In this document: positions 1-32,772 of the stretch, piece by piece
Layout: each line of letters starts with the position of its first letter
How positions within the stretch are numbered: the stretch's first letter is position 1
Source: Deltaproteobacteria bacterium
GTDB taxonomy: Bacteria; Desulfobacterota; DSM-4660; Desulfatiglandales; HGW-15
Length of the DNA: 32,772 nucleotides
NCBI GenBank assembly: GCA_019310525.1
Contig: JAFDEE010000066.1
Location: 1 to 32,772 of the forward strand
Reading direction: 5' to 3'
Notes under the pieces: model-generated
The model's input: the letters and a program-made list of their open reading frames with translations, nothing else
Database searches by the model: none
What the model was told of the DNA's origin: nothing
Made by a program: the position numbers and the translations under genes

Positions 1-505
1 TATAGATAATCCGGGCAAATTTATCCGTTACACCAAAATGTATACAATTGACGGGATACTGAACGGACGCCTGGATATTACACTCGATGCCCTGAACCAC
101 TTGATCCTCCCCGTCATAACGTCCGTACTGGTACTGGTGGCCATGGTTGTCCGGGTCATGCGATCCACCATGATAGAAGAAATCACTAAGGAGTATGTAA
201 TTACTGCCCTGGCGAAGGGTGCGGATTATCGAACCGTTTACTACAAACACGCCCGCAAGAATGCCATGATACCGGTAGTCACCATTTCCGGTTTGATTGT
301 TGCATTTTTACTTCAGGGAAATATAGAAGTAGAAGTAATATTCAACAGGCAAGGCCTGGGGTGGTGGATAGCCAACTCCGCCATTCAGTTGGACTTGCCC
401 GCCTTGATGGGGATGATAATCCTTATAGCAGTATTTTTTGTGATAATAAATTTGGTCGTCGATATTATATGTGCGAAGATCGACCCGCGGATACGATTGG
501 ACTAG
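1..505 (+). CDS. ABC transporter permease, DppB/OppB family (C-terminal part)
   Basis: The reading frame is already open at base 2 and runs to a TAG at 503-505, so only the C-terminal part of the protein is present. Visible are hydrophobic membrane segments and the cytoplasmic coupling (EAA) loop, ALAKGADYRTVYYKHARKNA followed by MIP, which contacts the ATPase subunit in binding-protein-dependent importers. The ending DIICAKIDPRIRLD matches the usual DxxYxxxDPRIR tail of DppB/OppB permeases. It would pair with the DppC/OppC-type permease downstream to import peptides or a related solute. The ATPase and binding-protein genes are not in the window after the pair, so they must lie upstream or elsewhere. 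Family call firm; substrate unknown. Confidence 0.9.
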   Translation, partial: IDNPGKFIRYTKMYTIDGILNGRLDITLDALNHLILPVITSVLVLVAMVVRVMRSTMIEEITKEYVITALAKGADYRTVYYKHARKNAMIPVVTISGLIVAFLLQGNIEVEVIFNRQGLGWWIANSAIQLDLPALMGMIILIAVFFVIINLVVDIICAKIDPRIRLD

Positions 506-550
506 ATGTTGATCCTGTGATCAGATGCTGATTTATGGGTTAGGTAAATA

Positions 551-657
551 GTGTCCATCCATAAATAGGCAATTTTATTCAAGGTCAAGGAAGGCGAAGA
601 TTTTAACCACAGGAATACATTGAAGTATTTCGAGGATTAAAATCTGAGCCTGACGCA
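551..657 (+). repeat. Right-truncated copy of the GTGTCCATCC MITE-like element (copy 1)
   Basis: The copy begins with the family left terminus GTGTCCATCCATAAAT at 551-566, continues with the conserved body and includes the internal inverted arms AGATTTTAA/TTAAAATCT. It ends close to base 657 without the right terminal repeat. It fills most of the gap between the two permease genes, directly upstream of the second permease start. No target-site duplication can be defined because the right end is missing. Confidence 0.8.
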
Positions 658-667
658 GCTTTAATCA

Positions 668-1600
668 ATGACTGATCCCAAAATAAAAGAAAAAATGGAA
701 GCAAACTATCCCCGGCTAAAGGAATTTAAATTTCTGATGCGCCGGATTTTCAGAAATCCGTCGGCAGTGTTTGGGAGCATTTTGCTTCTCCTGTTTATTG
801 CGGTAGCGGTCGGCGCTCCGTATCTGGCCAAGCCGGAATACAAAGACAATCCGTATAAAATACCTCATCACGGATTTTCGATGACCCCAAAACCACCGAG
901 CAAGAAAAATATTTTCGGAACAACCTCCGGGCAATATGACATTTATTACGGCGTGGTCTGGGGAACCCGCACAATGTTCAAGGTGGTGGGAGTGGTCATC
1001 ATATGCAGTTTGATTATCGGAATTATTATCGGGACCCTTGCCGGATATTTTGGAGGGATTGTAGATGAGATACTGATGAGGATTACAGATGTATTTTTCA
1101 CCATTCCCGGTCTGGTGCTTGCCTTGGCAATTGTTGTGGCATTTGGCCGGGGAATCGATAAGATCATGATCGCATTGATCATCGTACGATGGCGGAATTA
1201 TGCCCGTGTCATGCGTTCCGGCATATTAACATTAAGAGAACTCGATTATGTTCAAGCCGCTAAGGTCATGGGTGTATCGAATGTTAAAATTATGATCCGT
1301 CATATCATACCCAATGCCATATATCCTGTTATGGCGCTGGCTTTTCTGGATATTGGGAACATTGTCCTGGCAGCTGCCTTTTTTGCATTTCTTGGACTGG
1401 GAGAAGCACAGAATTTTGCGGATTGGGGTCAGATGGTGGCGCTGGCGCGAAATTACATTGTCGGTCCTCCGAGTGATCCTCTCAGATACTGGTATACCGT
1501 CGTATTCCCAGGCGCGAGTATCGTCTTGTTTGTATTGGGATTTAACATGATCGGTGATGCGTTGCGGGATGCTTTGGATCCAAAGATGCGCCGGCGGTAA
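668..1600 (+). CDS. ABC transporter permease, DppC/OppC family
   Basis: A 310-residue inner-membrane permease, normal length for DppC/OppC. The N-terminal cytoplasmic stretch and first membrane helix (about residues 28-50) precede a periplasmic segment with the OppC-type NIFGTTSGQYDIYYGVVWG region (usual form HxxGTDxxGRDxxSRxxxG). The EAA loop VQAAKVMGVSNVKIMIRHII followed by PN lies near residues 195-217, and the C-terminus GDALRDALDPKMRRR is typical. It forms the heterodimeric channel with the upstream permease. No good ribosome binding site precedes ATG 668, because the preceding bases belong to a repeat element; an internal ATG at 695 is an alternative. The element may have separated this gene from its original translation signal or coupling. 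Confidence 0.92.
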   Translation: MTDPKIKEKMEANYPRLKEFKFLMRRIFRNPSAVFGSILLLLFIAVAVGAPYLAKPEYKDNPYKIPHHGFSMTPKPPSKKNIFGTTSGQYDIYYGVVWGTRTMFKVVGVVIICSLIIGIIIGTLAGYFGGIVDEILMRITDVFFTIPGLVLALAIVVAFGRGIDKIMIALIIVRWRNYARVMRSGILTLRELDYVQAAKVMGVSNVKIMIRHIIPNAIYPVMALAFLDIGNIVLAAAFFAFLGLGEAQNFADWGQMVALARNYIVGPPSDPLRYWYTVVFPGASIVLFVLGFNMIGDALRDALDPKMRRR

Positions 1601-1957
1601 CAAAAAGCAACATAACCCAAATTATATTATGTTAACGCCTCTGTATGCGTTTTGTGTGCCACAATAGATCCGATTTTGGCCCATTTTAGGGGCCCGTCGT
1701 CCAGAGAGACCTTTGAAAATGTTCAATATTGTTCAAGTGCAAGCCTCAGGCCCGAGGGGTTTACGCCTCGGAGGGTAAGGGGGAAATTTAATCCACCCTG
1801 CTTAGGATGCCAAGGGGGCAGGCATCCATGTATCGAAGTATTTCGAGGGTTAAAATTTATCCGCACTCCGTTTGGACTCCCCGCCATTCGGGCGGGTTCC
1901 CGGTTTGAGCCTGCCTGTTTGATCCTGAATCCAAGTACATAGCCCCGGTCTTTTTCC
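1601..1957. other. Gene-free stretch downstream of the permease pair
   Basis: No convincing coding sequence. It contains an AT-rich hairpin right after the permease stop (AACATAA 1609-1615 with TTATGTT 1627-1633), a small GC hairpin (CCGAGG 1752-1757 with CCTCGG 1766-1771) and a degraded repeat-element copy. A promoter for the next gene follows at the right end. Confidence 0.5.
1774..1930 (+). repeat. Degraded internal fragment of the GTGTCCATCC MITE-like element (copy 0)
   Basis: The core is recognisable: GAAATTTAATCC, then the GCTTAGGATGCCAAG stretch shared with the 15.2-kb copy, then CGAAGTATTTCGAGGG and TTAAAATTT. A GC-rich hairpin (CCCGCC attc GGGCGGG) follows where other copies also carry a hairpin. 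Both terminal repeats are missing and the limits given are approximate. It is an older, decayed copy in the gap between the permease and the CheD-like gene. Confidence 0.55.
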
Positions 1958-1986
1958 TTGACAGATCAGGACCTTTCTCATACAGT
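1958..1986 (+). promoter_or_regulatory. Sigma-70-type promoter for the CheD-like gene
   Basis: TTGACA at 1958-1963, a 17-bp spacer, and TACAGT at 1981-1986 give a perfect -35 and a 4/6 -10 box. The predicted start is near 1993, about 40 bases before the chosen start codon. The -10 overlaps the left arm of a 10-bp perfect inverted repeat. Confidence 0.55.
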
Positions 1987-2031
1987 TCCTTTCGGTCGAG
2001 CTTCATGTGATTGACTTTGAGGGAACTGTAT
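1980..2031 (+). promoter_or_regulatory. Inverted repeat over the promoter -10 and the ribosome binding site
   Basis: ATACAGTTCC at 1980-1989 and its exact complement GGAACTGTAT at 2022-2031 are separated by 32 bp. The left arm covers the -10 box and the right arm covers the Shine-Dalgarno GAGGG and ends at the start codon. If transcription starts near 1993 the left arm is not in the RNA, and a DNA operator fits better. If it starts upstream, the RNA hairpin would hide the ribosome binding site. The sequence alone cannot decide. Confidence 0.4.
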
Positions 2032-2469
2032 ATGCCGGATATTTCTGTAAAACTGCTTCAATATGCAATCGCCCAGTCAGGCCGACTCAGGATAGATCAT
2101 ATCGGTTCAGGCGTGGGAGTAATCTTATACAGTGCGGCCCAAAAAACCGGGGCCGGCCTTCACATCCTCGCTCCCAAGTCAGGGAAGCTTACGGCCAAGA
2201 GTCCGGTCATGTATGCCAATACGGCCATCCCTTACATCCTTGATCAACTCAGGGGAAAGGGCGTGAACCCTCCTTTCTCCGTTGCCATCGCCGGTGGGGC
2301 TACTCTCCTGGGCAAGGGAGCGGCGATAAATTCGGGTCAAAACGTGGTTGAGGCGGTCAAGGATGCTCTTAAGAAAGCGAACCTCGGAGTGAAGATCGAG
2401 CAGACCGGTGGGAACAGGGTGCGCAGTATGATCCTGGATATCGACGCCGGAAAGATCAAGATCGCCTAA
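2032..2469 (+). CDS. CheD-like protein lacking the catalytic cysteine
   Basis: 145 residues, the usual size of CheD, the chemoreceptor glutamine deamidase that partners CheC. Family features are clear: a HIGSGVGVILYSA stretch where CheD has LGSCVAV, then GAGLHILAP with the conserved His at residue 44, then GQNVVEAVKDALKKAN and TGGNRVRSMILDIDAGKI at the C-terminus. The catalytic Cys is replaced by Gly27, so deamidase chemistry as known for CheD is unlikely; a binding or regulatory role is more plausible. I chose ATG 2032 (GAGGG at 2019-2023) over an upstream TTG at 2011. No cheC, cheA or cheB is nearby. The stop codon TAA lies inside the target-site duplication of an inserted element. Confidence 0.8.
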   Translation: MPDISVKLLQYAIAQSGRLRIDHIGSGVGVILYSAAQKTGAGLHILAPKSGKLTAKSPVMYANTAIPYILDQLRGKGVNPPFSVAIAGGATLLGKGAAINSGQNVVEAVKDALKKANLGVKIEQTGGNRVRSMILDIDAGKIKIA

Positions 2470-2472
2470 CTG

Positions 2473-2653
2473 GTGTCCATCCATAAATGAGAAAATTTGT
2501 GCAAGGTCAAGGAAGGCGAAAATTTTAACCGCAGGAATACATTGAAGTATTTTGAGGATTAAAATTTGAGCCTGACCTGTCTGCCGAATGGCAGATAGGT
2601 CCGGCACAGGCAGGCGCAGAGATTGCGGAAATTGGCCATTTATGGATGGACAC
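2473..2653 (+). mobile_element. Complete MITE-like element, 181 bp (copy 2)
   Basis: Terminal inverted repeats are perfect over 16 bp: GTGTCCATCCATAAAT at 2473-2488 and ATTTATGGATGGACAC at 2638-2653. The element is flanked by the direct repeat TAACTG at 2467-2472 and 2654-2659, a clean 6-bp target-site duplication. Inside are the inverted arms AAATTTTAA/TTAAAATTT and a hairpin TCTGCC gaat GGCAGA. There is no transposase, so it would need one in trans. It sits exactly at the stop codon of the CheD-like gene, between that gene and a terminator-like hairpin. Confidence 0.88.
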
Positions 2654-2662
2654 TAACTGGTT

Positions 2663-2697
2663 GTTGAAAAACCTGACAAGCACGGTAGTTTTTCAAC
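2663..2697. terminator. Terminator-like hairpin downstream of the CheD-like gene
   Basis: GTTGAAAAAC at 2663-2672 pairs perfectly with GTTTTTCAAC at 2688-2697 across a 15-base loop. There is no separate U-tract beyond the stem, so termination is an inference. It is now about 200 bp from the gene because of the inserted element. Confidence 0.45.
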
Positions 2698-2747
2698 AGC
2701 CGACAAAAAGGGGCCGCGGATATTTCCATAAGGAGGCGGAAAGGTAA

Positions 2748-3776
2748 ATGAAAATCGTATGCCCCCATTGCAGTAAGGCTTACAGGCTCCAGAAAGAGCG
2801 CCTACCCAAGAAACGGCACTTTGCTATACCATGCCCCAATTGCAAAGAGCCGATATCAGTCGACCTGAATTTCCTGGATGGGGAGGGTTCTATTGAAGCC
2901 GCATCCGTTTCCTCCAAGGGAGAAGAGGTAACCGGTGAGGCCTTGAAGGCCTTGATTCTGAAAAGTGTCAGGGATCTCCCCCCTATGCCCCAGACGATAC
3001 TGAAGGCCCAGGAGATTATGAGGGATGCTAATTACAGTTTCGAGGCCCTTTCGAAGGTCCTTGAAACAGACCAGGCCCTGGCGGCGAAGGTACTCAAGAT
3101 GGCCAATTCACCCTTTTATGGCCTCATGGGAAAGGTTTCATCCCTCCAACATGCCTCGGTTGTGCTGGGCCAAAAGACCTTGGAAGAACTTATCACCATG
3201 GCCGGGGCATCGGATCTTCTTGGGGGCAGGCTTGAGGGCTATGAGCTGGATTCCGGCGACCTGTGGGTTCACAGTATGGGAGTCGCATTTGCTTCCAAGC
3301 TTATTGCAATTAGAAAACAGCCCGCCCTGGAAAACGATGCCTTTGCAGCAGGCTTGATCCATGACGCGGGAAAACTCGCCCTGGATCCTTATATCCTGGA
3401 ACGGAAACAGGCGTTCAAAGCAGTCACCGAGGATAGTGGCGAGAGTTTCACTGTGGCGGAGAAAAGGATCCTGGGTTTCGATCACGCTGAGCTCGCACTG
3501 GAACTATGTAAGCATTGGAATGTCCCGGAACCGTTGCGTATCGCTATAGGATGCCACCACAATCCGGAGTCGTCCGATGGCAACATCTTGGCCTATATTG
3601 TCCATCTGGCCGATGCCGTGGCTATGATGAGTGGAATGGGGGCTGGGCTGGACGGGATGCAGTATTCATTGAGCGAACAGGCCCTTGATACTCTCGGTTT
3701 TACCGAAGATGAAATCAACGAAATCATGGCCGAGGCGGTTCAATCGGTGCAGGGCCTTACTGAGGAGACGCAATGA
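2748..3776 (+). CDS. Zinc-finger / HDOD domain signalling protein
   Basis: 342 residues. The N-terminus is an MJ0042-type zinc ribbon with Cys5, Cys8, Cys29 and Cys32. From about residue 73 (VRDLPPMPQTILKAQEI) to about 270 is an HDOD domain, a catalytically inactive relative of HD phosphohydrolases used in bacterial signalling. GLIHDAGKLAL and CHHNPE mark the helical core. A strong AAGGAGG lies ahead of ATG 2748. HDOD proteins often act in motility, surface behaviour or second-messenger pathways, which suits the chemotaxis-like neighbours, but the specific partner is unknown. It is transcribed in the same direction as the CheD-like gene, though an element and a hairpin lie between them. Confidence 0.88.
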   Translation: MKIVCPHCSKAYRLQKERLPKKRHFAIPCPNCKEPISVDLNFLDGEGSIEAASVSSKGEEVTGEALKALILKSVRDLPPMPQTILKAQEIMRDANYSFEALSKVLETDQALAAKVLKMANSPFYGLMGKVSSLQHASVVLGQKTLEELITMAGASDLLGGRLEGYELDSGDLWVHSMGVAFASKLIAIRKQPALENDAFAAGLIHDAGKLALDPYILERKQAFKAVTEDSGESFTVAEKRILGFDHAELALELCKHWNVPEPLRIAIGCHHNPESSDGNILAYIVHLADAVAMMSGMGAGLDGMQYSLSEQALDTLGFTEDEINEIMAEAVQSVQGLTEETQ

Positions 3777-3924
3777 AACACGGAAACATCGTTTCCCCTG
3801 CCCGGGCATGGAATCGGGTACCCGGGCATGAAGCAAGGGCTTTATTCGCCTTCACCAGGATATCCTGTAGCTTATGCTGCAGGAAGGAATGGCAGGTCGA
3901 CCCCATAGGAATTCCGTTCATGAG

Positions 3925-3953
3925 ACCCCGCTGCTTGCAGGGTTGGGCTTCAT
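3925..3953. repeat. Degenerate copy of the CCCCGCTGC hairpin repeat
   Basis: ACCCCGCTGCTTGCAG followed by GGTTGGGCTTCAT matches the intact hairpin repeat near 27.3 kb, including the trailing GCTTCAT. Its right arm has decayed, so only a short CTGC/GCAG stem remains. It lies just left of a MITE-like element in the 3777-4220 gap, which has no supported gene. Confidence 0.5.
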
Positions 3954-3959
3954 TACCTG

Positions 3960-4177
3960 GTGTCCATCCATAAACAGGCGATTTTATCCAAGGTCAAAGG
4001 AGGCGGAAATTTTAATCCCCCCCCCTGGAGATACAAGTGGGACAAGCATCCATACATTGGGGTATTTCGAGGATTAAAATTTGTCTGCCCGGTAGCAACG
4101 ATTCCCACCTTACGGGTAGGTCCCTGGTTTGGGCTTGACCTGAGAGAATGGAAAAAGAGCCGTTTATGGAGGGGCGC
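3960..4177 (+). mobile_element. Diverged MITE-like element, 218 bp (copy 3)
   Basis: The left terminus GTGTCCATCCATAAA starts at 3960. The right terminus is degenerate, TTTATGGAGGGGCGC ending at 4177. Flanks TACCTG (3954-3959) and TTCCTG (4178-4183) match at 5 of 6 positions, consistent with an aged 6-bp target duplication. The internal arms AAATTTTAATCC/GGATTAAAATTT pair over 12 bp. Because this copy has no in-frame stop, it creates an artificial open extension ahead of fabH. Confidence 0.78.
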
Positions 4178-4220
4178 TTCCTGCCGGATTAATCTAATAC
4201 AAAAAGAGGACGTCAAAACC

Positions 4221-5216
4221 ATGCCGAAGTCGCGCATCAGCGGGATAGGCTCTTCTGTCCCGAAGAAAATAATTTCCAACAAGGATCTTGAAAAGATAGT
4301 CGATACTTCTGATGAATGGATCACCCGGCGTACCGGAATTCGGGAACGTCGGATCGCATGCCCGGAAGAAAACGAAAGTACATGGGAACTCGCCACACGC
4401 GCCTCCATCAAGGCGATGGATATGGCCGGAGTGAAACCAGATGATCTGGAGATGATCATCATGGGCACGGTCACTCCTGATCGGCAGTTACCCGCGGCAT
4501 CCTGTATGGTCCAGACTGCTTTGAAAGCCCGGAACGCGGCCGCATTCGATGTGTCCGCGGGCTGCTCGGGTTTTCTCTATGCCCTTAGCATGGCGGATAA
4601 CGCCATTCGTGCCGGTACCTGTAAAAACGTCCTGGTGATCGGTGCCGAGCGACTTTCAAGCATTGTGAACTGGGAGGACAGAAACACTTGTGTGCTCCTG
4701 GCGGATGGGGCCGGAGCCGTGGTGATCACCCCCTCCTCGAACGGTAAGGGTGTGCTCACATCCCAGTTGAAATCCGACGGCAAGTACTGGGACCTTCTTT
4801 ATGCCTCTTACGGGAATCACAACCACGTTCCGGATATTCTGGGCGATGTCAAAAGTAAACCGTTCTTCCTGAAGATGGAGGGGAATCGGCTTTACAAGAA
4901 GGCCATTTCCTGCATGGCCGCAGTAACCCGGGATGCGCTCGCCGAGACAGGGCTGGCGTGCCAGGATATCGACGTTGTTATTCCTCACCAGGCCAATATT
5001 CGGATTATGCGTGGATTGGCGAAGTCCCTCGGGATCCCTATGGAAAAGGTATATTCCAACATTCACCGTTACGGGAACACTTCATCGGCCACTATTCCCA
5101 TTGCCATGGACGAGGCCTATCAGGAAGGTTTTTTGAAGCGCGGACAGAATGTATTGCTGGTAAGTTTTGGTGCGGGATTGACCTGGGGGGCTTCCATCCT
5201 GAAGTGGGATCTATGA
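4221..5216 (+). CDS. fabH: 3-oxoacyl-[ACP] synthase III (beta-ketoacyl-ACP synthase III)
   Basis: 331 residues, normal for FabH, which condenses an acyl-CoA starter with malonyl-ACP to start fatty acid synthesis in the cytoplasm. The catalytic triad is visible: Cys115 in DVSAGCSGFLYAL, His256 in VIPHQAN and Asn286 in RYGNTSSATIP. The N-terminal GIGSSVPKKIISN and TSDEWITRRTGIRERR blocks are classic, and the C-terminus LVSFGAGLTWGASILKW is complete. The start is ATG 4221, preceded by AGAGGA. The frame stays open upstream to 3960 only because it reads through the MITE-like element. No other fab genes or acpP are adjacent, so this may be a stand-alone or specialised copy rather than the housekeeping operon member. 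Confidence 0.95.
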   Translation: MPKSRISGIGSSVPKKIISNKDLEKIVDTSDEWITRRTGIRERRIACPEENESTWELATRASIKAMDMAGVKPDDLEMIIMGTVTPDRQLPAASCMVQTALKARNAAAFDVSAGCSGFLYALSMADNAIRAGTCKNVLVIGAERLSSIVNWEDRNTCVLLADGAGAVVITPSSNGKGVLTSQLKSDGKYWDLLYASYGNHNHVPDILGDVKSKPFFLKMEGNRLYKKAISCMAAVTRDALAETGLACQDIDVVIPHQANIRIMRGLAKSLGIPMEKVYSNIHRYGNTSSATIPIAMDEAYQEGFLKRGQNVLLVSFGAGLTWGASILKWDL

Positions 5217-5340
5217 TTCCCTGACTGAATGGAGGTTCCGCCCGGCCGCCTTTCAGAGACAGGATGGGATAGGAGAGTGAAATCCAGGGCGGACGGACGT
5301 AACGCTCGTTCCTCTAAAGGGTGGACCTAAGGGGGCATAC

Positions 5341-6708
5341 TTATTCCTCATCCTTTTTCCCTGTATTGATACCAAGCTCGGTGATCTTCGCCAACAGGGT
5401 GTTTCGGTGGATCCCAAGGATTTCCGCCGCCCTTTTCCGGTTGTTTCCCACGTGCTCAAGGACATCGGAGATATACTCATATTCGAAATGACTCACGGCC
5501 TTTTTGAGGGGAAGGTGCTTCAAGGGCCTTTTGTCGGTGTGGAAATTAGCGAGTTCCTTGAAATGAATGACCGAGTTCTTGGAAATCGTGAAGGCCCGCT
5601 CGACAAGGTTCTGGAGTTCCCTCACATTGCCCGGCCAGTCATATTCAGTCAGGGCCTTTACGGCGGCCTTGGAAAACCTCTTGGGCGGTTTCCCTGTCCG
5701 CTTGGCATTAAGCTCCAGGAAATGGTCCAGGAGGAGAGGAATGTCTTTTTTTCTTTTTCGCAAGGGAGGGAGTGTGATGGGAAACACATTCAAGCGGTAG
5801 TAAAGATCTTCCCTGAACTTCCCTTGTGAAATGAGGTCGCCCACATCTTTGTTGGTAGCAGCCAGGAACCTTACGTCTATCTTGATGACCTTGGTGGTTC
5901 CCAGCTTCTGGAATTCTTTTTCCTGGATGACCCGCAGCAGCTTAGCTTGCATGTTGATGTCCAAGGTATCGATATCATCAAGGAAAACCGTCCCCTTGTC
6001 AGCGATCTCCAGCTTGCCCATCGTAGTTTGGGTAGCCCCGGTGAAGGCGCCCTTTCTGTGGCCGAACAGTTCGCTTTCCATGAGGGAAGAAGGGATAGCG
6101 GCGCAATTGATGACCACGAAGGGTTGATCCTTTCTGGGGCTGAGGTTGTGGATCGCCCTGGCGATGAGTTCCTTTCCCGTGCCGCTTTCTCCGTAAATAA
6201 ACACGGCCCCTTCGCTCCCGGCAATGGTGGAGACAAGATCGAACACCTCCTTCATCTTTTCGTCCTGTCCTATGATAGCCTCAAAAGGATGATACCGCTC
6301 AAGTTCATTGCGGAGGTAAGTCACTTCCTTTAAGAGTTTGTGCTTTTCCAAGGCCCTATGGATGCAGTTCAGCACGTCTTCCACTACAAAGGGCTTCACG
6401 AGGTATTCATAAGCACCCAGCTTGATTGCTTGAACGGCCGTTTTGATTTCCTTGACTGCCGTGACCATGATGACCTCCGCGTTAGGATCGATGGATTTGA
6501 AACGATCCAGGAGATCCAGGCCACTTGCATCCGGCAGGAGGATGTCCAAAAGAATCAAATCGATATTGCTTTTTATGAAGGTGTCGAGGGCCTCTTTGGC
6601 TGTGGCCGCGAAAAGGACATGATAGGTGTCTTTAAGGACCATCCTGAAGGATTCGCGGATCCCGCGTTCGTCGTCCACGACGAGAATGGTGGCTTTTCGG
6701 TTGATCAT
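5341..6708 (-). CDS. NtrC-family sigma-54-dependent response regulator
   Basis: 455 residues with three domains. The receiver domain has VVDDE, phospho-acceptor Asp55 (LILLDILLPD) and Lys105 (YLVKPF). The AAA+ sigma-54 activator domain has Walker A GESGTGKE (173-180), the sigma-54 contact loop GAFTGA (220-225) and Walker B VFLDDID (241-247). The Fis-type helix-turn-helix is NNRKRAAEILGIHRNTLLAKI near the end. It activates sigma-54 promoters after phosphorylation. It has no adjacent kinase in its own operon; candidate partners are the kinases at 9.8 kb and 13.0 kb. It is divergent from the acyltransferase operon and shares a 520-bp regulatory gap with it. Confidence 0.95.
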   Translation of the reverse strand: MINRKATILVVDDERGIRESFRMVLKDTYHVLFAATAKEALDTFIKSNIDLILLDILLPDASGLDLLDRFKSIDPNAEVIMVTAVKEIKTAVQAIKLGAYEYLVKPFVVEDVLNCIHRALEKHKLLKEVTYLRNELERYHPFEAIIGQDEKMKEVFDLVSTIAGSEGAVFIYGESGTGKELIARAIHNLSPRKDQPFVVINCAAIPSSLMESELFGHRKGAFTGATQTTMGKLEIADKGTVFLDDIDTLDINMQAKLLRVIQEKEFQKLGTTKVIKIDVRFLAATNKDVGDLISQGKFREDLYYRLNVFPITLPPLRKRKKDIPLLLDHFLELNAKRTGKPPKRFSKAAVKALTEYDWPGNVRELQNLVERAFTISKNSVIHFKELANFHTDKRPLKHLPLKKAVSHFEYEYISDVLEHVGNNRKRAAEILGIHRNTLLAKITELGINTGKKDEE

Positions 6709-6819
6709 TTTCCGTAAGCGTCTTTGTTTGAAGGTGTGCCGGAGACTGGGGATTTGAAACGATGGAAAATCCTGCCTGATTGAGGAGTTCCATCCCAGGA
6801 CCAGATGCTACCTTGTCGT

Positions 6820-6849
6820 ATTATGATCATATTCATGGAATCTCGTCAA
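6820..6849 (-). promoter_or_regulatory. Sigma-70-type promoter for the NtrC-family regulator
   Basis: On the minus strand, TTGACG (6844-6849), an 18-bp spacer and CATAAT (6820-6825) each match the consensus hexamers at 5 of 6 positions. The predicted start is near 6813, about 105 bases upstream of the start codon. Confidence 0.5.
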
Positions 6850-6872
6850 GAAATGTCGTTTAAGCGATCCGC

Positions 6873-6890
6873 TGCACAATAAAATGTGCA
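6873..6890. promoter_or_regulatory. NtrC-type binding-site-like palindrome
   Basis: TGCACAATAAAATGTGCA has outer half-sites TGCAC/GTGCA, as in known NtrC enhancer sites, but with an 8-bp centre instead of 7. It lies just upstream of the regulator promoter and about 190 bp upstream of the sigma-54-like motif facing the other way. Its role as a binding site for the regulator encoded here is inferred from position and sequence only. Confidence 0.35.
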
Positions 6891-7082
6891 TCCAGAATGG
6901 AATTTTTGAGGGTTCCACTTGAACCCATCGAAGAGCAGGACACTCTCAATGTTAACTCGGAATATTTTTAATAATTATTTGCATTTCTAACAGTTTGAAA
7001 TTTAATAAATTTTGCCGTGTTTAAATATGCCTCACCCGACTTTCCTGTCAAGGCGATCGTAAGCCCCCTCTTTTCTCCGCCG

Positions 7083-7098
7083 TGGCACGGGAATTGAG
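7083..7098 (+). promoter_or_regulatory. Near-consensus sigma-54 promoter ahead of the acyltransferase operon
   Basis: TGGCACG, four bases, then TTGAG. The -24 element is perfect against TGGCACG-N4-TTGCA, but the usually invariant C of the -12 GC is A. It is spaced correctly and points toward the gene at 7245, about 130 bp away. Confidence 0.35.
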
Positions 7099-7244
7099 TA
7101 ATTCATTAGACAAATGGAGAGATGACAAACCTCCCGGCCTGCCTCTGAGACACTGAGAAATGTTTTTCCGGAAGAAACCCGGATCTCAGACCCGTTCAAT
7201 CCGATTTTGACCGGAAATTTCCTCACAGGATGAGGAAGATGAAG

Positions 7245-8234
7245 ATGGGCCGTTTAAAGTTAAGCACATTCCTCCAGATGAGGGTGAATGTCTTCCTTTA
7301 TTTGACTTTTGGGTGGAAGACTGCGAAACTCATCCTGTTTTTCCTAGGAAAACTGTACTTTTTCTTCCATAAGAAAGAGAAGAAGCGGATCATCGGCGCT
7401 GCATCTAGTGCCCTTTTGCCCGACGGGAGCGGGAGGATCCCAAGGAGACTTGCCAAGGAGATCTTTAACGGTATCCTGTCCCATTACTACGAAAAGATGT
7501 TCATCGCCTTCGAGACCCCTGAAAAAGCGGCGCATTTTCTGAACAGGCATGTACAGAAAGATGATTTGGCCATTCTTCACAGGAAATTGCTTGCAGGGAA
7601 AGGGGTGATAATCGTAACAGGGCATTACGGCGCCATCGAGTACATCCCTTGCCTGCTCGCGGTCAATGATTTCCCGGTTACCATGATCGCACGTTTCAAT
7701 TCCCGTAAGTTGAGAGACAAGGTACATGCTCAGGCGGTGCATTACGGGATCAAATTAATCGACGTCACCGAGGAGGGAAACGTTGTCAAAAGAGCAATCG
7801 GGGAGTTGAGACTGAACCGCGTCCTGATCACTGAATGTGATGAAATTGAGGAATGGCGTCCTTCCCGAAAGGAAAAGATCAGTTTCCTTGGAAGGATGAC
7901 GGGACTGGACAGAACCATCAATGTAATCCATCGGAGGAGCGGGGCCGAGGTTCTTTTCGGGGTGATCCATCGATACGACCTGAACCATTACGCGCTCAGG
8001 ATGTACTCATACGAAAAGATGGCCGAGATTTTGGGTCATCTGGAGCATCGTTCAGTGGGTGAGACAGTGTTGAAATTCCTCGAACTCTGTATCCTTTCAA
8101 ATCCCGATCAGTGGTACCAGTGGAAGGAATACGCTATGATGGCCGCACCTCTTTCGAAGGGAGGCACCGGGCACATTCCCCGGAGGCCTGGTATGCCGTG
8201 TGAAGGCCCGGTGCCGGGCTATGCCTTGCCGTGA
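7245..8234 (+). CDS. LpxL/HtrB-family lysophospholipid acyltransferase
   Basis: About 329 residues. The family catalytic motif HxxxxE is present as TGHYGAIEYIP, with His127 and Glu132 counted from ATG 7245. NPDQWYQWKEYAMM near the C-terminus matches the conserved PEQWxWxHxRW region. An N-terminal hydrophobic stretch (VFLYLTFGWKTAKLILFFLG) gives membrane attachment. Proteins of this family transfer an acyl chain to lipid A or related lipids at the inner membrane. I chose ATG 7245 because GAGGA sits 8 bases upstream; ATG 7230 and 7239 are in frame but lack a spaced ribosome site. It is the first gene of a tight four-gene run. The true acceptor lipid is unknown. Confidence 0.85.
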   Translation: MGRLKLSTFLQMRVNVFLYLTFGWKTAKLILFFLGKLYFFFHKKEKKRIIGAASSALLPDGSGRIPRRLAKEIFNGILSHYYEKMFIAFETPEKAAHFLNRHVQKDDLAILHRKLLAGKGVIIVTGHYGAIEYIPCLLAVNDFPVTMIARFNSRKLRDKVHAQAVHYGIKLIDVTEEGNVVKRAIGELRLNRVLITECDEIEEWRPSRKEKISFLGRMTGLDRTINVIHRRSGAEVLFGVIHRYDLNHYALRMYSYEKMAEILGHLEHRSVGETVLKFLELCILSNPDQWYQWKEYAMMAAPLSKGGTGHIPRRPGMPCEGPVPGYALP

Positions 8235-8271
8235 CACTCCCCCATTTGCCTGGATATCGTGGAGACTTTTC

Positions 8272-9822
8272 ATGGAAACCCCATTGATACTACTGATGGA
8301 GCCCCTGTCAAAAAACATAGGAATGTATGTTCCCGCCTATCCGCTTCCTCTGGTGGAGATAGCAAGTTACGTGAAAAGGCTTTATCCGGAATCCCGGATC
8401 CGGATCCTGTCTTTGCCTGTTGATTATGGCCTGCCACTTACACGAGAGGGCAAGGAACTCATATATGACGAAGTCCTCCGGGACCTGGACGGTTTAAATC
8501 CCGCATGTATCGGGATTTCCTGCACTGCCATCGCCCAGGCCCAAGAGGTTATCGACCTGTGCGATCGTATCAAGGAGGCGGACCCCGACGCCTTCTTGTT
8601 TGTGGGTGGGTACTTCCCCACTCTTTACTACGAAGAAATGCTATCCAGGACATCGTCTATCGATCTCGTTGTTCGCGGCGAGGGAGAGATTCCTCTGGCC
8701 GGTATCGTGAAAGCCTTTGAAAGGGGGCGGGACCCACGAAAGGATGATATCCCCAACCTGGTCTGGAAAGAGGAGGGGAAACTTCTTTTCAGCAAAGACC
8801 TGGTACGCTTTGACCCCAAAAAAAAGCCCCCTCTGGACCCGAGCCCCCTGAAGTCTCTCTCGGACTATGATCTCCTGCCCTATGCCTTCAGCAGGGGGTG
8901 TACCTTTCGATGTACTTTCTGCATGGAGTCTTACATGAGACCAGGTTGGAGGGAGGTTCCGGAAAAGGTCGTGAAGGAAGACCTCGCCATGCTTTCCAGG
9001 GAGAGCCGCGCCCGGATGATACTGGTCAGTGACGCCCTTTTCAAGTCAATCGATCTTCTTCCCTTTGTTCAGTCCTTGGGAATGAAGGTCAACTTCGAGA
9101 CGAGGGGCGATATAATGGACCCCTCGGCTTTTCCCAAGATCGCGGGGGCCTGCGGCTCGCTGGCCATCGGTTTGGAATCCGCGAGTTTCGATACACTGAA
9201 GTGGATGAACAAGGTCCGGAACCGGGAGCATTACGAGCATTACATTAATAATACCCGTGCCATCTTCAGACAGGCCGCTGAACATGAAATTCCGATCATG
9301 GTTTTCATGATCGCCGGATTTCCAGGGGACGGGGAAGAAGACCTGGAGGAGACCCTTCGTTTTGCTGAAGAACTCGCTGAATATGGCGGACCGGGAGGAC
9401 ACGTTTTCAAGATAGGTGAATGCAGGGTCTATCCCAAGACCAGGCTCCACCAATTGGCATCGTCAATGTCCGATGTGATCTTTGACGATCAAGGGGTTTT
9501 CGGGGATAATGTTGTAAGGCGACCTTCCAGAGGTCTGGATTTCGACAAGGTGCTTTCCTATATGCAGAAGATTTATCAGTTGTCCAGGATAACCCCCCTG
9601 CTTCAGGAAAGTCTGTGGACCTTGATGCCCTTTTTCAGATTTCCACCCGAGGTCTTTGCTGATGAAACGGTGCCGGGATCCTGTTTTCGTGACAAGGGTA
9701 GAACGGTCCTTCGGGCCAAGATGGAAAGCCTTTCGGAGTTTCGCCGCATTGCTCCAGCACTCGCCGGCAAGTATGAGGGATTGATGTCTGGGCCAAGGAG
9801 CACCCGAAATTTGCCCCTCTGA
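8272..9822 (+). CDS. B12-binding-domain radical SAM protein
   Basis: 516 residues. The N-terminal half (about 1-150) has the cobalamin-binding-type fold signature, with PAYPLPLVEIASYVKR, VGGYFPTLYYEEM and VVRGEGE. The radical SAM cluster motif is CTFRCTFC (Cys210, Cys214, Cys217), followed by a typical GLES-type GLESASFDTLKWMNK and FMIAGFPGDGEED. Family members do radical methylation or ring rearrangement on lipids, tetrapyrroles, peptides and others. I chose ATG 8272 (GGAG 7 bases upstream) rather than an upstream in-frame start at 8200 inside the previous gene. It lies 37 bp after the acyltransferase and 10 bp before the kinase, so it is probably co-transcribed. The substrate is unknown; a lipid substrate is only a guess from the neighbour. 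Confidence 0.9.
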   Translation: METPLILLMEPLSKNIGMYVPAYPLPLVEIASYVKRLYPESRIRILSLPVDYGLPLTREGKELIYDEVLRDLDGLNPACIGISCTAIAQAQEVIDLCDRIKEADPDAFLFVGGYFPTLYYEEMLSRTSSIDLVVRGEGEIPLAGIVKAFERGRDPRKDDIPNLVWKEEGKLLFSKDLVRFDPKKKPPLDPSPLKSLSDYDLLPYAFSRGCTFRCTFCMESYMRPGWREVPEKVVKEDLAMLSRESRARMILVSDALFKSIDLLPFVQSLGMKVNFETRGDIMDPSAFPKIAGACGSLAIGLESASFDTLKWMNKVRNREHYEHYINNTRAIFRQAAEHEIPIMVFMIAGFPGDGEEDLEETLRFAEELAEYGGPGGHVFKIGECRVYPKTRLHQLASSMSDVIFDDQGVFGDNVVRRPSRGLDFDKVLSYMQKIYQLSRITPLLQESLWTLMPFFRFPPEVFADETVPGSCFRDKGRTVLRAKMESLSEFRRIAPALAGKYEGLMSGPRSTRNLPL

Positions 9823-9832
9823 GGGGTTCCGG

Positions 9833-11884
9833 ATGGGAGGCCTCTTTGGAATGGAGAAAGAACTCAATTGCATCAATTCAAAGGCCATCTTCGATTATGT
9901 AAGGGCCCATAACAAGGGGGATGTCTCTGGCTTGTTGGGTGACCTCGATCCTGAAATCGACGATCTACCTGATCCTGAAGCCTTCTTGACCGATCCGAAC
10001 AACTGGATTTCCTGCACAGTGGGGGCCAAGCTATATGAACGGGCCCGACGGATCCTGAAGGATGAGAGGGCGGCATTCAAAATAGCAAAGTTCGCTGTTG
10101 AGACGACCACCCTGGGTTATACCCAGGGAATCATCGTCAAGACCTTCTGGTCGACGAAAAAAGGCCTCAAAAATCTGAGAAAGATCAACGAGAAGTGGAA
10201 CAGGAATAAACGAATCGAACTCGTTCACTTGAAGAAGCGGGAGGCCGTGATCAGGCTCCACTGGTATCCAGAGATGGGTTCGACAAAGGATTTTTGCCTG
10301 ATGAATCAAGGATCTTACAGGTATATGCCACGGGTCTGGGGCGCGAGACCCCTGAATCTCGAAGAGACCTGCTGCTTCTTTGAGGGCGGCCCATATTGCG
10401 AATATCGTCTTACGTGGTCGGCGAGAAATCGGTTTCATGAAATCCTCTCCAGGTTTTTCACCACCAAGTCCGTCCTCATGGATACCATCAAGGAGATGGA
10501 AGAGGACAAGAAGGTTATTGAGGAGAAGTATGAGGAGGTCAATCGCCTCAATCTCGAGCTGAATCAAAAGATCAAGCAGCTCACCGCCATCCAGGAGACC
10601 GGTAAGGCCATCCTTTCGATCCTGGACCTGGAAGAGCTTCTTGAGGTGATCATGAACATCCTCTCAAATGTCTGTAAAATCAACCGGGCCATCATAATGC
10701 TTGTGAATCCCAAAGAGAGGTGCCTCGAGTATCTATATGGGGCGGGCTTTGAGGGGGAGGTGCCTGAAGCGATCAAGAATTACAAGGTTCCTTTGGACAG
10801 GCTTAGTAATACCCTGGCAAGGGTCGCCAGTGTCGGAAGGTCGGAATATATTCCGGAAGTGCGGAATTCGCGCCTGAGGAAGGGTAATATCCTTTTGACT
10901 TACGGGAATCCGGAGTCCGTTTACGTAGTGCCCCTTATTACGCGTTCAAGGGTCATCGGGGTGATCGCAACGGATGCCGTTGAAAAGGGAGGGGTTCCGG
11001 AGGCTACCCGTGAGACTCTGGAAATTTTTGCTCCCCAGATTGCGATCGCAATTGAAAACGCCAAGCTGTACCGGCGATTGAGCAAGCAGATGGAGGAACT
11101 CAGGCGTTCCCACGCCCTGTTGAGCCGGGCCGAAAAGTTTTCTTTCCTCGGCAACCTTTCAGCAAGGCTTGCCCATGAAATAAAGAATCCCATGACGGCC
11201 ATCGGGACCTTTATCCAAATGCTTCCCCATAAGTACGACGACGAGGAGTTCCGAAACAATTTTTATAATATCGCCCTGGAAGAAACGGCCAGGGTAAACA
11301 ACCTGATCACGGAACTCCTGGATCTCGTCAAGACCCATGAACCTCACTTCCAGTTGGAGGATCTCCATGATCTAATAAACCGGATGATCCTGTTGGTCTC
11401 CCCACAGAGCAATGCAAAGAAGATAAAGGTTTCCACTTTCTTTGATCCAGAGGTCGGGAGAATATGGATGGATTCGGAGAAAATGAAACAAGTTATTTTG
11501 AACCTCTTGTCCAACGCAGTGGAGTTCACACCGGAAGGAGGAAAGATTGATGTTACGACCCTGAAGACCCGTGATGGCCGATCCTCCGAAATAGTCCGCA
11601 TAGAGATTCGGGACACGGGGATCGGCATCCCCCCGGAGAACTTAGAGAAGGTTTTCGATCCCTATTTCACAACCAAACACAAGAGCAGTATCCACAATGG
11701 AACGGGATTGGGTCTCTTTATCGCCCATAAGAATATGGAGGATCACAAAGGAAGCATCGAGGTGGACAGCAAGGTAAATGAAGGAACCGTGTTCACCCTG
11801 AGTCTCCCTCAAAATCCCTCCATGTCTTCTTCCACTCTGCCCCCGGGGAGGAATCATGAGGCTGGATTCTGTAAAGATCTATAG
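9833..11884 (+). CDS. GAF-domain sensor histidine kinase with an unusual N-terminal sensor
   Basis: 683 residues, with no membrane segment seen. Residues 1-200 form an uncharacterised sensory region ending in EETCCFFEGGPYCEYRL, which resembles the Cys-containing end of V4R-type ligand domains (low confidence). A coiled coil (215-255) leads to a GAF domain (about 255-410), then HisKA with phospho-acceptor His448 (ARLAHEIKNPM), then HATPase with NLLSNA (557-562), DTGIGIP (594-600) and GTGLGL (623-628). It would phosphorylate a response regulator; the divergent NtrC-family regulator is the closest candidate. ATG 9833 has GAGGGG upstream; ATG 9851 is an equally usable start. Its end overlaps the next gene by 29 bp, implying translational coupling. 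Confidence 0.92.
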   Translation: MGGLFGMEKELNCINSKAIFDYVRAHNKGDVSGLLGDLDPEIDDLPDPEAFLTDPNNWISCTVGAKLYERARRILKDERAAFKIAKFAVETTTLGYTQGIIVKTFWSTKKGLKNLRKINEKWNRNKRIELVHLKKREAVIRLHWYPEMGSTKDFCLMNQGSYRYMPRVWGARPLNLEETCCFFEGGPYCEYRLTWSARNRFHEILSRFFTTKSVLMDTIKEMEEDKKVIEEKYEEVNRLNLELNQKIKQLTAIQETGKAILSILDLEELLEVIMNILSNVCKINRAIIMLVNPKERCLEYLYGAGFEGEVPEAIKNYKVPLDRLSNTLARVASVGRSEYIPEVRNSRLRKGNILLTYGNPESVYVVPLITRSRVIGVIATDAVEKGGVPEATRETLEIFAPQIAIAIENAKLYRRLSKQMEELRRSHALLSRAEKFSFLGNLSARLAHEIKNPMTAIGTFIQMLPHKYDDEEFRNNFYNIALEETARVNNLITELLDLVKTHEPHFQLEDLHDLINRMILLVSPQSNAKKIKVSTFFDPEVGRIWMDSEKMKQVILNLLSNAVEFTPEGGKIDVTTLKTRDGRSSEIVRIEIRDTGIGIPPENLEKVFDPYFTTKHKSSIHNGTGLGLFIAHKNMEDHKGSIEVDSKVNEGTVFTLSLPQNPSMSSSTLPPGRNHEAGFCKDL

Positions 11885-13007
11885 TCTTTCTCTCCCATTC
11901 TCCATCCCTTTCTCCCATGCCTTGAAGCACAGGTTTTCCGCAAACAACATTGCCGTTGAAGTGTCCGCTGGAAAAGGGGAGTTGAGGGGATACGGCGAAG
12001 GAGCTCCGAGGCCTTACGTGACGGGCGAGTCCCAGGGAAGTGCTTTGATCGATGCCGGCCGCCTGGTGAATCGTCCCTCCTTTCCCTGGAACCTGGAAGA
12101 GCCGGGGCAGATCTGGGACTATATCGACAGCCTGCCTCCAGGAAAGATCCACCATTCCACCACCTGCGCCATCGAGACGGCCCTCTTGGATATCCTCGCC
12201 CGAAGCCGGGAGAAGTCGATCAACGACTTTTTTTCAAAGGATTTCTATACCGGGAATGTGGTTTACGGGTCTGCCATACCCTTAGGTGACGGAAAAGTCG
12301 TCAAGGAGTTCGGGCGCAGGATCCGGGAGTTGGGGATCAATCGGGTGAAACTCAAACTTGGACGGAATATCGAGGAAAGTCGCTCCGCCCTCAAGGCTAT
12401 CTCCATGGTCTTCGGAAACGATTATGACCTCAAGATCGACGTAAATATGGCCTGGAACCGTGAGCAAACCATGGCCCACCTGCCGCTCCTCCAGGCCTTC
12501 AGGGTCAGCGTCCTTGAACAACCCCTGGTCCCCTGCGACCCGGATATCAATCTCTTGGCCCCGGCAATAAGGGAGGCGGGTATCCAGTTGATGGCGGATG
12601 AATCGGTTTGCACTCTCGGTGAATTAGAGCGTGTGATGGAAGAAGGCCATTACAGAATGGTAAACATCCGGTTATCCAAGTGCGGAGGGTTTAGAAAATG
12701 CCTTGAAATGATTGAATATCTCCGTTCCGGTGGTACAGCCTTCCAGATCGGCTGCCACCTTGGAGAATCGGGAATCCTGTCGGCGGCAGGAAGGGCGTTG
12801 AGCCTCCTCTGTGGGGATGCCCGTTATCACGACGGCTCTTACGATGCCTTCCTTTTAAGGGAGAATGTTACGGATCAACCCGTGTCCTTCGGGAAGGGAG
12901 GAATCGCGGAGCCCTTGAAGGGGCCCGGCCTGGGGGTAGAAATCGACCGGGATCGACTCCTGCGGCTCAGCGGGGGAAGACCCCGCATCACGATCCTGCG
13001 GCCCTGA
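11856..13007 (+). CDS. Enolase-superfamily enzyme, dipeptide epimerase / muconate cycloisomerase type
   Basis: 383 residues. The catalytic and metal residues of the muconate-lactonising-enzyme subgroup are visible: the KxK motif VKLKLG (Lys165, Lys167), metal ligands Asp195 (KIDVNMAW), Glu221 (LEQP) and Asp248 (ADESV), and a second-side Lys275 (RLSKCGG). The GCHLGESGILSAAGRAL loop resembles L-Ala-D/L-Glu epimerases and o-succinylbenzoate synthases. Dipeptide epimerases act in murein peptide recycling. No menaquinone genes are nearby, which makes the epimerase reading more likely, but specificity cannot be settled from sequence. GGGGAGGA just upstream of ATG 11856 confirms the start despite overlapping the kinase stop. 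Confidence 0.85.
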   Translation: MRLDSVKIYSLSLPFSIPFSHALKHRFSANNIAVEVSAGKGELRGYGEGAPRPYVTGESQGSALIDAGRLVNRPSFPWNLEEPGQIWDYIDSLPPGKIHHSTTCAIETALLDILARSREKSINDFFSKDFYTGNVVYGSAIPLGDGKVVKEFGRRIRELGINRVKLKLGRNIEESRSALKAISMVFGNDYDLKIDVNMAWNREQTMAHLPLLQAFRVSVLEQPLVPCDPDINLLAPAIREAGIQLMADESVCTLGELERVMEEGHYRMVNIRLSKCGGFRKCLEMIEYLRSGGTAFQIGCHLGESGILSAAGRALSLLCGDARYHDGSYDAFLLRENVTDQPVSFGKGGIAEPLKGPGLGVEIDRDRLLRLSGGRPRITILRP

Positions 13008-13033
13008 GATCATCCTGGACCCCGGCCTATGTT

Positions 13034-14965
13034 CTATTCTTCTTCAGGTGATTGGAGGAAGAAAAGGGAGAAGAGGGTGCCGCCGGAACTCAGGCAGTCT
13101 TCCCGCCGGGTGCAATGGGGACACGAGGAGATCCTGCCCGGGCATTGATCCCTCGGTCCCGGAATGAAGCGGCATCGGTCGGATATCATCTCTATTTTGA
13201 AGCGGAACCTTTCGGCGAAAATTTTTGTTCTCAGAAGATCCGCCCCTTTCCCCCCGGCGTTGAAATCGAACGGTCTCTTCGAAGAGTAGTCCATGGTATC
13301 CTGTGTCGCGAAGAAGCCCTCGAAAATTCTTTTGTGATAAGCTTCTGGAATCCCCACCCCGTAATCCCGGATCTTCAAGGCTGCACCATTACCGCGATGC
13401 TCAAGGATCACCTCGATTTCTCCTTCATCCGGTGTGTTCTCAATAGCATTTCTTAAAAGACCGTCAAAGGCTTTTTGAAGGGGGTCCCTGGGCATGAATA
13501 CCGGCGACGGCGTGTCATCAATATGAGTGATTATTTCCAACTCACGGTGGGAAAAGCGGGACCTCAAGAATTCGATTCGTTCCCGGACCATGTCTCCAAG
13601 ATCTATTTCGGTAGGAGGCATCTCCTTCGGTCCAAAAAGTTTCCGGATTTCTTCCCGTACTTTTTCAATTACATCGTTGGGGCCGATATGTTTGCTGATG
13701 AGGGTCTCCAATTCATCCGCACATTGGGAAAGAAGGAAAGAGAGGGTTTGATAAGCGGGAGGGGTTTTTCCTTCCATGATGTCCTGGGCCTCATACTGAA
13801 TGTCCTTGATCCGGTCGATGTTGCGTTTCATCCGATCGACGTTGGATTTCCATTTTTCTCCGGGTAATTCCTTGAGGGTTCGGACCAGGAGATCCAGGGT
13901 GCCCGACAAAATGGCCACAGGGGTTTTCAACTCATGGGAGAGGTGGTTGATGACCTTATCCTTCGCCCGGTTCAGTCCTTTGACCTCTTCATAGGCCTTT
14001 TTCAATTCACCCGTAACCCGTGCATTTTCCACCGAAAGGGCCACCGTTCCTGCTATCATATTCATGAGATCGACATCCCGTGGGTCAAAGTCTCCTTTCT
14101 TTTTATTGATGGCGCACAGGGCCCCGATGATGCGATCACGTCCTTTCAGGGGTACGAGAAGCAAGTTCCGGGTCTGGTACCCCAGCTTCCGGTCTCTTTC
14201 TCTGTGAAGTTCCTGTTCAAGGGAGGTATCGTCGATGACGAGAGGCTTCCCCGTTTTGATGACCCGACCGGCTATGAGTTGATCCATGGAAAAGCGGGTT
14301 TCCTTGGCCCTTTTTAATGAATCGGTGGTGTCATAGGCACCACCGAGCACGTATAGTTCCTGCTTTTGCTCGTCAAGGAGCACAACAACGGAACCTTCTG
14401 TGTCGATCAACCTTTTCACCTCGCCATTGATGAAGTCCAGAAGTTCTTCAAGGGCCGGATACTCCGGCAGGGCCGTGCTGATCCTCAAGATCGCCTCGTT
14501 GATCTTTGCGTTCCTCGTCTCCGCTGTGATATCCCTTAGGATGGCAATAACGCCGGAATCTCCCCCCTTTCCTTCAGAGAAAAAAGTCGCCCGGATGGCC
14601 ACGTCTAGAGTACGGCCGTCTTTAGTGAGGCGTTTTGTCTCATGGCTGAGTAGAACCTTCTCTTTAAAAAGTCGCCTCATGTTTCGGATGGTCTCTTTCC
14701 GTAACTCGGGAGGAATGAAGGGAATCAATTTCCCTTCCAGTTCTGAAAGGGTCCAGCCGAAGGTTTCGGTAAATGCGGGATTCACGTACTTGACTATACC
14801 TTCCCTCGTAAGGACCGCGATCGGATAAGGAGCGAAATTGAGGAGGGTAAGAGTCTTTTCCCCTTCTTTAAGTGAAGCCGTTTCGGCCCGACACCGGGAG
14901 AGTTCCGCTTCAAGCTCCCGGATTCTATCTAAAAGATTCGCCTCGTTTGATTCGTCGGCCACCAT
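13034..14965 (-). CDS. PAS/GAF sensor histidine kinase with a Cys-rich insert in the ATPase domain
   Basis: 643 residues. The N-terminus is a short coiled coil, then PAS (about 42-150), GAF (about 160-315), HisKA with His344 (NHLSHELKTPVA), and HATPase with the N-box GLLRNAIENTPDEG (502-515) and YGVGIP (535-540). Between the ATP-lid region and the final SSGGTLFSLFF strand lies a Cys-rich segment with Cys598, 608, 615, 618 and 624, including CPHC. That could bind zinc or an Fe-S cluster and sense redox state. I chose ATG 14965, preceded by GGAG, over an upstream GTG at 15097 that lies in GC-rich repetitive sequence. No cognate regulator is adjacent; the NtrC-family protein is a candidate. It is convergent with the epimerase operon. 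Confidence 0.92.
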   Translation of the reverse strand: MVADESNEANLLDRIRELEAELSRCRAETASLKEGEKTLTLLNFAPYPIAVLTREGIVKYVNPAFTETFGWTLSELEGKLIPFIPPELRKETIRNMRRLFKEKVLLSHETKRLTKDGRTLDVAIRATFFSEGKGGDSGVIAILRDITAETRNAKINEAILRISTALPEYPALEELLDFINGEVKRLIDTEGSVVVLLDEQKQELYVLGGAYDTTDSLKRAKETRFSMDQLIAGRVIKTGKPLVIDDTSLEQELHRERDRKLGYQTRNLLLVPLKGRDRIIGALCAINKKKGDFDPRDVDLMNMIAGTVALSVENARVTGELKKAYEEVKGLNRAKDKVINHLSHELKTPVAILSGTLDLLVRTLKELPGEKWKSNVDRMKRNIDRIKDIQYEAQDIMEGKTPPAYQTLSFLLSQCADELETLISKHIGPNDVIEKVREEIRKLFGPKEMPPTEIDLGDMVRERIEFLRSRFSHRELEIITHIDDTPSPVFMPRDPLQKAFDGLLRNAIENTPDEGEIEVILEHRGNGAALKIRDYGVGIPEAYHKRIFEGFFATQDTMDYSSKRPFDFNAGGKGADLLRTKIFAERFRFKIEMISDRCRFIPGPRDQCPGRISSCPHCTRREDCLSSGGTLFSLFFLQSPEEE

Positions 14966-15238
14966 CTGAAGATTCTCCGTGAAACGCCTTTCTAAACAAA
15001 GATTCTGGATGTTCTCCTCGCTAAAGTTTCCGTCAAAAAACGGCGGACGGGCCCGCCCGAGGCGGACAAGCCCGCCAAACGACCGGCGGGCAAGCACTGC
15101 GGATTTCGGCCCTTCATCTGTCCTGATTCTTCAGGGCTTAAATACGCTGGGCTCCCGGAGAATATCCCGAGCCCCTGCTTTCCGCTGGCTCCGGGGAAGC
15201 GTGAATCTAAAAGGCAACCAGTGCCCGTCCAAAAATTA
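14966..15238. other. Gene-free stretch upstream of the minus-strand histidine kinase
   Basis: It contains GC-rich repeated bits around 15046-15092 (GCGGACGGGCCCGCC and GCGGACAAGCCCGCC, with CCGGCGGGC), all able to fold locally. No clear promoter or gene was found. The segment ends at the target-site duplication of the next element. Confidence 0.4.
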
Positions 15239-15462
15239 GTGTCCATCCATAAAGCAGGCAATTTTTTCAAGGTCAAGGAAGGCGAAGATTTTAACCATCC
15301 CGCTTTAGGATGCCAAGCGGCAGAGGCACCATACATTGAAGTATTTCGAGGATTAAAATCTGAGCCTGACGCCGCTTGTCCGCCGCTGTCTCGCGGACTT
15401 GTCACGCCTTAGCCGTAGCGAAGGCGGAAGATTGGGCAAAAGGGCCATTTATGGATGGGCAC
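15239..15462 (+). mobile_element. Complete MITE-like element, 224 bp (copy 4)
   Basis: The left end GTGTCCATCCATAAA starts at 15239 and the right end TTTATGGATGGGCAC finishes at 15462, pairing at all but one position. AAATTA occurs directly before (15233-15238) and directly after (15463-15468), a perfect 6-bp target duplication. The internal arms AGATTTTAA/TTAAAATCT and a GC-rich right half are present. This is the longest copy and keeps the GCTTTAGGATGCCAAG block also seen in the degraded copy near 1.8 kb. Confidence 0.9.
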
Positions 15463-15468
15463 AAATTA

Positions 15469-15900
15469 AATTTGGGCACTAGGTAAGCATAGGATGGAAC
15501 CAAGGAAATCTCAAGGAGCTTTCAAGGGAAAGATCCATAACACGTTTTAAGCAACAGCTATGAGTCTCCATCGATTTTGAGATATGTGAGTTGCTTACCT
15601 GCCCAGCCTGTTAAAACAAAAGGAAAAAGCCTTGCATTATCAAGGATTTCTTGCTAAAAAGATCTAATTTTGGTTAAAGTTACTCAATTCAGTCAAGTTG
15701 GGTAGTGGGCCTCTTTCACCCGGGGAGAAAAATTGGAGGCCCACAGGAGCTCGGGTTCGCCCTTTTTCACCAAGGTGGTTTTCCAGGTCTCAACCAATCG
15801 GCATGATGGGTCCCCAGCGGCCTCGTTTGGTGGATTGTACCGTGAATCGATGTGAAAGGAAGTCCCGTCGGTCTGGAATGGCTTTTGTGGGTAAAGGCTT
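15469..15900. other. Gene-free leader region of the PP2C-like gene
   Basis: No gene supported. It is AT-rich at 15540-15700. It contains a strong inverted repeat, GTGGGCCTC at 15705-15713 with GAGGCCCAC at 15736-15744, which would form a hairpin about 160 bases ahead of the PP2C-like start if transcribed. Confidence 0.4.
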
Positions 15901-17226
15901 ATGAACGGGCTGCGCTTTTCCTTTAAAACGGATCCAGGAATGATTCCCGGCAAGGGAGATGATTCCTTTTTCTGCGAAAACAACCTGTTCATCGTCGCCG
16001 ATGGGGTCGGGAGGGAATATCTTGATGATATCGCCCGGGAGATCTCCTTCCGAGTCATTCAGGAGGCCTTTTTCGACGCACTCCACAAGCGCTACTCTCC
16101 GACCGACGCCCTCCATATCGCCCTTGAGAAAGCCAATCGTGTCCTTCTGGAGGAGGGACGGCGGATCGGGAAGAGGATTCTCGCCTCTGTCAGCGTGGCC
16201 TATGTGCGGGACAACATCGTCTATTTCACCCATCTGGGAGATACACGGATCTATTGCCTCCAGAGGGGGGAGATCCTTCAACTCACACGGGACCACGTCA
16301 TGGTTGAGGAAGATGTTCAGTCCGAGTCTCAGCAACGTCCCCCCCGGAAAAGGCGGGCCATCACAGAGGCCCTTGGACTTCGAGAAGACCCTCCCATTGA
16401 GGTAAAGAAATTCGCACTCCACCAGAGAGATCTGATACTTATGGCGACGGAAGCCTTTACTAGCCGCCTGTCCAACATGCAGATCCTGAAGACCTCCCGG
16501 AAATCCAGCAGTGTGAAAAAGCTTACCGACAGATTACTTTCAGAAGCCAGGAGGATCGACAGAGAACACCGAATGACCGTGGGAGTGCTGGGGCTTGAGC
16601 AAGGGTCTTCCCTGAGGATAAAGATCCCGGCCGCCATAACGGTTTTATTGATTCTCGCCTTTACATCCATGGTGATCTGGAACCTGTACTGGAGCAAGGA
16701 GGCGTCCCGGGAATTGGAGATCCCAAAAATAAAGGAAGCACGGAAACCCCCGGAAGCGCTTCCGCCTGAGGTCCGGAAAAACCCTGTTCCTCCCGAGTCA
16801 AAGCCAAGAAAGGCATCTCCTGCCCCGAAAAACCCGGAGCCGGTGAAAGAGGAGAAGAAGAAAAAAAATCTTCCCCTGAAAGAGATCCAGGATTTTATCA
16901 CGGCGTGGAGCGATGCCTGGGAGAAAAGCGCCGGGGCCCAAGGCGACATGGAGACATACATGTCCTTTTACTCAGAGAAATTTGCTTCCGGACGTTTTCG
17001 AAAATCCACTTGGAAGAAGGACAAGGCTCGAAAAAACAGGAAAAAGCGATGGATTAGCGTGGAAACCAATGACATCAAGATAATGGATGCCCGGGGAAGC
17101 GGGAGGGTCCGGGTCCGGTTCAACCAGGTTTACAAGTCATCCAATTATTCCGTGAAGTCCAGGAAGGAACTGCTCCTGGTAAAGGAAGACGAAGGATGGA
17201 AGATCCTCTCCGAGAGGACCTACTGA
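15901..17226 (+). CDS. PP2C-like protein with altered metal motifs, a membrane helix and a C-terminal NTF2/Cds6-like domain
   Basis: 441 residues. Residues 1-232 align with PP2C/SpoIIE-type Ser/Thr phosphatases: GKGDDSFF, VADGVG (Asp34) and THLGDTRIY. The later acidic motifs are changed: ATEAFTS (182-188) replaces the usual SDGLT, and EHRMTV (222-227) replaces DNxTV, so two normal metal ligands are missing. A membrane helix spans about 242-262, followed by a Pro/Lys-rich linker (about 275-330). The end (FITAWSDAWEKS ... ELLLVKEDEGWKILSE) resembles the NTF2-like domain found at the C-terminus of Cds6-type proteins. The PP2C part faces the cytoplasm and the C-terminal domain the periplasm. It could be a pseudophosphatase sensor. 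Standalone gene. Confidence 0.82.
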   Translation: MNGLRFSFKTDPGMIPGKGDDSFFCENNLFIVADGVGREYLDDIAREISFRVIQEAFFDALHKRYSPTDALHIALEKANRVLLEEGRRIGKRILASVSVAYVRDNIVYFTHLGDTRIYCLQRGEILQLTRDHVMVEEDVQSESQQRPPRKRRAITEALGLREDPPIEVKKFALHQRDLILMATEAFTSRLSNMQILKTSRKSSSVKKLTDRLLSEARRIDREHRMTVGVLGLEQGSSLRIKIPAAITVLLILAFTSMVIWNLYWSKEASRELEIPKIKEARKPPEALPPEVRKNPVPPESKPRKASPAPKNPEPVKEEKKKKNLPLKEIQDFITAWSDAWEKSAGAQGDMETYMSFYSEKFASGRFRKSTWKKDKARKNRKKRWISVETNDIKIMDARGSGRVRVRFNQVYKSSNYSVKSRKELLLVKEDEGWKILSERTY

Positions 17227-17280
17227 AGCGGCTTTAATGCCCGCACACCCAGGTCCATTCCCTCATTTCAAAAGCGGACC

Positions 17281-18396
17281 TTATGGAATCACCCCTGTTA
17301 GCAGGGAGAGCCTCAATCCTCCATGAAGGATCGGGTGGACGCGCAGCGGGAAGGGGACCTTGTAAAGGAGATGCCTTCTTGGGACGATGAGAGCAAGTTT
17401 CCAGTGCCGGAAGTCCTTTTGCAGTTTTTTACAGACTTCCAGGAAAAGGGTGTCACTCTCCTTTCTCTTCCCCATCCGAAGGCCGTAAGGAGGATTGATG
17501 GCCAGAAACCCGGGGGAACCGCCGGAAATCGTGCCCGGGTTAAGGTCAAAGAAATCGGCCCTCAACACCTTTACTGTGCCTTCCAGCCGGCTCACCCTGA
17601 GGGATTCTTCGAGCAAGGTGCAGCTCCTTTTGTCGAATGCAGGCCAGCTCATGAAGGCGAATTCCCGGTACCAACCCGGGGGGATATTACGGGCCAGGAG
17701 GGCAGCTTCAAGGGCGAAGGTCCCGGACCCGCACATGGGGTCAAGAAAGGGCACCGTTCCATCATACCCGGCATGGAGCAGGGCAGCCGCTGCAATGGTT
17801 TCCCGAAGGGGGGCCTTGGCCTTATGGGGCTTGATCCCTCGTTGATGAAGAAGCGTCCCGCTGCTGTCCAGGGACAGGGTGAACACGTCGTCTTGGGCCC
17901 TGACGAAGATGCCGGCGGTCCGGGAATCCGGGGCGGCCTCGGTGGAGCTGATTCCTTGCGTGGCAAGGCGGCCTTTGATGGCCGCCAGGACGCATCCTTC
18001 CACGGCTCCCGAGTGGTAAAGCCGGGAGTGCTTTGTGGTGACGTGGATCTCCAGTCTTTGAGCAGGGTTGAGGAGGAGTTCCCAGGGAATTTCAGCTGTC
18101 TTTTTCCTGAGGGAACTGAAGTGCATAGCCTTGAAACGCCCGATCCGCATGAGGATCCGCTGGGCGGTTCGTAATTTCAGATTGGCGAGGTAGCATCCTT
18201 CGAGGCGGGCCTTGAATTCAACGCCGCCTGGAAGGACGTTCCTTTCATGAGATGGATCCCCCAAAAAGGAGAGTTCCATGTCGACAAGGGGTTCGAACCC
18301 TGGAATGGTGGCGGCGAAAAAGGTCTGTTTCCGGCCGATGACATGCCGCTTGATCCTTTTCTCAAAAGGATGCTGAAAGGTCTTTGATGGATCCAA
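17281..18396 (-). CDS. THUMP-domain class I SAM-dependent RNA methyltransferase, RlmL type
   Basis: 371 residues, matching the N-terminal (RlmL) half of the fused E. coli RlmKL, which makes m2G2445 in 23S rRNA. The THUMP region covers about residues 35-175. The methyltransferase core has VPFLDPMCGSGTFALEAAL (219-225 as DPMCGSG) for SAM binding and the catalytic AINPPYGLRMG (NPPYG 301-305). The start is TTG 18396, supported by GGAGG six bases upstream. It is convergent with the PP2C-like gene and divergent from the dehydrogenase gene. The exact RNA target is inferred from family only. Confidence 0.9.
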   Translation of the reverse strand: MDPSKTFQHPFEKRIKRHVIGRKQTFFAATIPGFEPLVDMELSFLGDPSHERNVLPGGVEFKARLEGCYLANLKLRTAQRILMRIGRFKAMHFSSLRKKTAEIPWELLLNPAQRLEIHVTTKHSRLYHSGAVEGCVLAAIKGRLATQGISSTEAAPDSRTAGIFVRAQDDVFTLSLDSSGTLLHQRGIKPHKAKAPLRETIAAAALLHAGYDGTVPFLDPMCGSGTFALEAALLARNIPPGWYREFAFMSWPAFDKRSCTLLEESLRVSRLEGTVKVLRADFFDLNPGTISGGSPGFLAINPPYGLRMGKRKESDTLFLEVCKKLQKDFRHWKLALIVPRRHLLYKVPFPLRVHPILHGGLRLSLLTGVIP

Positions 18397-18456
18397 GACG
18401 GACCTCCAACAGGGGGGTGTTCAATAGTCTGTTAAACAATGTTCTCGAAAGATAAA

Positions 18457-18501
18457 CCTAAATAAAAGGTCTCATCAAAATTTTGAAACGCTCAGTTTAG
18501 G
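18457..18501. repeat. 45-bp CCTAAA...TTTAGG palindromic repeat, copy A
   Basis: It starts CCTAAATAAAAG, has AAAATTTT at the centre, then GAAACGCTCAGTTTAGG. A copy differing by one indel and two substitutions lies at 26040-26085. Both sit in intergenic gaps beside divergent or gene-start regions. Terminal CCTAAA/TTTAGG are inverted repeats. Too short to code; it resembles a REP-like or miniature palindromic unit. Confidence 0.75.
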
Positions 18502-18578
18502 ATAAAGAAATTGCACATCCGACACAGGATGGCAACCGGGAAAGCGCTGTTGATCCTGAAGGAGGAGGAAAGAAGATT

Positions 18579-19754
18579 ATGCGATTCGTGGTATTGGGAA
18601 CAGGCCTGGTTGGAAACGCCATCGTTCGGGATCTGGCGGGAGACCCCGGGAACGAGGTCCTAGCAGTCGATCGGCACCAAGCGGCTCTGGATAACCTGGG
18701 GGCCCTTGAGAGAGTCGAAAAGGTCTGTGCGGACATCCAGGAACCGGGTCTGGCCGCCTCTCTGCTCAACCACGCTGACGTAGTAGTCAGCGCCGTTCCA
18801 GGATGCCTGGGATTTGAAACCCTGAGTGAGATTCTCTCGGTGGGAAAACCGGTGGTGGATATCTCTTTTTTCCCGGAGGACCCCTTCCAACTGGATGGTT
18901 TGGCCCGGGAGAAAGGTGTCACCGCGGTAGTGGATTGTGGGGTCGCCCCGGGACTTTGCAATATCCTGGCGGGATATGTGGAGAGTCTCTTGGACCATGT
19001 TGACCGATATGTCTGTTACGTGGGAGGGTTGCCGAAACGCCGGGAATGGCCCTTTGAATACAAGGCTGTGTTTTCCCCGGCGGACGTGCTGGAGGAATAT
19101 ACGAGGCCCGTGCACCTCCTTGAGTATGGTCAGGAGGTGGTTCGTCCAGCCCTCTCGGAGGTTGAATTGCTCGACTTCCCAGGGATCGGTACCCTGGAAG
19201 CCTTCAATACCGATGGGTTGAGGACCCTTCGAAAGACGATCCGGGCGCCCTTCATGACGGAAAAGACCCTTCGTTATCCAGGCCATGCCCGCTTGATCAG
19301 CGTCCTTAAAAAAGGCGGCTTTTTCAGGACCACGCCCGTTGATGTGAACGGCTGTTCCGTCATTCCCATGGAGCTGACAGCCGCGCTCCTCCGGGAAAAG
19401 TGGAGACTTGAGCCCGGGGAGGAGGATTTGACCGTCATGAAGGTCATCCTGGAGGGCCGAAAAGGGGCCAAGGGTTACCGTTATACTTTCGATCTCCTGG
19501 ATACCTATGACCAGGAGACCCAGACCACTTCCATGGCGCGCACCACGGGTTACACCTGCGCCATTGTCGCACGCTGGATCGCCGATGGTTTTTACCAAGG
19601 AAGAGGGATCTGCCCCCCGGAATACCTCGGTCGTCACAGGCCCAGTTACGAGAACCTCCTCCGGGAATACGAGAAACGTCACATCATAATCGAGGAAACC
19701 GTCGAGGAATTTGATTTTTCCGCTATTTCGCCCGACCCCGGGAGTCGGTCGTAA
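18579..19754 (+). CDS. Saccharopine dehydrogenase-family NAD(P)-binding protein
   Basis: 391 residues. The N-terminal Rossmann motif is GTGLVGNAI (residues 7-15), with the acidic residue AVDRH at the end of strand 2. SAVPGCLGFETL, VVDISFFPED and VVDCGVAPGLCNILAGY are hallmarks of the saccharopine dehydrogenase / lysine 6-dehydrogenase group. ELTAALLREKW and ARTTGYTCAIVARWI lie in the C-terminal half. Members act on lysine-type amino acids or, as trans-acting paralogs, on polyamine precursors. Strong AAGGAGGAGG precedes ATG 18579. The small zinc-ribbon gene follows 21 bp later. Substrate unresolved. Confidence 0.87.
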   Translation: MRFVVLGTGLVGNAIVRDLAGDPGNEVLAVDRHQAALDNLGALERVEKVCADIQEPGLAASLLNHADVVVSAVPGCLGFETLSEILSVGKPVVDISFFPEDPFQLDGLAREKGVTAVVDCGVAPGLCNILAGYVESLLDHVDRYVCYVGGLPKRREWPFEYKAVFSPADVLEEYTRPVHLLEYGQEVVRPALSEVELLDFPGIGTLEAFNTDGLRTLRKTIRAPFMTEKTLRYPGHARLISVLKKGGFFRTTPVDVNGCSVIPMELTAALLREKWRLEPGEEDLTVMKVILEGRKGAKGYRYTFDLLDTYDQETQTTSMARTTGYTCAIVARWIADGFYQGRGICPPEYLGRHRPSYENLLREYEKRHIIIEETVEEFDFSAISPDPGSRS

Positions 19755-19775
19755 GGATAAAGAGAACCAGTTCCA

Positions 19776-20096
19776 GTGAAGTGTCCGAAGTGCCGTCATG
19801 CCATCCCCGAGGGGAGAGAGAAATGCCTTTATTGCGGGTGCTCCGTTTCAGGAAATAACCCTGAAAGATCATCCGGGGTCGGGATTGAGAAGGTTTCAGG
19901 TGAGTCCGGCCTCTATGCACAAACCGGGAAGGTACAGGGGATCCAGGAAGACCTTGAATCGATCGAAGCCCTTCTGTTTCGGCAACTGGAGCGCTCGGGA
20001 AGCAAGCGAAGGACCCCCTTGAGCAAGGGGCTTCAAGTGGCCATTTTTTTCCTGTCCATGTTGCTGGGCGGGCTTATTGTTTGGTTTTTTCAATAA
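19776..20096 (+). CDS. Small zinc-ribbon membrane protein
   Basis: 106 residues starting at a GTG. The N-terminus is a zinc ribbon with Cys3, Cys6, Cys17 and Cys20 (CPKC ... CLYC). The middle is hydrophilic, with a short helix around IQEDLESIEALLFRQLE. The C-terminus is one membrane helix (about 86-105), so this looks like a tail-anchored protein with the zinc ribbon in the cytoplasm. Similar small proteins are common in Desulfobacterota without known function. It is 21 bp downstream of the dehydrogenase gene and likely co-transcribed. The upstream ribosome site is poor (AAGGA is 18 bases away), so translation may be coupled. Confidence 0.7.
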   Translation: MKCPKCRHAIPEGREKCLYCGCSVSGNNPERSSGVGIEKVSGESGLYAQTGKVQGIQEDLESIEALLFRQLERSGSKRRTPLSKGLQVAIFFLSMLLGGLIVWFFQ

Positions 20097-20221
20097 TAGC
20101 CATGGAGTTAATGCCTTCAATCCTGGAAAAGGATCGCTGGTGGGAATGGGAGATGAAATCGTCGGCTTCTATGAATGCGAAGAGGGTTCCAGGCCCTACA
20201 ATTTTTGATTCAGAGGGTCTT

Positions 20222-20614
20222 TTAGGTCGGCGATTCGGCATAGTATTTTTCGCAGATCCATGCAAGGAAAAGGAAGAGGACACAAATCGTGCATGCAATG
20301 AGGTTTTCCCCTGGTTCGGGGGAAAAGAAAAGCCAGAACCCCTTTCCCTTGATCAGGGAGGGGAAACTTGAGACGCAGAATGGAACTAAAAAGAATCTGA
20401 ATACCTGCCACTTGTTTTTCGCTGACAAGATCTTCCCTATAGATCCAAATCCATTGATATTGAGGGCGAAACCCACCAGGATCGCAATTCCGGTAGAGCG
20501 GGACCAAAGTTCCAAGTCCAGTTCAAAATAGGTACATACAAAATAGAGATACCAGAGGAAATAACACCACAGAATCTTCATGCCATAATGGAGATTGGCC
20601 AAGTATCGGAACAT
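20222..20614 (-). CDS. Small integral membrane protein, function unknown
   Basis: 130 residues with three or four hydrophobic helices (MKILWCYFLWYLYFVCTYF, TGIAILVGFALNI, KWQVFRFFLVPFCVSSF, LIACTICVLFLFLAWI). The block WQVFRFFLVPFCVSSFPSLIKGKGF followed by WLFFSP matches my memory of a conserved family in Proteobacteria, but I cannot name it. GGGAGAAG precedes ATG 20614 on the minus strand. It is divergent from the chemoreceptor gene and convergent with the zinc-ribbon gene. Probably real, given the patterned hydrophobicity and ribosome site. Confidence 0.65.
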   Translation of the reverse strand: MFRYLANLHYGMKILWCYFLWYLYFVCTYFELDLELWSRSTGIAILVGFALNINGFGSIGKILSAKNKWQVFRFFLVPFCVSSFPSLIKGKGFWLFFSPEPGENLIACTICVLFLFLAWICEKYYAESPT

Positions 20615-20770
20615 CTTGCTTCTCCCAAGGATTCTCCAATAAAAAGCTCCACGCCTGTTTTCTGTTTCCCCAAAGTGCCTCCAGGAACGTTAGGTGTCCT
20701 TTTCAGAGGTCACCCTGTGGCGAGTTTTATGCGATAGGGGCATATCTTCGCTTGAGAGAACAGGGAAACG

Positions 20771-20800
20771 AAAAGGCTCTTTTGAAAAAAGAGTCTTTTT
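20771..20800. terminator. Rho-independent-type terminator hairpin
   Basis: AAAAGGCTCTTTT (20771-20783) and AAAAGAGTCTTTT (20787-20799) form a 13-bp stem with one G-U pair and a GAA loop, ending in a T run. The A/T ends make it potentially bidirectional. It lies between divergent genes, where it could shield the sigma-54 promoter from upstream read-through. Confidence 0.6.
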
Positions 20801-20875
20801 ACACCTATGGGTTCGATAGGTCAATGGTTTCATGGGTGATGTTTTCCCCTTTATCAGCCCTGAAAGGAGATATGC

Positions 20876-20898
20876 GTCAAAATACCGTCACCTTTGAC
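20876..20898. promoter_or_regulatory. Inverted repeat GTCAAA-N11-TTTGAC, possible activator site
   Basis: The two 6-bp half-sites are perfect complements. Their centre lies about 110-120 bp upstream of the sigma-54 promoter, where enhancer-binding activators usually bind. The binding protein is unknown and this is inference. Confidence 0.3.
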
Positions 20899-20996
20899 AA
20901 CATGGGGGACATTATTGCCCCTTATATGGGGTTTTTGGAGGACCGGTGATCATTGTTAACTAATCCAACTTTCAAAGGAATTCATCATTCATTTTA

Positions 20997-21012
20997 TGGC
21001 ATTTTTATTGCA
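20997..21012 (+). promoter_or_regulatory. Sigma-54 promoter for the chemoreceptor gene
   Basis: TGGCATTTTTATTGCA matches TGGCACG-N4-TTGCA at 10 of the 12 defined positions, with invariant GG and GC at the correct 10-bp spacing. The start would be near 21024, about 75 bases before the start codon. Confidence 0.65.
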
Positions 21013-21097
21013 GCCATCTTAAGTTCGTTAAATCTTTATGCTATCAGCGGTTCGGTGCCCTTTTACTCATACCTTGCTTTTCAGATGGGAGGATTTC

Positions 21098-23062
21098 ATG
21101 GGAAAATTGAAGCTGAGGGCGAAGTTGGTAATAGGCGCGGTGGCTATGGTGGTTTTCATCCTGCTTGTATCCACGGCCATCGTCACCTTCACCGTCATAA
21201 GGCAGAATAAGGAAGTGGCAAGGAAGTCGATAAAGAACACCTTCAAGATTATTCTGAGTGATCTTTCAAGGCAGGAAAAGGGTGTCCTTCATCTTGTGGA
21301 GGGCATGGCTTCCAACCCCCGAATCGGTGGAAATATCGAATTCATCCGGGAGTATAAAAAGAAAAAAGCCAAGGGGTACACCAAGGACCTCATCCGGAAG
21401 TTGAATCGGGACATGATCCTCGGCCTATACTCCCAGGGGCAGGCAAACGATATCGTTCAGGCTTGCGTTTACGACAAAGAGGGGGATCTTACGGCCTTTG
21501 TGGAATTCAGGAAGGGAAGGGTAATACTGGGTTATCCCGTGCAAATGGAAAAAAAGAGGGTTTATAGGATCGCTTCCATCTCCCCTGGAGCCCGCCTTTC
21601 CTCTAAGGACTGGAAGATTGCGGATGCATTGCCCATTCGAGAGCTTTTCCAGATAGGCGTTCTCCGAGACCTGGGGCGACCCATGGTCACTTATGAAAAG
21701 AGTGAAGGCTCCCTTTTTCTTTGCTCCTATGCCCCCATACTTGACAAGGTTTCAACGAAGAAGGGGGAGGGAGACTCGTCCCATCCGGTCGGTATCGTTG
21801 CGGTGGGCCGGAAATTGAGCGGAGAATTCGCCCGAATGATTTCAGGTTTCACGGACGTGGATGTCAATATTTTTACGGGGAACAAGCTGAGCGCAGGCAC
21901 CCTTCCAGCCTATAATACATTGAGAGAGGAATCTTACGGGAGAGAATCGGAGAGATTTTCTTTGAACGGGACGGAGGTTTTCCTGGGTAATGTGAAGGTC
22001 GGGAAAAACCAATATCTCCGGGGGATCCTTCCCCTTGGGGCCGGGGCCGTCGCGGCCCTGTATTCTTACGACATAGTATGGTCCAATACCTGGCAGATGA
22101 TCCGCAGACTTGTACTGATCGCTTTGATTTGTATTTTAGTGACTCTTCCCTGTGCGATCCTGTTTTCTGAGTCCGTGGCCAGACCGGTTCGAAGGATTCT
22201 GGAGTCCCTCCTCCTGGGCTCCGACCGGGTGGCTTCCGCAAGCAGGGAAATCACCACAAACAGCCAGGCATTGGCCACGGATTCTTCCATGCAGGCCTCT
22301 TCGCTTGAGGAAACCTCTTCCTCTCTTGAGGAGATGAGTTCCATGACACGGAAGAACGCCGATCATTCCCTTGAAGCGGACCGCCTCTCCAAGGAAAGCA
22401 TCGAGAACCTGAAAACGGCCAATCATTCGATGAAGTCTCTCATGAGCACGATGGAGGAAACTTCCTCTGCCAGCAAGGACGTGGGCAAAATCATCAAAAC
22501 CATTGATGAGATCGCCTTTCAGACCAACTTGCTGGCCTTGAATGCAGCCGTGGAGGCGGCCCGGGCAGGAGAGGCCGGAGCAGGCTTTGCAGTGGTGGCC
22601 GATGAAGTCCGCAACCTTGCACTTCGTTCCGCCAAGGCCTCAAAAGATACACAGAGACTTGTCGAGGGTATCGTGGCCAAGATTGGGGCAGGGTCGGAGC
22701 TCGTAAGGGAGACGGACGACAGGTACCGGGAGGTGGCGTTAAGCGTTCAAAAGGTTACGGAATTGGTGGCACAGATATCATCCGGAACCAGGGAACAGGC
22801 CCAGGGCATCGAGCAGATCAACAAAGCGGTCCAGGAAATGGACGAAGCGATCCAGCGGAATGCCGCCAGAGCGGAAGAGAGCGCCTCTTCAAGCACTGAA
22901 ATGCAGGCAGAAGCGGAAAATATGAAAGAAATGGTCGAAAAACTGGCTGAAATCATTGTAGGACGAAAAGGGGAAAGCAGCGGAGAGGTTCTATCCCTCT
23001 CAAACCCCCGCCTTAGCAATGGCCAGAGCAATGGACCCGCTGAGACTATTGAGGAGGAGTAA
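21098..23062 (+). CDS. Methyl-accepting chemotaxis protein
   Basis: 654 residues. Membrane helix 1 is about residues 10-31. A periplasmic sensor domain of roughly 300 residues follows (Cache-like topology; containing [16 protein letters not shown]), then membrane helix 2 (about 338-356) and the cytoplasmic coiled-coil signalling domain. The hairpin tip is [20 protein letters not shown] (approximately 470-489), flanked by Glu/Gln-rich methylation regions such as [18 protein letters not shown] 21098 with GGGAGGA is the start; an in-frame start 60 bases upstream is less likely. The sigma-54 promoter suggests coupling to an NtrC-type activator. The ligand is unknown. The 3' end overlaps the convergent FHA-GAF gene by 63 bp. 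Confidence 0.93.
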
Positions 23063-23887
23063 GTCGTCTTTCCTGAACCCGTACGGCACATTGATCGTAT
23101 CAACATATAGTGCCCCCCGAACCACCGAATCGCTGATCAGAGGTACGCACAGCACCGACCCGATCTTCAGGGTACTGTCCTTGTCCAGGATATCCTCCAC
23201 GTTTTCGAAGGCCGTGTTAGACATCCTCACGGCTTTTCCATCCCCTTTTACCCTCTCGACAATCGAACGGCTGAATGTGATCGGGAAATTTACGGAGCCT
23301 TTTCTCGACTTGCTGAAAGTCTGAGTGATTTCGCCGGGGTTCCCGTTTTTTTGTTCGAAGATGAGAATGGAGGATCGGTGTATCCGAGGGAGGGCGTCCA
23401 TGACGTGTTCCAGGATCCTGTCGAGAAGATCGGGAAGATCCCACCTTCCTTTCAGAAGTTCCGATACCCGGCATACAAGTTCCAGGTTCGCTCCTGTCCT
23501 GGATCGGCGTTCATTTTCGCGAAATCCGGTGGAAGTCCCCGCATCCGGGACGCGTTTCGGTGTCAGTTTCTTCTCGATGGGTTTTCTGGGAGGGAAATTG
23601 GTGATTTGAAGTGTGGTTTTGCCGATGGATATAATATCACCCTCGTCCACCTCGAATCCTTCACCGGGAGGAATCCTTTCTCCGTTGATGAGTGTGCCGT
23701 TCGTGCTCTTAAGATCTTCCACAAAATACTTCTTTCCGATCCGAAAGATCTTGATCTGTTTTCGGGAAACCGCCCCGTCGATAATCTGGATATCATTCTT
23801 GGAGGATCTCCCGATAAACACGGTCTCAGTTACTATACTGAAGGTTTGGCCTTTCATGTTGCCTTCAAGAACCACGATCTCAGGCAT
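23000..23887 (-). CDS. FHA-GAF domain protein
   Basis: 295 residues. The FHA domain (about 18-95) shows [23 protein letters not shown] and [19 protein letters not shown]. The usual SRxH His is Gln43-44 here, although Arg26, Ser41 and Asn63 remain. A GAF domain occupies about 140-290 (SSILIFEQ ... [23 protein letters not shown]). It probably reads phosphothreonine and a small ligand, and may act upstream of a kinase or cyclase. I chose ATG 23887, preceded by GGGAGAG, instead of a far-upstream start at 24187 that adds 100 residues of low-complexity sequence. It shares 63 bp with the convergent chemoreceptor gene. Confidence 0.85.
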
Positions 23888-24236
23888 GACAGGCTCTCCC
23901 TCTTTCCCTTTTCGCCGAATCAAGGCGATTTCCCTTGGATTCGAAAGAATCGGACGTATTCTAGCATACGCATTCCGATTATCAAGCGGTAAGTTTTCAT
24001 TTGTCTCCGCCAGGGTGCCCTGTGGCCGGTCCAGGTAAGAATGCCGGGGGGAAGCGCGACGAATAGGGATCCCTTGCTCGGCGGTTCTTAGTCGCTTGAC
24101 GCCGAAGTTTTCAGGAGAACCCGACCCGTTGCCCGTGGGCCTTCCCAAACTCCGGATTGTAAGAGCCTGTGTGTAGGAAAAACTCAAGGACAGTGGAATG
24201 ATCGACTAGGAAGGGGAAATGCAGCCCTGGGGCCCT
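23888..24236. other. Gap upstream of the FHA-GAF gene
   Basis: No gene is supported once the FHA-GAF start is placed at 23887. It contains a good minus-strand sigma-70-type promoter at 23958-23985. Nothing else was recognised. Confidence 0.45.
23958..23985 (-). promoter_or_regulatory. Sigma-70-type promoter for the FHA-GAF gene
   Basis: On the minus strand TTGATA (23980-23985), a 16-bp spacer and TAGAAT (23958-23963) match the consensus at 5 of 6 positions each. The start would be near 23951, about 64 bases upstream of ATG 23887. This supports the shorter gene model, because the longer one would place the promoter inside the coding region. Confidence 0.5.
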
Positions 24237-25409
24237 TCATTGTTTGAGTTTTTCATAGACCGCGCATCCCTGCTCATACCCCAGATTGCAGGCTTGTTTG
24301 GCATCTTCCAGGGCCTTTGCCCGCTCGCCAGTCCTGTAAAGACACTCCCCCCGCTGGTAATAGGTCCATCCGTTTTGAGGCTTGAGTTCGATCGATTTGT
24401 TCAGATAACGTATGGCCCGTTCGTATTCTCCCCTTTGGGCGTAGAGCCAGCCCAGATTGTCGTAGGCAGGAGAATAAGAGGCGTTCAGCCGAACGGTTCT
24501 TTCAAAGTCCCGGATGGCCTCCTCCCCTTTCCCCATCTGGATCTTCAAGCGTCCGCGCCAGTAAAATACCTGGTACCTTTCCGGATCCAGCCGTGCTGCC
24601 TGATCATATTCCCTGAGGGCCTCCTCCAGGCGTTTTTCCCTAAAAAGTCGGTGTCCTCGGAGAAGGTGTTCTTTGTATGGAGATATACTCTCGTTGGAAC
24701 TGGAGTGGCTGACCTTTCTTGCGGTCCGGGTGGACGAAGATACCAGGAGGACCTTGTTCCTTCCTTTCGGGTCATTGCAATAGGCGGAGACCACCCGCCA
24801 GGATCCCTGGATTTTCGCCAACCGGACATGGACGGTGGTGGATCCGCTGTTTCCCTTGACTCCGATGGAGAATCGGGCACGGCCCCTCCCCCGCTTCTCT
24901 TCATAGGATCCTTCGGGGAGGAATCCGAAGGATGGATTGCTCCCCACAATCTTCCGGACCTCCCTGTTACCTTTGATAAACGTTTTGGCCGTTCTGTAGG
25001 CCTCTGAATTGTGGATCCCGAAGAGGAAGAGAAACACGGCGGCGGCCACTACCAGGGAAAAGATTGCGGCGGTACCGATCCCGGCGATTTTCAAGACGCG
25101 CCTTACCTCGGGCGCCTTACGAACCGGGGAAGAAACATCCAGGGGTTCGAAGGATTCCTTTTCTGGTTCTTCCTCGGGGAGATAGCCGCAGGTCTGGCAT
25201 CCTTCCGGAGAGAACCGATCAGCGCCGCACCGGGGGCACTGGTGGCTTTTTTCATCTCCTGAAAAGGGCTCCTCCCTCCGGACATCGAAGCCTTCGATCG
25301 CGACCAGAGGGACACCGCACCGTTTGCAGTTTTCGGGAATCCCCGTTTTCCTCACACCCTTGTCCCGAGTGCTGTATGTCTTGTTGCACAGGGGGCAGAT
25401 CCGTTCCAT
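24237..25409 (-). CDS. Zinc-ribbon, membrane, Coa1-like and TPR repeat protein
   Basis: 390 residues. Two zinc ribbons occur first (Cys5, Cys8, Cys28, Cys31 and Cys58, Cys61, Cys71, Cys74). One membrane helix follows at about 108-131. Residues about 135-212 (YRTAKTFIKGNREVRKIVGS ... GSWRVVSAYC) resemble the Coa1 (cytochrome oxidase assembly) domain. Residues about 245-385 are TPR repeats (GHRLFREKRLEEALREYDQA, ... NLGWLYAQRGEYERAIRYLN). The zinc ribbons are predicted cytoplasmic and the TPR part periplasmic. GGGAGGTAGG precedes ATG 25409. It is probably a scaffold or assembly factor. The Coa1 match is by pattern only; no oxidase genes are nearby. Confidence 0.8.
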   Translation of the reverse strand: MERICPLCNKTYSTRDKGVRKTGIPENCKRCGVPLVAIEGFDVRREEPFSGDEKSHQCPRCGADRFSPEGCQTCGYLPEEEPEKESFEPLDVSSPVRKAPEVRRVLKIAGIGTAAIFSLVVAAAVFLFLFGIHNSEAYRTAKTFIKGNREVRKIVGSNPSFGFLPEGSYEEKRGRGRARFSIGVKGNSGSTTVHVRLAKIQGSWRVVSAYCNDPKGRNKVLLVSSSTRTARKVSHSSSNESISPYKEHLLRGHRLFREKRLEEALREYDQAARLDPERYQVFYWRGRLKIQMGKGEEAIRDFERTVRLNASYSPAYDNLGWLYAQRGEYERAIRYLNKSIELKPQNGWTYYQRGECLYRTGERAKALEDAKQACNLGYEQGCAVYEKLKQ

Positions 25410-25498
25410 TCCTACCTCCCGCTGAGATGTTTACCTTTTACTGATCAAGGTTCCCTGTATGACTTCGACCGGCAACCCTCTTGTAATCCCGGGTCATA

Positions 25499-25858
25499 TC
25501 AACTGTTGTCCTGGTAAAGAAACCGGGCGATTTCCCCGGCGATCTCACAGGCCAGGAAATAGCCCCAGAAAGTTTTCCCGGCCAAAATGGGATGCCGTTG
25601 CCCTGCCATATCGATGGCCTCGACGAAAATTTCGTGGCCTTCCTCCTTATGCGGTGCGGCATAACAGGCCAACCGGTGAAACCTTGGAATCTCCATGTCT
25701 TCCTCGCCCTGGGCCTCGAGGTATTCAAGTTTGTCGAAGAGTCGGAGTTCAGTCAGGTAGACAACAGCAGCCCTGCAGGTTTCGCCGTAAGTGGCCATGC
25801 GGGCGAATCGGGATTCGCCATCCGCCTCTGGAATCCATTTTTCTATCTCAAATTTCAT
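25499..25858 (-). CDS. Conserved-looking soluble protein, function unknown
   Basis: 119 residues, not recognised. It starts at ATG 25858, preceded by ACGAGGAAAA; a longer frame to 25945 adds 29 unlikely residues. It is soluble, acidic and mixed alpha/beta by appearance, with Cys at YGETCRAAV, ACYAAP and ACEIAG, and an aromatic-rich C-terminal helix (KTFWGYFLACEIAGEIARFLY). It is encoded in the same direction as the zinc-ribbon/TPR gene 89 bp downstream, with which it could form an operon. No catalytic motif is evident. Confidence 0.6.
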   Translation of the reverse strand: MKFEIEKWIPEADGESRFARMATYGETCRAAVVYLTELRLFDKLEYLEAQGEEDMEIPRFHRLACYAAPHKEEGHEIFVEAIDMAGQRHPILAGKTFWGYFLACEIAGEIARFLYQDNS

Positions 25859-26168
25859 CACGATTTTCCTCGTAAAGACACCAGGTTGCGCGCCGGTCGC
25901 CCCCTCCTTCGTTCCGAATGAAGTCAAAGATGGTTGCTTTACCACCGCACCGTGTCAATTTCAAAAATTTAATCGGACAGGAGAGGGAATCCCTTGATTC
26001 CTTTTCCCCTTCTCCGTCCGTTTTCCATTTTTCGTTGTACCTAAATAAAACGATCTCATTAAAATTTTGAAACGCTCAGTTTAGGTTGTAGTCTTCAGGG
26101 TTGCGGTCGAGGGCCTATACATCGGGAGGGAACAATCAGGAGATGTGGTTGGATACTTTCGGGCGGGA
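25859..26168. other. Gap between the unknown gene and the nitroreductase gene
   Basis: No gene supported. It holds the second copy of the CCTAAA...TTTAGG repeat. The rest shows nothing I can name. Confidence 0.4.
26040..26085. repeat. 46-bp CCTAAA...TTTAGG palindromic repeat, copy B
   Basis: It is the same sequence as copy A at 18.46 kb apart from one inserted base and two changes: CCTAAATAAAAC, then AAAATTTT at the centre, then GAAACGCTCAGTTTAGG. Located between minus-strand genes, about 85 bp beyond the nitroreductase stop, where it might act as a terminator-like structure. Confidence 0.75.
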
Positions 26169-26705
26169 TCAGGCATTTCTGCTGCCGTATTTTTCAAAGT
26201 GAATCTTCTGGTAATCCAGGCTCTCTTTTGGATGCGGGTCCTTTTTTTCCCCTGGATAGCCCAGGGCCACGATGGATTCCACCTCAAAGCCGTCTGGGAG
26301 TCCCAGCAGTTCAGCCACATAGGCCTTCGAAGTGGTGTTTGGGTCATGCATCCTCTCGCGGATTTGGATCCAGCATCCTCCCAGACCGAGGGATTCCGCC
26401 GCCAGCAGAATGTATATCGACGCAATGGAGGCGTCTTCGATCCATACATCGCAACGGGAGGGATCGGCGCATACCACGACGGCCGCCGGCGCATTCTTTA
26501 AAAAGGCCGATCCGTGGGGTTTGGCCTCAGCGAGTTTGGCAAGAAGTTCCCGGTTCCTTACAAGGATGAACTCCCATGGTTTGCGGTCCATGGAGGAGGG
26601 GGAGCGAAGCGCTGCTTCCAGGATCCTGTCCAATTTTTCCTGTTCGACGTCCTTGTCCTGGAACTTCCTGATACTCCTTCTTTTGCTGGCAAGGTCAAGA
26701 AACAT
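26169..26705 (-). CDS. Nitroreductase-family FMN oxidoreductase
   Basis: 178 residues, the usual size. FMN-contacting RRSIRKFQDKDV is at the N-terminus, followed by ILEAALRSPSSMDRKPWEFI, then ASIASIYILLAAESLGLGGCWI and a C-terminal IVALGYPGEKKDPHP. Members reduce nitro compounds, flavins or quinones, or dehalogenate, using NAD(P)H. I chose ATG 26705, preceded by GGAG, over a start at 26927 whose extra 74 residues contain no family sequence. No partner gene lies nearby. Confidence 0.9.
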   Translation of the reverse strand: MFLDLASKRRSIRKFQDKDVEQEKLDRILEAALRSPSSMDRKPWEFILVRNRELLAKLAEAKPHGSAFLKNAPAAVVVCADPSRCDVWIEDASIASIYILLAAESLGLGGCWIQIRERMHDPNTTSKAYVAELLGLPDGFEVESIVALGYPGEKKDPHPKESLDYQKIHFEKYGSRNA

Positions 26706-27011
26706 GGGAGATCTCCATCTCTGGTGGTTCATAGAAAGGCACCCATCCGAGCAGGGCCCGGTGAAATAAGGGCAGGATTCCACTTCTCTCAAGCGGCACC
26801 TTTGACACCCTTTTTCGCCCAATCTCCTGAAGGGTCTGAATACCGCGTCATGATGGCCGCGAAAAACACCTCGTGCCCAATATGGGATGATAGGCAAACG
26901 TGGGGACGGTGTCAACAGAGAGCCCATTGGAGATTATAATCCCCTCGTTTTTGTTTCAACAGCCGGGTTAAAGGTTTGTATGACTTGAATTTTGTGTAAA
27001 CGATCGTGAAT

Positions 27012-27232
27012 CCAGATTATGCATTACAAATTTTGAAAGAAGTTATTTATTGAATGATTATAGACTGCTGGATATCTTTCCGGATCAGATTACATTCACC
27101 AAAAAGGTGAAGTCAGAAGACATCGAATTTATTCAAAATTTGTCACCCTTCGGGATTGCCGATTTTGCCGAATCTGCTGCGTTGTAATTGCGGCCTTGTA
27201 TCTTCGGCAAACTTGCCATTTGCATAATCTGG
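27012..27232. repeat. 221-bp segment bounded by a 12-bp inverted repeat
   Basis: CCAGATTATGCA at 27012-27023 is the exact complement of TGCATAATCTGG at 27221-27232. A related CTGGATTATGC follows at about 27261. The interior is AT-rich on the left and has no gene. It could be a second kind of miniature element or a chance pair; no target duplication was found. Confidence 0.35.
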
Positions 27233-27304
27233 GTTGAACCCTTTAAAGATTTAAATTACTCTGGATTATGCTCGCCGCCTTTGGTGGGTTAAACTCTTTT
27301 GATA

Positions 27305-27324
27305 CCCCGCTGCTTGCAGCGGGG
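27305..27324. repeat. Intact CCCCGCTGC/GCAGCGGGG hairpin repeat
   Basis: CCCCGCTGC (27305-27313), a TT loop and GCAGCGGGG (27316-27324) make a 9-bp perfect palindrome followed by AGCTTCAT. A decayed copy lies at 3.93 kb with the same flanking GCTTCAT. It ends 14 bases before the start codon of the next gene and overlaps its likely ribosome binding site GGGGAG. Confidence 0.65.
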
Positions 27325-27338
27325 AGCTTCATGGAAAA

Positions 27339-27854
27339 ATGTCAGGGGTATTGAAAATCGTCTCCGGGGGGCAGACCGGTGTCGACCGGGCCGCCCTGGA
27401 TGTGGCCATAAAACTCGGGATTCCCCATGGAGGTTGGGTTCCCGCGGGAAGACGGGCGGAGGACGGTCGGGTACCCGCCTTCTATCAGCTCAAGGAAACA
27501 CCCCTCAGTGGCTATCCCGAAAGGACCAGGAGAAACGTGGTGGATTCAGATGGGACCTTGATAATCTCCAGGGGAGGGCTTAAGGGAGGGTCAGCCTTGA
27601 CCCGGGAACTGGCAAGGCGCAACAAAAGACCGTGGCTTCATGTGGATCTGCAGAGATTCGCCGTTCAAGAGGCTGCAGAACGTATCCAAGAATGGATCCA
27701 ACAACAGCGGGTGAGAATCCTGAACGTGGCTGGCCCCAGGGCCAGTCAGGATCCGGAGATTTACAATCTCGCCTCCATGGTCCTCATGACCTGTTTTGGC
27801 AGGGAGAAAAGGAGTGACAGGGGATCCCGGGCGGGCGGCGGTAAACGACTTTGA
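27339..27854 (+). CDS. cpYpsA-like SLOG-family protein (putative molybdenum carrier type)
   Basis: 171 residues. IVSGGQTGVDRAALDVAI at the N-terminus, GGWVPAGRRAEDGRVP, and a later GTLIISRGGLKGGSALTRELARRN are the signature of the circularly permuted YpsA group, often labelled putative molybdenum carrier. These are Rossmann-like nucleotide-binding proteins; their real ligand is generally unproven. ATG 27339 is the start, with the ribosome site next to the hairpin repeat. It is followed 88 bp later by the NfeD-like gene, with a possible weak terminator between. Confidence 0.82.
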   Translation: MSGVLKIVSGGQTGVDRAALDVAIKLGIPHGGWVPAGRRAEDGRVPAFYQLKETPLSGYPERTRRNVVDSDGTLIISRGGLKGGSALTRELARRNKRPWLHVDLQRFAVQEAAERIQEWIQQQRVRILNVAGPRASQDPEIYNLASMVLMTCFGREKRSDRGSRAGGGKRL

Positions 27855-27882
27855 GGTAAGAGGTATATCGTTTCGGCGCTTT

Positions 27883-27928
27883 CTCCGGGCCAGGAACCCT
27901 ACCCCGGAGCCCCCGGAGCGGGTTTTTT
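27883..27928 (+). terminator. Weak candidate terminator after the cpYpsA-like gene
   Basis: CTCCGGG (27883-27889) can pair with CCCGGAG (27912-27918), followed by CGGG and six Ts (27923-27928). The loop is long and includes a tandem 9-mer (CCCCGGAGC twice), so alternative pairings compete. It overlaps the leader of the next gene. Confidence 0.25.
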
Positions 27929-27942
27929 GCGAGGATGCTTTA

Positions 27943-28389
27943 ATGCGACAAGCGGGAAAAAAGTCGAGCAGGGAAAGGATCCCGGGGCGGACTATTGTGA
28001 AGTATGCACTTCTTCAGATTCCCGGTACCGTGCTCCTGGTCCTGGTCCTTATTCTCGTTAAACGCTGGGTGCAATACCCGCAATGGCTTTACTATGGAAT
28101 TATCGGAATCTGGGTGGCCAAGGATATCATCCTTTTTCCCTTCCTTTGGCGGGCCTATGATTCGAGGGGCGGGGAGGTCGGGCACGATATGATCGGCGCC
28201 CGTGGAATAGCAGAAGAGAGGCTCGATCCCGAGGGGTACGTACGGGTGCGGGGTGAGCTGTGGAGGGCCCAAGTGCGGAGAAACAGCCCGCCAATAGAAA
28301 AGGGCAGCAACGTTCGTGTATGGGAGATTCAAGGGCTCACCCTCCTGGTGGACCTTGAAAGTCCCTCGAGACCCGAGGCTCGGGTCTAA
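27943..28389 (+). CDS. NfeD-like membrane protein with C-terminal OB-fold
   Basis: 148 residues from ATG 27943, preceded by GAGG. Two membrane helices come first (about residues 20-38 YALLQIPGTVLLVLVLILV and 45-66 QWLYYGIIGIWVAKDIILFP). They are followed by MIGARGIAEERLDPEGYVRVRGELWRA and GSNVRVWEIQGLTLLVDL, the OB-fold typical of NfeD proteins. NfeD partners stomatin-like or SPFH proteins and ClpP-type proteases in membrane quality control, but neither is encoded here. I rejected a longer start at 27796 that overlaps the previous gene. Confidence 0.8.
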   Translation: MRQAGKKSSRERIPGRTIVKYALLQIPGTVLLVLVLILVKRWVQYPQWLYYGIIGIWVAKDIILFPFLWRAYDSRGGEVGHDMIGARGIAEERLDPEGYVRVRGELWRAQVRRNSPPIEKGSNVRVWEIQGLTLLVDLESPSRPEARV

Positions 28390-28481
28390 AAGCTCAAAAG
28401 GAGTGCAGGAGAGGATCCCTGCGTACTGTTTTTCCCTTGCCCGGTGCTATTGCTATCAAGAAAAAAGATGAGGAAAGGAGA

Positions 28482-28922
28482 ATGAAAGGCGAATTCAACT
28501 TCTGGAACCACCATTCACGGAATTATCTGGAGATGGCCTTCCGGGCGGACAGGCATGAAACCCTGGCCAGCCCGGACGGACACGGGTTCAACAAGGGAGT
28601 GTGCGGAGATTCGGTGGAAATGTTTGTTACGGTCAAGGAAGGCCGCATTGAAACCGTTACCTTTCGTGTGAACGGTTGTATGAATACGAATGCCTGCGCC
28701 AACACGGTTGCACACTTGGCCGAAGGGAAAACCCTGGAAGAGGCCTGGGAGATAACCCCGCAGGATGTCATCGATTTTCTCGAAACCCTGCCCGAGCAGA
28801 GTACCCATTGCGCCGAATTGGCTGTCGGGGCCTTTTACCTGGCCCTTAGAAACCTGGAGGAGGGCGATGCCAAGGCCCACGAACTCCATTCCGGAAGCAA
28901 AGAAGGCAGTTCCCAGGTATGA
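28482..28922 (+). CDS. IscU/NifU N-terminal-type Fe-S scaffold-like protein
   Basis: 146 residues. The IscU fold shows KGVCGDSVEMFVTVKEGRIETVTF, then NGCMNTNACANTVAHL, then STHCAELAVGAFYLAL. Cys41, Cys66 and Cys110 correspond to the three scaffold cysteines, and Cys72 is extra. It would hold a nascent Fe-S cluster or serve as a related carrier. ATG 28482 has GAGGAAAGGAG upstream. Its stop overlaps the next start by 4 bases (ATGA), so the pair is probably translationally coupled. No cysteine desulfurase is adjacent. Confidence 0.87.
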   Translation: MKGEFNFWNHHSRNYLEMAFRADRHETLASPDGHGFNKGVCGDSVEMFVTVKEGRIETVTFRVNGCMNTNACANTVAHLAEGKTLEEAWEITPQDVIDFLETLPEQSTHCAELAVGAFYLALRNLEEGDAKAHELHSGSKEGSSQV

Positions 28923-30103
28923 CTAAAAAGGATCGGTCCCTCTCATCCCGGTTGTCCCTCCTTCGGTGCGAGAACTATCGTTTACCGGAACTGGAGGAAA
29001 GGCTGGGGGAAGGGTTTGCCGGTATCGGGTTTGATCGAACGTTCCTGCGGGGCCGTCGGGTGCTCATCAAGCCCAATCTGTTGAGCGCCAGTCCCCCTGA
29101 GACCGCCATCGTCACCCACCCGGAGTTTTTCAGGGCCGTATTGCGGTTCGTCAAGAACGGGGGTGGGCGGCCGATCCTGGTGGAGTCCCCCGCATTCCAG
29201 CCCTTGAAAAAGGTCCTGGAAAAGACGGGATATGGGCGGGTGCTTGAGGAGGAGGGGTGTGAGGTGGCGGACACGCGGGAGACTTCTACGCTTTTCTATG
29301 AAGAGGGCAGGGGCTTTAGGCGGTTCGAATTGCCAAAAGCCCTTTTCGAGGCGGACTTGGTCCTCAACTTGCCCAAGTTCAAGACCCACAGCCTCACCTA
29401 TATTACGGGCGCCGTCAAGAACCTCTTCGGTTTCATCCATGGTCTCGCGAAATCCCGGTGGCATGTCAGGGCCCCCTCCAGGGAGACCTTTTCCGGCTTT
29501 TTGCTGGATCTCTATGAGGCCCTCTTGAATGGATTCGAACATCCAAAGCCCTTTATCCATGTGATGGATGCCGTACTGGCCATGGAAGGAGAGGGACCCG
29601 GCCGGAAAGGTCGGCCAAAGAAAGTGGGGGCCATGATCCTGGGAGAAGACGCCTTGGCTGTGGATGCCCTGGCCGTCGAACTGGTGGGCCTGGATCCGCG
29701 TAAGGTTCCCATGCTTCTTTTGGGCAGAGAACGGGGCCTGGGCGAGACCCTGCTTGAAAGATATAAATTAACCCATTTAAATCCAGGTGATTTTGAAATC
29801 AAGGGTTTCCAACCGAGCAGTTCTGCAAACCGTTTCGACCTGGGCCACTGGCCCACCAATACCAGTTTTTTCAAGAACTTGTTCATTGAAAGGCCGATTC
29901 CCTCAGAGCAGCGCTGCACCCTCTGTTACCGGTGCATGGCTATCTGTCCCGCAGAAGCCATTGAAAGGGCGGCAAATGGTGAAGCGGTTCCCCGGTACGA
30001 CTACGGGAAATGTATTCGTTGCTATTGTTGCATGGAGATTTGCCCGGAGGGCGCTGTTCTTCTCAAACGCGGGCGGCTCCAGTGGGTATTTGGAAGGAGT
30101 TGA
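28919..30103 (+). CDS. DUF362 protein fused to a 2[4Fe-4S] ferredoxin domain
   Basis: 394 residues. The DUF362 part covers about 45-300: RRVLIKPNLLSASPP, FRAVLRFVKNGGGRPILVESP and LPKFKTHSLTYITGAVKNLFGFI. The C-terminal ferredoxin has Cys333, 336, 339, 343 (CTLCYRCMAICP) and Cys365, 368, 371, 375 (CIRCYCCMEICP), enough for two [4Fe-4S] clusters. DUF362-ferredoxins are widespread in anaerobes with poorly known roles in electron transfer or cofactor chemistry. It overlaps the scaffold-like gene by 4 bp, suggesting the scaffold could serve this protein. The SHMT-like gene follows 63 bp later. Confidence 0.9.
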   Translation: MTKKDRSLSSRLSLLRCENYRLPELEERLGEGFAGIGFDRTFLRGRRVLIKPNLLSASPPETAIVTHPEFFRAVLRFVKNGGGRPILVESPAFQPLKKVLEKTGYGRVLEEEGCEVADTRETSTLFYEEGRGFRRFELPKALFEADLVLNLPKFKTHSLTYITGAVKNLFGFIHGLAKSRWHVRAPSRETFSGFLLDLYEALLNGFEHPKPFIHVMDAVLAMEGEGPGRKGRPKKVGAMILGEDALAVDALAVELVGLDPRKVPMLLLGRERGLGETLLERYKLTHLNPGDFEIKGFQPSSSANRFDLGHWPTNTSFFKNLFIERPIPSEQRCTLCYRCMAICPAEAIERAANGEAVPRYDYGKCIRCYCCMEICPEGAVLLKRGRLQWVFGRS

Positions 30104-30166
30104 AAGCCCGGTTTGATTCTCGATGAAAGGATTATCCGGGGGCCCTTGCCATGAAGGAGAGGAAGA

Positions 30167-31435
30167 ATGAACCGATTGCGTCAGGTGGATCCCGAGATCG
30201 CGGCGGCCATAGAAGCGGAGGCGGTCGGTCGGGCGGAGACCATCGAACTCAATGCGGCGACCAACCTCCCGGACCCCTCGATCATTGAGGCCCAGGCCAA
30301 TGTGATGGCCCATAAAACCCTTGAGGGGTATCCCGGAAGGCGTTATCACGGGGGGCACCACAATGTTGATATCATCGAGAACCTGGCCGTGGAACGGGCT
30401 AAGCGGCTTTTCGGCGCCGAGTATGCAAACGTCCAGCCCCACTGCGGCACCCATGCCAATCTTGCGGTGTATCTTGCGGTCCTGAATCCGGGGGATGCCA
30501 TTCTTGGAATGGACCTGACCATGGGGGGGCACCTGTCCCACGGGCACGGTGCCTCATTCAGCGGGAGGTTTTTCAACGCCCACACCTATGGCCTGGACAG
30601 GGAAACAGAAGGGATCGACTATGATGGAATGAGGCGGATCGCCCGCGAGGTGCGGCCCCGGATGATCGTTTGCGGTGGGAGTTCTTATCCTCGAATCATT
30701 GATTTCAGGCGTTTCCGGGATGTGGCCGACGAAGTCGGCGCTTACCTGCTGGCCGATATCGCCCATGTAGCCGGTCTCGTGGCAGGAGGTGTCTACCCAT
30801 CCCCTGTGCCCCACGCCGATTTCGTCACCTTCACCGGATACAAGACGCTGAAAGGGGCCAGGGGAGGCGTGGTCCTTTGCAAGAGGAAATATGGGAGCCG
30901 AATCGACAGTGCGGTGTTTCCCGGGATCCAGGGTTCCATGCACGTCCATCTCATGGCGGGAAAGGCCGTCACGTTCCGGTTGGCCTCCCTGCCGGATTTC
31001 AAGGTTTATGCGGAGCAGGTCGTAAAAAATGCCCAGGCCTTGGCGGGCTGCCTTTCTGAAATGGGATACCGGATCGTCACCGGGGGAACGGACACCCACG
31101 TGGTGCTTGTGGATTTGCGCAACCAGGGGATTACCGGGGCCGAAGCGCAGGAGCGGCTCGAAGAGGCGGGGATCATCTGTAACAAGAACAGGATTCCCTT
31201 CGATCCACTGGGGGCGGACAGGACCAGCGGCATCCGGCTCGGCACCTCGGCTGTGACTGAAAGAGGTTTTCGGGAAAGCGAGATGACTCTTCTGGCCGAG
31301 ATGATGGACCGGGCCCTTTCCGGGAAATCCAGGGTTGAAGAGGTCCGGCGGGAGGTCAAAGCACTCTGCCGACATTTCCCCCTTGGGCCAGGAAACTTCC
31401 AGAACGAAACGCCGGGTCCGGGAGGCGGATGCTAG
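30167..31435 (+). CDS. Divergent serine hydroxymethyltransferase-like PLP enzyme
   Basis: 422 residues with overall SHMT (GlyA) architecture: NVQPHCGTHANLAVY, LTMGGHLSHGH, ADIAHVAGLVAGGVYP with PLP-contacting Asp197, Lys226 as the Schiff-base lysine (FTGYKTLKGARGG) and Arg357 (SGIRLGTSAVT). Several near-invariant residues differ: LIASEN is LNAATN (28-33), RYYGG is RYHGG (His61), QPHSG is QPHCG, and the His before the lysine is Tyr225. Glu53 is kept. These changes affect substrate carboxylate and folate contacts, so a different aldol-type reaction or amino acid substrate is plausible. GGAGAGGAAG precedes the ATG. It lies between DUF362-ferredoxin and a small unknown gene. Confidence 0.88.
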   Translation: MNRLRQVDPEIAAAIEAEAVGRAETIELNAATNLPDPSIIEAQANVMAHKTLEGYPGRRYHGGHHNVDIIENLAVERAKRLFGAEYANVQPHCGTHANLAVYLAVLNPGDAILGMDLTMGGHLSHGHGASFSGRFFNAHTYGLDRETEGIDYDGMRRIAREVRPRMIVCGGSSYPRIIDFRRFRDVADEVGAYLLADIAHVAGLVAGGVYPSPVPHADFVTFTGYKTLKGARGGVVLCKRKYGSRIDSAVFPGIQGSMHVHLMAGKAVTFRLASLPDFKVYAEQVVKNAQALAGCLSEMGYRIVTGGTDTHVVLVDLRNQGITGAEAQERLEEAGIICNKNRIPFDPLGADRTSGIRLGTSAVTERGFRESEMTLLAEMMDRALSGKSRVEEVRREVKALCRHFPLGPGNFQNETPGPGGGC

Positions 31436-31453
31436 GGCGGGAGAGGAGTGACC

Positions 31454-31729
31454 ATGGGTATCGGAGAAACCGGTTGTCCCGTTGGGATCCGGGACAGGCT
31501 GATCCAGGAAGAACAGGTTTCGGAAATGATCGATGAGAAAGGGATCAGGTGGCGGAAGGTCTATTTCGGAGGCGGCTCACATTTTAAGAACTGGTTGGAA
31601 CAGTGCCGGGAACTGGGCGAAGTTCGGGTGGAGGAGGTTCCCTCCGAGGGCTTCAAATGTTTCGAGCAAAGCGGTGAAAAACTCTACCGGATCTGGATGA
31701 AGGTGGAGGAAAGGAAAGATGAGCATTGA
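31454..31729 (+). CDS. 91-residue protein of unknown function
   Basis: Not recognised. ATG 31454 has GAGAGGAG five bases upstream and the gene starts 18 bp after the SHMT-like stop, so it is very likely co-transcribed. It is soluble, with Cys8, Cys49 and Cys65, an RWRKVYFGGGSHFKNWLEQC segment and an acidic/basic C-terminal helix. The spacing and tight linkage suggest it works with the SHMT-like enzyme, possibly as a small partner. No domain can be named. Confidence 0.65.
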   Translation: MGIGETGCPVGIRDRLIQEEQVSEMIDEKGIRWRKVYFGGGSHFKNWLEQCRELGEVRVEEVPSEGFKCFEQSGEKLYRIWMKVEERKDEH

Positions 31730-32122
31730 TACTAATGTATGACTGTCCCGCTCGGCAACCTGAGCGGGCCGGAGGTTTGACCTTAAACAAAATTGTACGT
31801 TTTTCAAAGGTTTCGTTTTCCTATCCTGTGATATTTCTGTTTTTTTTCATGAAATGCCCTGGATTGCCGATAGATAAGAAAATTGGCAAGGAGGCGGGAA
31901 AGCTCCCGTTTCGGTTCGAACAGGGACCCGTTTCATACCGGGGCCGAAAAATGATCCATGCGTTTATGAAAGTGCTGATTCCGCTCATTCAAGCTCCTAC
32001 TACAGTAATATTTGACCTCTTCTGAGAAGCCTTTTCCCCGCAATATCTTCCACCCGGTTGGGACCGATTCGGCGGGAGATGCCTGCCACTCCTTCAAGCA
32101 TTTTATCAAGGAGGAACAGGTC
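31730..32122. other. Gap between the SHMT-like cluster and the final gene
   Basis: No gene accepted; a 99-codon frame at 31726-32025 begins with TTG and lacks a family signal. A GC-rich hairpin follows the cluster. GCCGATAG at 31866-31873 resembles the -10 of flagellar sigma-28 promoters but lacks a matching -35. Confidence 0.4.
31747..31768. terminator. Hairpin at the end of the SHMT-like cluster
   Basis: CCCGCTC (31747-31753) and GAGCGGG (31762-31768) form a perfect 7-bp GC-rich stem with an 8-base loop, 18 bp after the last stop codon of the cluster. It has no T tract, so factor-independent termination is uncertain. Confidence 0.4.
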
Positions 32123-32772
32123 ATGATTTTTCACCTCTTCAGGAATCTAGGAATAAGGTCCAGGTTGCTGATACCCAATCTCCTCTATCTCGGGCTCTTT
32201 TTCGTGGTCGTATATTTTTTCTTCAGTTACAACGGCATGATCCAGGGTCTCTCGGAGGGGCAGAAATTCACCCGCCAGCTCACCGCAAAAATTCGGAACA
32301 TGGCAGCCGAGACCAAGGCCTATCTTTATGACCGTCTTACCTTTGAGCAACTCAACAAAAATAACTCCAAACTATTGTCCGAGATCAAGGACGAAAATCT
32401 CAGAGATGGTCTGGGTAAGATCTGGAAGGAGACGGAAAGGATAGAGGGCCTGAGGGCTGAAAACCGGAAGATCGAATCCGAGATCATGTCCTTGACTGAT
32501 CTATCAATTAAGCAGTCCAACGGTTTCTTGAAAGGGATCAGTCAAAAACTGGCCGATGAAGAAAAGAGAAACGAGGTTTCGACCCTGGAGAGATTGGTCA
32601 TTACCGGTGCTACAGTCAATACCTCTGCAAATTACGAACTCAGGCTCCTGTTCAACAAATTAAAGAAAAGCCTTGAGGCCAAGGATAAGATGTTGAGCTT
32701 CCTTGACAAGCTCATGGAAAACGTGAAGCAAGACGAGAAGTCTCTGGCAGGGACACCATTTGAACCCTTGGT
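32123..32772 (+). CDS. Membrane sensor / chemoreceptor-like protein (N-terminal part, runs off the window)
   Basis: The frame is open from ATG 32123, with AAGGAGGAACAGG just upstream, to the last base: about 216 codons without a stop. An N-terminal membrane helix (residues about 14-36, LLIPNLLYLGLFFVVVYFFF) follows a short basic leader. The visible rest is a highly charged, helical extracytoplasmic region (IKDENLRDGLGKIWKETERIEG, LRLLFNKLKKSLEAKDKM), as in four-helix-bundle sensor domains. This fits a chemotaxis receptor or sensor kinase N-terminus. The signalling domain, which would decide, lies beyond the window. Confidence 0.75.
   Translation, partial: MIFHLFRNLGIRSRLLIPNLLYLGLFFVVVYFFFSYNGMIQGLSEGQKFTRQLTAKIRNMAAETKAYLYDRLTFEQLNKNNSKLLSEIKDENLRDGLGKIWKETERIEGLRAENRKIESEIMSLTDLSIKQSNGFLKGISQKLADEEKRNEVSTLERLVITGATVNTSANYELRLLFNKLKKSLEAKDKMLSFLDKLMENVKQDEKSLAGTPFEPL

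Follow-up and report, generated by a model that had tools for sequence, protein, structure and literature searches.

The stretch of DNA analysed here (the window, 32,772 nucleotides) carries on its minus strand, at 13034..14965, a histidine kinase gene with a cysteine-rich insert. Read from the ATG at 14965 its product has 643 amino acids and the Pfam domain order PAS-GAF-HisKA-HATPase_c. Upstream of this ATG the frame stays open to a GTG at 15097, which would add 44 residues (the longer protein is referred to as P0001). In P0001 Pfam places the PAS domain at residues 85-194 (14516..14845, minus strand) and the GAF domain at residues 216-356 (14030..14452, minus strand), followed by the HisKA (DHp) domain (13799..13963, minus strand; Pfam and alignment) with the H-box HLSHELKTP and the phospho-acceptor His388. 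The H, E, T and P of the H-box are invariant across 53 aligned sequences. The CA (HATPase_c) domain as delimited by Pfam, structure and alignment (13058..13486, minus strand) comprises the N-box Asn550, the G1 box D578-x-G-x-G, a variant G2 box AGGKGxDLL, the insert and the final strand; N550, D578, G580 and G582 are present in 103 of 104 relatives, the one exception being a gapped row. With H-box, N-box, G1 box and CA fold all present, the protein is a HisKA-type histidine kinase.

Three other plus-strand genes of the window were noted. A further histidine kinase at 9833-11884 has the order GAF-HisKA-HATPase_c; its first ~210 residues are without a Pfam match at E 0.001, and its N-terminal part holds a cysteine-containing stretch, EETCCFFEGGPYC. 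The product of 15901-17226 weakly matches PP2C phosphatases and has a Cds6_C (NTF2-like) domain at its C-terminus. The gene at 19776-20096 encodes a small protein that looks like a zinc-ribbon protein, with the CxxC pairs CPKC and CLYC close to its N-terminus.

The cysteine cluster of the kinase lies at 13094..13174 on the minus strand and reads C598-x9-C608-x6-C615-x2-C618-x5-C624, as established by codon check and alignment. The codons are found at 13172-13174 (C598), 13142-13144 (C608), 13121-13123 (C615), 13112-13114 (C618) and 13094-13096 (C624); in P0001 the same residues are C642, C652, C659, C662 and C668. The original prediction had located these cysteines between the ATP lid and the strand GGTLFSLFF, in the catalytic and not in the sensor part of the protein, and both the codons and the limits of HATPase_c agree with this. 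When the protein was shuffled, five cysteines within 27 residues arose in 164 of 200,000 shuffles. By this measure alone the cluster is only moderately unusual, and its conservation is far stronger evidence.

The ATP lid and G2 region specific to this family, FFATQDTMDYSSKRPFDFNAGGKGADLLR (13229..13315, minus strand), was defined from the alignment of the 104 relatives. Tyr604, Phe612, Ala614, Gly615, Gly616 and Leu621 are invariant in all of them, so that the constraint on the lid is as strong as that on the cysteines. An unusual lid of the form YSSKRPxDFNAGGKGxDLL is common to the cysteine kinases, and the G2 box that follows the lid is glycine-rich but reads AGGKGxDLL instead of the canonical GxGLGL.

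In an AlphaFold model of the DHp-CA part the fold of the CA domain agrees with those of WalK, HK853 and ThkA (Z 18-19, rmsd ~2 A). The insert (13079..13180, minus strand) is located between model strands 275-281 and 314-321, that is, in the turn joining the last two CA strands, where ~33 residues stand instead of the ~5 that are usual. Ordinary kinases of the window's genome have a turn of ~5 residues here (e.g. KSELGNGTTF), with no cysteine. In relatives the HATPase_c profile runs on through the insert to its end (in L088, residues 290-435 on profile positions 2-108), and we therefore regard it as an insertion and not as an appended tail. Modelled alone from 94 sequences, the segment reached a mean pLDDT of 94.4 with ~23 residues mostly in loop; a ligand-held site would be expected to look like this, loop-rich and yet confidently modelled. 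A structure search of the PDB with the insert (Foldseek) returned nothing similar (best E 6.8), and comparison of the cysteine tail with Pfam, NCBIfam, PDB sequences and Foldseek gave chance matches only and no known fold or family. The tail likewise had no match to any Pfam Fe-S model or solved structure, in searches that easily miss motifs this short.

Rather than being poorly conserved, a point on which the original prediction depended, four of the five cysteines are kept at 98-100% among 104 non-redundant relatives (C598 in 104, C608 in 102, C615 in 104 and C624 in 102). This constraint equals that on the catalytic Asn of the N-box and Asp of the G1 box, and most intervening residues are variable in the same 104 sequences. 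The deviating sequences are L083 and L123 at the second cysteine (Tyr in L123) and L085 and L109 at the fifth, L109 ending inside the tail; in none of the 104 is a core cysteine replaced by His or Asp. An Arg before the first cysteine, an Asp two residues ahead of the second cysteine and the sequence CPG are conserved together with the core. C618 is kept in 64 of the 104 relatives (62%) and is elsewhere mostly Ile, Val or Leu. On a tree computed without the tail columns this position underwent ~9 gains or losses, at least 6 of them on well-supported branches, and the four core cysteines stay. Judged from this alignment, the conserved unit is the four-cysteine core C-x9-C-x6-C-x8-C, with one further cysteine being optional. 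A five-cysteine motif was ruled out as the conserved unit on account of the optional C618, and the search pattern C-x9-C-x6-C-x2-C-x5-C proposed originally would miss about a third of the family.

The original statement that similar inserts occur in other kinases was borne out: many related kinases carry one. The window's genome has three such kinases. In an even draw of genomes from the window's phylum the kinase was detected in 38 of 297, and within the window's own order in 66 of 85; a tail-only profile gave matches in 55 of 392 genomes. The searches covered the window's phylum and 97 Omnitrophota genomes, and all members found belong to the window's phylum. Among the matches listed for the kinase profile in the 97 Omnitrophota genomes, none extends more than 1-2 residues into the cysteine region. 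A scan of genome contigs yielded one unrelated kinase, which led to the Omnitrophota, and a search of plasmids yielded ordinary kinases only.

Members combine the cysteine tail with PAS, GAF, PAS plus GAF or no Pfam-recognised sensor, and since the sensor parts differ this widely we consider the tail to be a property of the catalytic core. When heme-copper oxidase was used as a proxy for oxygen exposure no association was observed (14 of 38 kinase-bearing genomes versus 91 of 259 others); with the oxidase equally frequent in carriers and non-carriers, the insert is not tied to oxygen-free life. A description of the insert was not found in the literature searched, in which the insert and its kinase family thus appear undescribed.

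A second gene family accompanies the kinase. Its members are receivers of ~170 aa that end in a short, conserved extension and have no recognised output domain, and they were searched for with a composite sequence written from several members. The receiver family occurs in 39 of the 297 genomes: 37 genomes have kinase and receiver, 1 the kinase only, 2 the receiver only and 257 neither (Fisher p 1.3e-43, a statistic that ignores relatedness). A receiver gene was located at most 1.8 kb from 14 of the 69 kinase genes of this sample, against ~1 expected within 5 kb. The window's genome contains 11 receivers (the loci examined are L147-L156), and copy numbers of 10-19 are reached in some genomes, the 19 in a relative. 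Several of the receiver genes in the window's genome lie beside genes whose sequences, judged by reading, resemble components of TRAP transporters, acyl-CoA ligases or GroEL; no receiver gene adjoins the window's own kinase. The original observation is correct and understated, in that the insert marks a distinct, widespread and conserved subfamily of kinases that has a receiver family of its own.

Several cysteine kinases are adjoined by one or more receivers together with a second, smaller kinase that has an ordinary CA end. This second kinase, with an H-box of the type HELKDP, HDLTSP and similar, lies beside a cysteine kinase or a receiver at L077:6842-7648, L085:620-1447, L090:4633-5466, L091:6808-7659, L092:6578-7354 and L149:2394-3137; in L079 it is fused to a receiver.

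Because four cysteines are under equal, near-absolute constraint within a loop-rich and confidently folded element, we predict that C598, C608, C615 and C624 very probably form a tetradentate metal-thiolate site. Of the metal or Fe-S site suggested originally, the metal-type site is thus made likely by cysteine conservation and the modelled knuckle, and the Fe-S identity is a matter of inference. Zinc knuckles usually carry CxxC pairs, whereas the core here is without the two CxxC-type knuckles of a zinc ribbon or double zinc knuckle. Since the core has no CxxC pair, no exchange of Cys for His occurs and the spacing resembles that of the HhH-GPD loop discussed below, the cofactor is more probably an Fe-S cluster than zinc, none of these points being decisive.

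A structural zinc that merely stabilises an enlarged hairpin, with regulation through the sensor domains alone, is nevertheless a possibility to be taken seriously, if not the one we would choose. It would account for cysteines that are almost absolutely conserved whatever the type of sensor and for a compact, confidently modelled knuckle, and zinc bound by four cysteines is, as general knowledge, the commonest site of this kind in small inserts. It sits less well with the x9-x6-x8 core, with the 104 sequences in which His never takes the place of Cys, and with C618, whose presence in 62% of members gives exactly an Fe-S-like spacing.

It is unlikely that the insert is instead a docking surface for the dedicated receivers or the neighbouring second kinase, with a metal that just keeps its shape. 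That one receiver family accompanies the kinase almost without exception, and often adjoins it, would suit such a role, and CA domain and lid are generally known to be able to touch the receiver in kinase-regulator complexes. Partner specificity of HisKA kinases, however, comes mostly from the DHp helices, and there is wide variation at the surface positions between the cysteines; moreover, no tail-less sister kinases were found, so that the co-occurrence does not distinguish between insert, special lid and DHp. A metal-free thiol switch, in which disulfides among these cysteines would activate or silence the kinase in the manner proposed for SrrB, where a passage of PMC8534201 places a redox-sensitive disulfide in the CA domain, is very improbable: four to five clustered thiols could pair, but two would suffice, and four equally constrained cysteines fit a tetradentate ligand site better.

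Under the preferred reading, that of a metal cofactor at the four core cysteines, the knuckle of ~33 residues that replaces the last CA turn would be held by C598, C608, C615 and C624. The knuckle ends directly ahead of GG(T/S). The Thr/Ser of this motif (T674 in P0001), one or other of which is present in 103 of 104 sequences, and the last strand lie at 13058..13078 on the minus strand. In GHKL ATPases the Thr/Ser of this motif helps to bind adenine (GyrB T165, Hsp90 T184), and going by what is generally known of GHKL folds we take T674 to be the adenine-contacting residue. With the motif adjoining the knuckle, ATP binding could plausibly respond to changes in the knuckle. If the cofactor were lost, oxidised or reduced, the GG(T/S) residue might then shift and so set ATP binding or the phosphorylation of His388, so that the redox gating suggested originally, or gating by iron, would be plausible. 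PAS, GAF and other sensor domains would provide the signal-specific input, the cofactor an input common to all members, and phosphate would most likely pass from the cysteine kinase to the dedicated family of small receivers.

Taken together, a distinct HisKA subfamily in which a four-cysteine knuckle with a metal, Fe-S rather than zinc, governs CA function and which has dedicated receivers has in our estimate somewhat less than an even chance of being correct. Points against it are that C618 is dispensable, that the tail matches no Pfam Fe-S model or solved structure in the searches made, that heme-copper oxidase is as frequent in carriers as elsewhere, and that the window's own kinase has no adjoining receiver gene. 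That an Fe-S cluster inside the CA domain licenses the kinase whatever the sensor reads, and feeds a private, expanded set of receivers beside catabolic genes, is a tentative proposal that may well turn out otherwise. To our knowledge, cofactor sensing in histidine kinases is almost wholly confined to their sensor domains. If true, a cofactor site that is strictly conserved within the catalytic domain would license kinase activity independently of the sensor, and the enzyme's engine as well as its sensor part may then read the chemistry of the cell. The matching receivers, of which some genomes have 10-19 and which in the window's genome often adjoin operons for transport or catabolism, suggest a hub-like signalling network; such a kinase-receiver network was not found described in the literature searched.

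Compared with known systems, the kinase shares H-box, N-box, G1 box and overall CA fold with WalK/YycG, HK853 and ThkA (the Z scores given above). It differs from canonical kinases in having AGGKGxDLL where these have a GxGLGL lid, and the ordinary kinases compared have a short last turn without cysteine.

The spacing of C608 to C624 is identical to that of the Fe-S loop of endonuclease III and other HhH-GPD glycosylases, in which C203, C210, C213 and C219 form C-x6-C-x2-C-x5-C and the third cysteine alone is absent from those listed as taking part in catalysis (PMC11754123). Nearly all of the 62% of members with C618 show exactly this spacing. Unlike in the glycosylase loop, the third cysteine is dispensable in the kinases and an additional upstream cysteine is invariant. 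The dispensable C618 means that the exact match is not a family-wide trait; membership in the endonuclease III loop family was ruled out, C618 being present in only 64 of 104 sequences, and we keep the spacing as an analogy. Homology of sequence or fold between insert and loop was not found with Pfam, PDB sequences or Foldseek, by which such short motifs are easily missed.

Fe-S clusters have been described in two-component proteins, namely the chloroplast sensor kinase (CSK) and FixT (PMC6949291, PMC7078487). In FixT the cluster resides in the receiver domain (Cys 53, 56, 59 and 64) and not in the CA domain. That of CSK is reportedly located in the sensor part, again outside the CA domain. 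A further comparison is with SrrB of Staphylococcus aureus, for which the passage of PMC8534201 citing Tiwari et al. 2020 describes a redox-sensitive disulfide in the CA domain. By this description SrrB differs from the window's kinase in being a Gram-positive kinase with a single disulfide, and no insert of this kind is described for it; it resembles the window's kinase in having redox cysteines within the CA domain, and with this precedent such an arrangement is not without parallel.
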